Positions 1-64,000 of a DNA stretch of 64,000 nt are shown here, in pieces (position 1 is the first letter of the stretch; every line of letters starts with the position of its first letter). Location: NCBI GenBank assembly GCA_031277915.1, contig JAITLL010000055.1, positions 19,564 through 83,563 of the forward strand. Reading direction: 5' to 3'. The notes beneath the pieces were generated by a model. The model did not search any database. It was not told the DNA's origin and saw only the letters and a list, made by a program, of their open reading frames with translations. The translations under genes and the position numbers were made by a program. Source of the DNA: Acinetobacter sp. GTDB taxonomy: Bacteria > Pseudomonadota > Gammaproteobacteria > Pseudomonadales > Moraxellaceae.

Positions 1-360
1 GCCAAAGAAACCTTTAATGAACCAATTCTCTGAAGTAGAGAGATTTGAATTAACTGTTTGCATATCTGAAAGTTGGCTACGCGGTTTTAAAATCATATTT
101 AAACCCAACCAAGCAAGGTAAGCAGCCCCCATCCATTTCAGAATATTAAAAGCTAAATCAGAAGCCATGAGCAAAGCACCCAAACCACAAGCAACCACAA
201 TTCCCCATGCAATACAGCCAAGGCTAATGCCTACTGCTGCTTGAAACGCTTTAGTTTTACCTTCAAGTGTAGCGGTACGAATAATTAAAGTCGTATCTAA
301 ACCAGGCGTAAGCGTAAGTAAAGTTATGGCAATTAAGTAGGGAATGAGTATGCTGGTCAT
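1..360 (-). CDS. LysE/RhtB-family amino-acid exporter, N-terminal part (cut by window edge)
   Basis: The first 120 codons of a membrane protein run off the left edge of the window, so the C-terminus is not seen. The start is the ATG at 358-360 and the protein begins MTSILIPYLIAITLLTLTPG. A Thr-Pro-Gly motif near residue 18 closes the first hydrophobic segment and is typical of LysE/RhtB translocators, inner-membrane exporters of amino acids or homoserine lactone-like compounds. Two further hydrophobic segments follow (about residues 40-70 and 72-92). The substrate cannot be told from the sequence. The gene is divergent from xerC, with 124 bp between the starts. Confidence 0.8.
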   Translation of the reverse strand, partial: MTSILIPYLIAITLLTLTPGLDTTLIIRTATLEGKTKAFQAAVGISLGCIAWGIVVACGLGALLMASDLAFNILKWMGAAYLAWLGLNMILKPRSQLSDMQTVNSNLSTSENWFIKGFFG

Positions 361-484
361 GGTTCCGGTTTCGGGCAAATACTTGAAGTGAATTGTAATA
401 GATAAGTTAGTTTCATTATGCTATGTGATATCAAATTTTCTTGATCTAACAGTTTTTGGTACACTCAAAAAAATGGGCAAATAA

Positions 485-1411
485 ATGGAGAGCAATTTGG
501 ATTTTGCATTACAACTGCTCTCGATGTGGTTAAAAGAAAGAAAAATTCAAAATCAGTCTGAGCATACAATCACGGCTTATGAGCGAGATGTTAAAAGCTT
601 TCTTGAGTTCTGTGAACTTAAAAAAGTTGATTTAAGAAATGTTGAAGCTTCCGATTTACGTGAATATCTGGCTCAGCGTGTTGAGCAAGACCAGCTAAGC
701 TCAAGTAGTATGCAACGTCATCTCACTTCTATTCGGCAGTTTATGAAATGGGCTGAACAGGGCAAATATCTAGAAATTAATCCTACTGATGATTTTAAGT
801 TAAAACGCCAGCCTAGACCTTTGCCGGGCATGATCGATATAGAAACGGTTAATCAGATTTTAGATCAGCCCATGCCGGAAAAACCAATTGATCAGCAGCT
901 TTGGTTGCGAGATAAAGCCATGCTCGAGTTACTTTACTCAAGTGGTTTGCGTCTGGCTGAACTACAAGGTTTAACCATTAAAGATATAGATTTTAATCGA
1001 CAACTAGTACGTATTACAGGTAAAGGAAATAAAACTCGTATTGTACCATTTGGGAAAAAGGCGAAAGAAAGCTTATTGAATTGGCTAAAAATTTACAAAA
1101 TCTGGAAAGGGCATTTTGATCAAAATGCTTTTGTTTTTATTTCCCAACATGGGGGAGTACTCACCCCAAGGCAAATCGAGAAACGTGTAAAACTTCAGGC
1201 TCAAAGAGCTGGAGTAAATGTCGATTTGCACCCACATTTACTTCGCCATTGTTTTGCTAGTCATATGTTATCAAGTAGTGGTGATTTACGGTCGGTGCAA
1301 GAAATGTTAGGTCATAGTAATTTGTCTACTACACAAATTTATACGCATATTGATTTTGATCATTTAGCACAAGTGTATGATCAGGCCCATCCACGAGCGA
1401 CCAAGCATTAA
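485..1411 (+). CDS. xerC: Tyrosine recombinase XerC
   Basis: Site-specific tyrosine recombinase that, with XerD, resolves chromosome dimers at dif next to the FtsK division machinery. The 308-aa length is normal for the family. An N-terminal SAM-like DNA-binding domain (about residues 10-95) precedes the catalytic domain, where all catalytic residues are visible: Arg156 (SSGLRLAEL), Lys180 (TGKGNK), His251 and Arg254 (HPHLLRHCFASH), His277 (LGHSNL) and the nucleophile Tyr286 (TQIYTH). XerC is preferred over XerD or a mobile integrase because of the chromosomal housekeeping context, the compact length and the intact core, but XerC and XerD are close paralogues. The gene stands alone on the plus strand, followed by 465 bp without a gene. 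Confidence 0.9.
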   Translation: MESNLDFALQLLSMWLKERKIQNQSEHTITAYERDVKSFLEFCELKKVDLRNVEASDLREYLAQRVEQDQLSSSSMQRHLTSIRQFMKWAEQGKYLEINPTDDFKLKRQPRPLPGMIDIETVNQILDQPMPEKPIDQQLWLRDKAMLELLYSSGLRLAELQGLTIKDIDFNRQLVRITGKGNKTRIVPFGKKAKESLLNWLKIYKIWKGHFDQNAFVFISQHGGVLTPRQIEKRVKLQAQRAGVNVDLHPHLLRHCFASHMLSSSGDLRSVQEMLGHSNLSTTQIYTHIDFDHLAQVYDQAHPRATKH

Positions 1412-1876
1412 GTAATTTCATATAAATTATTTATGAATAAGCGAGTTTGACTGTACTAAATAAGGTGAATGTAGAGATCATTTGTATTTTTTTACACATT
1501 TGTTTAAATAAAATCAGTGTAATTACCCAATTGACCATTTTGATCTTTGCATAATTTATCAGCATATATGGCCTAAAAATGACAAATTTTGAGTTTTTTA
1601 CGCAGTACTTATGCTTCTGGCTAATAAGGTAAATAAGATAAAAAGATAATAAAAATCAATGTATAAAATAGACTTTAAAAAGAATAAAATAGCAGACATC
1701 TATAGGTGAAAAAAAATTTATGAACTGAGCATTTCATCTTTTTTATAGCGGTAGCGGAAATTGTGACTTGACCGAAATGCCAAACACATTGCAAGATAGG
1801 GTACCTAAAAAATTTTAATCGAAGAGTTAATATACTTTTCTCAACATTTACTTTTGCTAGAACAGCCGAGGATTAC
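1412..1876. other. Intergenic stretch xerC-etfB (465 bp), no gene seen
   Basis: Very AT-rich with stops in all frames and no open frame supported by a ribosome binding site. It presumably holds the etfBA promoter. A TTGACC at about 1767 is a possible -35 element, but no good -10 follows at the right distance, so I do not call a promoter. No strong inverted repeat follows xerC. Confidence 0.5.
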
Positions 1877-2626
1877 ATGAAGGCTCTTGTTGCTGTAAAA
1901 CGTGTGGTTGATGCCAACGTTAAAGTTCGTGTTAAGCCGGACAATAGTGGGGTTGACCTTACCAACGTTAAAATGTCAATTAACCCATTTTGTGAAATCG
2001 CAGTGGAAGAAGCGGTTCGCTTAAAAGAAAAAGGAACAGTATCAGAAATCGTTGTTGTTTCTGTTGGCCCTAAAGAAGCTCAAGAACAAATCCGTTCTGC
2101 AATGGCTTTAGGTGCAGACCGCGGTATTTTGGTTGAAACCACTGACGAAATTGGCGCTCTAGAAGTTGCTAAAATCTTAAAAAGTGTTGTTGACGCTGAA
2201 AAACCAGAACTTATCCTTCTTGGTAAACAAGCAATTGATGATGACTCTAACCAAGTAGGTCAAATGCTTGGCGCATTATTAGGTGCTGGTCAAGGTACAT
2301 TTGCTTCTGAAGTGAAAGTAGATGGCGGTAAAGTGCAAGTGACTCGTGAAATCGACGGTGGTTTACAAACTGTTGAACTTGCGCTTCCTGCAATCATTAC
2401 AACGGACTTGCGTTTAAATGAGCCACGTTATGCAGCATTGCCTAACATTATGAAAGCTCGTAAAAAACCGCTTGATACTAAATCTCCTGCTGATTACGGT
2501 GTTACAGCTGGTACTAAGCTTAAAACTGTTAAAGTTGAAGCTCCGGCAGAACGTAAAGCTGGTGTACAAGTGAAATCTGTAGATGAGCTTGTAGAAAAAT
2601 TGAAAAATGAAGCGAAAGTGATCTAA
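1877..2626 (+). CDS. etfB: Electron transfer flavoprotein beta subunit
   Basis: Beta subunit of the soluble ETF heterodimer, which takes electrons from acyl-CoA dehydrogenases and other flavin dehydrogenases and passes them to ETF:ubiquinone oxidoreductase. At 249 aa it has the usual length. It starts [19 protein letters not shown], the typical EtfB N-terminus, and carries the AMP-binding region around residues 110-140 ([18 protein letters not shown]) and the ETF signature near residues 160-200 (REIDGG, then [16 protein letters not shown]). A GAGG-like ribosome site lies just before the ATG. It is followed 17 bp downstream by etfA in the same operon. Codon use is strongly biased, as expected for a highly expressed gene. 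Confidence 0.95.
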
Positions 2627-2643
2627 TACGGAAGGATAAAATC

Positions 2644-3576
2644 ATGAGTATTTTAGTTATCGCTGATCACAACAACCAGACACTTAACGGTGCTACTTTA
2701 AACGTTGTTGCTGCAGCTCAAAAAATCGGTGGTGATATTACTGTATTAGTTGCTGGTTCTGGTGCTCAGGCAGTTGCTGATGCTGCTGCTAAAGTTGCTG
2801 GTGTCAGCAAGGTTTTACTTGCTGACAATGCTGCTTATGCAAACCAGTTAGCTGAAAACGTAGCTGGCTTAGTTGCTGACTTAGCTAAAGGTTACAAGTA
2901 CGTTTTAGCTGCTTCTACAACGACTGGTAAGAACATCCTTCCACGTGTTGCTGCGCTTCTTGATGTAAGCATGATCACAGACATTATTTCTGTTGAATCA
3001 GCTAACACATTCAAGCGTCCGATTTATGCAGGTAACGCGATTGCGACTGTTCAATCTGACGAAGCAATCATTGTTGGTACTGTTCGTGGTACAGCATTTG
3101 ATCCAGTTGCTGCAGAAGGTGGTTCTGCTACTGTTGAAACAGTTGGCGAAGTAAAAGATGCAGGCATTTCTAAGTTTGTATCTGAAGAAATCGTTAAACT
3201 TGAGCGTCCAGAATTAACAGCTGCTCGCATCGTAGTTTCTGGTGGTCGTGGTGTAGGTTCTGGTGAGAATTACCATAAAGTACTTGATCCATTAGCTGAC
3301 AAGCTTGGCGCAGCACAAGGTGCTTCACGTGCAGCAGTTGATGCAGGTTTCGTACCTAACGACTTCCAAGTGGGTCAAACTGGTAAAATCGTTGCGCCTG
3401 ACCTTTACGTTGCTGTAGGTATTTCTGGTGCGATCCAGCATTTGGCTGGTATGAAAGATTCTAAAGTTATTGTTGCAATCAACAAAGACGAAGAAGCGCC
3501 AATCAACAGTGTTGCTGACTACTGGTTAGTTGGTGATTTGAACACTGTAGTACCAGAATTAGTAAGCAAGTTGTAA
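2644..3576 (+). CDS. etfA: Electron transfer flavoprotein alpha subunit
   Basis: FAD-carrying alpha subunit of ETF, partner of EtfB immediately upstream. The 310-aa protein has the N-terminal alpha/beta domain (1-180) and the C-terminal FAD domain, with the conserved [11 protein letters not shown] segment at about residues 200-210 and the flavin-contacting [11 protein letters not shown] segment at about 256-266. A GGAAGG ribosome site precedes the ATG. The pair forms a two-gene operon closed by a strong terminator at about 3601-3639. Heterodimer assembly and electron transfer to the quinone pool are family knowledge. High-expression codon bias matches etfB. Confidence 0.95.
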
Positions 3577-3600
3577 TTTACAGCTTGTCACTTATTCGAA

Positions 3601-3639
3601 AAACGCCCTTGTGCTATAAATAGCCAAGGGCGTTTTTTT
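3601..3639 (+). terminator. Rho-independent terminator after etfBA
   Basis: Inverted repeat AAACGCCCTTG (3601-3611) / CAAGGGCGTTT (3625-3635), with an inner GCTA/TAGC extension and a run of seven T. It ends the etfBA transcript just before the AraC-type gene. Confidence 0.9.
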
Positions 3640-3654
3640 ATTTAGATCATCATT

Positions 3655-4497
3655 ATGAATATTAATTATTCCGCTTCCCTAGAAACCCACCAATTGCATC
3701 AATCACTTGTGAGATTGGCACGGGCAGATATGGCACGAGATTATTTATGTATTCGATCGACAAACCAGCATGGACTTTCAAATATTAAAGTGAACCAGTT
3801 GCACATGGGATTTATTTTATATGGGCAACAACAATTAAATCTTCAAACAAAGCAAATCAATTTTAGTGCCGGCGATCTCTATATTATAAAACCCGATACG
3901 GTTATCGATGCAGTTAATCTGCCTGACCCTATAACGGGTGAATATCTCACTATTCTTGTACCTATGTGTGACGAAGTCATTCAAGCTGCACAGATGATTT
4001 GGGCGAAGCCCGTAGTTGACAAAACTGAAGCAATATTAAAGTTTTCAATTGACGATTTCGCAACATCTTTAGCTGAGTGGCAAACGGCTTTATTTAATCA
4101 TGATGTGGTGAAAGCACGTTTATGTATTACCGCTATACTTGTACAGTTATGCCAACAGCATTGTTCAGATGTGTTAATTGTACCTCCACCTAAATTGACA
4201 AAAATCATTCACGATTGGGTAATAGACAATCCACAGCATCATTGGCAATCTAATGAGTTTGAAATGCGACTAGGTTTGAGCAGTGCAACACTTCGCCGCA
4301 AGCTTGGCCATGAAGATACAACCTTAAGAGAAACGATTACGCATGCACGTCTTACTTATGCACTTGAGTTGTTGTATTCGAAAAAGTTACCTATGAAAAC
4401 TATTGCAGCAAAATCTGGATATCAATCGGTTGCTATTTTTCGTGAACGCTTTATGCAGCGTTATGGGGTAGATCCTGCCGTTTTAGCTGCTGACTAA
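3655..4497 (+). CDS. AraC-family transcriptional regulator
   Basis: A 280-aa AraC-type regulator. The N-terminal two thirds looks like an effector/cupin-type domain (about residues 30-120, with LSAGDLY-like and PDTV segments). The C-terminal DNA-binding domain (about residues 185-278) has two helix-turn-helix units; the second contains MKTIAAKSGYQSVAIF followed by RERFMQRYGVDPA, the AraC family signature. The ligand is unknown. The secreted metallo-hydrolase gene begins 87 bp downstream on the same strand, so that gene is a plausible target, although this is inference from adjacency. The start ATG lies only 15 bp after the etfBA terminator, so its promoter must overlap the end of that operon. 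Confidence 0.85.
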   Translation: MNINYSASLETHQLHQSLVRLARADMARDYLCIRSTNQHGLSNIKVNQLHMGFILYGQQQLNLQTKQINFSAGDLYIIKPDTVIDAVNLPDPITGEYLTILVPMCDEVIQAAQMIWAKPVVDKTEAILKFSIDDFATSLAEWQTALFNHDVVKARLCITAILVQLCQQHCSDVLIVPPPKLTKIIHDWVIDNPQHHWQSNEFEMRLGLSSATLRRKLGHEDTTLRETITHARLTYALELLYSKKLPMKTIAAKSGYQSVAIFRERFMQRYGVDPAVLAAD

Positions 4498-4584
4498 GCT
4501 AATTTGAGCGTTTCTTATCGCTTATTGAGCGATTTAAGCAGATCAAAACCAATAGAGTTAAAGTATTAAAATACGAAGGACTCT

Positions 4585-5547
4585 ATGATGAAATCATTAA
4601 AATCACTTGCCATATTATTGTTGCTGAGTGCCAGTACAGGTATATATGCAGAACAAAAGCAAAGTGTACATCAGGTCGATGGTTACTTTTTACAACCCGT
4701 AGGAAACCTTAAAGTAACGGCATTGTTTGATGGTGAACTGGGACTGCCTCGTAGTGATTTACTGGGTATTTCAGCTGAAAAAGCCAATCAATTGTTTGAG
4801 GAAAACTTTGTTCCTGTAGATGAGCATAACCAGATTGTCACGGATTTCTCTGCCTATCTTGTACAAACACCGACACAAAATATTTTAATTGATGCAGGGA
4901 CTGCAAAATGTTTTGGGCCTACCTTGGGCCATGTACCTGAAAATTTAAAGAAAGCAGGCGTACAGCCTGAACAAATAGATACTATCTTGATTACACATGC
5001 CCATCCAGATCATTTATGCGGTATTACACTTGATGGCAAAATGGTTTATCCAAATGCCAAAGTTTATCTGGCTAAAGAAGATGTCGACTTTTGGACATCG
5101 CCAGCGAATGAGGCAAAAGCCACTAACTTTTTTAAGCCAATTTTTAAAATGACACGCGATGCATTACAGCCGTACCAAAAAGCAGGACGGCTAGTTGCTT
5201 TTACCAAATCCTCTTTTAACGTACCGAATGTTCAACTCATCGTGACTCATGGCCATACAGAAGGTCATTCTTCATATTTAGTAGATGGAAAAAATGGTCA
5301 AAAGTTTTTAGGTCTCGGCGATGTTGTGCACTATGGTGCAGTACAGTTTCCTTATCCTGAAGCAAGCTATAAGCCCGATACTAATTCGAAAAGTGCTATA
5401 GCTGTTCGTAAAAATATTTTTGAGCATGCTTATAAAAACCAATGGTGGGTAGGGGCAGCACATGTGGCTTTCCCTGGCATTGGGCATATTGGCAAGGGTC
5501 CAAAAGGCTATCAATGGATGCCTGCTCAATATCGCCCTGTAGAATGA
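4585..5547 (+). CDS. Secreted metallo-beta-lactamase-fold hydrolase
   Basis: A 320-aa exported protein of the MBL-fold hydrolase superfamily. A signal peptide spans residues 1-22 (KSLKSLAILLLLSASTGIYA), with likely cleavage after YA. The metal site is clear: THAHPDH at 137-143 (His138, His140, Asp142, His143), His228 in the THGHTEGHSS loop, Asp246 (GLGDVVH), and a late His in GAAHVAF. This layout suits a two-zinc hydrolase such as lactonases or aryl-phosphoesterases rather than a classical beta-lactamase. The substrate is not determined. Two adjacent ATGs (4585, 4588) follow a GAAGGA ribosome site; the second has the better spacing. The gene follows an AraC regulator that may control it. Confidence 0.85.
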   Translation: MMKSLKSLAILLLLSASTGIYAEQKQSVHQVDGYFLQPVGNLKVTALFDGELGLPRSDLLGISAEKANQLFEENFVPVDEHNQIVTDFSAYLVQTPTQNILIDAGTAKCFGPTLGHVPENLKKAGVQPEQIDTILITHAHPDHLCGITLDGKMVYPNAKVYLAKEDVDFWTSPANEAKATNFFKPIFKMTRDALQPYQKAGRLVAFTKSSFNVPNVQLIVTHGHTEGHSSYLVDGKNGQKFLGLGDVVHYGAVQFPYPEASYKPDTNSKSAIAVRKNIFEHAYKNQWWVGAAHVAFPGIGHIGKGPKGYQWMPAQYRPVE

Positions 5548-5954
5548 CAATTTCAAATTGATTATTCAAAAACATAATGAGTTTGAAAAAAAACTCAGAA
5601 TCTTTTGCTCAAATGTTGCTGGATTGGGCTAAGATGAAAAGATTGATTCTTTAAATTGATGAAATGTGTCCTAAAAAGGGCACTTTTATGTTGTTTATAT
5701 TTTGGTCGAACAATTGTGTTTTAAGAAATACATTTAAAAGCAGAAACCTATAATTTTAACTTATTAATTCTAATAGAATTTTTATTGTAAAAAAATGCTA
5801 TTTTCAGAGCGCCAAACTCCCAGTTAACGAGCAATTTATGCTATAGTATACAGCTATATTTTTTTCGATTTTAGTTCACTTTCCGGAACTAAATTTTTTG
5901 CAAGATCAAGACATATAAACGGATAGAAATATCTATCTGTAAGAAGGAGTATGC
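5548..5954. other. Intergenic stretch upstream of gyrA (407 bp)
   Basis: AT-rich and without a supported ORF. It holds the gyrA promoter and leader. A TATAGT at 5842-5847 in a GCTATAGTATA context is a plausible -10 element, but no good -35 is visible. Downstream is a hairpin, TTTAGTTC (5870-5877) / GAACTAAA (5886-5893), followed by six T, which looks like a weak terminator inside the leader. Confidence 0.5.
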
Positions 5955-8669
5955 ATGAGCGTATCGGAAATCCGACCGATTGCCATTGAGGACGAACTCA
6001 AGCATTCATATTTAGATTACGCAATGAGTGTAATCGTATCTCGTGCATTGCCGGATGTGAGAGACGGTCTTAAACCTGTTCACCGTCGTGTGCTTTATGC
6101 CATGCACGAATTGGGCAATGACTATAACAAAGCCTACAAGAAATCTGCTCGTGTCGTTGGGGACGTAATCGGTAAATATCACCCGCATGGTGACTCAGCT
6201 GTTTATGAAACCATTGTTCGTATGGCTCAAGACTTTAGCTTACGTTATTTATTGGTTGATGGTCAGGGTAACTTCGGTTCGATCGATGGTGATAGCGCCG
6301 CGGCAATGCGTTATACCGAAGTCCGTATGACCAAGCTGGCGCATGAGCTTCTTGCAGATTTAGAAAAAGACACAGTTGACTGGGAAGATAACTACGACGG
6401 ATCTGAGCGTATTCCTCAGGTACTTCCGACACGCGTTCCAAACTTGTTAATTAACGGTGCTGCTGGTATTGCTGTAGGTATGGCAACCAACATGGCACCA
6501 CACAACATGACAGAAGTTGTGAATGCATGTTTGGCTTATGCTGATAATCCGAATATTTCGATTGAAGGATTGATGGAATACATTACTGGTCCTGACTTCC
6601 CTACAGGCGGTATTATTTACGGTAAATCAGGTATTGTAGATGCTTACCGTACAGGTAAAGGCCGTTTACACATTCGTGGTAAATATCATTTCGAAGAAGA
6701 TGAAAAGACTGGTCGTACAACTATCGTCTTTACTGAAATTCCATACCAAGTAAACAAAGCAAGAGTTATTGAACGTATTGCCGAGTTAGTTAAAGAGAAA
6801 AAACTTGAAGGTATTTCAGAGCTTCGTGATGAGTCTGACAAAGACGGTATGCGTATTGCAATTGACTTAAAACGCGGTGAAAACGCAGAAGTCGTTGTAA
6901 ATAACTTATTCTTAAATACCCAACTTGAAAACTCATTCAGCATCAACATGGTTTGTCTAGACAATGGACAACCAAAATTGATGAATCTGAAAGATATTAT
7001 TGCGGCATTTATTCGTCACCGCCAAGAAGTTGTGACACGCCGTACCATGTTTGAATTGCGTAAAGCACGTGAACGTGGTCATATCTTGGAAGGCTTGACA
7101 GTTGCCTTAGCCAATATTGATGAAATTATTGAAACCATCAAAACTTCTGCTAACCCTGCTGAAGCGCGTGAGCGTTTACTTGCTGGTGAGTGGGCAGGTG
7201 GTGGTGTTGTTTCATTACTTGAAAAAGCAGGTGCAATTTCTGTTCGTCCAGATGAAATTGAAGGTGAAGATCCAAATCGTCCATTTGGTCTAAGCGATTC
7301 AATTTACCGTCTATCTCCGACACAAGTTGGCGCAATTTTAGAATTACGTTTACACCGTTTAACTGGTTTAGAACAAGACAAGTTACACGCAGAATATACC
7401 GAAATTTTAGGTCAAATTGCTGAACTTACTGCCATTCTAAACGACTTCAATTTGTTGATGGCTGTTATTCGTGAAGAGCTAGCACAAGTGTTACAACAAT
7501 ATGGTGATGCACGTCGTACCGAAATTGTTGAATCTCGTGTTGATTTCTGCCGTGAAGATTTAATTCCAGAAGAACAGGTTGTATTAACTGTTTCACAAAC
7601 GGGTTATGCAAAAACTCAACCACTTTCAGATTATCAGGCACAGCGCCGTGGTGGACGTGGTAAGTCTGCAACCTCAATGAAAGATGATGATTTTATTCAA
7701 CATCTGATTGTGGCATCGAACCACGCGACGGTACTTTGCTTTACCAATGTGGGTAAAGTGTATCGTCTGAAAGTATTTGAAGTTCCTCAAGCATCACGTG
7801 GGGCAAAAGGCCGTCCAATCGTGAACTTGTTACCTTTAGATGCAAATGAAACTGTAACAGCTATCTTACCGTTGACTGAGTTCCCAGAAAATCACTATGT
7901 ATTTATGGCGACTGCTTCTGGTACGGTTAAACGTGTTGAGTTAGAACAGTTTGCAAACATTCGTTCAAATGGTCTACGCGCTATTGAGCTCAATGAAGAA
8001 GATACCTTAATTGGTGTTGCGATTACTGATGGTAATCAGCAAATCATGTTGTTCTCTAACGAAGGTAAGGCAATTCGTTTTGCTGAAACTGACGTTCGTG
8101 CAATGGGACGTACAGCGAAAGGTGTGCGTGGTATGCGCGTGAGCTTTGCAAGCAGTACCTTAAGTGAAGAAGATGCAGATGTAGAAAATGATGAATCGGA
8201 TGATAACGATGATTCAGCAGATTCAAGTCTGGTAAGCCGTATCGTATCGCTTGTTGTTGTACCTGAAACAGGTGAAGTGTTATGTGCGAGTGCCAACGGT
8301 TATGGTAAACGTACCCCTGTAAATGACTTCCCAACCAAGAAACGTGGTGGTAAGGGTGTTATTGCAATTAAAACAAGTGAACGTAACGGTGAGCTAGTTG
8401 GTGCAGTTTCTATTGATGAAACTAAAGAGTTATTGCTGATTTCTGATGGCGGTACGCTTGTTCGTACACGTGCAGCAGAAGTGGCAATGACAGGCCGTAA
8501 TGCTCAAGGTGTTCGTTTGATTCGTTTAAGCGAAGAAGAAACGCTAGTTGGTGTAGTTTCAATTGAAGCTGTAGAAGATGATGAAGAACTTCTTGAAGGC
8601 GAAGTAGATACGACTGAAACTGATAGTGAAGAAGTTGTATCTAATAATGAAGATACTTCTGAAGAGTAA
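5955..8669 (+). CDS. gyrA: DNA gyrase subunit A
   Basis: Breakage-reunion subunit of DNA gyrase. At 904 aa it is slightly longer than E. coli GyrA (875). The N-terminal topoisomerase domain carries the active-site Tyr120 (AAAMRYTE) and the QRDR around residues 65-105. Ser81 and Glu85 (GDSAVYET) are the wild-type residues, so the main fluoroquinolone-resistance substitutions are absent. The C-terminal beta-pinwheel has the GyrA box QRRGGRG near residue 560. Two acidic features stand out: a Glu/Asp/Ser-rich insertion at about residues 737-758 inside the pinwheel, and an acidic tail of about 35 residues. An AGAAGGAG ribosome site precedes the ATG. The gene is monocistronic and ends at a terminator shared with the convergent minus-strand operon. 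Confidence 0.97.
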
Positions 8670-8681
8670 GCATTTTAAAAT

Positions 8682-8709
8682 AAAAAAGGAAGCTTAGGCT
8701 TCCTTTTTT
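8682..8709. terminator. Bidirectional terminator between gyrA and the lipid A cassette
   Basis: A perfect 12-bp stem AAAAAAGGAAGC / GCTTCCTTTTTT with a TTAG loop. A-run and T-run flanks serve both convergent transcripts. Confidence 0.9.
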
Positions 8710-8722
8710 ATTTCTGATGTAT

Positions 8723-10369
8723 TTATTTTGTTGGATGGAAAATAAATACATCATAGTTTCGGTAGTGTAGAGTTTTTACAGAAGGGTCTTTAGTCACAAA
8801 ATTATTCGGTTGACTGACCACAATCAGATCTTGCTTTTGAGCTAGAGCATCTTTAAGTTGCTGTTCGCTCCATAAATATTTTTTAAGCTGAGGTTCAAAT
8901 AACAGGCCATCTTTAATTTCTAAAGAGGCACTATCAGAGTGAACACTATCCCATTCATTTACAATATATACAGGCTGTTTAAGCTGTAAAAGGAATGGCA
9001 CATCATAGAAATAGTAATTATAGAAAACTATTTTTGTAGATGGTGTTATGTATTCAGCGAAATCTGTTTGGCCTACATTATTTTTGGTATCCAAAATACG
9101 AACTGCAAAAGGAACCGAGCTACATAGAACAATCAAACTTATAAAAATATAGTTTAAATAGTTTAATTTCTGCTTTTTATATAAGCCTACTAGAAGCAGT
9201 GGGAGCACAATTAACAGTGTGCCAATGGTGTAAATGAATACAGCTTCGTGTTGGAAAAAAGGCTGATTCGCACGAATAAAATGTGGGGTAGCTACAATGC
9301 CGATCCCAAGAATCATAATAAATACAGGAGTACCCCATACCTGTAATTTGGTTTTATAACTGTTTTCAAGAACCTTATTAATCACAAGTGCCAAGAAAAT
9401 AGTAAGGGGTGGTACAGCTGGTAAAATATAGCCAGCTAGTTTAGACGGTGGAATAGAGAAGAAAACCGTGACTGAAATAAACCACCATACAAGCAGGGCA
9501 AATACACCAGATTGCTTATAATCTTTAAAGACGGCCTTAATCGACTCAAATCTACTCGAAAAAAACCAAGGTAAAGAACCGACAAATAAAATAAGCAGAT
9601 AGAAACTCCACGGTTGCTTATTATTAAATTCTTTTGAACTAAATCGACTAAATTGCTGGTCGATAAAGAAGTAATGTAAAAATTGAGGGTATTTACTTTG
9701 TACTGCGTACAGCCATGGGCTAATGATGAGTAAAAATAACAAGATAGCCAATGGATTAAGAAGAGAAGGTATTTTCTTCCACTGTTTAGTATAGAGTAAC
9801 CACGGCAACAGGATCATACCCGGAATGAGAACACCGATGAGGCCTTTACTTAGAAAGGCAGCTGCACCTGCAACATAACCTAAAAATAAAATAGGTTTAC
9901 GTGCAGAAATGGTGAAATCAGCAAAGCATAAAACGCTTAATGTAATCCCAGATGCTACTAGTAAATCATGATTAATATATTGGCTACTACCAAAAAAAAG
10001 TAGGTTAGTTGCTAAAATAATAACTGTGAGTTGCGCTACACGCTCTGAAATATGTTTTTTTACGAATAAAAATAGGCCAACTAACATAAGGGTACCGGCC
10101 AAAACAGGTACTAACCGTAATACCCATATATGTACACCGAAAAGCTCCATAAAAATAGAACTTAACCAATGTAGTAATGGCGGTTTATGCATAAATGGCA
10201 AACCATCAATTCGTGGAGTTAACCAATCTCCAGATTCGACCATAGCCCGGCTAATGTCTCCATAGCGACCTTCATCAGGTACAGATAAAGGTCTTATCCA
10301 AGAAAGAAGAAGTAACCAACACGGTAAAAAAAATAATAAAAATTTGGAATTACGAAGCCATTGCTGCAT
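8723..10369 (-). CDS. ArnT-like lipid A glycosyltransferase (GT39/GT83-type integral membrane protein)
   Basis: A 548-aa integral membrane protein with about 12 hydrophobic segments in its first 420 residues and a soluble periplasmic C-terminal part. The first periplasmic loop has the acidic signature PDEGRYGD (Asp32, Glu33) and a KPP motif (residues 62-64), as in ArnT and other polyprenyl-phosphate-sugar transferases. ArnT enzymes move an amino sugar from undecaprenyl phosphate to lipid A phosphate. The operon partners (GtrA-like protein, GT2 transferase, NaxD-like deacetylase) suggest that this one transfers galactosamine, like Francisella FlmK. That assignment is inference. It is the last gene of the cassette, starting 9 bp after the gtrA-like stop. 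Confidence 0.85.
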   Translation of the reverse strand: MQQWLRNSKFLLFFLPCWLLLLSWIRPLSVPDEGRYGDISRAMVESGDWLTPRIDGLPFMHKPPLLHWLSSIFMELFGVHIWVLRLVPVLAGTLMLVGLFLFVKKHISERVAQLTVIILATNLLFFGSSQYINHDLLVASGITLSVLCFADFTISARKPILFLGYVAGAAAFLSKGLIGVLIPGMILLPWLLYTKQWKKIPSLLNPLAILLFLLIISPWLYAVQSKYPQFLHYFFIDQQFSRFSSKEFNNKQPWSFYLLILFVGSLPWFFSSRFESIKAVFKDYKQSGVFALLVWWFISVTVFFSIPPSKLAGYILPAVPPLTIFLALVINKVLENSYKTKLQVWGTPVFIMILGIGIVATPHFIRANQPFFQHEAVFIYTIGTLLIVLPLLLVGLYKKQKLNYLNYIFISLIVLCSSVPFAVRILDTKNNVGQTDFAEYITPSTKIVFYNYYFYDVPFLLQLKQPVYIVNEWDSVHSDSASLEIKDGLLFEPQLKKYLWSEQQLKDALAQKQDLIVVSQPNNFVTKDPSVKTLHYRNYDVFIFHPTK

Positions 10370-10378
10370 ACACAGTCC

Positions 10379-10759
10379 TTAATGTTGAAATGCAAAAAAA
10401 CGGTTAAGCAAAAAAGTCACGACAGAGGTCAGAACAATTGCAATACACACTAAGGTTGAAACAGGTACATTAAAATAGAGGTTTGAGAGTAAAAGAAAAC
10501 TTTCATTAAATAAAAAACCTAAGCCTGCAACCAATGTGAATTTTGGTAGAGTCTGACGATGATCAAGATGTTGTGCTTTAAAAGTAAAAATGCGATGCCC
10601 GAAATAGCTCACCCAATAGGCGACTAAAAATGCGAGTAAATTGGCATATTGCAGTGCAACATGCTTCTGGAAAAGAAGCATGGCTACACTATAGTGAGTA
10701 AGTGCTGCTGCGGCCCCAGTAGTGGTAAACCGCATGAGCTGAAGAATATGAGCAAACAT
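10379..10759 (-). CDS. GtrA-family small membrane protein (putative lipid-linked sugar flippase)
   Basis: About 126 aa with four hydrophobic helices, including the FTTTGAAAALTHY start and the conserved VSYFGHRIFTF segment of the GtrA/DPMS family. GtrA-like proteins are thought to flip undecaprenyl-phosphate sugars across the inner membrane. Here that would bring the GT2 product to the ArnT-like enzyme. I chose the ATG at 10757-10759, one base after the stop of the upstream gene, which suggests translational coupling. A longer version beginning at 10837 would overlap the GT2 gene by 77 bp and adds a polar non-family extension. No clear ribosome site is visible for either start. Confidence 0.8.
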   Translation of the reverse strand: MFAHILQLMRFTTTGAAAALTHYSVAMLLFQKHVALQYANLLAFLVAYWVSYFGHRIFTFKAQHLDHRQTLPKFTLVAGLGFLFNESFLLLSNLYFNVPVSTLVCIAIVLTSVVTFLLNRFFAFQH

Positions 10760-10760
10760 G

Positions 10761-11741
10761 TTAGAAATTAGAGAACGTATTTTCCGGCTTTGTGATAGAT
10801 TTTTCTTGTTTAATACGAGAATGTTCGGATGCAACAATATATTTTGGTCTATTTTTTACTTCCGCATAAATTCGACCTACATATTCACCAACAATACCAA
10901 GGAATAACAACTGTATACCACCCAGTAATGTCATGCCTGCTACAAGTGTTGCCCAACCTGGAACAGAAACTCCCTCAATCAATGTATTTAGGATAATCCA
11001 TATACCGTAGCCCATAGCACCTAAGGCTAAGAAAGCACCAAAATAAATACATAAGCGTAAGGGTAAATCTGAAAAACCAGTTAAACCTGACATAGCCAAG
11101 TTAAAGAGAGATTTTACGTTGAAGCTAGAGCGACCATGTTGGCGTTCTTGTTCAGAAAAATTAACCCCTATACTTTTAAAACCAACCCAAGCATATAGGC
11201 CTTTCATATAGCGGTTTTTCTCTGGCAATTGTTTAATTGCCTCAACAACTTTTGCATCTAGTAGACGGAAGTCTCCAGCACTTTCAGGAATATCAATCGG
11301 AGAGCTTAAGTTTAATACCCGATAATAACCTTGGGTGAGAACACGTTTGAGCCAAGATTCCGTTGTACGATTACGAATGCCATATACCATGTCATAACCA
11401 TTTTTCCAAAGGTTAATCATGGTTGGAATTGCTTCAAATGGATGTTGAAAGTCAGCATCAATTAGTAGCGTAACTTCACCTGTCACATGATCTAAACCAG
11501 CGCTTAGGGCTGCTTCTTTACCAAAGTTGCGTGAAAGTTCAAGTACAACTAATGGATAGTCATCAATCATTGTTTGTAGAATTGGAATGGTATCGTCTTT
11601 GCTACCGTCATCTACCACAATAATTTCATAGCTAAGATTTTGTTGTTTCAGACTATTTGCCAAAGCAGGAATAAAGGTTTTTAAATTTTCTGCTTCGTTA
11701 TAGGCTGGAACAACGCAGGATAAAAAGGGTTTCATGTTCAT
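10761..11741 (-). CDS. GT2 polyprenyl-phosphate glycosyltransferase (ArnC/GtrB/FlmF-like)
   Basis: A cytoplasmic GT-A glycosyltransferase with a membrane anchor, 326 aa from the chosen ATG. PAYNEAENL starts the nucleotide-binding fold, DDGS is at 44-47, and the DxD metal motif is Asp95-Ala-Asp97 (DADFQHP). Two C-terminal transmembrane helices (about 215-240 and 255-280) are typical of DPM1/GtrB/ArnC enzymes, which load a sugar onto undecaprenyl phosphate. In this operon the likely product is undecaprenyl-phosphate-GalNAc, as for Francisella FlmF2 (inference). The start ATG overlaps the stop of the naxD-like gene in an ATGA, so the two are translationally coupled. A longer reading frame up to 11786 overlaps that gene and is rejected. 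Confidence 0.85.
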   Translation of the reverse strand: MNMKPFLSCVVPAYNEAENLKTFIPALANSLKQQNLSYEIIVVDDGSKDDTIPILQTMIDDYPLVVLELSRNFGKEAALSAGLDHVTGEVTLLIDADFQHPFEAIPTMINLWKNGYDMVYGIRNRTTESWLKRVLTQGYYRVLNLSSPIDIPESAGDFRLLDAKVVEAIKQLPEKNRYMKGLYAWVGFKSIGVNFSEQERQHGRSSFNVKSLFNLAMSGLTGFSDLPLRLCIYFGAFLALGAMGYGIWIILNTLIEGVSVPGWATLVAGMTLLGGIQLLFLGIVGEYVGRIYAEVKNRPKYIVASEHSRIKQEKSITKPENTFSNF

Positions 11742-12532
11742 TGCATTGTCCCTAGTCTGGTGAGTTGAATACCATATTGCTGACAATCAAGTTGGAATTG
11801 ATCCGAACAGAAGTACTGGTATTCTTGTATTCGGGCCTGTTGAATCGGATCTTGATCATTTGATTCTGCAAGCGCTGGATGACACATAATCAGTAAATGG
11901 TCTTTTGCATTTGCAAGCCAATATTGATTGAGTTCGCCATAGTCAGTTTGCTTAAAATCATAGATGCCAGCAAAGTGGTCGTTTTGATTAAAATGATAGG
12001 TCTGGCATGCTTTTGCTAAAGAATTAGAACCAAGTGCAGAGAGTACACGAGTCTTAAAACGATAATGGGGTAGATCTATAGGATGTTGTAAATTTCGAAT
12101 CCAACCCGTGAAATTTTTCTCTTTTAACAATTGCAGCAAAATATCACGTATAAATGGAAATTGATGAATATGTTGATGTCCATCAATAAAGTCAGGTTGT
12201 TTTCCCATTACCGAAACAAATAAGTCCCATTGCTCTTCAATACATTGAGTGATTGATTCACGATTGAGGCTAGAGGACCAAGCTCGTAAAATGAGCATAG
12301 GTAAAGAAAAAACAGTGTTACCTGAAGCGAAAGCATGGGTAAGATTTAAATGTAAACCGATATCAACTTGATCACTAAAAGGTTTTAATTTGGCAGCAGC
12401 GATTTCCCATAAATCAGATTGGGTCATACATGAGGTTGCTTGAAGTGCACCTTGTTCAATTAATTGAATAATTGCATCAGATATTTCTGCATTCATTGCA
12501 AAGTCATCTGCGCAATAACACACCTTTGCCAT
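11738..12532 (-). CDS. naxD: YdjC/ChbG/HpnK-family carbohydrate deacetylase, probably NaxD
   Basis: A 264-aa metal-dependent deacetylase of the YdjC superfamily. The Asp-Asp metal ligands lie close to the N-terminus (CADDFAMN), His61 in GLHLNLTH continues the site, and the DGHQHIHQFP motif near residue 160 is the second hallmark. In A. baumannii and Francisella, NaxD removes the acetyl group from undecaprenyl-phosphate-GalNAc so that galactosamine can be added to lipid A, and in A. baumannii it is reported as PmrB-regulated. The operon context and an upstream PmrA-box match support that identity here. The chosen start is the ATG at 12530-12532, with GGAA upstream; a TTG at 12538 is less likely. 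First gene of the four-gene cassette. Confidence 0.8.
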   Translation of the reverse strand: MAKVCYCADDFAMNAEISDAIIQLIEQGALQATSCMTQSDLWEIAAAKLKPFSDQVDIGLHLNLTHAFASGNTVFSLPMLILRAWSSSLNRESITQCIEEQWDLFVSVMGKQPDFIDGHQHIHQFPFIRDILLQLLKEKNFTGWIRNLQHPIDLPHYRFKTRVLSALGSNSLAKACQTYHFNQNDHFAGIYDFKQTDYGELNQYWLANAKDHLLIMCHPALAESNDQDPIQQARIQEYQYFCSDQFQLDCQQYGIQLTRLGTMQ

Positions 12533-12615
12533 ATCCAAATTCCGTCATAGGGCAGGATTACAGAATACTCTGCGTAGCTGCTGAAAAACTATACTAATTA
12601 CTATGGAGAAATTTT

Positions 12616-12632
12616 CTTAATTTCAACTTAAA
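12616..12632 (-). promoter_or_regulatory. Putative PmrA box upstream of the naxD operon
   Basis: Read on the minus strand, the direct repeat is TTTAAG-TTGAA-ATTAAG. It fits the PmrA consensus (H)TTAA(K/D)-N5-(H)TTAA(K/D) at every position and lies on the same strand as naxD, 84 bp before its start codon. Nineteen bases after the second half-site is TAGTAT, a possible -10. The PmrA box and the PmrAB control of naxD are established knowledge; functional binding at this site is inference. Confidence 0.65.
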
Positions 12633-12789
12633 GTTTTATTAATGTTTCATGATAATTGATACAAATTAATACTTTGAATTTATTTGTTTTTTTTGAAATT
12701 TTCGGTCAATTTTTAAAAAAACAAGCCTTAACTATAAGATTTTATAGTAAATAAAAATATAACTTATCCACATTAATGAACTCTTAAAT

Positions 12790-13881
12790 TTATTTGGAAG
12801 TTTTTAAACGTGAATATGCAATAATTAAAAAAATAATTCCAATTGTCGCAAGAAAAATTAATTTTGGAACTACTGTCGTTAATGGAACGCCCATTTGATT
12901 CAATTGTACAAACATTTGAATGCCATGTGTAGAGGGTAAACACCAAGCAAACCATTGTAACCATTCAGGCATGGCTTGATGTGGCCATGCGGCACCAGTT
13001 AATAAGAAAAGGGGAACTGAACTAAATACAATAATATGTCCGGCGCGTTCTGGCATGTCTAAAAGCGAGCCAATCAACATACCTAATCCAATGACACAAC
13101 TAATAAAAATCGGAACTGCGACAAGTAAACCAATAAAGTTTCCACCATGTGGATAGTCATTAAACCACAAGGTAAAACCATAAAGATAAAAACTTCCTAA
13201 ACAACCAATGGTAAAGAGGCTCGCAAAAATTCCTACAAAACGAATAGGGGTAATCTTTTCGTGTTGTTCGCGGTAGCTTGCAATCAGCATGGCTAAACCA
13301 AGCACAATAGTTTGGTGAATAATAAGTGAGGCAACCGCCGGAAAAATATAGCTGCCATAGCCTGAAAGTGGGTTAAATAAAGGGACCTGATGAATAGAAA
13401 GCGCAGGTTGGAAATGTGTGCGTTGTCCAAATTTTTCAATATACTCCTTTAATGTTGCCTCAATAGATGTAGCTAGGCCCAACCCAATTTCTTTGGTTTT
13501 TAAAAAGTTAGTTGTACTTAAATATAAGCCAATTCCACCAGTTTCTCCGCGGCGTAGGCTTTGCGTTAGGTTGTGCGGTAAAAGCAAAATGCCATCGGCT
13601 TTTTGCTCGCGTACCATTTGTTCAGCTTCGAGAAAATTAGCAGTGACATCAACAATTTTTACATGTGGGCTATTAGTGGTTTGACCAATTAGTTGTGAAG
13701 TTAACAAACTTTGTTCTTCATCGACGATCACAATAGGAATAGATTCAGCCCGTTCTGCTTTATAGGCAGTTGGATAAAAAAAACTATAAAGAATGACCGA
13801 TAAAATAAGGGTCGTAAAAACTGAGCTATTACGGACAATATCTTTAAATGTTTGTGCATAAGCCTTTAAAAATTCTTTCAT
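12790..13881 (-). CDS. ABC-2-type transporter permease (second of a pair)
   Basis: A 363-aa ABC-2 membrane protein. One N-terminal helix (about residues 18-37, ending in FFYPTAYKAE) is followed by a large periplasmic loop (about 40-165), then five to six helices (about 175-358). This is the YhhJ/YbhR arrangement used in tripartite exporters. It starts within the end of the upstream permease gene (4-bp ATGA overlap), so the two are probably made as a heterodimer. No nucleotide-binding protein is encoded in this operon. The substrate is unknown; homologous systems export drugs or hydrophobic compounds. It is the last gene of the TolC-HlyD-permease-permease operon. Confidence 0.85.
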   Translation of the reverse strand: MKEFLKAYAQTFKDIVRNSSVFTTLILSVILYSFFYPTAYKAERAESIPIVIVDEEQSLLTSQLIGQTTNSPHVKIVDVTANFLEAEQMVREQKADGILLLPHNLTQSLRRGETGGIGLYLSTTNFLKTKEIGLGLATSIEATLKEYIEKFGQRTHFQPALSIHQVPLFNPLSGYGSYIFPAVASLIIHQTIVLGLAMLIASYREQHEKITPIRFVGIFASLFTIGCLGSFYLYGFTLWFNDYPHGGNFIGLLVAVPIFISCVIGLGMLIGSLLDMPERAGHIIVFSSVPLFLLTGAAWPHQAMPEWLQWFAWCLPSTHGIQMFVQLNQMGVPLTTVVPKLIFLATIGIIFLIIAYSRLKTSK

Positions 13882-15008
13882 TGTGTTGCCCCTTGAACTA
13901 ATTTTTTAAGCAACACACAACTTAAAAAGAAATAAATAAGGCAGTAGCCAATCAGAATTAAAAAGGGAGTTATTGAAATAAAAAGTGGACTTCCAATGAC
14001 CCATTGTTCGGTCTGGAGCTTTGCATAAGGTGTATATGGAATAATCAGTGACCAAAATTTAGTGAAAATCGGTGCATTATTTAAAGGTAGGGTAACACCA
14101 GCAAAACTTAAAGAAGAACCACCGTAAACTGCAATAAAACCAAAAGTTTTACTTAAATTTTTGGTGGCAAGAATGACGGTGCTACTAATGAGTGCATAAG
14201 AAAAATAAAGCAAAAACTGAGCAACTAATAATAAGCTGAGAGAACCCGCTATAAACCAACCTCTGATCTCAACGAGCCAGAACATCCATACCCATGTCCA
14301 TACACAAAAAATAAAGCTATAAAGTAAATTTTTAGCAAGTAAGCCACTAATAAAACTCTCTCGGTTGACCCACTGCGTTAATGTACCGCGTTTAAGTTCT
14401 TGTCCAATTGCAAAAGCCACACAACAACACAGTAACAAATGCAAAACGGCTGGAACCATGAAGGGTTCTAAATAAAACTCATAGCTCATGCTGGGGTTAT
14501 AGAGTGTTGAAATTTTGACGTGAGCTGTAGGAATATCTAAATAGGGGATATTATTTGCAAGATAACTCTGGCCTGTATAGTCTGCTAAAGCATTGAGCGT
14601 ACTGACCAGCATGGCCGAGGAAATCGTATTTCCTACGCTAAAAAAAGATTGGTTAAACGCGATGCTAATTTGGGCATCCTGAGCTTTTACAAAACGGTTT
14701 TCAGCGCCGTCAGGAATGAAAACATAACCCCAAATTTTGGTTTCATTGAGGAGTTTCTCAGCTTCGGTTGGGCTTGCCGTAATTGTTTTAACATCTATCG
14801 TATGATTTAAAGAAAGATACTTTTCAATATTGCGACTTAGCTCACTTTGGTCCTGATCAATAATAGCGATAGGTAAATGTTCAGCTTTACCTGCATAAAA
14901 CATGCTGCTAAACAAAAAAATGATTAAAGCGGGGATGAGTGTCACCATACACAAATCCCATTTGTTGCTTCTTAAATAGTTTAGTTCACGTAATATACTG
15001 GCAAACAT
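13878..15008 (-). CDS. ABC-2-type transporter permease (first of a pair)
   Basis: A 376-aa membrane protein with the same plan as its neighbour: an N-terminal helix (about residues 18-40, VTLIPALIIFLFSSMFYAGK), a periplasmic domain to about residue 170, then six hydrophobic segments including IPYTPYAKL. This is the ABC2_membrane_3 type. The start ATG lies 3 bp after the stop of the HlyD-type gene and the stop overlaps the next permease gene by 4 bp, so translation of the operon is tightly coupled. No Walker A or ABC signature motif is present in either permease, so ATP hydrolysis must come from a subunit encoded elsewhere, if this works as an ABC exporter. Confidence 0.85.
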   Translation of the reverse strand: MFASILRELNYLRSNKWDLCMVTLIPALIIFLFSSMFYAGKAEHLPIAIIDQDQSELSRNIEKYLSLNHTIDVKTITASPTEAEKLLNETKIWGYVFIPDGAENRFVKAQDAQISIAFNQSFFSVGNTISSAMLVSTLNALADYTGQSYLANNIPYLDIPTAHVKISTLYNPSMSYEFYLEPFMVPAVLHLLLCCCVAFAIGQELKRGTLTQWVNRESFISGLLAKNLLYSFIFCVWTWVWMFWLVEIRGWFIAGSLSLLLVAQFLLYFSYALISSTVILATKNLSKTFGFIAVYGGSSLSFAGVTLPLNNAPIFTKFWSLIIPYTPYAKLQTEQWVIGSPLFISITPFLILIGYCLIYFFLSCVLLKKLVQGATQ

Positions 15009-15011
15009 GCT

Positions 15012-16133
15012 TTATTTTTCTTCTTTAATTTTAAATAGAACACTCATGCCAACTTTTAAATCTTTAACAGGGCGTTCAGGAACCAGATGTAATTTAAAGC
15101 TTCGAATATCATAACCGCCAGTCTGACGAGTAGTTTTAATCGTGGCAAAGTCACCTTCTGCATCAATATTCTTGACTTTAAACACTACGCTTTGATTGAG
15201 TGCAGGAATGAATCCTTCTAGTGTTTTGTTTTTATAAACAGAAGCATATTGGTTTTCACCGACATTTAAACTCACCCATAAATCATCATCTTCTAAAATA
15301 CTGACAACAGGCACACCCATGGCAACCAGTTCAGAAGGTTTGCCATAAGTTTTTGAAACTGTACCTGAAATAGGAGCGAATAAGCGGGTTTCTGCTTCAA
15401 GTGCTTGAGCTTCATTGACTGCTGCTTTGGCAATATCAACTTGTGCATCTGCTGTAGATTTCTGCTGGCTGGTACTTCCTCGTTTTGCTCGCGCATATTG
15501 TTGATAAGAGGCTTCACTTAACTCTTGGGCAGAGGTTTGTGCTGCTAACATTTCATCTCGTCTTTGACGTGAAATGACACCTTGTCTATATAAATTTTCC
15601 CCGCGTTGATAAGTGGTTTTTGCAAGGTTTGCTTGAGCTTTGGTACTTTGCCAGTTGGCATAGAGAGTATCGATATTTTCCTGTTGAGAACCACGGTCTA
15701 CAGTCGATTGAAATGCTAAAGCCGATTGTAAAGTTGCCAAGGCTTGTTGCTTTTTGGCTTCTATTTCTGGGCTGACTAAACGAACTAGAGGTTGTCCTTT
15801 AGAAACTTTTTGGCCTTCTTGTACATAAATTTCTTCAATACGACTGGGAACTTTTGTACTGATATGAATCGTTTCTGCCTCAACTCGGCCTTGTAATTCA
15901 ATAGGCTTGGGTTGATAGCTTTTCCACAAACCGAAAATGATTAAACCTAATAGGGCAATAATAACTACACCAATAATCAGTTTAATTTTCGAATTTTTAG
16001 GTGATTGAGTATCACTTTTATTCGATTTTACTTCTTGAGTATTGTCCGTTTGAATATTCTGTTGATCTTGACCTGTATGCTCTGTATCCGTAACAGGTGA
16101 ATCTTGCTGAGAAGGAGATGATTCTTGATTCAT
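15012..16133 (-). CDS. HlyD-family membrane fusion (periplasmic adaptor) protein
   Basis: A 373-aa adaptor linking an inner-membrane exporter to an outer-membrane TolC channel. A polar Gln/Asp/Thr/Asn-rich N-terminal tail of about 48 residues precedes the single membrane anchor (about 49-69, IKLIIGVVIIALLGLIIFGL). Next come a biotinyl-lipoyl-like half motif (QGRVEAETIHIS, then VQEGQKVSKGQPLVRL), a coiled-coil hairpin (about 125-245) and the second lipoyl half (FAPISGTVSKTYGKPSE). The layout matches EmrA/YbhG/YhiI proteins. An AGGGGC ribosome site precedes the ATG. It sits 12 bp after the TolC-like gene and 3 bp before the first permease gene. The long disordered cytoplasmic tail is unusual. 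Confidence 0.9.
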   Translation of the reverse strand: MNQESSPSQQDSPVTDTEHTGQDQQNIQTDNTQEVKSNKSDTQSPKNSKIKLIIGVVIIALLGLIIFGLWKSYQPKPIELQGRVEAETIHISTKVPSRIEEIYVQEGQKVSKGQPLVRLVSPEIEAKKQQALATLQSALAFQSTVDRGSQQENIDTLYANWQSTKAQANLAKTTYQRGENLYRQGVISRQRRDEMLAAQTSAQELSEASYQQYARAKRGSTSQQKSTADAQVDIAKAAVNEAQALEAETRLFAPISGTVSKTYGKPSELVAMGVPVVSILEDDDLWVSLNVGENQYASVYKNKTLEGFIPALNQSVVFKVKNIDAEGDFATIKTTRQTGGYDIRSFKLHLVPERPVKDLKVGMSVLFKIKEEK

Positions 16134-16145
16134 TTTATGCCCCTA

Positions 16146-17633
16146 TTAGCGGATATAGTCAGTGTGTGGTTGAATCACATAAGCTTTAAACTGGTCCATA
16201 GAACCATGGCTTTGCAGTAAAGTTGCGAGTGACATGACATATTTATATGCATTTAAAGCCATTTCAGTTTTTAGAGTACTTAATGCATTTTGCGCATCGA
16301 TCACTTGTGTCGCTGTTCCCATACCTTCTCGGAAAGAAAGCTCTTGAATACGTAGGTTTTCTTGTGCTGCATTGACATTTTTTTGCAATAAGCTATGGCT
16401 TTGCTGCGCTGAATTAAGCTCGTTATAAGACTTATTCAATAATGCTTCAATCTCTTGTTTAGTTCGTTCAGTCATGAGCTCAGAGGCATAACGTTTTAGC
16501 TCGGCAGCATGAATATTCTTATTTTTATCTACACCCGAAAACAGGTTGTACTTTGCCATGACACCTACAATCCAGTTTTCCTTTTCATCTAGTGAATATT
16601 CACCAAAAGCAAAAAGACTTGGTTTCTTTGCTGCTTGTTGAGCTTGAATATTTGCATTAGCCAATTGAGTATCTAACTGCATTTTTTGTACAAGGCTCGA
16701 TTTTTGAGCGTAACTATTTAGCAGTGCTTCTAAAGATTGGCTACGAACTGTATTTACAAAAAGAGGCGTACTTAAATCAGGATTGCTTTGCTGATGCAGA
16801 AGATTGTTTAAATTAAATTGACTCGCATTCAGATTGGCTTGTGCGTTTTGTAAAGCCCGCTCTGCATTGTTACGGGCAACTTCAAATTGCATACGTTGCC
16901 CTTTACTAATAAAACCTTGCTGTTCGAGCTTTAGTGCATTGCTGTAATGTTTCTGCATTGCATTAAAGTTAAATAAGCTACTCGCGACCAGTTGTTGCTG
17001 TAATTGCACATTAAAATAATTCTGTACGACTTCAAACCGCTGGATATCTTGTTGTTGTTGGCTTGAAAGCTCGGAGCGCTGGGCCTGAATGTTGGCTATC
17101 TTTTTTGCACTACTGGTTAGACCACCAGTATAGAGTGGCATAACCACTGAAATAGAAGGGCGTACCACTTGGTCTTCTATAGTTAAATTAGTGTAATTGG
17201 GAAAACGATTTATACCGTCATGTATGATTTGGTTAGAACCTTCTTGAACTTGACCTAAAACATCAGATGGAATGACATTGTTCCACTGGGAAAGTTTATC
17301 ATTTAGTCCTTGGCTTAAATCATTTTCAAGCTTTTGTTTAAAGCCGCCAAGAGGTACATCTGTTTCGCTATGAAAAGCATAAGCTCTAACGTTTAAATCA
17401 ACTCTAGGTAACCCTAAGCCCTTTACTGCTTCGGCTTCTAATTGAGAGGCTTGCTGTAATGCTTGATTGGCTTGAGTACTATATGAACTTTTTAAAGCTT
17501 GTTGTTCTGCTTCGGCATAACTTAAACTTTGTGCATAAATAGGCGTTGTAACAAGTACTCCCAATACCAACGCGAGATAACTGGGTTTGAATAAGAAAGG
17601 GCGTTTAGACTGTCGATATTGATGTGTTGGCAT
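16146..17633 (-). CDS. TolC-family outer membrane efflux protein
   Basis: Outer-membrane channel of a tripartite exporter, about 495 aa. A signal peptide is visible (basic RQSKRPFLFK, then a hydrophobic LALVLGVLVTTPIYA with cleavage at YAQ). Two OEP repeats follow, rich in Gln/Asn/Ala coiled-coil helices (about residues 40-270 and 280-490), as in TolC. The start ATG is at 17631-17633; the longer frame begins with TTG at 17645 and is less likely. First gene of the operon, transcribed divergently from serC, with a 377-bp AT-rich region between them. There is no lipobox, unlike OprM/NodT-type channels. Confidence 0.9.
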   Translation of the reverse strand: MPTHQYRQSKRPFLFKPSYLALVLGVLVTTPIYAQSLSYAEAEQQALKSSYSTQANQALQQASQLEAEAVKGLGLPRVDLNVRAYAFHSETDVPLGGFKQKLENDLSQGLNDKLSQWNNVIPSDVLGQVQEGSNQIIHDGINRFPNYTNLTIEDQVVRPSISVVMPLYTGGLTSSAKKIANIQAQRSELSSQQQQDIQRFEVVQNYFNVQLQQQLVASSLFNFNAMQKHYSNALKLEQQGFISKGQRMQFEVARNNAERALQNAQANLNASQFNLNNLLHQQSNPDLSTPLFVNTVRSQSLEALLNSYAQKSSLVQKMQLDTQLANANIQAQQAAKKPSLFAFGEYSLDEKENWIVGVMAKYNLFSGVDKNKNIHAAELKRYASELMTERTKQEIEALLNKSYNELNSAQQSHSLLQKNVNAAQENLRIQELSFREGMGTATQVIDAQNALSTLKTEMALNAYKYVMSLATLLQSHGSMDQFKAYVIQPHTDYIR

Positions 17634-18010
17634 TTTATATAACAATTTTGATCATCCCTTATAGTTTAAATTTCTTGTTATTAAATTCAACTATCATATT
17701 GTTTATTATACAATTGTATAAAATAAAAAAATGATTTTGAGTTTATTTTGCTTGATGGAAAATCATACAGTAAATTTTTATATATTCATCACAATATGGG
17801 AAACTTCATTCACAAGTCAAGTTGAACTTTATTTAATAAAACTTATAAAAAAATAAGTGAAAGCAAAGAAATAAATAAAATAGTTATTGAAAAAATAAAC
17901 CTAAATACACCCTAGCATTGAAATATTTACTAGAGAAGCTGCTGCAAGCTTAAGCAATCTGTGGTTAAATGCCTTTTTTTATTGTGTTTCACTTTTACAA
18001 GGGAAAAATC
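17634..18010. other. Divergent intergenic region between the TolC operon and serC (377 bp)
   Basis: Very AT-rich with no supported ORF. It must contain the promoters of both the exporter operon and serC. The sequence TTGTTTATTATACAATTG at about 17699-17716 is an imperfect inverted repeat (CAATTGTATAAT-like on the other strand) and could be an operator or a -10-rich segment. No known box is recognised. Confidence 0.45.
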
Positions 18011-19090
18011 ATGCGCGCGTACAATTTTTGTGCTGGTCCTGCTGCATTACCTACTGCCGTTTTAGAAAAAGCTCAACAAGAATTGTTGGATTGGCAAGGT
18101 AAAGGTCTATCCATCATGGAAATGAGTCACCGTAGTGCTGACTATGTTGCTGTGGCTGAAAAAGCTGAAGCAGATTTACGTAAGCTTATGAATATTCCTG
18201 AAAATTATAAAGTGCTATTTTTACAAGGTGGCGCGTCATTACAATTTTCGGCGATTCCTTTAAACCTTTTAGGTAAGAACAATAAAGCTGACTATATTCA
18301 TACTGGCATCTGGTCTGAAAAAGCGTTAAAAGAAGCCAAACGTTATGGCGACATTAATGCTGTAGAAGCAGGCATTAAAGTAGATGGTAAGTTCGCAATT
18401 TCTGAGCAAAGCGAGTGGAACTTATCTGACGATGCAGCTTATGTTCATTATGCCGATAATGAAACGATTGGTGGTTTACAGTTCGCAGGCATTCCAGATG
18501 TAAAAGCACCACTTGTTTGCGATTATTCATCAAGTATTTTATCCGCGCCATTAGATGTAACCAAGTTTGGTTTGATCTATGCGGGTGCGCAAAAGAATAT
18601 TGGTCCTGCTGGTTTAACAATTGTTATTGTTCGTGATGACTTACTTGACCAAGCTAAACCAGAAATTCCAAGCATCTTAAAATATGGTGATCAAGCAAAA
18701 AATGGTTCTATGGTTAATACACCATCGACTTATGCTTGGTACTTATCTGGTTTAGTATTTGAATGGTTACTAGAGCAGGGTGGGGTAGAAGCTATCCATA
18801 AAGTTAACCTTGAAAAAGCTCAGTTACTCTATGGTTATATCGATTCAAGCGATTTCTATAATAACCCGATTGCTATTCCAAATCGTTCAATTATGAATGT
18901 ACCGTTCACTTTGGCAGATGAAGCTTTAGAAAAGCAATTCCTAAAAGAAGCGGAAGCGAATCATTTATTGAACTTGGCAGGTCACCGCTCAGTTGGTGGT
19001 ATGCGTGCAAGTATTTATAACGCAGTACCATTAGAAGGTGTGCAGGCACTTATTAGCTTTATGGATGATTTTTCTAAACGTAATGGTTAA
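18011..19090 (+). CDS. serC: Phosphoserine aminotransferase
   Basis: PLP-dependent transaminase converting 3-phosphohydroxypyruvate and glutamate to phosphoserine (serine synthesis); it also serves pyridoxine synthesis. The protein is 359 aa from the ATG at 18011, which follows an AAGGGA ribosome site and gives the canonical start MRAYNFCAGPAALP. An in-frame ATG at 17969 adds 14 hydrophobic residues and is rejected. The PLP-lysine is Lys195 in YAGAQKNIGPAG. EMSHRS and GGASLQFS cofactor-binding segments are visible near residues 40-80, and the C-terminal GGMRASIYNA motif is intact. The gene is monocistronic with a strong terminator directly downstream. Confidence 0.96.
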   Translation: MRAYNFCAGPAALPTAVLEKAQQELLDWQGKGLSIMEMSHRSADYVAVAEKAEADLRKLMNIPENYKVLFLQGGASLQFSAIPLNLLGKNNKADYIHTGIWSEKALKEAKRYGDINAVEAGIKVDGKFAISEQSEWNLSDDAAYVHYADNETIGGLQFAGIPDVKAPLVCDYSSSILSAPLDVTKFGLIYAGAQKNIGPAGLTIVIVRDDLLDQAKPEIPSILKYGDQAKNGSMVNTPSTYAWYLSGLVFEWLLEQGGVEAIHKVNLEKAQLLYGYIDSSDFYNNPIAIPNRSIMNVPFTLADEALEKQFLKEAEANHLLNLAGHRSVGGMRASIYNAVPLEGVQALISFMDDFSKRNG

Positions 19091-19101
19091 GTAAATCAAA
19101 T

Positions 19102-19131
19102 AAATAAAGCCCTCAAATGAGGGCTTTATTT
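19102..19131. terminator. Terminator after serC
   Basis: A 13-bp perfect stem AAATAAAGCCCTC / GAGGGCTTTATTT with an AAAT loop, followed by T-rich sequence. It can serve both serC and the minus-strand small ORF opposite. Confidence 0.9.
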
Positions 19132-19143
19132 TTATGTAATTTA

Positions 19144-19293
19144 TTAATTAAAAGGCACAAAACCAAATTGATGTAGCATCATCGCGGCTAAGAACATACC
19201 TAAAACAAAAAAACAAAACGCACCAGTATCGACCCTTATACGTGGGTTACTAGTTTGAATAAGACTGGTCGTTTGCTCAGGTATAATCTTCAT
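19144..19293 (-). CDS. Putative 49-aa small membrane protein
   Basis: An ATG-initiated frame of 49 codons. It encodes a polar N-terminal half (about 23 residues, ending NPRIRVDTG) and one hydrophobic helix (about 24-46, AFCFFVLGMFLAAMMLHQFG), ending VPFN. A weak TTAGG lies 9 bases before the start. The gene lies between the serC terminator and the 3' end of an unrecognised minus-strand gene 33 bp upstream, so it may be co-transcribed with that gene. No function is recognised. Support is the clean helix and the snug fit in the gap; the length alone would allow a chance ORF. Confidence 0.5.
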   Translation of the reverse strand: MKIIPEQTTSLIQTSNPRIRVDTGAFCFFVLGMFLAAMMLHQFGFVPFN

Positions 19294-19326
19294 TCAATAG
19301 CCTAATTTTTAAAATATTAGTGAAAT

Positions 19327-20268
19327 TCAATTAGTTTCACTATTTTTAGCATAAATATTCGCCTGAATCCAGATATTACCGCGAATATATTCACCAATAT
19401 TAAAGTTTTTGTACAAATCATTTTTTGTTGCAATGCGCACTAATATGGCAGGAAGATCATCTTCTAAAACTAAAGTGACGTCATAAAGGGTATATTCTGC
19501 ATCCATAAATGACATAGAGGTTTTACCGACAATATTTCCTTGGAACCATGCTTCATCTTCCTGACCAAGATTTTCTCCATATAAATATGCAACCATTTTA
19601 GAAAAATCAACCGTTACAGGCTCTTGATCCTCCTCAGTTTTTGGTTGCCATTCATTAATGAGTTCTTGTAGGTTTTCAGGTGCAATACCATTATGTTCAG
19701 TTAAAATTGCATTTAGCGCACGGTGATGCTTAATTGAGGCCGGATCATCTACGACAATTGTTTCACCAGCAGGCACTGGTTCTAATTCATAAGCCCATGC
19801 ATTAAATTGAACTTGGTAAGTTTGGGTTTTGTCATATTGACAACGATTAACGCTAAATAAATTATCAAATGCATAAACAGTTGTATTTTTATTTAATCTT
19901 AAACTTAATACTGCCTGAGTTGCTGAGTCACAAGTAATGATGCGCTCAATTTGCGCATTATATTGATATGGGCTTTCAAAACTAGGAAATGCTGTTTTTA
20001 ACGCACGAGGTTTTTGATTTTCAACCGCAATAATTTGGTTAATGGTAACATTTTGTCCTTGGGGGCCTTGAATGAGCCAAAAAGATTGATCCATTTCATC
20101 TTCATGCTGGCATAAACCCATTGGCATTACAGGTGCATCAAGCGCCAGTCCAAGCCATTTTGGTACATCTGTTTCTGGATGGGAGGTCAGTAGATTCCAA
20201 TGTTCTCCATGACTACCAAAATTTTGGTCGTTTACCGTAATAACTTCTGGACTGTTTTGATTTTTCAT
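19327..20268 (-). CDS. Conserved hypothetical protein, unrecognised
   Basis: A soluble-looking, acidic protein of 313 aa from the ATG at 20268. It has no signal peptide, membrane segment or motif that I recognise. A patch of Glu/Asp and Pro around residues 195-220 (LQELINEWQPKTEEDQEP) separates an N-terminal beta-rich half from a C-terminal half that ends in beta-rich sequence (NIGEYIRGNIWIQANIYAK). The final strand pattern could be an OB-like or Rossmann-free beta fold, but this is a guess. An in-frame TTG at 20334 would add 22 residues. The frame has normal host codon use. It may be transcribed together with the 49-aa ORF downstream. Confidence 0.75.
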   Translation of the reverse strand: MKNQNSPEVITVNDQNFGSHGEHWNLLTSHPETDVPKWLGLALDAPVMPMGLCQHEDEMDQSFWLIQGPQGQNVTINQIIAVENQKPRALKTAFPSFESPYQYNAQIERIITCDSATQAVLSLRLNKNTTVYAFDNLFSVNRCQYDKTQTYQVQFNAWAYELEPVPAGETIVVDDPASIKHHRALNAILTEHNGIAPENLQELINEWQPKTEEDQEPVTVDFSKMVAYLYGENLGQEDEAWFQGNIVGKTSMSFMDAEYTLYDVTLVLEDDLPAILVRIATKNDLYKNFNIGEYIRGNIWIQANIYAKNSETN

Positions 20269-20542
20269 AAGTACGATTGATGTTGGGTTTATATCACTTG
20301 TTATATTAAATCGAGGGTATTCGCTATATTTCAAGTCAACATATGTAAATTCTCTTGTAAAAGCACATATTTAGTTATTAAAAGACCTTCTAGTGTGTAA
20401 AAAGCTTACTTTTGACAGGAAATATTGGTGGCCATTAAGGTATGGTTAAAATTAAATTGAGAAAATAAGTTTTATATTTATCGCTATTCTCTAGTGAAAT
20501 GCATCTGTTAGACTTATATTTTTAGTGGAAATAGAGAATAAC

Positions 20543-21010
20543 GTGCTGCCATTCAAGCTGTGGGTAGACGCAGATGCATTACCTAAAATTTTGCGTGAAG
20601 TCATTTTACGAGCTTCAGATCGTTATCAGTTAGAAGTGATTTTTGTAGCCAATCAAAATGTCGGAATTACCCCTTCGGTACGTATTAAATCAATACAAGT
20701 TTTAAGTGGAGCCGATCAGGCTGATCAGGAGATTGTAGACCGCATGTCTGAAAATGACATTGTCATTACACAAGATATTCCACTTGCTGCTCAAGTCATT
20801 GAAAAGGGAGGTATTGCGATTCATCCACGTGGTGAGGTTTACACAACTGCAAATGTTAAGGCCCGTTTACACTTACGTGACTTTATGGACACGCTCCGCG
20901 GTGCAGGAGTACAGACGGGTGGCCCACCTCCAATTTCTGAACGTGATAAGCGTGAATTTTCGAGTGCACTTGATCAAACAATTTTAAAGCAAAAACGTAA
21001 AACAGCTTAG
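20543..21010 (+). CDS. yaiI: YaiI/YqxD family protein (UPF0178, DUF188)
   Basis: About 155 aa, with the family's N-terminal WVDADALP and the conserved [15 protein letters not shown] and [16 protein letters not shown] motifs, collinear with E. coli YaiI. The fold is PIN-like with conserved Asp residues (WVDAD, then ITQDIPLA), which suggests a nucleic-acid-related role, but the biochemical function is not established. I chose the GTG at 20543, which places the family motif as in homologues and has AGAG upstream; another GTG at 20525 would add six residues. The DMT exporter gene begins 10 bp downstream, so the two are probably co-transcribed. Confidence 0.85.
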
Positions 21011-21020
21011 TGAGCCTCTT

Positions 21021-21929
21021 ATGCCATCCCAAACCAACTTGGCTTCAACTTATGTCTTGCTTGTATTTATTTGGGCAACGACACCTTTAGCCATTGTATG
21101 GAGCGTGTCTGACTTACATGTTATGTGGGCTTTGCTTTTACGTTTTTATATTGCATTACCTCTTTCGGTTATTGTTTTACTGGTTTTAAAAACATCTTTT
21201 CCTGTTCATAAACAAGCAGTACATAGCTATTTTGCTGGGTCTTTTAGTTTAATTGGCTCTCAAATTTTTACCTATGCTGCGACTCAATATTTAAGTTCAG
21301 GCATGATTGCATTGATGTTTGGTTTGGCTCCAATTATGGCTGGTTTAATTGGTCGTTTTGGATTTGGTCAACATCTTTATAAATTGCAATGGCTGGGGAT
21401 GGCGATTGCTGTTTTGGGTCTAGCAATTATTTGTTTAAATGGATCGGGTCAACACGTACACCCATTGGGTATTATGCTCATGTTGATCAGTGTTTTTGTT
21501 TATTCATTTTCTATTTTTTGGGTAAAAAAAGTAAATGCCCAAATTCAACCCATGGCTCAGGCAACGGGTTCAATTTTGGTTTCTTCAATTTTGGCGAGTT
21601 GTCTTATTCCATTTATCTGGCAATATGCACCGACACACTTACCGCAAGCTAAATCTCTATTTGCTTTAATTTACACAGTGCTTATGGCATCACTTGTTGC
21701 CATGTTCTGTTATTTCAAACTGGTACAAAATATAAAAGCCACCACTTTATCGCTTACCACTGTGATTACACCTATGCTAGCAATGGTAAATGGTGCTGTC
21801 CTAAACCATGAACATCTTTCAGTGATGGTTTTTGTCGGGGCATTTATTATTTTGTTTGGTCTATTCCTCTATTTCTATAAAGACATTCAGGCGAACCGTA
21901 ATTTTGTTCAACACATTAAATCTAAGTAG
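21021..21929 (+). CDS. EamA/DMT-family transporter
   Basis: A 302-aa inner-membrane protein with ten predicted helices in two EamA repeats (about residues 8-135 and 145-290). The second repeat has the usual SVFVYSFSIFWVKK start and a conserved LTTVITPMLAMVNGAV segment. Drug/metabolite transporter family members export amino acids, nucleotides or drugs; the substrate is not predictable. The gene follows yaiI by 10 bp. After it come 245 bp with no supported gene before lolC. Confidence 0.85.
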   Translation: MPSQTNLASTYVLLVFIWATTPLAIVWSVSDLHVMWALLLRFYIALPLSVIVLLVLKTSFPVHKQAVHSYFAGSFSLIGSQIFTYAATQYLSSGMIALMFGLAPIMAGLIGRFGFGQHLYKLQWLGMAIAVLGLAIICLNGSGQHVHPLGIMLMLISVFVYSFSIFWVKKVNAQIQPMAQATGSILVSSILASCLIPFIWQYAPTHLPQAKSLFALIYTVLMASLVAMFCYFKLVQNIKATTLSLTTVITPMLAMVNGAVLNHEHLSVMVFVGAFIILFGLFLYFYKDIQANRNFVQHIKSK

Positions 21930-22174
21930 GAGAAGATGAGGGTAATTTGTTGAGCTTATTCATTAAATTGTTCTAATTCGTAGCTAAATGCATGATCAAA
22001 TTGATCTCATATCTCAACTAGTAGAAAATAGCGCAGCAATATAATATTAGGATTGTTAAGGATAGGTCAGAACTTACTGATTTTTAAACCTTAATACAGC
22101 ATCTAACGATATGGCGAAAAAGAAGTGTATATCACACTTCTAATTTCCCATCAATGACCTTGGATTTAGAAGGT

Positions 22175-23410
22175 ATGTTTAAACCAATCTCACTGTATAT
22201 AGGGTTGAGATATACTCGCGCACGACGTAGTAATCATTTTATTTCTTTTATTGCATTGGTTTCGATGATCGGTTTGACACTTGGTGTCGCTGTACTAATT
22301 ACAGTCCTGTCTGTAATGAATGGTTTCGACCGCGAGTTAAAAAATCGTGTTTTGGGAATGGTGCCACAAGCGACAGTTTCATCTACGCAAATCCTTACGG
22401 ATTGGCCTGAGCTGGTTAAACGAGTTGAACATCATCCCCATGTGACTGGAGTTGCACCTTTTACCCAATTGCAAGGTATGTTAACTGCTCAAGGGCAAGT
22501 GGCTGGCATTATGGTGACGGGTATTGACCCTAAATATGAAAAGAATGTGTCTATTATTCAAAACCATATTGTTGCTGGTAGCCTCGACGCACTTAAAAAG
22601 GGTGAATTCGGTATTGTTCTTGGTAAAGATATGGCCGATTCACTGGGCTTACGTCTAAATGACAGCGTGACATTGGTTTTACCTGAAGCAACTCCATCTC
22701 CAGCGGGTGTTGTACCCCGTTTCAAACGTTTTAAAGTTGTGGGTATTTTCAGTGTGGGCGCTGAAGTGGACTCAATGGTCGGGTACATTGCTTTATATGA
22801 TGCATCGACTTTATTGCGTTTACCCGATGGTGCTCAAGGCGTCCGTTTAAAAATGGATGATATCTTTGCTGCACCCCAAGTTGCCGATGATATTGTGAAA
22901 AACTTGCCAAGCAATTTCTATGCAACCAACTGGACCTATACGCATGGTAATTTATTTAATGCCATTCAAATGGAAAAAACATTAGTTGGTTTATTACTTG
23001 TACTGATTATTGTGGTTGCAGCATTTAACATTGTCTCGTCTTTAGTGATGGTTGTTACTGACAAAAAATCTGACATTGCAATTTTACGTACCTTAGGTGC
23101 GTCACCATCCATGATTACTAAAATTTTTATGGTGCAAGGTACAGTGATTGGTGTGATTGGGACAGTTGCGGGTACTGTTTTAGGTGTAATTTTGGCACTT
23201 ACGATCAGTGATATTATTTCTTGGTTTAATAATATTCTTGGACTCAATTTGTTCGATGCTTATTTTGTCCATTACTTACCTTCGTACTTAAGATGGCAAG
23301 ACGTGACAATTATCGTGATTGTTTCTTTACTCTTAAGTTTCTTGGCAACTATTTATCCGGCGCTTCGTGCAGCCAAAGTTCAACCTGCCGAGGCATTGCG
23401 TTATGAGTAA
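22175..23410 (+). CDS. lolC: Lipoprotein-releasing ABC transporter permease LolC/LolE
   Basis: Permease of the LolCDE machine, which extracts outer-membrane lipoproteins from the inner membrane and hands them to LolA. It is 411 aa from the ATG at 22175, giving MFKPISLYIGLRYTRAR, which aligns with E. coli LolC MYQPVALFIGLRYMRGR. An upstream in-frame ATG at 22154 lacks a ribosome site. The plan is one N-terminal helix (about 27-50), a large periplasmic domain (to about 265) and three C-terminal helices (about 272-300, 320-350, 375-400), ending QPAEALRYE. With only one permease gene next to lolD, this may be a LolF-like homodimer (LolFD system) rather than LolC plus LolE. Confidence 0.92.
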   Translation: MFKPISLYIGLRYTRARRSNHFISFIALVSMIGLTLGVAVLITVLSVMNGFDRELKNRVLGMVPQATVSSTQILTDWPELVKRVEHHPHVTGVAPFTQLQGMLTAQGQVAGIMVTGIDPKYEKNVSIIQNHIVAGSLDALKKGEFGIVLGKDMADSLGLRLNDSVTLVLPEATPSPAGVVPRFKRFKVVGIFSVGAEVDSMVGYIALYDASTLLRLPDGAQGVRLKMDDIFAAPQVADDIVKNLPSNFYATNWTYTHGNLFNAIQMEKTLVGLLLVLIIVVAAFNIVSSLVMVVTDKKSDIAILRTLGASPSMITKIFMVQGTVIGVIGTVAGTVLGVILALTISDIISWFNNILGLNLFDAYFVHYLPSYLRWQDVTIIVIVSLLLSFLATIYPALRAAKVQPAEALRYE

Positions 23411-24089
23411 GGTCGTTTTAGAAGCAAAAGAGATTTATAAGCATTTTGATGATGGTAAATCTAAAGTTGAAGTCATCAAAGGTCTTTCTTTACAAGTGGA
23501 AGCAGGGCAGTTTGTATCTATTGTTGGTGCGAGTGGTTCAGGTAAAAGTACTTTGCTTCATGCCTTAGGCGGTCTAGAGCAGCCATCGCAAGGGCAAGTA
23601 TTTTTAAATGGTCAGCGTTTTGATAACTTGGGTGAAGCCGAACGTGGTTTTCAACGAAATAAATACCTTGGTTTTGTGTATCAATTTCATCACTTATTAC
23701 CTGAGTTTTCTGCGCTTGAAAATGTAGCAATGCCTCTTATGCTTCGACCAGACAGCCAATTTAAGTCTGTGAAGGCACAAGCTGAATATTTGTTAGATCG
23801 AGTTGGGCTATCTCACCGTATGGATCATAAACCAGGAGAGCTTTCAGGTGGCGAACGCCAACGTGTCGCTCTTGCTCGTGCGTTAGTGACCAAACCTGCT
23901 GTGGTTTTAGCAGATGAGCCAACGGGTAATTTGGACCGTAAAACTGCTGTTGGTATTTTTGAGTTACTTACCGATCTTAAGAAAGAACTGAATATGGCTA
24001 TGCTCATTGTGACTCATGATGAGCAGCTGGCTCAGGCAGCAGATTCAATCTTGCATATGGAAGATGGACTGTGGGTAAGTGGTTCTTAA
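23403..24089 (+). CDS. lolD: Lipoprotein-releasing ABC transporter ATPase LolD
   Basis: ATP-binding subunit of the Lol exporter, 228 aa. Walker A is GASGSGKST (about residues 42-50), the Q-loop is VYQFHHLLPEF (about 93-103), the ABC signature is LSGGERQR and Walker B is VVLADEPTGNLD, followed by the switch His in IVTHD. The start ATG overlaps the end of lolC by 8 bp (ATGAGTAA), with a GAGG ribosome site in the lolC 3' end, so the two are translationally coupled. A longer frame starting at 23367 lies inside lolC and is rejected. A terminator follows at 24113-24138. Confidence 0.95.
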   Translation: MSKVVLEAKEIYKHFDDGKSKVEVIKGLSLQVEAGQFVSIVGASGSGKSTLLHALGGLEQPSQGQVFLNGQRFDNLGEAERGFQRNKYLGFVYQFHHLLPEFSALENVAMPLMLRPDSQFKSVKAQAEYLLDRVGLSHRMDHKPGELSGGERQRVALARALVTKPAVVLADEPTGNLDRKTAVGIFELLTDLKKELNMAMLIVTHDEQLAQAADSILHMEDGLWVSGS

Positions 24090-24112
24090 AAAATTGTCAT
24101 TAAATCACATTG

Positions 24113-24142
24113 TTAAAGCCCACTCAGTTGGGCTTTAATTTT
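24113..24142 (+). terminator. Terminator after lolCD
   Basis: A 10-bp stem TTAAAGCCCA / TGGGCTTTAA with loop CTCAGT, followed by TTTTG. It separates lolCD from comEC. Confidence 0.8.
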
Positions 24143-24172
24143 GCCCCTAAAATGATAATGACAAGATTTTAA

Positions 24173-26605
24173 ATGTTTAAAATTATTCTATTGGGGTGGG
24201 TGAGTGGTATTGCATTGATGGGAGTAAATATCCCTTTACTCATGCAATATGGAAAGATAGGCAAAGCATTGCTTTTAATTGCCTTTATGTTCTATCTTTT
24301 TAAACGACAAGTATTGGTTGGTCGGCCAGTCCTAAAGGCAATGTATTGTTTATTGTGCACAGCAAGTTTTTTTGTCGTTGGTTATCAATATGGTGAGAAA
24401 GCACTGATTGAGCGATTAGAACAAAGAGAAACGAATTCGAAAAATCTAGATATTATTGTTTATATAAACCAACTCAGTGAAGAAAGAGAAGATAAGGTAC
24501 AACAAACAGCTCAGGTATTAAGCGTATTTAGAACTCCAGTAAATTGGCTTTTATATTTAAACAATAACAATCAGAGAGGGAGGACGAGTAATCAATACTT
24601 TGAATTAGGCCATTACTATCGAATATCGGGCAAAACAAAACCGGCCCATAGTTATGCGACCTCGGGAGCTTTTGATCAGGAAAAATGGTTTACTCAACGA
24701 AATATCATGTCTGGTTTTATTGTTCAGCATATTGAACCATTAAGCATTGATGAAATATATCAATTAGGTTATCAACCACATTTAAGAGAACAACAATCCT
24801 TTTTTAATAGATTTCATTTAAATATAGAAAAACTTCGCCAAACTTTTAGGCAAATGCTAAAAACCTCCTTTTTACAACAAAAGGGCTTAATTCTAGCTTT
24901 ACTGACTGGTGATGAAAGTCTTTTATCAGAAGAAACTCAAACACAATTTAAAGAGTTAGGAATTGCCCATTTATTGGCGATCTCAGGTCCGCATGTGCTC
25001 ATTTTTGCCCTTATGCTATCTTGGGTCTGTCACCAACTCATCTGTCGTTATTATCCCCAAATATATTTATGGAAACCTAAACAGGTTTTATTGGCTATAC
25101 CATTTAGTTTCGGTGTTTTAATTTATACGGCTTTTGTTGGGTTTGAAATTCCTGCTCTACGTACACTCTTATCTGTCTTCATCATTATTTCTTTTCTATT
25201 ATTAAAACAACCCCTTAAGCCATTTTCATTGCTCGTATATAGCGCAAGTCTACTGTTAGTCTTTGATCCTTTTAGTGTTTTATCAGCAGGTTTTTGGCTG
25301 TCTTACGGGGCCTGTTTTATTTTATTAAGAATTTATCAGACGATAGCGCAATTACCCCAGCAACTTTTTTTAAGCTTAGGTTTAAAAATGATTTTTATGG
25401 GTAAGGTCTTAATTGAGTCTCAAGGCAAAATATTCATTGCATTGAGTCCTTTAACCTTAATTTTCTTTCAACAAATTTCTTGGGTAGCACCCCTGACAAA
25501 TATAATTGCTGTACCCATTTTGGGTGTGGTTATCGTTCCGTTAAATATCGTCGCTGGTTGTGCATGGTTTATATTTAAACCATTTGGAAATATGCTTTTT
25601 CAGTTTAATGATATTTTACTTAGTATATTGCTTAGTTTTTTGAATCTATTAGAAGAAATTTCATTACCAATACAAGGTGTAAGCCTGACACCTTTCGGTT
25701 TATTAGCAGTTAGTTTTGCTGTTGTGATCTTATTTTTACCTAATGGTGTTGTACCAAAAACTTGGGGGCTACTCTGTTGTTTACCTTTAATCATTGTGAA
25801 TAAAACGACTCAACAAATTCAAGTTCATATTTTGGATGTTGGGCAGGGACAGGCTATCTTTTTGCAACATCCCATGCAAAATTGGTTGATTGATACAGGT
25901 GGGTCTTACGATGAAAAGATATTTAGTATTGGTCAAAATGTTGTTGTGCCATTTTTGCGCCAACAAGGTGTAAAACAATTAGATCATGTTGTGTTATCTC
26001 ACCTTGATCAAGATCATAGCGGTGCTTTTCCTGCCATTCAGCAAGTGATTTCAGTCAAGCAAGTTATTTCAAATGAACAATCTTCAAATATTTTAAAGCA
26101 GCCATTTCAATATTGTCATCAAGGGCAACAATGGCAATATCCAGAGTTAGATATTCAAATTTTATGGCCTAAAGAAAAAGATTTAACTTTTGTTCCTTCT
26201 CAGCAGAATCAATATTCCTGTGTTGTATATCTTCATTTTAAAGGAGTCAGTGGTTACCAAAATTTTCTTATTATGGGAGATGCAGGTTGGGAGGCGGAAT
26301 ACCAGTTATTAAAAGACTATCCTAACTTGAAGGTAGATGTTTTGGTGCTAGGCCATCATGGAAGTAAACACAGTTCGGCCTACGACTTTTTGGCGACCTT
26401 AAAACCTAAACTGGCAATTGCATCGGCTGGTTTTGATAACCGTTATGGCCATCCTAGCAAAGAGGTTATAACACGCTTAAAAGCACTTCATATCCCACTT
26501 AAAAGTACCGTAGAGCAAGGTACTTTAAGCTTCACTCTGAAAAATCACAAAATGGTTCTACATAACCGACGTTTTGAGCGATTCTGGTTGCGTAGAGTTC
26601 TCTAA
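24173..26605 (+). CDS. comEC: ComEC/Rec2 DNA internalisation channel
   Basis: Inner-membrane channel for single-stranded DNA during natural transformation, 810 aa, the usual length for the full three-domain form. The N-terminal part has helices and a DUF4131/OB-like domain (about 1-220). The competence domain (about 230-530) carries LLTGDESLL, LGIAHLLAISGPHV and many helices. The C-terminal metallo-beta-lactamase domain (about 545-800) has LDVGQGQAIFL, DTGGSYD and the HLDQDH motif at 610-615. Some ComEC proteins lack one of these metal residues; here the motif is intact. The last 48 bp overlap, tail to tail, the acyltransferase gene on the other strand. No clear ribosome site precedes the ATG. 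Confidence 0.93.
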   Translation: MFKIILLGWVSGIALMGVNIPLLMQYGKIGKALLLIAFMFYLFKRQVLVGRPVLKAMYCLLCTASFFVVGYQYGEKALIERLEQRETNSKNLDIIVYINQLSEEREDKVQQTAQVLSVFRTPVNWLLYLNNNNQRGRTSNQYFELGHYYRISGKTKPAHSYATSGAFDQEKWFTQRNIMSGFIVQHIEPLSIDEIYQLGYQPHLREQQSFFNRFHLNIEKLRQTFRQMLKTSFLQQKGLILALLTGDESLLSEETQTQFKELGIAHLLAISGPHVLIFALMLSWVCHQLICRYYPQIYLWKPKQVLLAIPFSFGVLIYTAFVGFEIPALRTLLSVFIIISFLLLKQPLKPFSLLVYSASLLLVFDPFSVLSAGFWLSYGACFILLRIYQTIAQLPQQLFLSLGLKMIFMGKVLIESQGKIFIALSPLTLIFFQQISWVAPLTNIIAVPILGVVIVPLNIVAGCAWFIFKPFGNMLFQFNDILLSILLSFLNLLEEISLPIQGVSLTPFGLLAVSFAVVILFLPNGVVPKTWGLLCCLPLIIVNKTTQQIQVHILDVGQGQAIFLQHPMQNWLIDTGGSYDEKIFSIGQNVVVPFLRQQGVKQLDHVVLSHLDQDHSGAFPAIQQVISVKQVISNEQSSNILKQPFQYCHQGQQWQYPELDIQILWPKEKDLTFVPSQQNQYSCVVYLHFKGVSGYQNFLIMGDAGWEAEYQLLKDYPNLKVDVLVLGHHGSKHSSAYDFLATLKPKLAIASAGFDNRYGHPSKEVITRLKALHIPLKSTVEQGTLSFTLKNHKMVLHNRRFERFWLRRVL

Positions 26606-27541
26606 AGCTTCCGCTTTGAGTTTTTTCACAGTTTTAATCGCTTCTGTAGGATCAATATTATAAACATTATCTAAAGCTGGGTTTGCTTTAAAGCGTTTAT
26701 AGCTCCAGTGATAGTGCTCTGGATATTTATGAATCAATTGCTCGATTGCTTGATGAATGACATGGGTGCCATCATCAGCAGTGCCTTCATAGATTTTCTC
26801 ATCCATAGGCTCAATATGCATCGTAAAGCCTTCATTTTCATTACGAATTGCATAAAGGAATAAGGCTTTAGCTTTAGTTTTTTGGATGAGTTTTGCACTT
26901 AAATTACTTGATGCAAGTGGAACACCAAAGTAGTTCACCATATCCCCGCCAGCAGTAGGAGTGTGATCCGGTAAAATAACTGTAGTTTGACCTTGTTTTA
27001 ATGCTTTGAAAATCTGTCTTACGCCACTTTCATCGGTTGGGACTAGATTCGCTTGTTCACGGCTGCGGGCTTCACGCACAAAACGGTCGGCATCAGCATT
27101 TTTCACTGGTTTATATAAAATTGTCATTGATGTGGACTGGGCACACCATGAGTTCATGACTTCCCATGTCCCAAAATGTGGAACAACAAGTACAACGCCT
27201 TTTTTTTCAGCTAATGCATCATGAAAATATTGTTCACCTTCTATACGATGAATGCGAGCGATGTTTTCTTGATTCGATGAACCCCAAATACTTAAAAACT
27301 CAAAATATGAGGTTAGTTCATTTCGTATCGCCTTTTCTGTAATTGCTATACGTTGTTGTGGTGTTAAATGGGGTAGAGCAATTCTTAAATTAAGTTCTAT
27401 AGTTTTAGATGTTTTAGTAATTTTTAAAGTGTTGACGATTCCTGCCAATAGACGAGCAATGGAACGCCCAAATTGAATAGGTAAGCGGCTAAATGTTTTG
27501 AGTAGTTGATAGTTCATGCTTTTTGAATCTGGTCTAGGCAT
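26558..27541 (-). CDS. LpxL/LpxM-type lipid A acyltransferase
   Basis: A 327-aa membrane-associated acyltransferase of the HtrB/LpxL/LpxM family, which adds secondary acyl chains to lipid A using acyl-ACP. The catalytic HX4E motif is His122-Phe-Gly-Thr-Trp-Glu127 (VPHFGTWEVMN). Downstream family segments are ILPDHTP (about residue 188), the YFGVPLASSNLSAKLIQ region and, near the C-terminus, YPEHYHWSYKRFK. An N-terminal hydrophobic segment is short. Which acyl position it serves (LpxL or LpxM) cannot be decided from the sequence alone. A start at the internal ATG (27517) is also possible, and neither start has a good ribosome site. The 3' end overlaps comEC. Confidence 0.85.
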   Translation of the reverse strand: MPRPDSKSMNYQLLKTFSRLPIQFGRSIARLLAGIVNTLKITKTSKTIELNLRIALPHLTPQQRIAITEKAIRNELTSYFEFLSIWGSSNQENIARIHRIEGEQYFHDALAEKKGVVLVVPHFGTWEVMNSWCAQSTSMTILYKPVKNADADRFVREARSREQANLVPTDESGVRQIFKALKQGQTTVILPDHTPTAGGDMVNYFGVPLASSNLSAKLIQKTKAKALFLYAIRNENEGFTMHIEPMDEKIYEGTADDGTHVIHQAIEQLIHKYPEHYHWSYKRFKANPALDNVYNIDPTEAIKTVKKLKAEALENSTQPESLKTSVM

Positions 27542-27672
27542 CTATAGCAGTAAGGGGGAAACAACAAGTAAAAAAGACAAAAATATTATAAATGAAATCA
27601 TATTATTTAGACAGTTTTTATCAAATCAACGTATATAATGACATCATTTCGATTGATTTGGATTGGAATTTT

Positions 27673-28689
27673 ATGTCCGATTGGCCACCAAAACCACAAA
27701 ATGAACCTATAACCTCTAAACAGAATGGACCAGAATGGCAGATCCTTGAGAAGGCTGTACTTGCTTCTGTAGAAGAACAACGCCGTAGTCGTCGCTGGGG
27801 GATATTCTTTAAAACACTTACTTTTATTTATCTATTATTCATTCTTGTATTAATGGGTAAAGGTTGTTCAACCAGTAAAGATGATTCTAAAGCGAGTAGC
27901 AGCAGTGCTCATCTTGCAGTAGTTGATATTGTTGGAACTATTGATGCTTCAAGTAATCAGGCTGTAAATAGTGAAGATACCAATAAAGCGCTTAAACGTG
28001 CTTTTGAGGCCTCAAATAGTAAAGCAATTGCACTTAATATTAACTCACCAGGTGGTTCTCCTGTTCAATCTGATGAAATTTGGCAAGAAATTCGCTATTT
28101 GAAAAAAGAACATCCTGATAAGAAAGTCTATGCAGTAATTGGAGATATGGGAGCTTCTGGCGCTTATTATATTGCTTCTGCTGCCGATGAAATTATTGTG
28201 AACCCATCAAGTTTGGTTGGTTCAATTGGTGTCATTATGCCGAATTATGGCATCACTGGTTTAGCTCAGAAACTCGGAATTGAAGACCGTACTTTAACAG
28301 CGGGAACCAATAAAGACATTTTAAGTATGACAAAACCAGTTAATCCTGTACAAAGAGAGCATGTTCAATCTGTACTCGATAACGTCCATACTCACTTTAT
28401 CAATGCCGTGAAAGAAGGGCGTGGTAAACGCTTGAAATCTAATGATCCTGCTATTTTCTCTGGTCTGTTCTGGACAGGCGAACAAGCAATCCAGTTAGGT
28501 GTTGCTGACCGTTCAGGTAACATTACGAGCTTGATGCGTGAACTGAAGCTTGATAATAAAGTTGACTACACAGTTGGCCGTAATCCATTACAGTCCATTC
28601 TAGGTCGAATGGGAGCAGAAATGGGTAAAGGTTTAAGTGAGTCAGTTGCTCAACGTTTAGAGATGAGTCAGGATGCTAAGCTACAATAA
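27673..28689 (+). CDS. sppA: S49-family signal peptide peptidase (SppA-like)
   Basis: A 338-aa membrane-anchored serine peptidase that degrades cleaved signal peptides. A cytoplasmic N-terminal region (1-42) and one helix (about 43-62, WGIFFKTLTFIYLLFILVLM) precede the S49 domain. The Ser-Lys dyad is visible as Ser162 (DMGASGAYY) and Lys214 (GTNKDIL), 52 residues apart as in the single-domain Bacillus SppA. INSPGGSPVQSDEI and VGSIGVIMP are family motifs. The ATG at 27673 is chosen; an upstream in-frame ATG (27592) gives a non-family extension. It is followed 19 bp later by an alpha/beta hydrolase. Confidence 0.88.
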   Translation: MSDWPPKPQNEPITSKQNGPEWQILEKAVLASVEEQRRSRRWGIFFKTLTFIYLLFILVLMGKGCSTSKDDSKASSSSAHLAVVDIVGTIDASSNQAVNSEDTNKALKRAFEASNSKAIALNINSPGGSPVQSDEIWQEIRYLKKEHPDKKVYAVIGDMGASGAYYIASAADEIIVNPSSLVGSIGVIMPNYGITGLAQKLGIEDRTLTAGTNKDILSMTKPVNPVQREHVQSVLDNVHTHFINAVKEGRGKRLKSNDPAIFSGLFWTGEQAIQLGVADRSGNITSLMRELKLDNKVDYTVGRNPLQSILGRMGAEMGKGLSESVAQRLEMSQDAKLQ

Positions 28690-28708
28690 TTTAGATTAGG
28701 ATAACGGT

Positions 28709-29518
28709 ATGTCAGTAAAACCACTTATACACTTTGCGCATGCCAATGGCGTGCCTTCTATGGTGTATCAAAAGTTGTTTGATCAATTAAAAGATGAGTA
28801 TGAAGTCATTTATGTTCCACTCATTGGACCTGACAAACGTTATCCGATTACCAATCATTGGCCCTTTTTGGTTGATCAGGTAATTGATAGCATTGTACAA
28901 AAAGCGAAAGGTCGTAAGGTGATTGGGCTTGGCCATTCATTGGGTTCAGTTTTAACCTTAATGGCATCCTTTAAACGTCCCGAGCTTTTCTCACAAGTGA
29001 TTATGTTAGATCCGCCCCTTATTTTGGGTAGATATTCATTTGCTTTTCATATGGCAAAAGTGTTTAAACCTAAAATAGTTGATGATATGACACCGGCAGG
29101 TTTATCTGCACGTCGTCGTGAGCATTGGGAGTCACGTGAGCAAGCTGCTTCTTTGTTACGTCCAAAAGGTTTTTATAAAGACTTTGATGAGGACTGTTTT
29201 CAAGCCTACATTGATTATGCTTTGAAAGAAGACTCAGTTCGTGGTGGTGTGACTTTAACTATTTCTCGTGAAGATGAAGTTGCTATTTTCCGTAAAAATC
29301 CTTCTTGGTGGTGGCTACCCATGCCAAAACCAAAAATGCCTGTACATCTCGTTGTGGGGAAAGAGAGTGCCTTTTTAAAAAGAGGGTTTCCGCAAATGGC
29401 AAAGCGTAAAATGGGAATTCCATTTAGCGTGGTTGAAGGAGGGCATATGTTCCCTCTAGAGCATCCAATTGAAACAGTGAATTATATTAAGAAGCTCATT
29501 CATACCAATTCGCACTAA
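28709..29518 (+). CDS. Alpha/beta-fold hydrolase
   Basis: A 269-aa cytoplasmic alpha/beta hydrolase. The nucleophile elbow is GLGHSLG, with Ser77; the oxyanion region is FAHANGVPS near residue 10, and the catalytic His is probably in VEGGHMFPLEHP near residue 252. The best acid candidate is in the LVVGKESAF region. The substrate is unknown. The gene is 19 bp after the S49 peptidase gene, with the ATG preceded by a GGATAACGGT ribosome site, so it is probably in the same operon. A bidirectional terminator separates it from purN. Confidence 0.85.
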   Translation: MSVKPLIHFAHANGVPSMVYQKLFDQLKDEYEVIYVPLIGPDKRYPITNHWPFLVDQVIDSIVQKAKGRKVIGLGHSLGSVLTLMASFKRPELFSQVIMLDPPLILGRYSFAFHMAKVFKPKIVDDMTPAGLSARRREHWESREQAASLLRPKGFYKDFDEDCFQAYIDYALKEDSVRGGVTLTISREDEVAIFRKNPSWWWLPMPKPKMPVHLVVGKESAFLKRGFPQMAKRKMGIPFSVVEGGHMFPLEHPIETVNYIKKLIHTNSH

Positions 29519-29531
29519 TAAGTTTTTAATA

Positions 29532-29559
29532 AAAAAGGACATGCATGCATGTCCTTTTT
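29532..29559. terminator. Bidirectional terminator between the hydrolase gene and purN
   Basis: A 12-bp stem AAAAAGGACATG / CATGTCCTTTTT with a CATG loop. The A/T flanks serve both convergent transcripts. Confidence 0.9.
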
Positions 29560-29580
29560 CAATTTACGTTGAGCAAACTC

Positions 29581-30210
29581 TTACCAAGCAGCGAAACGAA
29601 TAGGGTGTTCAAGAATTTGATTACGGAAATAGGCCTGTCCATTTTTCCATGTAAGCTGGCCATTGCATAACCATTCTGCAACTTGTGGGTAAATAAAATG
29701 CTCAAGTTTATGTACACGTTCAGCCAATGTGGCAACGTTATCATGTTCTTTAACTTGAATTGCTGATTGAGCAATTGCTTGTCCAGCATCAAGTTCAGAA
29801 GTCACAAAGTGAACTGTACAACCATGTAATTGATCACCCGTATTTAATACACGCTGGTGTGTATTAACACCTTTATAAGCAGGTAATAACGACGGATGGA
29901 TATTAAGCATTTTACCTTGCCATTTATCGACAAAGTTTGCAGTTAAAATACGCATAAAGCCAGCTAAAATAACAATATCAGCTTGCCAAAACATAAGTTG
30001 CTGATGCATAGCTTCATCAAAATCTTCACGACTAGGAAAGTCTTTATGAGAGATTACTGCTGTAGCAATATTGGCATTTTGAGCACGCTCTAAAGCATAA
30101 GCATCAGCTTTATTGGACAATACACCTACAATTTGCCCTGATAGACGTGCATCTATCAAGGCCTGTAAGTTACTGCCGTTCCCAGAGACTAGAACAGCAA
30201 TTTTCATCAT
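29581..30210 (-). CDS. purN: Phosphoribosylglycinamide formyltransferase
   Basis: Third step of de novo purine synthesis: transfers a formyl group from 10-formyl-THF to GAR. The protein is 209 aa, the usual length. It begins with the [14 protein letters not shown] nucleotide-binding loop (about residues 8-21) and has the folate/GAR active-site motif [14 protein letters not shown] (Asn and His catalytic) near residue 105, with the conserved Asp of [10 protein letters not shown] near 143. The start (MMKIAV) overlaps the purM stop in an ATGA, so translation is coupled to purM. Confidence 0.95.
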
Positions 30211-31277
30211 TCAAAGATCACACGAATTTTTTCGTCTGCACCTTCCACTGATTCAGCATTTTCTTGAATATGTCCGATTTTCCAAGCTTTTTCACCTTGA
30301 GCATTAAGCACTTCAATTGCTTTTTCTGCATCATTTGCATCAACAGCAATGACCATACCAACACCACAGTTAAAGGTACGGTACATTTCAAAACGTTCTA
30401 CATTGCCTTCACGTTGTAGAAGTTTGAATAATTCTGGCCATTCCCAAGAAGCTTCATTAATCACACCTTGAGCGCCATTTGGTAATACGCGTGGTAAGTT
30501 ACCCGGTAAACCACCACCAGTGATGTGTGCCATAGCGTGTACATCAACTTGTTTGCAAAGCTCAAGAACTGGTTTTACATAAATACGTGTCGGTTCCATT
30601 GCAACATCTGCAAGAGGGCGGCCGTCAATCACTTGAGTTAAGTCTACATTTTTAACATCTAAGATTTTACGTAATAATGAATAACCATTTGAGTGAGCAC
30701 CACTTGATGCAACACCAATAAGTACGTCACCCGATTTTACTTTAGAGCCATCAATAATTTTGCTTTGCTCAACAACACCTACTGCAAAACCAGCAAGATC
30801 GTAATCTTCGCCTTCATACATACCAGGCATTTCAGCTGTTTCACCACCTACAAGTGCACAACCTGCAAGTTCACAACCTTTACCGATACCACTAACTACA
30901 TTGGCAGCTACTTCTACATTTAAGTGACCAGTAGCATAATAATCGAGGAAGAATAATGGTTCTGCACCACAAACTAAAAGATCGTTTACACACATAGCGA
31001 CAAGATCTTGGCCGATTGTGTCATGACGATTAAGGTTAAGTGCCAAACGTAATTTAGTACCTACGCCGTCAGTTCCAGAAACCAAAACAGGTTCTTCGTA
31101 ACCTTTAGGAATTTTGCATAGTGCACCAAAGCCACCAAGTCCGCCCATGACTTCTGGACGAGTTGTACGTTTAGCGACTGACTTGATGCGATCGACCAGT
31201 GCGTCGCCCGCTTCAATGTCAACACCCGCATCTTTGTAGCTTAAACCGGTATTTGGGGTAGAAGTTGAGTTGCTCAT
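30207..31277 (-). CDS. purM: Phosphoribosylformylglycinamidine cyclo-ligase (AIR synthetase)
   Basis: Fifth step of purine synthesis: ATP-dependent closure of FGAM to AIR. The 356-aa length is normal. [12 protein letters not shown] at the N-terminus, [24 protein letters not shown] (about residues 63-77), [13 protein letters not shown] and the [16 protein letters not shown] motif are all present. It is first in a purM-purN operon with a 4-bp overlap. A GGAG ribosome site lies upstream of the ATG. It is divergent from the PerM-like gene, with a 135-bp promoter region between them. This purMN / perM-hda arrangement is common in related gammaproteobacteria. Confidence 0.95.
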
Positions 31278-31412
31278 AAATGAAGTCTCCGCATTGGCGG
31301 CAGATTATAACCTGAATATACGAAACTCTTATGGTATTTATGCTCGAAAATGCTATCTTTAATAAAAATATTTTTCCATTTATAACGATTAAACCAAAAA
31401 AGGCTAGATTTT

Positions 31413-32606
31413 ATGCAAGATCGTATACTGCGCCGTATTTTCTTACTCGCAGGTATTGTATTGCTGGTATGGGTATTATATTTGCTCAAGCCTGTGGTCA
31501 TTCCATTTGTTGGTGCTTTTTTTCTGGCTTATTTATTTAGTCCACTTGTCGAAGTTCTGGTAAAAATGAAATTACCTCGCTGGTTGGCCATTGGCATTGT
31601 TTTTATCGGTATAGGTGTAACTTTAACCGTTGCATTATGGTATTTGGTTCCACTTATCTGGAAACAGCTTGTTTATGCTCGAGATAGTATTCCGGCTGGA
31701 ATTCATTGGATTAATGCAGAGCTATTGCCATGGATTTCTTCGACATTCCATGTTCAACAAATGGAAATTGATACCGATCAAATGTCTAAAGCAGTCATGG
31801 ACTATGTCCAGACAAATTACAGTGCCGATAGTATTCAAGCTGTTTTATTAAAGCTCGCACAATCAGGTCTAAACTTTATTCAGATTGGTGGGACAATAGT
31901 TTTAATTCCAATTATTGCTTTTTATTTTTTATTAGACTGGGACCGTATGTTACAGAACTTACGTCGTCTCATTCCACGGCCATATGAAGTTACTACCTTG
32001 CAAATCGTTCGTGAATGCCATAGCGTTTTAGGAGCATTTGTTAAAGGTCAGTTCCTCGTGATGCTCTTACTCGGTGTGGTCTATGCTGTAGGTCTACAGT
32101 TAATTGGGTTAGAGGTCGGATTGATTATTGGTATGGTGGCTGGTCTTGCCAGTATTATTCCTTATTTAGGATTTGCGGTCGGAATTATTGCAGCGGTTAT
32201 TGCAAGTTTGTTCCAGTTTGGACTGGACTGGACGCACTTATTACTCGTTGGTGTGGTATTTATGATTGGCCAAGCGATAGAGGGCTATATTCTACAGCCA
32301 TTTCTACTCGGTGATAAAATTGGTCTTTCGCCTGTTGCAGTTGTATTTGCCGTGTTGGCTGGTGCACAACTGGCTGGTTTCCTAGGAATGCTCATCGCAT
32401 TACCAGTGGCAGCAGTGATTGTAGTGCTCTTAAAACATTTAAGAGAAAACTACGAAAAGAGTTCATTATATGCACCATCTTCTACATTAGTGATCCAAGA
32501 GGGCAATATCGAGCAAATTCATATAGAAACTGAAGATACTAAACTTGATCTTGAAGTTAAAAAACAGCAAGATACAGATATCCCGAATCGTTCAGATCAG
32601 AAATAA
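31413..32606 (+). CDS. AI-2E / PerM family membrane protein
   Basis: A 397-aa polytopic inner-membrane protein of the AI-2E transporter (PerM/YhhT) family. Seven or eight hydrophobic segments include two N-terminal helices (about residues 10-55), the conserved PIIAFYFLLDWDRM and GAFVKGQFLVMLLLG motifs near 165 and 210, and GLASIIPYLGFAVG. The C-terminal 50 residues are polar and charged. Some members export autoinducer-2 and others are Na+/H+ antiporters, so the substrate is not assigned. It lies upstream of hda, 20 bp apart, and divergent from purM, an arrangement shared with Pseudomonas. Confidence 0.88.
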   Translation: MQDRILRRIFLLAGIVLLVWVLYLLKPVVIPFVGAFFLAYLFSPLVEVLVKMKLPRWLAIGIVFIGIGVTLTVALWYLVPLIWKQLVYARDSIPAGIHWINAELLPWISSTFHVQQMEIDTDQMSKAVMDYVQTNYSADSIQAVLLKLAQSGLNFIQIGGTIVLIPIIAFYFLLDWDRMLQNLRRLIPRPYEVTTLQIVRECHSVLGAFVKGQFLVMLLLGVVYAVGLQLIGLEVGLIIGMVAGLASIIPYLGFAVGIIAAVIASLFQFGLDWTHLLLVGVVFMIGQAIEGYILQPFLLGDKIGLSPVAVVFAVLAGAQLAGFLGMLIALPVAAVIVVLLKHLRENYEKSSLYAPSSTLVIQEGNIEQIHIETEDTKLDLEVKKQQDTDIPNRSDQK

Positions 32607-32626
32607 TTTCAAGGTCAATTCATTAT

Positions 32627-33325
32627 ATGCGTCAACTCCAATTGGATATAGAACCTCAACTTGATGCTCGAATCAGTGATTTTTCGGGACCAGGTTGGGG
32701 GCATGTCGTTGATGCAGTGCGCCAACTACATGCCGGTCTAGTAAATAGATTTTATATCTATGGTGGAGCAGGAACAGGAAAGAGCCATTTACTTTCAGCG
32801 ATTTGTGATTCTTATTTGGAAGTTGGTAAGTCTGCTATTAAAGTTTCGTTGCTTGAACTTCTTGATGCACCTATTGAGGCAATTACTTGCTTAGAGCATT
32901 ATGATCTTGTTGCTTTAGATGATATTGAGTCTATTAGTGGTGTACCTCATTGGCAAAAAGCCGTTTTTCATTTAATGAATAACCATGAAGGGCAACTTGT
33001 ATTTTCTTCACGCGTTGCTCCGATTGAGTTAAAACTGGAATTACCAGATTTACAATCACGTCTCACGCAAGCGGTGAGTGTAAAAGTGCCCAGTGGAAGT
33101 TTATATGCCGACCGATATGCTTTAGTGACTTCTGTAATGAGTAGACGTGGTATCCATTTCGATCAGCAAATTGTAGATTATTTACTTTTGCATGGACCTC
33201 ATCAAGCTTCTGTATTATTACAGACTGTGGCTCGATTAGAGAAACTTCTTAAAGGTGAGAAGACCAAGCTTTCAAACGCAACTTTAAGACAAATCTATGC
33301 TTTAATTGATGAATATCAACAATAA
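32627..33325 (+). CDS. hda: DnaA regulatory inactivator Hda-like protein
   Basis: A 232-aa DnaA-related AAA+ protein. Hda binds the beta clamp and stimulates ATP hydrolysis by DnaA to prevent re-initiation. The N-terminal MRQLQLDIEPQL contains a clamp-binding-like QLxLD/L motif. Walker A is GGAGTGKSHLL (about residues 46-56), Walker B is VALDDIESI and the sensor-like FSSRVAPIEL follows. DnaA domain IV (DNA-binding) is absent, as expected for Hda. Downstream of the PerM-like gene, 20 bp away, and followed by about 300 bp without a gene. Confidence 0.9.
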   Translation: MRQLQLDIEPQLDARISDFSGPGWGHVVDAVRQLHAGLVNRFYIYGGAGTGKSHLLSAICDSYLEVGKSAIKVSLLELLDAPIEAITCLEHYDLVALDDIESISGVPHWQKAVFHLMNNHEGQLVFSSRVAPIELKLELPDLQSRLTQAVSVKVPSGSLYADRYALVTSVMSRRGIHFDQQIVDYLLLHGPHQASVLLQTVARLEKLLKGEKTKLSNATLRQIYALIDEYQQ

Positions 33326-33632
33326 AAAAAATTAATCTTTAGCTTAATCCAGCGCTTTACTATAAAAAATATTCATCTATTAACTATTTATAATTTAAAT
33401 TCTAAAGTGCACTACTAAATTTTTAGATAAGTAAAAATTGCATATATTAATAGATGTTTAATTGAGCAATGATTTATAAAGCTGCTTATCTAAAATGACG
33501 CTATAGACCGATCAAAACATCTTGAGAAATTCCGTTTCCTGTGACAAAGTACGCACAAAGGATGCGTTTGCAAAAGTAAAAACTTTGCAATATTGACAAA
33601 GAAAAATGAAAAAAATAGGTAAGGAGAAGGGT
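33326..33632. other. Intergenic region before the GlyGly-CTERM protein pair (307 bp)
   Basis: AT-rich with no supported ORF. Two adjacent inverted repeats lie near the downstream gene: ACGCA/TGCGT (33551-33567) and imperfect TTGCAAAAGT/ACTTTGCAA (33568-33590). They could be an operator or a 5' leader structure. No terminator is evident after hda. Confidence 0.5.
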
Positions 33633-35480
33633 ATGCTCAAACGGAGCATTGCTTTTGCATTATTGGCTGTTGCTGGGCACGCTTATTCTGCTGATATTCA
33701 GGTTACAACTACAACTGATGAAAACGTCGATAATACCGTCTGCTCATTACGTGAGGCTGTAGAACTTATAAATAGACGTAACTCAAGTGATTCTACCGTT
33801 GTTGCTTCTGTAAAAGATGGTTATCACGGCTGTGTGAGTAGTGACTCAAACAATATTATTTTGCAGCGTGATAAAGAATATACATTAAATAGCAAAATAA
33901 CGATCACTGCTCCTCTTACTATTAGTACCGCAAAAAATGATTCTACTATAGTTGATACTGATCAGCCTGGTTCTCATAACGCGACAATAAAAATGGTGGG
34001 CACAGATCAGCTATTTAAAATTGATGATGGTAGTGTAGAAAAAGCATCATTTGCTGTGACATTGAGTGACCTTAACCTACAAGGTGCAGGTTCAAACTCT
34101 AATGTTTTAACAGGTGGCCTAATTTTAAACCATGAAAAACTCACTATTCAGAACTCGCGATTGATCGGTGGTTATGCAAATCAGGGTGGGGCAATTTACA
34201 ACCAGGGGTTCTTATCTAAAACTGGGCAAACTGCTGGCTTTGTAAATATTATAAATAGCTTGATTCAAAACAATAAAGCTACCCAAGGTGGTGTTATTTA
34301 TAGTGAGCAACCTTTATATCTCGTGACACAATCTGTAATACGCGATAATGAAGTTTCCTCGGCAGATGGTGCGCTATTTTATGGTGCAACAAAATTTGAT
34401 GATGAAAGTACTGGCGGCTACTTAAGTATACGTGCCATAGGTTTTAGTAACAGTACATTCTTCCATAACAAGGTAGGTTTTATTGCAAACATTAAAGATG
34501 GGATGTTTGTTAATAATATTACAATGATCAAAAATGCGGCAGGCTTGTTCCTTGATGCTCCACAGGGAAATGCTTCTGTTTCTAACAGTATTTTGGTTGG
34601 TAACACTGCTAACTGTACTGCAAATACAAATGATCAAACCATTGTGCAAAGTAATTTAGTTACCTCTGACTGTAATCGGAATGCTTCTGTAAAACTTCCT
34701 AACATCCTCCTTCCTGCGAGTGAAAAGTTAATTGCTGGTGATAGCGATGAGGGTGTATGTGATGTAACTGCAAAAGATGGCTTGTTATGTCCATTTAATA
34801 CACCAAAAGATAGCTTCTTAGGTTTCTTTAAGCCACGGTTACTCGAGAGCTACAATACTTTAGCGGATTCTTTAATTATTAATAAAGGCCGCCTATATAG
34901 TGATGGTTCTTCAATTGGTTTGGCAAGTTGTGAGAAACTTGACCAGCGCGGAAAAAACCGTAGTGGTTATGATGAGCTGTGTGACTTAGGGGCAATTGAA
35001 TATATTTTAAATAATGAAATTGCGACTGTTGGGCAGGATATTAAATATGGGCAAGTAGCAAAATTTAATATTTTAAACTCTTTAAGTGAAGCAGATTTGG
35101 TCACACCAGCCACATGTAAGCGTTTATTTGGTGATCGTCCAGATGGAACTGAATGGCAACCTGGTTGTTTGAAAATAAAACAAAGTACAGATACGCCAAT
35201 TTCTAAAGGTAGTGTAACGATAGACCAAAATGGAAATGTTGTTTACACACCAAATGGAAACTGGCATGGCGCGGATATATTTAGTATTCAAGTTGTTACG
35301 AGTGTATCTAGATTCAATGATGGTACCGATTTCCAATATGTATCTATTCCAGCAACTGTAGTCCAAGAGCCTTTATCTGGTATTGAAAATAAGTCTGTGA
35401 GCACAGGTGGTGGAAGTGTAGGTGGTGGTTTAATTTTAGGGCTATTAGGATTAATTGCCTTACGCCGTTTCAAGTCATAA
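33633..35480 (+). CDS. CSLREA / GlyGly-CTERM exported beta-helix protein (rhombosortase target, RbtA-like)
   Basis: A 615-aa exported protein with a three-part plan. The signal peptide covers about residues 1-19 ([16 protein letters not shown]). The CSLREA motif (Cys37) marks the N-terminus of the mature protein. Asn/Ser-rich right-handed beta-helix repeats run from about 70 to 300. The C-terminal anchor is GGGSVGGG, then [13 protein letters not shown] and a basic end, which is a GlyGly-CTERM sorting signal processed by rhombosortase in type II secretion hosts. The ATG at 33633 follows an ideal AAGGAG ribosome site; an upstream ATG (33606) adds nine residues. No rhombosortase is encoded in this window. 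Substrate or function is unknown. It is followed by a paralogue after 15 bp. Confidence 0.85.
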
Positions 35481-35495
35481 TCAGGGATGAGGACT

Positions 35496-37922
35496 ATGAA
35501 AAACTATAAAAAAGCAGTATTAGCACTCACTGTGCTAGCGGCTATGCCTCTTTTTGCAGATACAGCTAATCAAAGAATTGAAGTTACAACTTTTGCAGAT
35601 GAAGATGGCGAGAACCCTAATGCTTGTTCATTAAGAGAAGCGATCAAAGTTGCTGAAACACGAAGATCTGATTATGGATGTACAGTTTATAACACGTCTA
35701 AAAGTCAGGTCATTCAGCTAAAAGCAGGAACTTATACATTAAATAAAGAATTAGTTCCAAATGCGGATATAGCGATCTATGGATTTGGTGAAAAGGATCA
35801 AGATAAAAACTGGTCAGAGAAAAGTGTTTTAACAAATGACTATCCCGCATTACAACCGTTACAGACCATAATTAATGCTGTTGGTAAATCTCGCATATTC
35901 AATACAGCAGTGAATAAACAACCTCTATTTCTTCAAAATGTTATTTTAGAGAATGGTTCAGCACCAGATTTTGGTGGTGCTATTTATGCTGGAGGTAACG
36001 TTACATTACTTAATACCCAAATATTAAATTCACAAGCCCAGAAAGGGGGAGCTATTTTTCTGGGTGGTGACAATGTTAATTTGTCGGTAACTCACTCTTT
36101 GATTAAAGGTAATAGTGCAACAACCGGAAGTGTCGTATCAATGAGTTGTTGGAATGGTACAGCCTATGCAAAACGGGAAGTCGCATTTACCTCTTCTAGT
36201 ATTGTTAACAATGGCTCAGATAGTTCTAATAATACTTTTGATTTTTGTGGTGAACCCAAAGCAACCTTTACAATTAATACCATTGCCCGAAATATTGCAA
36301 ATACAGTAAATGGTAGTATTTTGAAATTTACCGGTGATGCTACTCCAAATGGTACTCCTAATCCTTCAACCATACTTAGCGCTAACAGTAGTTTATCTTT
36401 AAAAAATAATACGATTGTTGAAAATAATGCTTATAGCACCTTCTTATATGACACTATGGGAAGTAAAGAGTTAAGGTTTAATGTAATTGGTTATAATTTA
36501 GGAACTTATGCATGTCATTATTTTATAGGGCCAGCGACTGATTTAAAAAATGCTGGTTTTACACTATCATTTAATGCTCTGAATCTGACGAATGATTCTG
36601 CGAAATGTGACTTACCAACAGAAGCACTTACGCCTATACATCGAACAGTTGATATAGCAGGACAGTCTTTTAGCTCATTGCTAGAACCCTTACATGCTGC
36701 TGGACCAGAGACTGGTTTTTTACCAATTTACTATCCTAAAAATAATATAGGTAGCACGAGCTTGGTTGATGTAGATCCAGAAGGTAAAGATACCTGTACT
36801 TCTATCGACCAAAGAGGTTTATCGCGACTTGCTGATAGTAAACTCTATTATCAGCCAAATAGCCGTAATAGTTGTGATATTGGTTCAATTGAGTTAATGA
36901 AGCTCACTGCTGGTGATCTAAAGGGTTTAGGGAATACGTCTCTTACAGATCTGCTTGCGAAATACCAATCTCAATATGATACTGTTCAGAAGAATATATT
37001 AAATCCAGATTATGCATATTTATTAAATGTACTAAAAATTGATTCTGCGAATTATAAAAATCTTCTTGATCAAACTAAAGCAAATGCAAAATATCGAGCG
37101 ATTTATATTGACTTAAAAGCAAGTGGTTTACCTCTACCTAATGAAGATAGTAATCACATTTTAAAGTTCTTTAATACGACTGACTATAATATTAATCTTG
37201 AAACTGTTGGGACAGGATTGATCGATGACAAAGTTACGAGTACCCAAAAGGATGATGGTCTCTTTTGTGAATGGAATGATGCTTTACAGCAAATTGTAAT
37301 CTATCGTTCAGATGACATCATTACTCAGGCTGGTGATTACAACTACTGTAAATATACAATTAGTAGTAAAGATGGAACTACGCAATCATCTGGGCTGTTA
37401 GAGGCACGATTTGATAACATTCCACCGGTAGCAGGTGATGCAACTGTAACGTTTAAATATTTAGCAAATGAAGTCATTCCTTTAAATTTATTACAGTATG
37501 CGAATGATGATGGGGATGGTCCAACAAGCACACTTAAGACAAAACCAAATAAACCTAAATTTTGGGTAAATGATCAGGGTGTGGAGTTACCAATTTATAT
37601 ACCAAGTAAAACCTCAAAAGATGGTATTTTCAAGGTGGTGAAAGCAGATCGCGAAGGTCCATGTCCTAAAGATGATAGTGGTAATATCTGCTATGGTGGC
37701 AACATTTATATTCAAGCAAGTAATGTATTCAATACATTCAATGATACTTTGACTTATTACGTTTATGATGCTGATGGAACAATTTCAGCTAAGGCTGGAA
37801 CGATTAATTTAGTCAGCACAGCAACTACAACGGATGATTCACGAAGTGGTGGTGGAAGTATTGGGATATTTTCTATTGTTTCACTGCTAGGTTTAATGGC
37901 TTATAGACGTTATCGCAAATAA
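35496..37922 (+). CDS. CSLREA / GlyGly-CTERM exported beta-helix protein, second copy
   Basis: An 808-aa paralogue of the preceding protein. The signal peptide is about residues 1-21 (KNYKKAVLALTVLAAMPLFA). CSLREA appears at 44-49, beta-helix-type repeats (GGAIYAGGNVTLLNTQILNS) from about 150 to 320, and the C-terminal anchor is SGGGSIGIFSIVSLLGLMAYRRYRK-like (Gly-rich motif, helix, basic end). Near-identical domain order but low overall identity points to an old duplication followed by divergence. The ATG at 35496 is three codons inside the longest frame, with GAGGA just upstream. It shares a terminator with the minus-strand sigma-factor operon. Probably surface-exposed; role unknown. Confidence 0.85.
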   Translation: MKNYKKAVLALTVLAAMPLFADTANQRIEVTTFADEDGENPNACSLREAIKVAETRRSDYGCTVYNTSKSQVIQLKAGTYTLNKELVPNADIAIYGFGEKDQDKNWSEKSVLTNDYPALQPLQTIINAVGKSRIFNTAVNKQPLFLQNVILENGSAPDFGGAIYAGGNVTLLNTQILNSQAQKGGAIFLGGDNVNLSVTHSLIKGNSATTGSVVSMSCWNGTAYAKREVAFTSSSIVNNGSDSSNNTFDFCGEPKATFTINTIARNIANTVNGSILKFTGDATPNGTPNPSTILSANSSLSLKNNTIVENNAYSTFLYDTMGSKELRFNVIGYNLGTYACHYFIGPATDLKNAGFTLSFNALNLTNDSAKCDLPTEALTPIHRTVDIAGQSFSSLLEPLHAAGPETGFLPIYYPKNNIGSTSLVDVDPEGKDTCTSIDQRGLSRLADSKLYYQPNSRNSCDIGSIELMKLTAGDLKGLGNTSLTDLLAKYQSQYDTVQKNILNPDYAYLLNVLKIDSANYKNLLDQTKANAKYRAIYIDLKASGLPLPNEDSNHILKFFNTTDYNINLETVGTGLIDDKVTSTQKDDGLFCEWNDALQQIVIYRSDDIITQAGDYNYCKYTISSKDGTTQSSGLLEARFDNIPPVAGDATVTFKYLANEVIPLNLLQYANDDGDGPTSTLKTKPNKPKFWVNDQGVELPIYIPSKTSKDGIFKVVKADREGPCPKDDSGNICYGGNIYIQASNVFNTFNDTLTYYVYDADGTISAKAGTINLVSTATTTDDSRSGGGSIGIFSIVSLLGLMAYRRYRK

Positions 37923-37930
37923 GCAGACAT

Positions 37931-37960
37931 AAAAAAGCCTCCGATAGGGGGCTTTTTTAT
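37931..37960. terminator. Bidirectional terminator between the GlyGly-CTERM pair and the sigma-factor operon
   Basis: A 12-bp stem AAAAAAGCCTCC / GGGGGCTTTTTT (one G-T pair) with a GATA loop and A/T runs on both sides. Confidence 0.88.
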
Positions 37961-38007
37961 TCATTATAAGTCTTTTTAAACACACATATTTTTCATTAAA
38001 AAATGAA

Positions 38008-38397
38008 TTAGTGCTCTAAATATTTATTGATATATTCTTCACGTATAGCAGTTCTTTCATCTGCACTTGCTTTTAGCATGCGTTGACGTAAATCATTACG
38101 TTCTTGTGTACTCATTTTTTGCCAAGCTTCACGCATTTTTTGCTTTTCTGCATCTGGAAGTTGGTTGAACCAATCCATACGTTGTTGCAAGTTAGCACTT
38201 TGGTTGGCAGGTAGCTCTTTTAAGCTTTGATAGCGTTTAATTACAGCTCGTTGCTCTTCTTCAGACATAGCATTCCAAGTATCATCTACTTGGGTATTGG
38301 CATCTTTAGAAAAAATCCAGAAACGTTCAAAACCTGCAAAACTTGTTTGCAAGAAACTTAATGAACAAAGGATAAGTGCTAACTTTTTAGCTACCAT
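38008..38397 (-). CDS. Small periplasmic DUF3106-like protein
   Basis: About 129 aa. The N-terminal signal peptide (MVAKKLALILCSLSFLQTSFA) is followed by a helical, highly charged body in which a short pattern recurs (MSEEEQRAVIKRYQSL, LPDAEKQKMREAWQKM, STQERNDLRQRM, ADERTAIREEY). This is the DUF3106 type, a family of secreted proteins found beside ECF sigma factors. Function is unknown; the repeats suggest a helical bundle. The start at 38397 (ATG) is preferred over a GTG at 38415. It overlaps the membrane-protein gene upstream by 11 bp. Transcribed last in the sigma-factor operon. Confidence 0.75.
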   Translation of the reverse strand: MVAKKLALILCSLSFLQTSFAGFERFWIFSKDANTQVDDTWNAMSEEEQRAVIKRYQSLKELPANQSANLQQRMDWFNQLPDAEKQKMREAWQKMSTQERNDLRQRMLKASADERTAIREEYINKYLEH

Positions 38398-38707
38398 GTT
38401 GAACTTTATCCTCACCCAGCACCATTAGCATTTCTAAATCTTCAACCATTTGTGGTGATAATTTAGGATTTACAATGACTTGGTTTTGTGGCTTCTCAAT
38501 CATCTCTGCTGAGTTGGGTAAAATAACAAATCCTGTAATCGCCGCAGCAAGTGCAAAACCAGTCATTTTCCAGACACTATAATAAGAGGCTGGTTTTTGT
38601 TGGATATGGTCAAGCACATGATTCATTACCACTGTTTTATTTTTATGGTGATGAGCCAAACTATCGAGTTTAGACGTCACCTTTTTAGTGAAATCATCAT
38701 GATTCAT
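38387..38707 (-). CDS. Single-TM protein, probable anti-sigma partner
   Basis: 106 aa with a charged N-terminal cytoplasmic half (about 1-44), one hydrophobic helix (about 45-65, WKMTGFALAAAITGFVILP) and a periplasmic tail rich in Glu/Asp (about 66-106). I do not see the zinc-binding HxxxCxxC of classical ZAS anti-sigma factors. Its location between an ECF-type sigma factor and a secreted protein, with overlaps on both sides, suggests that it holds or regulates the sigma factor at the membrane. The anti-sigma role is inferred from context only. Confidence 0.7.
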   Translation of the reverse strand: MNHDDFTKKVTSKLDSLAHHHKNKTVVMNHVLDHIQQKPASYYSVWKMTGFALAAAITGFVILPNSAEMIEKPQNQVIVNPKLSPQMVEDLEMLMVLGEDKVQHGS

Positions 38708-39332
38708 TAGAACCTCCCATGGGATTTAAATGTGCTAAGTACTCTCTAAGTCCCTGAATTGCTCGATGATAATGGGTTTTTACGCTACCTTCAGTGCAGT
38801 TCATAATTTGTGCCGTAGTATGGGTATCAAAACCTTCCCAAGCACGTAACATGAAAGCTTGTTGTTGGCGAACAGGTAGTTTTGCAATCGCTTCCTGAAT
38901 CTCTTCTATCGTTACTGCTTGATCTAGAAAATCTGCTGGATTGATTGCTTTTTCATCGACAATATCAATGATTTCTTCATCATCATTGTCTAGACTAACT
39001 TTTTTGAAGAATGAAAATGGATTTGCCCGACGAGCTTCTTTGCGGCGCCAATCTTGAAGTTTGTTATTTAGAATCGTATAAAATAACGGATACCATTCTT
39101 CAGTACTTCGATCGGCGTAAGACTTGTGTAAAGAAATAAATGCTTCTTGAACCAAGTCCATGGCAATGCCTTGTTGACCTTGGGTAGCACTTTCCATCAT
39201 CACTAAAGCACGACCAGTCACATCTTGCATGAAAACCTTTAGGCGTTGTTCAGCCGTGCTGGCATGAGCACTAGATGCTTCCGATCGAGACTTTTTCGGT
39301 GCTAAATCCATGGAGATGGAAAATCCTGTCAT
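38697..39332 (-). CDS. RNA polymerase sigma factor, ECF type
   Basis: A 211-aa sigma-70-family factor with region 2 (about residues 40-100, including DLVQEAFISLHK and the WYPLFYTILNNKLQDWRRKE helix) and region 4 (about 143-203, with the HTH TAQIMNCTEGSVKTHYHRA). A short acidic linker (SLDNDDEEIIDIVDE) sits between them. The chosen start is the ATG at 39330-39332, with an AAGGTGG ribosome site; the longer frame begins with TTG at 39356. The next gene overlaps by 11 bp. Its regulon and the inducing signal are unknown; an envelope signal is likely given the membrane and periplasmic partners. Confidence 0.85.
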   Translation of the reverse strand: MTGFSISMDLAPKKSRSEASSAHASTAEQRLKVFMQDVTGRALVMMESATQGQQGIAMDLVQEAFISLHKSYADRSTEEWYPLFYTILNNKLQDWRRKEARRANPFSFFKKVSLDNDDEEIIDIVDEKAINPADFLDQAVTIEEIQEAIAKLPVRQQQAFMLRAWEGFDTHTTAQIMNCTEGSVKTHYHRAIQGLREYLAHLNPMGGSNES

Positions 39333-39470
39333 TGGACGTACCCACCTTATCTTCAATATATCTCTTATATAACGTTGAAAAGAGGTGGGAGGTTGACAAC
39401 AATCGGCTATTTTTTAGTAGTGTAAATGATTTTTTTCACAAATATGAGCGATGTAAAATAAATTAACGTT

Positions 39471-40247
39471 TTATTGGCGTTGGCGAACCATTTCAAAAAA
39501 GCAAACAGATCCAGCAATTGCTACATTTAATGACTCTTGACCACCTGGTTGAGGAATTGTCACTGACTGTGCATGTGCTAAAGCATAATCACTTGCGCCT
39601 TGTCCTTCGTTACCTAAAACCCAGACACATGGCTTTGAAAGATCTTTTGAATAAAGACTGGTTGAACGATGAGAGCTGGTCACAAAAACAGGAATATCAA
39701 ATTTAGGAAGGATATCGGTCAATTGGAAATTTTCAAAACAAGATAGGCTAAAATGAGCACCCATGCCAGCTCTTAAAACTCGTGGAGACCAGAGTGAAGC
39801 AGAACCTAGCGTACAAATAATTTGCTTAATATTTGCTGCTGCCGCTGAACGCAATAGAGTTCCTACGTTACCCGGATCTTGTACATTTTCTAAAATTAAA
39901 GTATCTAAGCTATAGTCAATTGTGGCGGCGGTTTTAGGCAAATCAATAATTGCCAAGCAAGGTAGGGTGTTACCTAAGGTACTTAAGTCTTTGTATAGAA
40001 CTTCACTAATAATAAAAACATGGCCCTGATGGAGTTCGATTATTTTTTTTAAATCGTCATGTTCTAAAGCTTGTTCGGTTGTAAACAAAGAAAAGAGTTT
40101 TTTCTGCTGTTGTAACCATGCTAAACAAAGGTGGGTGCCTTCAAGAACTGTTTGTTGATGCTTTTTTCGGGCGCTATTGAGTTCAATTAAACCACGCAAA
40201 TGTTTAATTTTTGCATTGTCTTTTGATTCTAAAAAAATAACCGCCAT
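39471..40247 (-). CDS. TrmH/SpoU-family RNA 2'-O-methyltransferase
   Basis: A 258-aa SPOUT methyltransferase that methylates ribose in rRNA or tRNA using SAM. The N-terminal substrate-binding region (about 1-95) starts LESKDNAKIKHLRGLIE, as in RlmB/TsnR-type enzymes. The C-terminal knotted domain has motif 1 NVQDPGNVGTLLRSA (about 115-129), motif 2 LGNEGQG (about 210) and motif 3 QPGGQESLNVAIAGSVCFFE near the end. The ATG at 40247 is used; the longer frame starts with TTG. The exact target base is not predicted. Probably monocistronic, between the sigma operon and fbp. Confidence 0.88.
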   Translation of the reverse strand: MAVIFLESKDNAKIKHLRGLIELNSARKKHQQTVLEGTHLCLAWLQQQKKLFSLFTTEQALEHDDLKKIIELHQGHVFIISEVLYKDLSTLGNTLPCLAIIDLPKTAATIDYSLDTLILENVQDPGNVGTLLRSAAAANIKQIICTLGSASLWSPRVLRAGMGAHFSLSCFENFQLTDILPKFDIPVFVTSSHRSTSLYSKDLSKPCVWVLGNEGQGASDYALAHAQSVTIPQPGGQESLNVAIAGSVCFFEMVRQRQ

Positions 40248-40263
40248 AAGGATAATGTCCAAA

Positions 40264-40289
40264 AGGGCATCATCATACTATGATGCCCT
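40264..40289 (-). terminator. Terminator after fbp
   Basis: A 10-bp stem AGGGCATCAT / ATGATGCCCT with a six-base loop. On the minus strand it is followed by a short T run (TTTT), so the U-tract is weak. Confidence 0.6.
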
Positions 40290-40304
40290 ATGTAATTTAA
40301 ATTA

Positions 40305-41276
40305 TTAATGATAGTTCGTTACGCGTTCAACTTCATTCTTAGAACCGATAATTACAGGAACACGTTGATGAAGTTCTGTAGGTTCAATCTCTAGAATGCG
40401 TACACGGCCAGTAGTTGATGCACCGCCAGCTTGTTCAATGAGCATACTCATTGGGTTAGCTTCATACATTAAACGTAAACGACCAGCTTTTTTCGGGTCT
40501 TTTAAGTCATAAGGGTAAAGGAAAATACCGCCACGGCATAAAATACGATGAATATCGCCCACCATGCACGCTACCCAACGCATATTGAAATCTTTTTCAC
40601 GTACAGATGTTTTACCTGCAAGTAACTCTTCAATATATTGTTTTACTGGTTGTTCCCAATGACGTTGGTTAGATGCGTTAATTGCAAACTCTTGAGTGTC
40701 TGTTGATACTTGAACATTCTCTGTAGTAAGTAAGAATGTTTGAGTTTCTGGGTCTAGTGTAAAGAAAGCTACACCGTTTCCAACTGTTAAAGCCATCATA
40801 GTTGATGGGCCGTATAACACATAACCAGCAGCGACCTGTTGAGTTCCTGCTTGCATGAAATCTTGTGATTGCGTCACTGCATTTTTTGCAGGAAGAATCG
40901 AGAAGATTGTTCCTACGCACATGTTGATATCAATATTACTTGAACCATCTAATGGGTCGAATAGAACCAAGTATTCGCCGTTTTCTTGCGCTGGTGTAAA
41001 TTCATCAAGCTCTTCAGATGCGAGGCCGCCCACATGAGGGTGAACTTTTAGAGCGTCGATTAAATAATCATTAGAAATCACATCAAGTTTTTTCTGTGTT
41101 TCACCTTGAACATTTTCGTTGCCTGCGCTACCTAAAATTCCAGCCAATGCACCTTTTTGTAGGGCTTGATCAATGGTTTTACAAGTCGTGGCAATCGTGT
41201 CAATGACTTGGGCCAACTCAGGTGTAAGGTTCCCTTTTTCTTGTTGTAAAAATTGGGACAATGTGAGGTTGGACAT
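40305..41276 (-). CDS. fbp: Fructose-1,6-bisphosphatase, class 1
   Basis: Gluconeogenic enzyme that removes the C1 phosphate of fructose-1,6-bisphosphate. It is 323 aa from the ATG at 41276, which has an AGGAG ribosome site and gives [15 protein letters not shown], the family start. The longer frame to 41330 is rejected. The metal/phosphate motif [12 protein letters not shown] (about residues 110-121) is intact, and the active-site [10 protein letters not shown] and MLIEQAGG segments are present. Such an enzyme fits Acinetobacter, which lacks a complete glycolysis and grows on organic acids (family knowledge). Confidence 0.95.
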
Positions 41277-41458
41277 AAAACAAAGCTCCTGTGCGCAAGC
41301 ATCAAAATGAGTCAAATAAATACGTGGCATATTCTAGATGAGAATGCCGGAAAATAAAAATTATCTTACTTTATTTGTGTTGCATTTCTGCTTACAAGCC
41401 TCATTTTACATGGTATGTTGTTTGCATAGCAAAGGAATGTATATTTAGGAGAATCGAA

Positions 41459-41647
41459 ATGACAACTAAGAAGTTTGACGCGACCCCCACGGCAGGTGAA
41501 CCAATCAATTTAGAAAAAATTTCGAAAGAGAATATTCAGGAAGCTTGGAAAGATTATGAGGCAAAGCCTGAATATAAAGCTTTTAATAAGCATGATTTGA
41601 TTGAGTCAATGCAACATTCAGAAGAAGATGAAAAAAAATCTTCTTAA
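41459..41647 (+). CDS. 62-aa acidic hypothetical protein
   Basis: A small, charged, soluble protein (MTTKKFDATPTAGEP..., ending EEDEKKSS). The ATG at 41459 has an ideal AGGAG ribosome site seven bases away. A longer frame starting at 41375 is unsupported. Tandem charged and aromatic residues (QEAWKDYEAKPEYKAFNKHD) suggest an alpha-helical, possibly partner-binding protein. No membrane segment or known domain. Function unknown. A strong bidirectional terminator follows, shared with the tol-pal operon. Confidence 0.7.
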   Translation: MTTKKFDATPTAGEPINLEKISKENIQEAWKDYEAKPEYKAFNKHDLIESMQHSEEDEKKSS

Positions 41648-41662
41648 ATGAAGAGTATTTAA

Positions 41663-41692
41663 AATAAACGCCCATATATGGGCGTTTATTTA
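41663..41692. terminator. Bidirectional terminator after the 62-aa gene and pal
   Basis: A 12-bp stem AATAAACGCCCA / TGGGCGTTTATT with a TATA loop, followed by T-rich sequence. It lies between the convergent 62-aa gene and pal. Confidence 0.88.
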
Positions 41693-41704
41693 TTTAGGGA
41701 TGTT

Positions 41705-42268
41705 TTACTTTAATAGAGGAGGAACCGCTTCATAGTTAATTTCAACGCGGCGGTTTTCTTTCCAAGCCGATTCGTCATGACCCGGGTTAACTGGAGATTC
41801 TTTACCGTAGCTTACAGCTTCAAGTTGCTGTGGATTTACACCATTTGTAATGAGATAGCTTTGAACCGCTTTCGCACGACGTTCACCTAAGGCCATGTTG
41901 TATTCACGTGTACCACGCTCATCTGTATGACCAGTTAATGCAACTTTTGAATTTGCATTTGCCATAAGGAACTGAGCATGAGCTTGAAGCGTTTGATAGT
42001 CTTCAGTAGATAAATCACTACTGTCGTAATCGAAGTGAACAACACGTTTAGCTAAAGCAGCTTTATTTGCTTCAGTTACACCTTTTGATGAAGCACCTGC
42101 CAAATTTTGGGCATTTAATGCAGCATCTTCACTTAAACCTGTCGTGTTTACGGTGCTTGGATTTGTAGTACCAGCATTTACAGTTGTTGCTGGTTTACGG
42201 CTCGCACAACCTGTCATGACAAGCGCTACACTAAGTAGGGGAAAAGCCAAATATTTGATTGATTTCAT
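41705..42268 (-). CDS. pal: Peptidoglycan-associated lipoprotein
   Basis: Outer-membrane lipoprotein that links TolB and peptidoglycan, 187 aa. The signal peptide ends in a lipobox VMTGC (Cys21), with a basic N-terminus. A low-complexity Thr/Asn/Ala linker (about 25-60) leads to the OmpA-like domain with [11 protein letters not shown], the peptidoglycan-binding [20 protein letters not shown] and a C-terminal [10 protein letters not shown]. The ATG at 42268 follows GGAG at the right spacing; the longer frame adds five residues from a TTG. Last gene of the tol-pal operon. No CpoB/YbgF gene follows. Confidence 0.95.
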
Positions 42269-42295
42269 CATCATCTCCATCAATGGAAGAAAAAG

Positions 42296-43576
42296 TTATT
42301 TAGGTGCCCAGGCTGGTTCACGTACTTCACCTTGTTCACTCGGTAAATTCATGCGGAAACGACCATCAGTGGACATGACAGACAGTAAACCACGGTTCCC
42401 TTCACGAGTTGCATAAACCACCATTTGCCCATTTGGTGAGAAACTTGGTGATTCATCTAAACTCGTTGGGGTAAGGATATTGACAATCCCTGTATTAATA
42501 TCTTGGATAGCAACCTTATAGTTACTACCACTTGGTCGATGCACCAGTGCAATTTTTTTACCATCTGCACTTAGAGTGCCACGTGCATTAAATGAACCTT
42601 TAAATGTTAAGCGTTTTACTGAGCCATCTCCAAAATCATAGCGATAAATTTGAGGAGAGCCCCCACGGTCAGATGTAAAAATAAAAGCTTTTCCATCTGG
42701 TGTGTAACGAGCTTCTGTATCAATTCCCGAGTCATTCGTCATACGCTTGATTTGGCGAGTTGATAAATCCATTTGATAAATTTCAGGATTACCATTCATT
42801 GATCCGGTAAATAGCATTGATTTACCATCTGGTGAAAAGCTTGGTGCACCATTTAAGCCTTTAAAGCTGGTAAGTACTTCACGTGTTCCAGTAGAAAGAT
42901 CTTGTAAGTAAATTGCTGGACGTTTTGTTTCAAAAGAAACATAAGCAATTTTTTTGGCATCAGGAGTCCATGCCGGAGAAAGAATCGGGTCGCGTGAAGA
43001 GAGAACAGTTTTTGGTTGTTCGCCATCTGTATCCGCAATTTGTAAAGTGTAACGTTCTGCCGGGGTTGCCGCATTACGTAATACATAAGCAATACGACCA
43101 CTAAAGTCGCCTGGAATCCCTGTGAGAGCCTGATAAATAGCATCACTAACCATATGTCCTGCTTGACGTATGCGTGAAGCAGGAACATTTAATAACTCAT
43201 TAAGAAGATATTGCTGTTTTTGTACATCATAAAGTTGGTAATGGATTTCAAACCCATCAGCTGTTTGCTTAATTTGCCCAGTCACTACATAAGGAATACC
43301 TGCAGCTTGCCAATCAGATGCTTGAATCTGATTAATAGCAGCATTTGCAGGTAAGTTTTTCGATGAACTTGTGAAACGTCCTGAACGGTTTAAGTCCGTT
43401 TCAACAATTGGATAAAGTCCATTGTCATTATTAAACGGAACAATAGCGATTTTGGGTGCCTGATCAGGTGCTTTTGCAATTTCTAAATGTAGTTGAGCAA
43501 AGGCAGCTGTTGGAGCAAGAGGACTTAATGCTGTAAGCAGCGTTAAGGCGAGAAGGTGTTTGCGGCTTGTTTTCAT
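42296..43576 (-). CDS. tolB: Tol-Pal system beta-propeller protein TolB
   Basis: Periplasmic protein of the Tol-Pal system, 426 aa. The signal peptide (KTSRKHLLALTLLTALSPLAPTAAFA) precedes the alpha/beta domain and a six-bladed WD40-like propeller (from about residue 190) with repeated blade motifs such as PSFSPDGKSMLF, ARYTPDGKAFIF and PSFSPNGQMVVYA. The ATG at 43576 gives a canonical signal peptide. An ATG at 43624 has a better AAGG ribosome site and would add 16 residues, so the start is uncertain. It lies between tolA and pal, 27 bp before the pal start. Confidence 0.95.
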   Translation of the reverse strand: MKTSRKHLLALTLLTALSPLAPTAAFAQLHLEIAKAPDQAPKIAIVPFNNDNGLYPIVETDLNRSGRFTSSSKNLPANAAINQIQASDWQAAGIPYVVTGQIKQTADGFEIHYQLYDVQKQQYLLNELLNVPASRIRQAGHMVSDAIYQALTGIPGDFSGRIAYVLRNAATPAERYTLQIADTDGEQPKTVLSSRDPILSPAWTPDAKKIAYVSFETKRPAIYLQDLSTGTREVLTSFKGLNGAPSFSPDGKSMLFTGSMNGNPEIYQMDLSTRQIKRMTNDSGIDTEARYTPDGKAFIFTSDRGGSPQIYRYDFGDGSVKRLTFKGSFNARGTLSADGKKIALVHRPSGSNYKVAIQDINTGIVNILTPTSLDESPSFSPNGQMVVYATREGNRGLLSVMSTDGRFRMNLPSEQGEVREPAWAPK

Positions 43577-43665
43577 AGATTTAAAGTCATTGAAGGCATT
43601 TTGTGACTGTGGATTTTGTAACATAGTTACATGCCTTAAACTATTTAAAGCATGTAACAATATAC

Positions 43666-45105
43666 TTATTTTGCAGTAAATGTTGAACTGAATGATCTAG
43701 CCTCACGACGTGCATCTGGATCGGACGGCATTGGGTAAGGTGCAGCAGAGCGAATAGCTGCCTCAACACTAGCTTTGACATCTGGGTTGCTAGAGCTAAC
43801 AATAACTGATAATACAGCTCCACTATCACTGAGTGTGACGCGGGCAGTTGCTTTTTGACCCGATGTTCCAGATGGAATATCCCAAGCATTTTTAATTTTC
43901 TGCTCAAAATCACGCTTCGCTGAAGATGCAATTTTTTTGGCTTCACCTTTTTTCTGAGCGGCTTCTTCCTGTGCTTTTTTAGCAGATGCAGCTTTTGCTT
44001 CGGCCTCAGCTTCAGCCGCTTTTTGCTGTTTCGCTTTTGCGTCAGCATCAGCCTTATGCTTAGCATCCTCAGCGGCTTTCTGCTTTTGAGCCTTTGCATC
44101 GGCTTCAGCTTTGCGCTTGGCATCTTCGGCAGCTTTTTGGTGTTTAGCTTTTGCGTCAGCATCAGCTTTACGCTTGGCATCCTCAGCCACTTTTTGCTTT
44201 TGAGCCTTTGCATCGGCTTCAGCTTTACGCTTGGCATCTTCAGCTGCTTTTTGGTGTTTAGCTTTTGCATCCGCCTCAGTTTTACGCTTAGCATCCTCAG
44301 CCGCTTTCTGCTTTTGGGCTTTTGCATCAGCCTCAGCTTTACGCTTAGCATCCTCAGCTACTTTCTGCTGTTTAACTTTCGCATCTTCAGCCGCTTTGCG
44401 TTTAGCATCTTCGGTTGCTTTACGAGCTTCATGTTTAGCTTTTGCCTCAGCTTCAGCTTTACGTTTTGCTTCTTGCTGTGCCTGAAGTTTTGCATTTTCT
44501 GCTTCACGTTTCAGTTTTGCTTCGGTCTCAGCTTTACGCTTAGCAGCTTCTTCAGCTTTGCGAGCTTCACTTTGTTCATGTTTGGTTTTTGCCTCAGCTT
44601 CAGCTTTACGCTTTTGTTCAGCTTCGACTTTTGCAGTCTTCGCCTCAGCTTGACGCTTAGCTTCAGCTTCCTGTTTTTGAACTTCCTCTAAACGTTGCTG
44701 CTCCGCAGCTTGCTTCGCTTTAGCAGCTTCTTGAGCTTTACGTTTTTCCTCAGCTAATTTTGCTTGCTGTGCCTGCTCAGCTTTTTGCTTTTGGGCAACC
44801 AGATGTTGCGCTGTTGGAAGAGGAGGAGGTATTGCAGGAAGATTTTGTGGAAGAGTTTCATCTACAATTGGACTTAAAACTTCTTCTGCCTGATTTTCTG
44901 CTGTAGTTTGTTGCTCAACTTCTTTTGCTAAAGGTGGTGGTAAATCTTCTGGCTTAACTAAGATAGTAGTCAGCTTTTTTGGCTGTTCAGGTGGTTTACT
45001 CAAGCCTAAAAAAAGCAAGCCAACAATGGCAATTGCATGAACTCCAAGTGTGAAGCCTAATGCAATTGCATTTTGTTTAAAGGGAGGCTTTTGATTTTTG
45101 TTCAT
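43666..45105 (-). CDS. tolA: TolA envelope protein with long repeat-rich coiled coil
   Basis: Inner-membrane protein of Tol-Pal, 479 aa. The N-terminal helix (about 13-34) anchors it. A Pro-rich linker (PPPLAKE, PPPLPTAQ) is followed by a long Ala/Lys/Glu-rich helical domain (about 105-395) that spans the periplasm, and a C-terminal TolA domain (about 396-479) ending SSTFTAK. Within the helix are seven tandem 19-residue repeats (231-363), pattern AEDAKRKAEADAKAQKQKA, in which AQKQK and AKHQK forms alternate. It lies in the tolQ-tolR-tolA-tolB-pal operon, 3 bp after tolR. The long antisense frames here arise from the biased composition. Confidence 0.95.
   Translation of the reverse strand: MNKNQKPPFKQNAIALGFTLGVHAIAIVGLLFLGLSKPPEQPKKLTTILVKPEDLPPPLAKEVEQQTTAENQAEEVLSPIVDETLPQNLPAIPPPLPTAQHLVAQKQKAEQAQQAKLAEEKRKAQEAAKAKQAAEQQRLEEVQKQEAEAKRQAEAKTAKVEAEQKRKAEAEAKTKHEQSEARKAEEAAKRKAETEAKLKREAENAKLQAQQEAKRKAEAEAKAKHEARKATEDAKRKAAEDAKVKQQKVAEDAKRKAEADAKAQKQKAAEDAKRKTEADAKAKHQKAAEDAKRKAEADAKAQKQKVAEDAKRKADADAKAKHQKAAEDAKRKAEADAKAQKQKAAEDAKHKADADAKAKQQKAAEAEAEAKAASAKKAQEEAAQKKGEAKKIASSAKRDFEQKIKNAWDIPSGTSGQKATARVTLSDSGAVLSVIVSSSNPDVKASVEAAIRSAAPYPMPSDPDARREARSFSSTFTAK
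44017..44415 (-). repeat. tolA: 57-bp tandem repeats in tolA (seven copies)
   Basis: Seven in-frame 57-bp units encoding a 19-aa helix repeat, residues 231-363 of TolA. Six are close copies; the first is diverged. Units alternate between AQKQK and AKHQK forms, giving a 114-bp higher-order period. Such a run can change length by slippage or recombination without losing frame. Confidence 0.9.
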
Positions 45106-45108
45106 AGC

Positions 45109-45561
45109 TTATTTTAAAGGCTCTGTCAGAAGGCCAACTTGAGTTAAACCTGCTTCTTGTAAACTTGCCATCAATGACACGACTTCACCGTAAGGACGAG
45201 ACTTATCACCGTTCACTAAAACTGTAAGTTGTTTCTTTTCCTGCTCAGCTTGCTTTTGCGCTTCACTTAATACAGATTCAAGCTTTTCACGAGAAAGTGG
45301 CTCGTTATCTTTATAGTCTTGGTATTGAAGATAAATATTGCCATCTTTACCAATCGTTACCATGGCTGGCATATCTTTGGATTCAATTGGACGATTATTT
45401 GCCTGAGGTAAGTCGACTTTAATACCGCTAGTAATCATGGGAGCAGTCACCATGAAAATAACTAAAAGTACGAGCATTACATCGATATAAGGCACGACGT
45501 TCATGTCACTTTTTAATGGTTTTTTTATGCGCTCAAAGCGCCCTGAACGTTGAATGGCCAT
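45109..45561 (-). CDS. tolR: Tol-Pal protein TolR
   Basis: ExbD/TolR-type inner-membrane protein, 150 aa. A single helix carries the essential Asp in VVPYIDVMLVLLVIFMVTAP (about residues 20-40). The periplasmic domain (about 45-145) includes IYLQYQDYK and LTVLVNGDKSRPYGEV. It works with TolQ as the proton-driven motor of the Tol system. The ATG overlaps the tolQ stop by one base, and the stop lies 3 bp before the tolA start. Confidence 0.95.
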   Translation of the reverse strand: MAIQRSGRFERIKKPLKSDMNVVPYIDVMLVLLVIFMVTAPMITSGIKVDLPQANNRPIESKDMPAMVTIGKDGNIYLQYQDYKDNEPLSREKLESVLSEAQKQAEQEKKQLTVLVNGDKSRPYGEVVSLMASLQEAGLTQVGLLTEPLK

Positions 45562-46259
45562 TATGCATCTTCCTGTGATGAACCCACAGATTGGCGTTGC
45601 AATAAAGCAATCATTTCTTCGGCAAATAATGCGCGGTCAGAGTAGACGCTTTCACCTTTAGCCGTAAAGTGGTTAAAAGCCAGTACAGCAGGAATGGCAG
45701 CAAACAAGCCAATTGCAGTTGCAATGAGTGCCTCGGCAATACCTGGTGCCACCGTAGCTAAAGTCACTTGGTCAACGGCAGCCAAACCAATAAAAGCATT
45801 CATGATTCCCCAAACTGTACCGAATAAACCGATATATGGAGCAACAGAACCGATACTTGCTAAAGTACCAAGGCCATATTCAAGAGTACTTTGATCACGA
45901 CTTAAACCAACACGTAAAATACGTTCGGTACCTTCGATCGTTTGAGAGGTAGAAGCGTGGCGCTTTTTAAGTTTGAAAAACTCACTCAGTCCTTGATAAA
46001 AAATATCCTCAAGACCTGAACGTTTTGAGTTGAGTTGTGCGTTGTTATAGAGCGTGTTGAGTTCAGCACCAGACCAGAACATTTTTTGAAAATGTTCATC
46101 ACCTTGACGTGCCTTTTTATAACCCATATGTAACTTGGCAATCAAATACCAACTAAAGATTGATGCTAACAATAAAATTAGCATGACCAATTGGACGACT
46201 GGACTTGCTTGTAAGATAAGGTCAGAAATATGCAGGGTTGATTCAATGTTTGTTGCCAT
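45561..46259 (-). CDS. tolQ: Tol-Pal protein TolQ
   Basis: MotA/TolQ/ExbB-type proton channel, 232 aa. Three helices are visible: an N-terminal one (about 18-40, SPVVQLVMLILLLASIFSWYL) and two in the C-terminal half (about 130-155 and 168-195) with the conserved YIGLFGTVWGIMNAF and GIAEALIATAIGLFAAIPAVLA motifs. The N-terminal cytoplasmic loop has the usual charged region. First of the Tol proteins in the operon after ybgC, 24 bp apart. Confidence 0.95.
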   Translation of the reverse strand: MATNIESTLHISDLILQASPVVQLVMLILLLASIFSWYLIAKLHMGYKKARQGDEHFQKMFWSGAELNTLYNNAQLNSKRSGLEDIFYQGLSEFFKLKKRHASTSQTIEGTERILRVGLSRDQSTLEYGLGTLASIGSVAPYIGLFGTVWGIMNAFIGLAAVDQVTLATVAPGIAEALIATAIGLFAAIPAVLAFNHFTAKGESVYSDRALFAEEMIALLQRQSVGSSQEDA

Positions 46260-46283
46260 AGTTACATATGCCGGTTGCTTTTT

Positions 46284-46691
46284 TTAGTCTTGTTCCAATT
46301 CTTTACGAATAAGATCACGTATTTCTTCTGGAAGACGACGAGCTACAAGTTCTTTACTTAAACATGCCAATTCAACCTCGCCAGAAGCAAGCAAGATTTC
46401 ACCACGATAAATATTTTGTTGCAACACAAATGACGCAGCTTTACATGAAACTACACGTGCTGTAACAGTAATTAGGTCATCCATTAGGATAGGACGCATA
46501 TATTTTACGTCAATTTTGTGAACAACAAAGTTGTAGTCTTTTTGATGCCAGTAATGATCAACACCAGAAGCACGAAGCCATTCTGTACGGGTACGTTCCA
46601 TGTAGCGAATGTGGTTGGCGTGGTAAACGATACCGCCTGCGTCCGTATCTTCGATATAAACACGAATATTGAATTCAAAATGATTCGCCAT
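46284..46691 (-). CDS. ybgC: Tol-Pal-associated acyl-CoA thioesterase YbgC
   Basis: Hot-dog fold thioesterase, 135 aa from the ATG at 46691. It begins MANHFEFNIRVYIEDTDAGG and contains the family motif YIEDTDAGGIVYHANHIRYMERTRTEW (catalytic Asp in DTDAGG). The longer frame to 46775 adds a hydrophobic, non-family N-terminus. GGA lies at a suitable distance upstream. YbgC hydrolyses short-chain acyl-CoA and is conserved as the first gene of the tol-pal operon in gammaproteobacteria. The tol operon promoter must lie in the 95 bp upstream, next to a decayed gene. Confidence 0.92.
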   Translation of the reverse strand: MANHFEFNIRVYIEDTDAGGIVYHANHIRYMERTRTEWLRASGVDHYWHQKDYNFVVHKIDVKYMRPILMDDLITVTARVVSCKAASFVLQQNIYRGEILLASGEVELACLSKELVARRLPEEIRDLIRKELEQD

Positions 46692-46785
46692 GAGAGTATT
46701 CCGTTTTAGTTCACTATAGAGCTTTATATTTAAAATATGACTGCTGAATAAAACATAAGTTCTAATCAAGGTCATACATCTGCTT

Positions 46786-47262
46786 TTAAATACGGGGCAG
46801 TTTAGCAGATTGCATACTAAGTCCTATGGCACAACCTTTCAATTGCGATTGCTGTATTTCTAATCTAAAAATGCTACATCTTATGGCTAGTAAGCTTTTA
46901 AGTGAAGAGGGCTTCCATGAAGTTTGAACTTGTTTTGATATATTCGGATAATCTAATACGAATCTGACGTGCAGCTCTGTTCCAGTTTTTAAGGCTTTGT
47001 TATCTACAATAAAATAGGGGCTATGATTTGGTGCAGCTTGAATTAAGTCCTGATTTTCTGGTGTTGCACCTAAGAAAGCAAAGAATGATGGCATTAATTT
47101 GCCATAATAAGCAAAGTCTTCACTTGCGCTTGCATTATGATCCAAAAACATGAAGTTTTGAGTCCCCAACAACTTTGATTCAAGTTGGTTGAATAAACTG
47201 AGTCAGTGTTTTGTCATTCGTGGTGACTGGCGCATAAGGTATTATTTTATGTATGTCTTTAT
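46786..47262 (-). pseudogene. Remnant of an M20-family amidohydrolase (C-terminal part, frameshifted)
   Basis: A decayed copy of an M20 peptidase/amidohydrolase C-terminus. The segment NASASEDFAYYGKLMP, FAFLGATPEN and NHSPYFIVDN, then TGTELHVRFVLDY matches the family's metal-binding end. Upstream, in another frame (about 47262-47190), DKDIHKIIPYAPVTTND fits the preceding part of the same fold, so one frameshift lies near 47185. A stop precedes that piece, and the rest of the gene is gone. The last 45 codons after LDY no longer resemble the family. It sits between ruvB and ybgC, which are usually adjacent. Confidence 0.65.
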
Positions 47263-47449
47263 CCTAAAAATATTATTGTTCATAAGATTTAATATCTAGA
47301 TTTCTTATAATTCAGTTTTTAAAAAATTAATAAGGTAAAAAGAAATGCTTCAATGGTATAGAGGAGCTAATCTATTGATAAGAAAATTATTATTTTATTT
47401 TAAATAGAATGGTTTAATTAAAAAGGAAGAGAAAACTCTCTTCCTTGGG
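47263..47449. other. Gap between the M20 remnant and ruvB
   Basis: 187 bp, AT-rich. It contains the ruvB terminator at 47417-47446. A 20-codon frame at 47344 has a poor ribosome site and is not called. Confidence 0.5.
47417..47446 (-). terminator. Terminator after ruvB
   Basis: A 9-bp stem AAGGAAGAG (47423-47431) / CTCTTCCTT (47438-47446). Read on the minus strand it is followed by a T run (CTTTTTAATT), just after the ruvB stop. Confidence 0.85.
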
Positions 47450-48454
47450 TTAGTTTTTAGGCTCAGGTGGCGTCATTCCAAACTGTAAATAAGACTGATT
47501 GGTTGCTATACGGCCTCGTGCGGTACGCATGACATAGCCTTGTTGAATTAAATAAGGCTCAATCACATCTTCAAGTGTACCACTGTCTTCAGCCATAGCT
47601 GCTGCAAGCGCTTCAACTCCAGCAGGCCCACCATCAAAACGCTCGAGTAACATGCTCAAATAACGTCGGTCTAGGGTATCTAAGCCAGCTTTATCGACAT
47701 TGAGCATATCAAGTGCACGTTGTGCCATTTCATGAGTGACTTCGCCTGTGCCTTTCACTTGTGCGTAGTCACGAACACGTCGTAATAACCGATTGGCGAT
47801 ACGCGGTGTGCCGCGTGAGCGACGAGCCACTTCCTCTGCACCTTCAACTGTAATCGGTACATCCATGAGGTTTGCAGAGCGTGACACAATATGAGTTAAG
47901 TCTTCTACAGAGTAGAACTCAAGACGCTGCACAATACCAAAACGGTCACGTAGAGGTGAGGTGAGTAAGCCCGCACGTGTGGTCGCAGCTACAAGTGTAA
48001 AAGGTGGCAAATCGAGTTTAATTGAACGAGCAGCAGGGCCTTCACCAATCATGATATCTAGCTGGTAATCCTCCATAGCTGGATATAGAATTTCTTCAAT
48101 CACTGGTGAAAGACGATGAATTTCATCAATAAATAAAACATCGCCTTCTTCAAGGTTGGTGAGCATTGCTGCCAGATCACCAGCACGCTCTAAAACAGGC
48201 CCTGAAGTCGATTTGAGATTGCCACCCATTTCACGTGCAATAATATTAGCAAGTGTGGTTTTACCTAACCCTGGTGGACCAAAAATCAGTGTGTGGTCGA
48301 GTGCTTCACCGCGACCACGAGCAGCGCCAATGAAGATTTCCATTTGCTCGCGTACGACTGGCTGCCCAATATAATCGGCAAGTGAAGTTGGTCGAATAGC
48401 CCGATCAAAATGATCTTCAGGTTTTTCTGTTCCACTGATTAGACGGTCTTGCAT
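47450..48454 (-). CDS. ruvB: Holliday junction branch migration ATPase RuvB
   Basis: AAA+ ring motor that drives branch migration with RuvA, 334 aa. The N-terminal region has [11 protein letters not shown]. Walker A is [11 protein letters not shown] (about residues 59-69), Walker B is LFIDEIHRL (about 107), sensor 1 is AATTRAGLL, and the arginine-finger region LRDRFG is followed by the C-terminal winged-helix ending SYLQFG. It lies 8 bp after ruvA on the minus strand. RuvC is not encoded in this window. Confidence 0.97.
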
Positions 48455-48462
48455 AGGTGTGT

Positions 48463-49062
48463 TTACTTCATCATTGATTTAAGTGCAGCACGAATAATAT
48501 CGGCTGATTCAGTATAGTCGGCTTTAACCGCAGCAACGGCTTTTTGCGCTTCAAGTGGCTTATAACCTAAAGACTGTAATGCTGCTTCTGCTTCCGCAAC
48601 AGGAGAGTTTGCAGCAAATTGAATTTGAGGTATGGTCGCCGCAGTTGAAGTACCTTGAGCCAAGGTTTTAAAACGGTCACGGAGTTCAATCATTAAACGT
48701 TCAGCTGTTTTTTTACCAACGCCTGGAACTTTGACCAAAGTGTTTACATCGTCGTGTTCAATTGTGTGTACTAGCAATTCAACACTTAAAGTGGAAAGAA
48801 TACCCAATGCCATTTTGGGGCCAACACCATTTACTTTTAACAAGGTGCGGAAAATTATTTTCTCTTGAGCATCGCTAAAACCGTAGAGCTGTTGTGCATC
48901 TTCACGCACAACTAAATGCGTCCATAGCGTAACTTTCTGGCCTTTTTGTAATTGGCAAAATGTTGAAAGTGGTGTGTCAATTTCATAGCCAACACCATTT
49001 ACATTCAGTAAGACAGTTGGGGCTTCTAAGGCAAACACTTCGCCAATTAAACATCCGATCAT
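48463..49062 (-). CDS. ruvA: Holliday junction DNA-binding protein RuvA
   Basis: Tetrameric junction-binding partner of RuvB, 199 aa from the ATG at 49062, which gives the canonical start MIGCLIGEV. An overlapping GTG at 49074, which shares a GTGA with the stop of the upstream gene, would add four residues and cannot be excluded. The helix-hairpin-helix motifs are [13 protein letters not shown] (about 70-83) and [15 protein letters not shown] (about 105-119). The C-terminal domain III (about 145-199), which contacts RuvB, is present. Operon: dGTPase, zinc-ribbon protein, ruvA, ruvB. Confidence 0.95.
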
Positions 49063-49070
49063 TGAATCTT

Positions 49071-49739
49071 TCACTTATTTGTTAATGGTTGAATAGTAGT
49101 TGCCATTTGTTCTAAACGCAAAATAGCTTTTAAAATTTCTTTTCGATTTCGTGTGGATTTTATCCATGCAGGTAGACGTGAAAAATAACTGCTATTACCA
49201 GTCTGTTTAGTTCTTTCTCTTAAATTAGCTTCAACGAAAATTTTTAATTCTTTTAAGTGTGTAGGGTTATAAACGTATATGTCTCCATGCCTACTTGAAG
49301 TTTTTAGATAAAGTTCAAGATCATAGTTTGTAAAACCAAATTTTTGGTCTAAAACAAAAGCTATATTATATTTTTCAAATTTTGAAAAATTTTGGCATAG
49401 ATGACATTTAGGTTGAATATATGGAGGATATGCTCCTGAATTATTCAGCTTTTGATTTGCTTTGAGCCATGACCCACCACAACTTTGGCAACGCTGGTAA
49501 GCTATGGCGTAAAAATGACCATTATAACGACTCGATATTGAACTATCTTCAGCTTTAATTTGATAACAACAATTTAGACAACTAAAAGAAAAAGTTCCTT
49601 GATAAGGCGCATTTACTGGTAACAAAGGACTGTCATATTTCAAGATACTCAGATGAGAACATTTAGGACATTTTACCCACTGATCTGAATACATAAAAGA
49701 TGATGGATAAAGCCCTCTATCAATATGTCGACTTATCAT
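49071..49739 (-). CDS. Zinc-ribbon hypothetical protein
   Basis: A 222-aa protein that I do not recognise. Four CxxC pairs form two probable zinc ribbons: Cys24/Cys27 with Cys54/Cys57, and Cys84/Cys87 with Cys112/Cys115. The C-terminal half (about 120-222) is basic and helix-forming (LKELKIFVEANLRERTKQ). The start ATG shares one base with the stop of the dGTPase gene (TAATG), and its own stop overlaps the GTG before ruvA, so it is locked into the dGTPase-ruvAB operon. Binding to DNA or RNA is plausible given the zinc fold, the basic tail and the neighbours. This is inference; no biochemical role is known to me. Confidence 0.8.
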   Translation of the reverse strand: MISRHIDRGLYPSSFMYSDQWVKCPKCSHLSILKYDSPLLPVNAPYQGTFSFSCLNCCYQIKAEDSSISSRYNGHFYAIAYQRCQSCGGSWLKANQKLNNSGAYPPYIQPKCHLCQNFSKFEKYNIAFVLDQKFGFTNYDLELYLKTSSRHGDIYVYNPTHLKELKIFVEANLRERTKQTGNSSYFSRLPAWIKSTRNRKEILKAILRLEQMATTIQPLTNK

Positions 49740-51079
49740 TAAAACAGACCTATTTTATTACCTTGTAGCTCTTGCGCCAAGCTATAAGCTTGATGATCTG
49801 AAAACTTACTAATAATATCGAGTACCTGCATGATATTGCTGTAGTGGTTATTGCTAAAGCGAGCGCCATACAAATGAAGGATCGACATTAAACGTTGTTC
49901 TTTAAAGCTTAAAGATTTATGTGGCATGGTTAATGGTACAAATGCATCTAGTATTGTTTGCAAACTCTGGTGAGCAATAATTTCTAAACCAGACTTCTGT
50001 GGGTGTTCAAAGATTTTTTCACGTGCCAGATTTTTGGCTGTTTCAATACCTTTAGCAATATCAGGTGAACAGTATTGTAAAAGGCTGCCTTGGAGCTGAC
50101 CTGTAATAATTTCATACTGATGCTTGGCAAAAGCTGTAGTAACTTCATCGACTAAACGTTTCATGACGCGGCCACGTAATGCCGAAATTTTTTGTTGCCA
50201 TGTACTGCTCGTTAGTGACAATTCCTCAGGTTGACCATAATCTGCAATTAAATTGAGAAAAATTGGTTCAACTTCTTGGTAATTCAGCATATTTAAAATA
50301 ATGCCGTCTTCTAAATCAATCAAGGCATAACAAATGTCATCAGCAGCTTCTAAAAGATAGGTGAGCGGGTGGCGACAATAGTGATATTCACCGAGTTGGA
50401 TAAGACCGAGCTGTTCAGCTATTTGCTTTAAAATTTCTTTTTCAGATTGATAACAACCAAATTTGGCTCGTTGATGTGATGGACGATCACCTTGAGATGC
50501 TATTGTTTTTGAAAGCCAAGGATATTTTAAATATGCGCCTAAGGTCGCGTAAGTTAAACGCATACCTCCATCATCTGGATGATAGTCAATACGGGTTAAT
50601 AAACGTAAACCTTGAGCATTACCTTCAAACTGGCGAACATCGGCTTCTTCTTCGGGAGTTAATTTTTTTAGAAAATCATTATGTGAGGCATCGTCAAACC
50701 ATTCACGAATTGCATATTCACCTGCGTGACCGAAGGGTGGGTTACCAATATCGTGAGCAAGACAGGCTGCTTGAATAATTGCACCGACATCGGCAGGAGA
50801 AATCCAGACAGGCAATTCATCTTTAATTTTTTCGGCCGCAAGCATACCCATTGAACGGCCAATACAGGAAACCTCAAGGGAGTGTGTTAAGCGGGTATGG
50901 ATACCATCATGTTGTGCCAGAGGATGAACTTGGGTTTTACGATTTAATTGGCGAAAACTTTGCGAAAATATAATGCGATCATAATCTTTATGAAATGGGC
51001 TACGAGCTAGCTCTGTACTGCTTTTTTTACTACCTAAACGAACTGCGGAAAGCAGTTCCAACCAACGCATTTGTTCCAT
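49739..51079 (-). CDS. dGTPase / deoxynucleotide triphosphohydrolase (Dgt family)
   Basis: A 446-aa HD-domain hydrolase that converts dGTP (or dNTPs) to the nucleoside and tripolyphosphate. The HD site is complete: His66 (RLTHSLEV), His109-Asp110 (LAHDIGNPPFGHAGE), and a later Asp in LEAADDICYALIDLEDG (about 240). The family N-terminal motif RSPFHKDYDRIIFSQSFRQLNRKTQV is present. Such enzymes tune dNTP pools and in some bacteria limit phage replication. Whether this one does is unknown. First gene of the operon leading to ruvAB, divergent from purL. Confidence 0.9.
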   Translation of the reverse strand: MEQMRWLELLSAVRLGSKKSSTELARSPFHKDYDRIIFSQSFRQLNRKTQVHPLAQHDGIHTRLTHSLEVSCIGRSMGMLAAEKIKDELPVWISPADVGAIIQAACLAHDIGNPPFGHAGEYAIREWFDDASHNDFLKKLTPEEEADVRQFEGNAQGLRLLTRIDYHPDDGGMRLTYATLGAYLKYPWLSKTIASQGDRPSHQRAKFGCYQSEKEILKQIAEQLGLIQLGEYHYCRHPLTYLLEAADDICYALIDLEDGIILNMLNYQEVEPIFLNLIADYGQPEELSLTSSTWQQKISALRGRVMKRLVDEVTTAFAKHQYEIITGQLQGSLLQYCSPDIAKGIETAKNLAREKIFEHPQKSGLEIIAHQSLQTILDAFVPLTMPHKSLSFKEQRLMSILHLYGARFSNNHYSNIMQVLDIISKFSDHQAYSLAQELQGNKIGLF

Positions 51080-51388
51080 TTATCATTATTCAAAACTATA
51101 AAGCCTGATCATGCCAAAAAAAACTTAAAAGCACTAGCGTGGTGCGACATAGTTTGTCTTGGTTCAGGTTTTATTATGTTATTGAATAAACATGAAACAA
51201 TTTATTTTTACCTATAATGCTTAAAAAAATGATTTTGAACAAAAAACACAGTACTTCTTGCAGAATTAGGTTACAGAATACTGATTCTACATCTAGCTGA
51301 TTTTAGCAAGACACAGTAGAATATGCGCTCTCTCTAAAGTCACATTGCGGTAAGGTTCACAAGACCTGCCCGTGGAGCCAAAATCAAC
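51080..51388. other. Divergent intergenic region between the dGTPase gene and purL (309 bp)
   Basis: AT-rich with no supported ORF. It must hold promoters for both directions. I see no recognisable PurR box or riboswitch; the purL ATG is preceded by GTGGAG. Confidence 0.5.
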
Positions 51389-54300
51389 ATGTTTATCGTG
51401 GCCGGTGCAGCAGCACATTCTTCTTTTAAGAAAGCTCAACTATTAACACGTTTATCGTCAATTAGTTCTGTTCAATCTTTTGACAGCCAATGGGTCTATT
51501 TGTTTGATCAAGCGCTCAACGAGCAGCAACATCAATCTGCTTTGCAATTATTAAATGACGGTGAGTCTTTTGAACTTCGTCAACCTGCAAGTGATGAGAT
51601 TCAGATTTTAGTGACGCCACGTGTGGGTACTATTTCACCTTGGTCTTCTAAAGCAACTGATATTTTCAAGAACTGTAATACACCAGTTCACCGTTTAGAA
51701 CGTGGTCTTTTATTTACGTTAAAAGGTGTTTCTGAAATTTCTAATGAAGTAAAACAAGTACTTCATGACCGCATGACTGAAAATGTTTTTGCTCAAATTG
51801 ATGATGCAAAAGCACTCTTTTCAGAAACAGCACCAAAACCATTAAATTCAATTGATATCTTGGGTCAAGGTAAAGAAGCGTTAGTAAAAGCTAACAATGA
51901 GTTTGGTTTTGCGTTATCTGAACAAGAAATTGATTATTTAACCGAAGCATTCACTCGACTTGGTCGTAACCCAAATGACATCGAGTTAATGATGTTTGCA
52001 CAAGCAAACTCTGAACATTGTCGTCATAAAATCTTTGGTTCTGAATGGACAATTGATGGTGAAAAACAGCCATTATCGTTGTTCCAAATGATTAAAAATA
52101 CTTATAAAGAATCACCAACTGATGTGTTATCAGCATATAAAGATAACGCGTCTGTAATCGTTGGTTATGACACGATGCGTTTTTATCCGAAAGCGGATGA
52201 AAATGGTCACTTTGTTTATAAATATAAGAGCCAAGCTGCTCATATTTTAATGAAGGTTGAAACTCATAACCACCCAACAGCAATTTCTCCATTTGCTGGT
52301 GCTGCAACTGGTTCAGGCGGTGAAATTCGTGATGAAGGTGCAACAGGTCGTGGTGGTAAACCAAAAGCTGGTTTAACAGGCTTTACAGTTTCTAACTTAA
52401 ACATTCCTGGTTTTGAACAACCTTGGGAAGAAAACTACGGTAAACCTTCACGTATGGCATCGCCATTACAAATTATGATTGAAGGTCCATTAGGTGGCGC
52501 GGCATTTAACAATGAATTTGGTCGCCCTGCATTAAATGGTTATTTCCGTACTTTCGAACAGAATGTAAATGGTGAAGTGAAAGGCTTCCATAAACCAATC
52601 ATGATTGCTGGTGGTTACGGTAATATCCGTCCTGACCATGTAGAAAAAGATGCGATTCAACCAGGTGATTTACTCATTGTATTGGGTGGCCCTGCAATGT
52701 TAATCGGTCTTGGTGGTGGTGCAGCGTCTTCTGTAGACAGCGGTACAATGGGTGAAAGCCTTGACTTCGCTTCTGTACAACGTGAAAACCCAGAAATGGA
52801 ACGCCGTTGTCAAGAAGTAATCGATACCTGCTGGCGCTTAGAAGACTTCAACCCAATCGTTTCTGTACATGACGTTGGTGCGGGTGGTCTATCAAATGCT
52901 ATGCCTGAACTTGTGAATGATCATGAGTTAGGCGCAGTTCTTAACCTTCGTAAGATTCCTTCATTAGAGCCGGGCATGAGCCCAATGGAAATCTGGTCAA
53001 ATGAAGCCCAAGAGCGTTATGTTCTTGCAATTCGTCCAGAATCTTTAGAACAGTTCGAATCAATCTGTGCACGTGAACGTTGTCCATTTGCCGTGTTGGG
53101 TGAAGCAACTGAAGCACGTCATTTAACTGTTGAAGATCCATTGTTCCAAAATGATGCAGTTGATATGCCAATGCAGGTGATGCTTGGTGGTACACCGCGT
53201 ATGCAACGTTCTTATGAAACAATTGAGCGTAAAGGTAACGACTTTGACGCTTCAAAAGTTGATTTGAAAGATGCGATTTTCCGTGTATTGAAAAACCCTA
53301 CAGTTGCGTCTAAGTCATTCTTGATCACCATTGGTGACCGTTCTATTACAGGTATGGTTGCACGTGACCAAATGGTTGGCCGTTGGCAGGTTCCTGTTGC
53401 AGATGCAGCAGTAACGACAACAAGCTTACAAGGTTTCACTGGTGAAGCAATGGCGATGGGCGAACGTCCACCAGTTGCATTGTTAAATCCGGCAGCATCT
53501 GCTCGTTTGGCAGTTGCTGAAGCAATTACCAATATTGCATGTGCAAACATTGAACAAATTAGCGATATCAAACTTTCTGCAAACTGGATGGCTGCTGCTG
53601 GTCAAAAAGGTGAAGACCAAGCGTTGTTTGAAGGTGTGAAAGCGATTGGTATGGAAATGTGTCCTGCTTTAGGAATTGCGATTCCTGTAGGTAAAGACTC
53701 ACTTTCAATGCGTACGACTTGGAACGATAACGGCGAAGATAAAGCTGTAACTTCTCCGATGACGGGTGTAATTACTGCATTTGCTCCAGTAACTGATGTT
53801 CGTAAAACTTTGACACCTGAACTTAAAACTTTAGAAGATTCAGTACTTGTACGTATTGATTTATCTAAAGGTCAATTCCGCTTAGGTGGTTCGATTCTTG
53901 CTCAAGTATATAAAGCAATTGGTTCAATCACTCCAGATGTCGATAGTTTTGATGATTTCAAAACGTTCTTTGCTTTAATTCAAGACTGGAATAACCGTGG
54001 CTTGATCCAAGCTTACCATGACATCGGTGATGGTGGTTTACTCGCAACTGTAGCTGAAATGATGTTTGCTTCACGTTTAGGTGTGGCAGTAGAAAACCAA
54101 ACTACTGCGGGCTTATTTGCAGAAGAAATTGGTGCAGTACTTCAAATTAAAGCAACTGATTGGGAAGCTTTACAAGCAGAAGTTATTGCGTCTAGCTTGA
54201 AAGATGCAATTGCTGTAGTTGGTCGTGTAAATAATACAGATCAATTATCTGTAAACGGCTTAACTTTAGACCGTGCAGAGTTACAACAAGCTTGGTCTGA

Positions 54301-55222
54301 AGTATCTCATCAGATCCAACGTTTACGTGATAACGTTGAAACTGCTGACCAAGAATTTGCTTTAATTACTGATAAATCACATCAAGGTTTAATTGCAAAA
54401 CCTACATTTGATTTAAATGAACCTATTGAAGCGCCGTTTATCAATAGCCGTCGCCCTAATATGGCAATCTTGCGTGAGCAAGGTGTAAATGGTCATATTG
54501 AAATGGCAGCAGCTTTCGACAAAGTTGGCTTTAATACGATTGACGTACACATGAGCGACTTACTCGCTGGTCGTGTGAGCCTAAGTGATTTTGAAGGTTT
54601 AGTGACTTGTGGTGGTTTCTCTTACGGTGACGTAATGGGTGCTGGTGGTGGTTGGGCAAAATCAGTTTTATTCAATGCTAAATTACGTGATCAGTTTGAA
54701 CAATTCTTCCATCGTGAAGGTACATTTAGCTTAGGTATCTGTAATGGTTGCCAAATGTTGTCACAATTAGCACCGCTTATTCCGGGTGCTGAACACTGGC
54801 CACGTTTCCACCGCAATATGTCAGAAGTTTTTGAAGCACGTAGCGTAAACGTTCGTGTTGAAAAATCTGTTTCTGTATTACTTGATGGTATGGAAGGTTC
54901 GATTTTACCGATTGCTGTAGCTCATGGTGAAGGTCGTGCGGTTGCAAGTGAAGCCAACATTGCAAGCTTGAATGCAGCTAACCAAATTGCATTGCGTTAT
55001 GTTGATAGCCACGGTAACCCGACTCAACATTACCCATTGAACCCGAACGGTTCGCCGGAAGCGATTACTGGTGTAACGTCTAAAGATGGTCGTGCAACGA
55101 TTATGATGCCGCATCCAGAGCGTACTTTCCGTGCAATTCAACACTCTTGGAGTCCAGAAGAGTGGACTGAAGATGGTGCATGGTTACGTATGTTCCGTAA
55201 CGCACGTAAGTTTATTGGTTAA
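51389..55222 (+). CDS. purL: Phosphoribosylformylglycinamidine synthase
   Basis: Fourth step of purine synthesis: FGAR plus glutamine and ATP to FGAM. The 1277-aa length is that of the large single-chain gammaproteobacterial type. The N-terminal domain (about 1-150), linker, two AIR-synthase-like halves ([13 protein letters not shown] near 310; [10 protein letters not shown] near 830) and the C-terminal glutamine amidotransferase are visible. In the last, Cys1118 (GICNGCQM), His1242 and Glu1244 (MPHPERTF) form the triad. A GTGGAG ribosome site precedes the ATG. Monocistronic, with a terminator 13 bp after the stop. Confidence 0.97.
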
Positions 55223-55234
55223 TATAAAAATTGA

Positions 55235-55262
55235 AATAAGCCACCGTAAGGTGGCTTATTTG
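55235..55262 (+). terminator. Terminator after purL
   Basis: A 12-bp perfect stem AAATAAGCCACC / GGTGGCTTATTT with a GTAA loop. Confidence 0.85.
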
Positions 55263-55304
55263 TATGTAGTACAATATAAATAGAATAAATAGTAGAGAAG
55301 AAAA

Positions 55305-56436
55305 ATGAAATCAAAAATCCATTTCCGTGAGTTTGCACTTCTGATGGCATTACTCATGTCTATTGTTTCTTTTTCAATAGATGCAGTTTTACCTGCTTTA
55401 GGTGAGATTGGACGAGTTTTTGACTTAAAAAATAATAACCAGTCGCAGTGGGTCATCATTGGTATCTTTTCTGGCATGACCATTGGACAGCTCATTGCGG
55501 GGCCTCTATCCGATGCGATTGGGCGTAAACGCATTTTATTTGCTGGGATCATCATTTACTTTTTGGGAAGTCTATTGTGTTTTTCCACACAAAGTTTTGA
55601 GGGGTTTTTAGTTGGGCGCTTTATTCAAGGTATTGGCGTTTCAGGGCCTTACGTTGCTTCTATTTCAATTGTTAGAGATAAATACAGCGGTGCCCAAATG
55701 GCCCGTATCATGTCTTTAATTATGATGGTATTTATGGTGGCTCCAGCAGTTGCACCGAGTTTAGGGCAGCTCATTATTCATTTCTTTGGTTGGCGTGAAA
55801 TTTTTGTTTTATATATGGTTTATGCCACAGTGGTCGGAGCTTGGGTCGCTTTACGTCTAGAAGAGACACTACTTCCTGAAAATCGTTTACCTATGCGTTT
55901 AAAAGCATTTCAAGAGGGCTTTAAAGAAGTAGTGAGTAATAAAACCACCATGAGCTATCTCTTATGTGCTGGTTTTTGCTTTGGTGGATTTATTGGTTAT
56001 CTGGGAACTTCCCAGCAAATTTTTATGCAGCAGTTTGGTAAAACTGGGCAAGAGTTTAGTGCTTACTTTGCTGTGCTTGCAGGGGTGATGGGAATCGCTT
56101 CATTTACCAACTCTAAAATTGTGATGAAGTTTGGTATGCGTCCAATTTGTATTTATGGTTTTCTAGGTTTATGCCTGCATTCTGTTCTTATTATTTGGAA
56201 CTCTATTTGGTAATTTAAACGCGATTGCGATGGAACCGATGGGGCATGTTGCTGGAATGGCATCGGCCATTATTGGTGCAGCTTCCTCTGTATTGTCACT
56301 TATTCTAGCCTCTATTATTGGGCAGTTATATAACGGTACATTAATTCCCATGACCTGTGGTTTTGCCATTTTATGTGGTTTGGCTTTTGCTATGACGATA
56401 TATGAGAATAGATATTTAAAGAAATCGGGTGCTTAA
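55305..56436 (+). pseudogene. Broken Bcr/CflA-type MFS drug transporter
   Basis: An MFS drug:H+ antiporter of the Bcr/CflA family, split into two frames: residues 1-302 (55305-56213) and a C-terminal piece in another frame from about 56175 to 56436. The first half has the usual DAVLPALG, then QWVIIGIFSGMTIGQLIAGPLSDAIGRK (motif A) and several helices. The second piece contains FGNLNAIAMEPMGHVAG, which is highly conserved in the family. Joining the two frames leaves about 20 residues too few between helices 10 and 11, so the lesion is probably an internal deletion of length 2 modulo 3 near 56170, not a single-base error. Likely non-functional; a truncated 302-aa product could be made. Confidence 0.8.
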
Positions 56437-56638
56437 AATTATAAAAAAAATTAGATAGTCTACTGAATTTTCAAATTTTATTTAGACTAAGAGTTACATG
56501 TAGCTTGTTTAAGCTCTTAAAGCATTTCTAAAAAATGCATAAGAGTATAGACAACTTACTATTTAACCCCTTATGCTCTATTTGAGGTTGGTTCAATTTT
56601 TGCTTTCTCTGTAACAACGATAAAAATCGGAGATCAAA

Positions 56639-56764
56639 ATGATGGAAAACAAAAATCACATAAGAACGATGTATACAAAAGATAAGGGCTGGCGCTTATT
56701 TGGCTTGGCGCTTGCGATTCAAATACTCTTTATTGGAGCAAATTATTTAGCAATGATGAGCTGA
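56639..56764 (+). CDS. Putative 41-aa membrane protein
   Basis: A 41-codon frame starting MMENKNHIRTMYTKDKGWRL, with one strong hydrophobic helix (about residues 21-39, LFGLALAIQILFIGANYLAM) and a short polar N-terminus. A well-spaced GGAG ribosome site lies six bases before the ATG. It stands alone in the 396 bp between the broken MFS gene and the NIF3-like gene. Support is the combination of ribosome site, charge pattern and helix. No function is recognised. Confidence 0.6.
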   Translation: MMENKNHIRTMYTKDKGWRLFGLALAIQILFIGANYLAMMS

Positions 56765-56832
56765 CTTTGATTCGGAGTCTTCTTAAAGAGTATGCTTTAA
56801 GGAAAGTTCAATAGTTTTGAGTCATTCTAGTC

Positions 56833-57147
56833 ATGTTAAAGCTGATTTATTACGTACCTGAGTCACATCTTGAGTCGACTAAACAAGCCATTTTCTCTGC
56901 TGGGGCAGGTGGTATCGGTAATTATGAACACTGCGCATGGCAAGTCAAAGGAATAGGGCAGTTTAAGCCAGTCAAAGGAGCTGATCCTTATATTGGTGAG
57001 TTAGGTGAACTCGAAAAAGTTGAAGAGTGGCGTGTGGAAACTATTGTGATTCAAGAAAAGGCAAATGCGGTTGCGAAAGCATTAAAGGCAAGCCATCCTT
57101 ACGAAGAGCCTGCCTTTGAGTTTCTCCAAATTTTGGATATTAGTTAA
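56833..57147 (+). CDS. NIF3-like / YqfO-type domain protein
   Basis: A 104-aa single-domain protein of the YqfO/NIF3 insertion (CutA-like ferredoxin) fold. The sequence LIYYVPESHLESTKQAIFSAGAGGIGNYEHCAWQ and the C-terminal SHPYEEPAFEFLQI are the family signatures. Proteins of this type are conserved but their role is not defined. The 3' end overlaps the convergent enoyl-CoA hydratase gene by 8 bp. Monocistronic. Confidence 0.85.
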   Translation: MLKLIYYVPESHLESTKQAIFSAGAGGIGNYEHCAWQVKGIGQFKPVKGADPYIGELGELEKVEEWRVETIVIQEKANAVAKALKASHPYEEPAFEFLQILDIS

Positions 57148-57940
57148 ATTGTGAAAAATCTGGCTTACGTTTTTGCATAAATGCCTGTACAGCTTCTAGC
57201 ATTTCTGGTGATTGAACGCGTTGCATAAAGATTTCTGCTTCATGATCAATACATGCAATGATCTTATCTAGATCATGTTTCATCAATGCTTTTGTTTGTT
57301 TTAACGAAGCAAGTGGTAAAGCTGTTAAATGCTGAGCTGTTACTTGAGCTGTTGCATAAGAATCTTCAACAACTTCATTCACTAGGCCTGCTTGTAGAGC
57401 TGTTTCTGCATTGAATTTTTTTGCAGTAAACAGTAGTTCAGCTGCTTTGTGATAGCCAGCTTGTTTAACCAATAGTTGGCTTGCACCACCTTCAGGAGAC
57501 AGACCAAGGCTTACAAATGGAATTTGAAAAAGGGTAGTGTTGTCAGCAAAAACCAAGTCTGCATGTAATAAAATCGTAACACCAATACCAATGGCTACAC
57601 CTTTTACTGCAATAATAAGCGGCTTTGATAATTTGGCAGTAGATTTAAGAAGTACGAATGGAGGAACTTGACCTGCTGAGCCCGCATTAGGATTTTGTAC
57701 AAACCCCATAAAATCTTTCATGTCATTACCAGCAGTAAAATCTTGCTCTACACCGCGTAGAACAACTACTCGTACATCTCTATTTTGGTCGGCTTCATCA
57801 AGCGCTTTGGCAATCCATAAGTAAAGTTCGCCGTATAATGCATTTTTTGCTTCAGGGCGATTTATGGCTAAGGTGAGTACGCCACCTGCTAAATTTGCAT
57901 TTAAATGTTGATGAGGTTGTTGAATACAGCTAAGTGTCAT
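57140..57940 (-). CDS. Enoyl-CoA hydratase/isomerase family protein
   Basis: A 266-aa crotonase-fold protein. LTLAINRPEAKNALYGEL (about 24-41), the oxyanion-hole segment DFTAGNDMKDF (about 69-79) and AVKGVAIGIGVTILLHADLVFA (about 107-128) are family motifs. LGLSPEGGASQLL supplies one of the usual acidic active-site positions (Glu in SPEGG); the other is not clear. This pattern suits an isomerase-type member. The substrate CoA ester is not predicted. It is convergent with the NIF3-like gene and divergent from nadM, whose start is 109 bp away. Confidence 0.85.
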   Translation of the reverse strand: MTLSCIQQPHQHLNANLAGGVLTLAINRPEAKNALYGELYLWIAKALDEADQNRDVRVVVLRGVEQDFTAGNDMKDFMGFVQNPNAGSAGQVPPFVLLKSTAKLSKPLIIAVKGVAIGIGVTILLHADLVFADNTTLFQIPFVSLGLSPEGGASQLLVKQAGYHKAAELLFTAKKFNAETALQAGLVNEVVEDSYATAQVTAQHLTALPLASLKQTKALMKHDLDKIIACIDHEAEIFMQRVQSPEMLEAVQAFMQKRKPDFSQFN

Positions 57941-58049
57941 CGTACTATCCTTGCTTTAAACCACGTTGTTGATTTTTAGGTTCTCATTATGGCGCATATT
58001 TTTTGTAATGCGGGTAACTGGTGAGTTCATAAAAAGTGAAAATCTAATT

Positions 58050-58625
58050 ATGTATAAATTTGACTATCTCGTTTTTATAGGGCGTTTTCAACCATTTCAT
58101 TTGGCTCATATGCAGACAATTGAAATTGCTTTACAACAAAGCCACTATATTGTTTTGGCGCTAGGCTCTGCTCAAATGGAACGTAATATCAAGAATCCGT
58201 TCTTAGCAGTAGAGCGCGAGCAAATGATTTTGTCAAATTTTTCACTAGAAGAGCAAAAACGTATTCGATTTGTGCATGTGGTCGATGTTTATAATGATGA
58301 AAAATGGGTAAAACAAGTCAAATCATTAGTAAATGGCGTAATAGAACCAAACTCAAAAGTTGGTTTGATTGGACATTTTAAAGACGAGTCCTCTTATTAC
58401 TTGCGTTTATTCCCAGAATGGATCATGGTTGAACTGGATAGTTTGAAAAACTCTATCTCGGCAACGCCAATGCGTGAGGCTTATTATCGGGGGGAAATCC
58501 AAACGGAATTTTTCCCTGTAGGAACTATTCAATTTTTAGATGAATTTAAAAAAACACGTACTTATCAACAGTTGCAACAACATTTCGAAGAAGAAGATAG
58601 TGCTAATCTCGATGAGTTTGAGTAA
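58050..58625 (+). CDS. nadM: Nicotinamide-nucleotide adenylyltransferase (NadM type)
   Basis: A 191-aa NMN adenylyltransferase that makes NAD+ from NMN and ATP, as described for Acinetobacter NAD salvage. The nucleotidyl-transferase motif GRFQPFHLAHMQTI has the HxxH at His17-His20, and the second signature SATPMRE lies near residue 140. No Nudix domain is fused, unlike the cyanobacterial NadM. The ATG at 58050 gives the family start MYKFDYLVFIGRF; a longer frame from 57966 adds 28 non-family residues. The C-terminus is acidic (EEEDSANLDEFE). Confidence 0.85.
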   Translation: MYKFDYLVFIGRFQPFHLAHMQTIEIALQQSHYIVLALGSAQMERNIKNPFLAVEREQMILSNFSLEEQKRIRFVHVVDVYNDEKWVKQVKSLVNGVIEPNSKVGLIGHFKDESSYYLRLFPEWIMVELDSLKNSISATPMREAYYRGEIQTEFFPVGTIQFLDEFKKTRTYQQLQQHFEEEDSANLDEFE

Positions 58626-58636
58626 GTGAATATAAA

Positions 58637-58999
58637 TTAAGCATCTGCCCAAAAGATAATTCGGTTAGAAAAAGGATCGGTGATAATGAGTTCAAGTGTT
58701 TCCCAGTCTGTTTTTTCAACCTGGGGTTTAGAAAATTTATAATCTTTTTTGCTTAGCTCACTATGCAACTCATAAATATGTTCCCAATAAATACGGATTG
58801 CACTATGTGGGCTCGCATCTCCAAAATGCTCAGATAAATGTATGATGCAATCCTCTTTGGAAATCTGTAAATATAAAGGAAAGTTATCTTCAAATTGGTG
58901 TTGCCAATCGAGTTGAAAACCTAAGAAATCAAGATAAAATGACTGAGCTAACTCGACATCAAAAATTCTTAAAATAGGGGTAATCGAACCAGATTGCAT
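58637..58999 (-). CDS. VOC-superfamily (glyoxalase/bleomycin-resistance-like) protein
   Basis: A 120-aa single VOC domain: ITPILRIFDVELAQSFYLDFLGFQLDW at the N-terminus and ITDPFSNRIIFWAD at the end are characteristic of the glyoxalase/bleomycin-binding fold. The ATG at 58999 follows AAGGA with correct spacing. The longer frame to 59038 overlaps the CAP-domain gene. Metal ligands are not obvious (His in IIHLSEHFG), so the activity is unclear; it may be a binding protein. Probably co-transcribed with the lipoprotein gene upstream. Confidence 0.8.
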   Translation of the reverse strand: MQSGSITPILRIFDVELAQSFYLDFLGFQLDWQHQFEDNFPLYLQISKEDCIIHLSEHFGDASPHSAIRIYWEHIYELHSELSKKDYKFSKPQVEKTDWETLELIITDPFSNRIIFWADA

Positions 59000-59010
59000 C
59001 GTTTTTCCTT

Positions 59011-59580
59011 TTAGCATGTGCCAAATTGTTGTGTCCAATAGCTCTTTTGTTTAGCAGACTGGTCAGAAGCACAAGCGATTGCATAAGTTGTAAACTTAGG
59101 ATTCATTAGGTTACTACAATGTAGAGGACTTGATAGCCATTTGGTCATTACTTCATTTAAAGTCTTCTGCCCACTCGCGACATTTTCCCCATTGGCTTTA
59201 CCTAAAGTATTGTAAAGCTTAAAACGTGATTTTAAATCTAGGCCATTCGAGCCAACATGTCCAAGAAAGTTATGTGTCGCCATATCTTTACTGTGAGAAA
59301 GCGCACCTTTATATAAGTTATTACTCCAACTTAGCGGTTTAGTCGCAGAGAAATACTGCTGACCACACTGGCGTGATTGCTGGCGAATTTGATTAATAGT
59401 ATTAAGAATAACTTGTTGGTTGACAGGGTTTTGTAAATCTTGGCAATTTATTTCTATAGATGATTTCTGAACTTGTAAGGTAGACGCGTTAAGGGTAGGA
59501 GGCATACTCGATGCGTTCAGAGAACATGCAGCTAAAATAAGGCTAAAAGGCAATAAAGTAGAAAATTTGAGTAGATTCAT
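59011..59580 (-). CDS. CAP-domain (SCP/PR1-like) lipoprotein
   Basis: 189 aa. The signal peptide ends in a lipobox LAAC (Cys19). After a short linker, a CAP domain runs from about 50 to 188, with the family motifs LSWSNNLYKGALSHSKDMATHNFLGHVGSNG (His residues of the CAP cavity) and GENVASGQKTLNEVMTKWLSSPLHCSNLM. Three Cys residues late in the protein may pair. Bacterial CAP lipoproteins are outer-membrane or surface proteins of mostly unknown role. It lies 11 bp before the VOC gene. Confidence 0.85.
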   Translation of the reverse strand: MNLLKFSTLLPFSLILAACSLNASSMPPTLNASTLQVQKSSIEINCQDLQNPVNQQVILNTINQIRQQSRQCGQQYFSATKPLSWSNNLYKGALSHSKDMATHNFLGHVGSNGLDLKSRFKLYNTLGKANGENVASGQKTLNEVMTKWLSSPLHCSNLMNPKFTTYAIACASDQSAKQKSYWTQQFGTC

Positions 59581-59658
59581 AGCCTGTCTTCATTCGAATT
59601 ATTTTAATATTTTCATCATACGTTAAATTAAAATGACTGAGCAATTTTGTATGTCTAG

Positions 59659-59683
59659 AAAAGCGAGTATTAAACTCGCTTTT
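59659..59683 (-). terminator. Terminator after bcp
   Basis: A 10-bp stem AAAAGCGAGT / ACTCGCTTTT with a five-base loop. On the minus strand it ends in TTTT. It lies just after bcp and before the CAP gene. Confidence 0.8.
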
Positions 59684-59698
59684 CGTGATTTAAGTTTA

Positions 59699-60160
59699 TT
59701 AAGCTGATTGTAATGCTTTTAAGTCTTCTAGAACTTGTTCAGCATGCCCAGCAGCTTTTACTTTGCGGTAACTTTTAACTAAAGTTTTGTTGTGGAAAAT
59801 AAAAGTAGAGCGTTCAATACCCATTACTTTTTTACCATACATATTCTTTTCTTTAATCACATCAAAGTGCTTACAAAGTACTTCTTCTTTGTCGCTAATT
59901 AAATCAATCGTTAGTGCTTGTTTTTCAGTAAAGTTCTGATGAGCTTTTACTGAGTCACGTGATATACCCAAAATACGCGCACCTAAAGCTTCAAACTGAT
60001 CTTTTAAACAAGAAAAACCAACGGCTTGTGTTGTACATCCTGGGGTTGAATCTTTCGGGTAGAAGTACATAATGAGCCATTCATTATTGACTTCAGCCAA
60101 ATTAACTTCGCCGTGTGTAGTAGGAAATACTTGATTTGGCAGTTGAATATTTTCAGACAT
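59699..60160 (-). CDS. bcp: Thioredoxin-dependent peroxiredoxin (Bcp/PrxQ)
   Basis: A 153-aa peroxiredoxin that reduces hydroperoxides. The peroxidatic Cys is Cys42 in STPGCTTQAVGFSC. Most Bcp proteins have the resolving Cys five residues later; here that position is Val47, and a Cys occurs at 51. MYFYPKDSTPGC and LISDKEEVLCKHFDV (Cys near 95) are family segments, and IERSTFIFHNK is the C-terminal arginine motif. The resolving cysteine may therefore be Cys51 or Cys95, or absent. The PP-loop protein gene lies 17 bp upstream on the same strand. Confidence 0.9.
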   Translation of the reverse strand: MSENIQLPNQVFPTTHGEVNLAEVNNEWLIMYFYPKDSTPGCTTQAVGFSCLKDQFEALGARILGISRDSVKAHQNFTEKQALTIDLISDKEEVLCKHFDVIKEKNMYGKKVMGIERSTFIFHNKTLVKSYRKVKAAGHAEQVLEDLKALQSA

Positions 60161-60177
60161 TTCTTATCCTTTAAAAG

Positions 60178-60864
60178 TTAAATTTGATCTAATTCAAGTG
60201 GTAGAAAAGCATATTCTTCATGATAAACAATATCGAGCTTTCTTACAGGAATAGCTTTGTTAAAAATTGGTCCATCAATCACAGTAGTATGAAATTCACC
60301 GCCTTCACCACATGGATCAATGCCACGGTTTTCAAGCTCTTGGATATATTCTAGCGATAGAACTTGGCCTAAATCTTCTACCTTCATTCCTAGCTTAAGG
60401 TTTACGGTCACAATAACACTTTGGAACCCAAGTTGAATAAACTCTTCAACCACTTCGCGATGTGGACGTAACCAAAGTGGCATTCCTAGTTTGAGCCCAA
60501 TCATTTGAGTGACTCTGTCATGCCAACAGCCATGTTCAGGCATATCTAAATCACCCGTAACTAGCACTTCTGCACCTTGTTGTTTAGCTTCATTGAGTAA
60601 ATTAATGAATTTATTCTCATAGTCATTCCAGCTAGATGCAGCCATAAATACGGGTAAACCAATTGCTTGTGCTTGCGCTCGAATAATATCAAGTGGCATA
60701 GCATGTGAACGGGAGCGCTGACCATGTTCTTCTAGCATAACGACTAAACCAATAACCTTACCAGTTTGCAGTGCATGGTAGAGTGCTAACGAGCTGTCTT
60801 TGCCTCCACTAAATGAGACAATAGATTGTTTATTCGTTGCGTTAGTTTTCCATTGTTCTAGCAT
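60178..60864 (-). CDS. Dph6-related PP-loop ATPase (adenine nucleotide alpha-hydrolase-like)
   Basis: A 228-aa PP-loop protein. SFSGGKDSSLALYHAL (about residues 18-33) is the ATP pyrophosphatase loop. The family motif GQRSRSHAMP and EALVTGDLDMPEH-like segments follow, and the C-terminal half has GIDPCGEGGEFHTTVIDGP, typical of the Dph6/ATP_bind_4 family. In eukaryotes this family amidates diphthine, but bacteria have no diphthamide, so the real substrate is unknown. It precedes bcp by 17 bp. Confidence 0.85.
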   Translation of the reverse strand: MLEQWKTNATNKQSIVSFSGGKDSSLALYHALQTGKVIGLVVMLEEHGQRSRSHAMPLDIIRAQAQAIGLPVFMAASSWNDYENKFINLLNEAKQQGAEVLVTGDLDMPEHGCWHDRVTQMIGLKLGMPLWLRPHREVVEEFIQLGFQSVIVTVNLKLGMKVEDLGQVLSLEYIQELENRGIDPCGEGGEFHTTVIDGPIFNKAIPVRKLDIVYHEEYAFLPLELDQI

Positions 60865-60913
60865 GGTTCATTTCAAATAGAGGGGGAGGTTAGTGCTATT
60901 TTATCAGAGCTAT

Positions 60914-60942
60914 AAAAAAGCCTGCATAAATGCAGGCTTAAT
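60914..60942 (-). terminator. Terminator after the 138-aa periplasmic protein gene
   Basis: A 9-bp stem AAGCCTGCA / TGCAGGCTT with a TAAA loop. On the minus strand it is followed by TTTTTT. Confidence 0.88.
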
Positions 60943-60958
60943 TTGGGTCAACAAAGGC

Positions 60959-61375
60959 TTATTTTTTAGGAGCTTGTTGTTGAGCTGCTTTCATCGCTTC
61001 TTCAGTTAGTTTTTCAAGCTTAGTTGTTAACTGAGGACCAAAACATGCTTTAAGATCACGGTTTTGTTGTTGTACAAAAGCTAAAGAGCTTGGGCTTTTC
61101 TTGGCATTGATTGCGCTTTGGATTTCCCATTTTTGTGCTTCAGTCACTTTACCTTGAGCATCAACTTGGCAGCTACAGAATTTGCTAACTTCAGCTGCGC
61201 TTAATTTACCGCCTTTTGCAGTTTGGTCTTTACAAACATTGATTAATGCACCTTTAACGTTAGTGCTTTTATATGCTGCTTGAACTGGGTTCTCAGCTGC
61301 ATGAACTGAACCAGCCATAAGGGCAGCTGCTGAGAATAAAGATGAAAGAATAAGTTTTGATTTTAACAAGTTCAT
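60959..61375 (-). CDS. Small secreted protein with two close cysteines
   Basis: 138 aa with a signal peptide (about 1-26, KSKLILSSLFSAAALMAGSVHA), so periplasmic. The mature part is helical and charged, with the KFCSCQVDAQGK motif (about 66-77), one earlier Cys (INVCKDQ) and one later (LKACFGPQ). Four Cys in all suggest two disulfides. It ends in a Gln/Ala/Lys-rich tail. The family is unknown to me. It lies 13 bp after queC and before a good terminator, so it may be last in a queE-queC transcript. Confidence 0.75.
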   Translation of the reverse strand: MNLLKSKLILSSLFSAAALMAGSVHAAENPVQAAYKSTNVKGALINVCKDQTAKGGKLSAAEVSKFCSCQVDAQGKVTEAQKWEIQSAINAKKSPSSLAFVQQQNRDLKACFGPQLTTKLEKLTEEAMKAAQQQAPKK

Positions 61376-61388
61376 AAATTTTACCTAC

Positions 61389-62060
61389 TTATTGCGGTAT
61401 ATAGCGTGTTGGATCGGTAACACCAGCATCGATAAAGCCTTCTTTACGCAAACGGCAACTGTCACACTTGCCACACGCACGTCCTTGAGCATCTGCTTGA
61501 TAGCAAGATACTGTTTGACTATAGTCTACGCCATGTTCAATCCCTAAACGTATAATATTCGCTTTGGATAAATGTAACAGGGGTGTTTCAAATTTAAGTG
61601 GTTTTCCTTCAACGCCAGCTTTAGTTGCTAAACGTGCCATATTGGCAAAAGCATCAATAAATTCAGGACGACAATCAGGATATCCTGAATAATCAACAGC
61701 ATTAATACCAATAACAATCGCTTCAGCATTGAATACTTCGGCTGCAGCTAAGGCATATGAAAGGAAAATTGTGTTACGTGCTGGTACATAAGTTACAGGA
61801 ATTCCTTCTTGTAATTGTTCTGGTACAGCAATGTTATGGTCTGTAAGTGCAGATCCACCTAAATTAGCTAAATCGATATTAATTACACGGTGTTCAACTC
61901 CTGCACGCTGAGCTAATGCTTTTGCAGCATCAAGTTCAGTTGTAGAACGTTGGCCGTACATAAAACTAATAGCGATACATTCATAGCACGCTTGTGCCCA
62001 AGCTAGGCAAGTGGTTGAGTCTAAGCCGCCTGAAAGTAAAACAATGGCACGAGGGCGCAT
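61389..62060 (-). CDS. queC: 7-cyano-7-deazaguanine synthase QueC
   Basis: Converts CDG to preQ0 in queuosine synthesis, 223 aa from the ATG at 62060, which has a GGAG ribosome site. The PP-loop is [10 protein letters not shown] (about 8-17). The C-terminal zinc site has four Cys: [17 protein letters not shown] (about 190-206). [11 protein letters not shown] and [21 protein letters not shown] are family motifs. The longer frame from 62072 adds four residues. It is 41 bp downstream of queE, an expected pair. Confidence 0.96.
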
Positions 62061-62100
62061 ATTTTTCTCCATATTCGGAATGATTTATTTTATTGAATGA

Positions 62101-62811
62101 TTAACGGCCTGATTCATCGTTCCAAAGCAGTTTATGTAACTGTAATTGGAAACGAACAGGCATTTTGTCATCCAGTATCCACTGTGCCAGATCACGTGCT
62201 AAACGTGGTAGGCCAACAGCACCTTTTTCAACTGCAAAAGCAGGGGAGAACCAAACAGTACTAACTTTGGTTTGCAGTTGATATTGTTCAACTTGTTGCT
62301 TTGACCATTCATAGTCTTCACGGTTACAAATCACAAATTTGATTTGATCATGTGGAGTTAGGTAGTCAAGATTGCTGATGAGATTACGATGTTCTTCACC
62401 AGAAGTTGGAGTCTTTAAATCGAGGACTTTAGAAACACGTGGGTCCACTTTTGATACATCTAGAGCACCACTGGTTTCTAAAGAGACATCAAAACCTGCT
62501 TCACATAAACGTTGTAATAAAATCAAGCAGTTTGGTTGTGCAAGAGGTTCACCACCCGTCACACAAATATAAGGCGTTTGATATTTTTCAGCCGTTTCAA
62601 TAATGTGCTCAAGTGATAAACGCTCGCCACCTTCAAAAGAATAAGTGGTATCGCAATAACTACAACGTAAAGGGCAGCCTGTTAGACGAATAAATACAGT
62701 CGGCAGACCAGAGGCATTTGCTTCACCCTGCAACGAGTAAAAGATCTCGGTAATGCGTAAACCGGACGCAGGGTCAGAGACAGGAATTGCAGAGGAACGT
62801 AAGGAAGCCAT
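62101..62811 (-). CDS. queE: 7-carboxy-7-deazaguanine synthase QueE
   Basis: Radical SAM enzyme forming CDG from CPH4, 236 aa. The cluster motif is GCPLRCSYCDT, with Cys46, Cys50 and Cys53. FYSLQGEANASGLPTVFIRL precedes it, and the GGEPLAQP segment (about 95-102) binds SAM. The N-terminal Ser/Ala segment is typical. It works before QueC, whose gene follows 41 bp downstream. QueD and QueF are not in this window. Confidence 0.95.
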   Translation of the reverse strand: MASLRSSAIPVSDPASGLRITEIFYSLQGEANASGLPTVFIRLTGCPLRCSYCDTTYSFEGGERLSLEHIIETAEKYQTPYICVTGGEPLAQPNCLILLQRLCEAGFDVSLETSGALDVSKVDPRVSKVLDLKTPTSGEEHRNLISNLDYLTPHDQIKFVICNREDYEWSKQQVEQYQLQTKVSTVWFSPAFAVEKGAVGLPRLARDLAQWILDDKMPVRFQLQLHKLLWNDESGR

Positions 62812-62835
62812 TCTAGAAATACCACACTATATAAA

Positions 62836-62871
62836 AAATAAAATCTCTACAATCAGTTTGATCGTAGAGAT
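62836..62871 (-). terminator. Probable terminator after dapD
   Basis: A stem ATCTCTAC / GTAGAGAT with an inner ATCA/TGAT extension. On the minus strand it is followed by a T-rich run (TTTATTTTTTAT). Another small hairpin GGAGC/GCTCC lies at 62874-62890. Confidence 0.75.
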
Positions 62872-62909
62872 GAGGAGCGATTAAAGCTCCGCAAAAGAGT
62901 TATAACAAA

Positions 62910-63731
62910 TTAGTCAGCGCGTAACAAATCGTTCAAACTTGTTTTTGCACGTGTTTGTGCATCAACTTTTTTCACAATAATTGCAGCGTATAAACTATAA
63001 GTACCACATTTAGATGGCAAGCTGCCTGAAACTACGACTGAACCTGCTGGTACACGGCCATAATGGATTTCTCCAGTTTCGCGGTCATAAATCTTAGTTG
63101 ATTGACCAATGAAAACGCCCATTGAAATGACTGAACCTTCTTCAACAATAACGCCTTCAACGATTTCAGAACGCGCACCGATAAAACAGTTGTCTTCAAT
63201 AATAGTTGGGTTTGCTTGTAATGGTTCTAAAACACCGCCAATACCAACACCACCAGACAAGTGAACGTTTTTACCGATTTGAGCACATGAACCTACAGTT
63301 GCCCATGTATCAACCATTGTGCCTTCATCTACATATGCGCCAATGTTGACATAAGATGGCATTAACACCACATTTTTAGCTTGGAAGCTACCACGACGAG
63401 CAACAGCGGGAGGAACAACACGAACACCAGCAGCTTTAAATTGCTCTTCAGTCCAACCAGAGAATTTAGTTTCAACTTTGTCGTAGAAACGAAGATCACA
63501 TGACTCGATTGGTTTATTGTCATTTAGTTTAAATGATAATAAAACAGCTTTTTTTAACCATTGATGAACAACCCATTCACCATTGATTTTCTCTGCAACA
63601 CGAAGTGTACCGTTATCTAATCCAGCAATGGCTTCTTCAACAGCTTGGCGAATTTCGCTTGAGCAATCTGCTGCAGTAAAGTTTGCGCGGTCTTCAAATG
63701 CTTGCTCAATGATCGTAGAAAGCTGAGACAT
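62910..63731 (-). CDS. dapD: Tetrahydrodipicolinate N-succinyltransferase
   Basis: Lysine/diaminopimelate synthesis: transfers succinyl from succinyl-CoA to tetrahydrodipicolinate. The 273-aa length matches the family. The N-terminal helical domain (1-100) is followed by the left-handed beta-helix hexapeptide repeats ([34 protein letters not shown], then [12 protein letters not shown]). The C-terminus contains [12 protein letters not shown]. The ATG at 63731 gives [18 protein letters not shown], the family start. No other dap gene is in the window. Confidence 0.96.
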
Positions 63732-64000
63732 GATCTTCCTTCCATAAAAAATTTTAAAGATTTTACACTAATTTGTGACAAGAATCTTTGAAAAAACGTG
63801 TTACGTTTTAAGCGAGAGTTAAAGTAGAAAAGGTTATTAGATAATCAAGTGTTTTTTACACAAAAATGATTTGAAAATAAAAATTTAACTCAATTTGTAT
63901 CAAAAAATAACAGAAATCTAGCAGTTTTTGTATAAAAAAGACTCTATGCTCTTGAATATAATTTTTGTCACAAGCTGAAAAATTAAAAACAGAGCCTTTT
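63732..64000. other. Region upstream of dapD to the window edge, no gene seen
   Basis: AT-rich, no supported ORF. A small hairpin AAAACGT/ACGTTTT lies at 63793-63809. It presumably holds the dapD promoter. Confidence 0.45.

What the first reader, a model, noticed from the sequence alone, without database searches (positions are those of the whole stretch)
8723..12532. Complete four-gene lipid A amino-sugar cassette including a candidate flippase
Seen: in one minus-strand operon, a YdjC-type deacetylase, a GT2 polyprenyl-phosphate transferase (ATGA-coupled), a GtrA-like four-helix protein and an ArnT-like transferase. Known: in Francisella FlmF2/NaxD/FlmK and in A. baumannii NaxD, these activities add galactosamine to lipid A and affect polymyxin resistance. 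Inferred: the GtrA-like gene is the undecaprenyl-phosphate-sugar flippase, a step that as far as I know is not assigned in Acinetobacter. All four steps (load, deacetylate, flip, transfer) would then sit in one transcript.
Basis: partly seen in the sequence, partly recalled or inferred. Interest (0 to 1): 0.75.

Follow-up and report, generated by a model that had tools for sequence, protein, structure and literature searches.

The report
Lipid A amino-sugar operon with GtrA partner
Four neighbouring genes in an Acinetobacter look like a complete, jointly controlled kit for putting a positively charged sugar on the outer-membrane lipid, and they offer likely proteins for two steps (carrying the sugar across the membrane and attaching it) that recent papers call unidentified.

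Summary
In detail: four tightly coupled minus-strand genes at 8723-12532 encode YdjC/NaxD, GtrB-type GT2, GtrA and ArnT-like proteins, with two PmrA-box matches upstream and a terminator hairpin downstream. In 150 Acinetobacter genomes GtrA and NaxD occur in the same 26. All 25 four-gene sets (two with a broken ArnT-like gene) keep one order, and 24 of 25 have a PmrA box. Among the best 80 NaxD-relative loci from named genomes, GtrA is nearby in 68 although gene order is reshuffled. In a separate sample of 100 gammaproteobacterial GtrA loci, 7 of the 9 scoring highest against the cassette GtrA model have a strong NaxD beside them, and 0 of the other 91 do. This supports a complete lipid A hexosamine module with GtrA as candidate translocator and the ArnT-like protein as candidate transferase; papers of 2022 and 2025 call these Acinetobacter steps unidentified. 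It is not a new kind: Bordetella lgm and Francisella flm/nax do comparable chemistry. Flipping by GtrA is unproven, a scaffold role is possible, and Bordetella lgmD (family not established here) is reported not essential. Polymyxin effects are reported as minor beside PmrC.

The parts
12616..12643 (-). two overlapping PmrA-box matches (three half-sites spaced 5 nt): ATTAAT-AAAAC-TTTAAG-TTGAA-ATTAAG
   Evidence: a match in 24 of 25 cassettes within 220 nt upstream, starting 96-114 nt before the deacetylase (one cassette has a second at 159); about 1 of 25 expected from shuffles; the first half-site differs from the CTTAAG-AAAAC-TTTAAG printed for A. baumannii naxD in PMC9431647
11738..12532 (-). 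YdjC-type N-acetylhexosamine deacetylase, NaxD (264 aa)
   Evidence: PF04794 165 bits; matches in 26 of 150 Acinetobacter genomes
10761..11741 (-). GT2 polyprenyl-phosphate glycosyltransferase, GtrB-like (326 aa), ATGA overlap with NaxD
   Evidence: PF00535 107 bits; best solved relative GtrB sll0501, 289 bits, against 149 bits for the best ArnC
10379..10759 (-). GtrA-family four-helix membrane protein (126 aa), candidate undecaprenyl-phosphate-hexosamine translocator
   Evidence: PF04138 68 bits; AlphaFold pLDDT 86.6, four helices; best fold match the DPMS membrane domain, E 0.019
8723..10369 (-). ArnT-like GT-C transferase (548 aa), candidate lipid A hexosamine transferase
   Evidence: PMT_2 78 bits; one solved relative, ArnT 5ezm/5f15, 162 bits; NCBIfam ArnT equivalog 187 bits, below its cut-off of 567
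8677..8714 (-). terminator hairpin shared with the converging gyrA
   Evidence: -20.1 kcal/mol, z -6.8, 0 of 200 shuffles as stable

Best explanation
The four genes are one PmrA-controlled operon that adds a hexosamine (GalN by analogy with A. baumannii) to lipid A. Inferred order: GT2 loads N-acetylhexosamine from its UDP form onto undecaprenyl phosphate at the cytoplasmic face; NaxD deacetylates it there; GtrA moves the amino-sugar lipid across the inner membrane, or makes that possible; the ArnT-like GT-C enzyme transfers the sugar to a lipid A phosphate on the periplasmic side. Shown here: protein families, gene coupling, promoter-box matches, terminator, genus-wide co-occurrence, wider linkage of GtrA to NaxD. 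Taken from papers: the NaxD step and its PmrA control. Inferred: sugar identity, GtrA as translocator, the ArnT-like protein as the lipid A transferase.
For: Families. NaxD and GtrA occur in the same 26 of 150 Acinetobacter genomes; ArnT-like in 25 of those. PF04138 hits above 60 bits occur only in those 26; 9 further genomes have only hits of 25-42 bits. Same order in 25 of 25. PmrA box in 24 of 25, about 1 expected. Of 80 NaxD-relative loci, GtrA nearby in 68 in many arrangements. In 100 gammaproteobacterial GtrA loci, 7 of the 9 scoring at least 77 bits with the Acinetobacter GtrA model have NaxD (178-276 bits) beside them; of the other 91 none has a strong NaxD and 4 have a weak YdjC match of 44-61 bits. 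The five ArnT positions that I recall as catalytic or phosphate-binding are invariant in 19 aligned orthologues. The two proteins matching the SMR family PF00893 in the window's genome keep the Glu that I recall as typical of drug and guanidinium exporters.
Against: Co-occurrence shows a shared pathway, not transport. PMC4993483 (passage) says lgmD of the Bordetella lgm cluster proved not essential for glucosamine addition; if lgmD is the GtrA gene, GtrA may be dispensable or redundant. 12 of 80 loci have no GtrA in the fetched stretch; 9 of those 12 genomes carry some PF04138 gene elsewhere, but in only 2 is it of the cassette subfamily, one of them on the same contig about 8 kb away. Two high-scoring GtrAs (L202, L203) have no NaxD or GT2 match nearby, and 6 of the other 91 sampled loci hold GT2 and a strong ArnT-model match (318-368 bits) with a lower-scoring GtrA and no NaxD, so GtrA-GT2-GT-C sets also exist without a deacetylase. 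One A. baumannii study found no GalN-lipid A although naxD was present. UDP-GalNAc supply, PmrA/PmrB and EamA/DMT-type transporters were not checked in this genome.
Confidence: 0.62

Rival explanations
1. GtrA is not the flippase. It is a membrane partner that holds GT2 and the GT-C enzyme together or tunes GT2, and another transporter (or slow leakage) moves the lipid.
For: Best fold match is to the membrane domain fused to the catalytic domain in dolichol-phosphate mannose synthase. GtrA-GT2 adjacency is the tightest link in the 80 loci: within 100 nt in 54 of 67. lgmD reported not essential. I recall, from no call, that mycobacterial Rv3789 was proposed both as flippase and as anchor.
Against: GT2 aligns with GtrB over residues 6-304 of 326 and fetched orthologues show 2-3 hydrophobic segments of their own, so it should need no anchor. 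In at least 8 of 67 non-Acinetobacter loci GtrA is kept on the opposite strand between ArnT and NaxD, not beside GT2. GtrA distances track ArnT (Spearman 0.86) better than GT2 (0.57) across 22 cassettes, a weak hint.
Confidence: 0.27
2. The module modifies something other than lipid A, or uses another hexosamine such as GlcN.
For: Comparable Bordetella enzymes add GlcN (passages). GT2 specificity cannot be read from sequence. GtrA/GtrB/GT-C sets glucosylate O-antigen in other bacteria (PMC11127046, passages).
Against: A. baumannii NaxD is reported to take part in GalN addition to lipid A (passages). PmrA-box matches. The only solved relative of the GT-C component found by sequence is lipid A transferase ArnT.
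Confidence: 0.1
3. Ordinary neighbours: an operon whose genes have unrelated roles.
For: None found.
Against: Same 26 genomes for NaxD and GtrA, same order in 25 of 25, more than one chromosomal site, shared upstream box, linkage in many other bacteria.
Confidence: 0.01

Closest known systems
Acinetobacter baumannii naxD operon
   Same: NaxD with PmrA box.
   Different: The passages read leave the transport and attachment genes unassigned ('unnamed operon', 'unknown enzyme'). The window's box differs in one half-site.
Bordetella lgmABCD lipid A glucosamine locus
   Same: Four-gene locus including an ArnT orthologue, adding a hexosamine of +161 Da to lipid A phosphates (passages). Alcaligenaceae-type relatives in my set (e.g. 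L113, L123) hold GT2, ArnT, GtrA and NaxD together.
   Different: GlcN, BvgAS-controlled. lgmD reported not essential. Which family LgmD belongs to was not established, and no Bordetella genome was examined.
Francisella FlmF2/NaxD/FlmK with FlmX
   Same: GalN on lipid A, with an undecaprenyl-P-GalN donor named in a title in a review's reference list.
   Different: As I recall, FlmX is the transporter there; the SMR review cites the FlmX paper for complementation of flippase mutants. The GtrA here matches only PF04138 at E 0.001 and its best fold match is DPMS. PMC11127046 groups Rv3789 and the O-antigen flippases with SMR transporters, so the two groups may be distantly alike. No Francisella genome was examined.
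Shigella/Salmonella GtrA-GtrB-Gtr(type) glucosylation
   Same: GtrA + GtrB-type GT2 + GT-C three-component logic (PMC11127046, passages).
   Different: Glucose on O-antigen; no deacetylase named there. The cassette GtrAs form a separate subfamily by score.

Membership tests
NaxD (YdjC deacetylase) | YdjC family match with conserved Asp/His metal-site motifs | tested here: met
   PF04794 165 bits; D9, D10, H61, H119, H121 and H123 invariant in 17 aligned sequences; metal role recalled; L030, with one of these Asp changed, was not in that alignment
NaxD (YdjC deacetylase) | PmrA box upstream as in A. baumannii naxD | tested here: met
   loose published motif HTTAAD-N5-HTTAAD matched twice in the window and in 24 of 25 cassettes; the stricter TTTAAG-N5-TTTAAG of PMC10927774 is not matched exactly
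NaxD (YdjC deacetylase) | deacetylates undecaprenyl-P-GalNAc | not testable with these tools
   needs enzyme assay
GtrB/ArnC-type polyprenyl-phosphate glycosyltransferase | GT2 domain plus C-terminal membrane helices | tested here: met
   PF00535; GtrB 5ekp aligned over residues 6-304 of 326 with 289 bits; 2-3 hydrophobic segments in fetched orthologues by a simple hydropathy count
GtrA family | PF04138 domain with four membrane helices | tested here: met
   68 bits vs cut-off 26.1; four helices
GtrA family | moves a polyprenyl-P-sugar across the membrane | not testable with these tools
ArnT (NCBIfam equivalog PRK13279) | score above curated cut-off 567 | tested here: not met
   186.7 bits: ArnT-like, not ArnT
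ArnT-like GT-C fold enzymes | catalytic and phosphate-binding residues (recalled: D55, K85, D158, R270, Y345 of CmArnT) | tested here: met
   D32, K62, D135, R242, Y314 invariant in 19 orthologues; recalled Zn ligands E84 and H265 are instead His61 and Asp/Glu237
SMR-type glycolipid flippase (ArnE/ArnF, FlmX) | Multi_Drug_Res/SMR family match | tested here: not met
   GtrA matches only PF04138 in Pfam at E 0.001; best fold matches DPMS
Bordetella Lgm locus | GT2, ArnT-like and deacetylase genes in one locus | tested here: met
   the family make-up of lgm itself is partly recalled
Bordetella Lgm locus | LgmD is a GtrA protein | not tested

The most novel reading that the evidence does not exclude
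The NaxD-linked GtrAs are a distinct translocator subfamily for amino-sugar (cationic) undecaprenyl-phosphate lipids, spread over Proteobacteria and beyond. They carry an intramembrane signature of Gly54-His55 in helix 2 and Asn85-Glu/Gln86 in helix 3, which other GtrAs mostly lack as a set and which would read the deacetylated sugar, so that only finished GalN or GlcN lipid crosses. The route would be parallel to ArnE/F and FlmX.
Probability: 0.35. Interest if true: 0.68.

Novelty: new member of a known kind. Interest (0 to 1): 0.5.

Why it matters
In Acinetobacter the enzyme that attaches GalN to lipid A and the step that carries it across the membrane are described as unidentified in papers of 2022 and 2025 (passages). 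The operon offers one candidate for each. A. baylyi DSM 14961 carries the same cassette with a PmrA-box match (L051/L063), so both can be tested by gene removal in a laboratory species. The GtrA subfamily result could also help to sort GtrA proteins by likely cargo.

Tried and rejected
Chance or unrelated neighbours: rejected. True ArnT/Ara4N pathway: rejected, the ArnT-like protein is far below the equivalog cut-off, and PMC9431647 states arnBCADTEF is absent from A. baumannii; other arn genes were not searched here. SMR flippase in this genome: two PF00893 proteins found, in other contexts, judged poor candidates, not excluded.

E86 as a strict acid signature for cationic cargo: weakened. 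In the separate sample it is Glu in 4 of 7 NaxD-linked GtrAs and Gln in 3 of 7, against Glu in 2 of 81 unlinked; those two (L202, L203) are of the same subfamily by score. His55 is 7 of 7 against 9 of 81. That alignment used 88 of the 100 loci; 12 without a model hit were dropped.

In B. holmesii the published lgm coordinates (PMC5454989) leave 857 bp after ArnT, room for a deacetylase but not also for a GtrA placed as in L113, so GtrA there is outside or absent. This stays open.

Viral contigs gave one marginal match, not pursued. The solved-structure search with GtrA by sequence found nothing up to E = 1. A second structure job was not used.
Full report
What is there. The minus strand at 12532-8723 holds four genes: YdjC/NaxD deacetylase, GtrB-type GT2, GtrA, ArnT-like GT-C. 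NaxD and GT2 overlap by 4 nt, GtrA starts 1 nt after GT2 and the ArnT-like gene 9 nt after GtrA. The listed TTG starts upstream are not needed: NaxD has an in-frame ATG at 12532 and GtrA an ATG at 10759. A 17-pair hairpin ends the run before gyrA. Upstream, three TTAA half-sites spaced by 5 nt make two overlapping PmrA-box matches, 100 and 111 nt before NaxD. Published A. baumannii work reports PmrA binding to the naxD promoter (PMC10927774, passages) and prints the box CTTAAG-AAAAC-TTTAAG (PMC9431647, passages). Four relatives in my set carry exactly that box; the window has ATTAAT in place of the first half-site.

Genus test. Over the same draw of 150 Acinetobacter genomes, the window GtrA finds 26 genomes, NaxD the same 26, and the ArnT-like protein 26: 25 of those plus G013, where only a C-terminal piece at a contig start is seen. 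GT2 matches at 69% identity or more lie in 25 of the 26; two 42% matches lie in G035 and G050. The family model PF04138 finds 35 genomes. The hits above 60 bits are exactly the 26; the other nine genomes have only hits of 25-42 bits, and two of the 26 have a second, weak copy. I fetched the 24 other four-gene cassettes. Order NaxD-GT2-GtrA-ArnT holds in 25 of 25 counting the window; in L030 and L031 the ArnT-like gene is broken. 19 lie next to gyrA and 6 (L046-L051) elsewhere. A PmrA box lies within 220 nt upstream in 24 of 25, about 1 expected from shuffles; L047 has none. G035 has a diverged GT2-GtrA-NaxD set with a split GT-C upstream. The genomes are one per species, so the 26 are related and not independent events.

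Wider test. All 13 Acinetobacter loci have all four genes, GT2 being in two pieces in one (L061). Among the other 67, GtrA is present in 55, GT2 in 61, an ArnT-model match in 40, all four in 31, in many gene orders. Some contigs end inside the stretch. 17 loci, all titled Legionella, Fluoribacter or Legionellaceae, have GtrA and GT2 opposite NaxD without an ArnT match in the fetched stretch. Seven of the full-length ArnT-model matches lack the ArnT motifs and are probably other GT-C enzymes, so the ArnT count is generous. Of the 12 loci without GtrA, 9 genomes have a PF04138 gene elsewhere. In two of these it is of the cassette subfamily (78 and 100 bits) and beside a cassette-type GT2; one (L148) lies on the same contig as its NaxD locus (L110), about 8 kb away, judged by equal contig length. 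Of 19 unlinked GtrA places fetched, 11 hit the Acinetobacter GtrA model: these two, and nine at 13-31 bits; 8 gave no hit. The 55 linked GtrAs outside Acinetobacter scored 53-145 bits.

Separate sample. PF04138 over 232 Gammaproteobacteria matched 101 genomes. I fetched the 100 best places, leaving out the window's own and one with a stop inside. Of the 9 scoring at least 77 bits with the Acinetobacter GtrA model, 7 have NaxD at 178-276 bits within about 5 kb; L202 and L203, from one genus, have none. Of the other 91, none has a strong NaxD and 4 have a weak YdjC match of 44-61 bits; 6 hold GT2 and a strong ArnT-model match without NaxD. Some stretches are cut by contig ends. So the cassette GtrA belongs to a NaxD-associated subfamily, and the association is not an artefact of having searched by NaxD. 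The signature Gly54-His55 and Asn85-Glu/Gln86 comes; Glu86 is not strict, and Asn85 alone is common elsewhere (57 of 81 unlinked).

Mechanism. NaxD shows no hydrophobic segment in the Acinetobacter orthologues checked with a simple hydropathy count, so deacetylation before crossing is the natural order. GT2 is closest to GtrB among solved structures (289 bits against 149 for the best ArnC). The ArnT-like protein keeps the five catalytic and phosphate-binding positions that I recall for ArnT; the two recalled zinc ligands are replaced by His61 and Asp/Glu237. GtrA folds most like the DPMS membrane domain (Foldseek probability 1.00, but E 0.019 and no match at E 0.001 or better, TM 0.58). That fits both a transporter and a partner of the glycosyltransferase. 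A model of the complex was not run.

Known systems. Papers were seen as passages only. PMC9431647 (2022): enzymes for transport and attachment of GalN 'have not yet been identified'. PMC12330716 (2025): GalN is added 'by an unknown enzyme'. PMC12691633 speaks of the naxD-containing operon. Searches with naxD plus GtrA, flippase or ArnT terms listed no paper holding both naxD and GtrA (27 of 27 listed; 30 of 37 listed), and one with YdjC and GtrA listed none holding both (15 of 27 listed); the library holds open licences only, and Chin et al. 2015 on A. baumannii NaxD was not seen. The closest system is Bordetella lgmABCD: lgmA-C needed, lgmD 'not essential' (PMC4993483). PMC11127046 calls GtrA a proposed flippase and says direct evidence is lacking. 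Resistance weight: PmrC is the main effector and naxD minor in the strains studied.

Verdict. A well-supported new member of the known lipid A hexosamine class, with a candidate for each step called unidentified in Acinetobacter and an associated GtrA subfamily. The flippase claim itself is a hypothesis at about 0.6.

Noticed in passing
L030 (G100) and L031 (G085): The cassette is decaying in two close relatives: the ArnT-like frame is interrupted by an inserted piece in L030, where one NaxD motif Asp is also changed, and is split in two frames in L031. Described only.
   Followed up: partly
L061, about 6747-9084: In A. colistiniresistens NIPH 2036 the cassette GT2 is in two pieces about 1.3 kb apart, so the cassette of this strain is probably not working.
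   Followed up: no
   Followed up: partly
L047/L065 (G048): A genome labelled A. baumannii ACIN00150 carries a cassette with NaxD only 51-52% identical to the window's, away from gyrA and without a PmrA-box match; the label may be wrong.
   Followed up: no
window 12790-17645: Upstream run of TolC-like, HlyD-like and two ABC-2 permease genes; no ATPase gene was seen among the ORFs listed on either side.
   Followed up: no
L072, L075, L101, L116: Legionella-type loci hold NaxD with convergent GtrA-GT2, and a protein with 8-9 hydrophobic segments directly upstream of NaxD, with no ArnT match in the stretch.
   Followed up: no
L202, L203: Two genomes of one genus have a GtrA of the cassette subfamily with no NaxD, GT2 or ArnT match within about 5 kb.
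   Followed up: no
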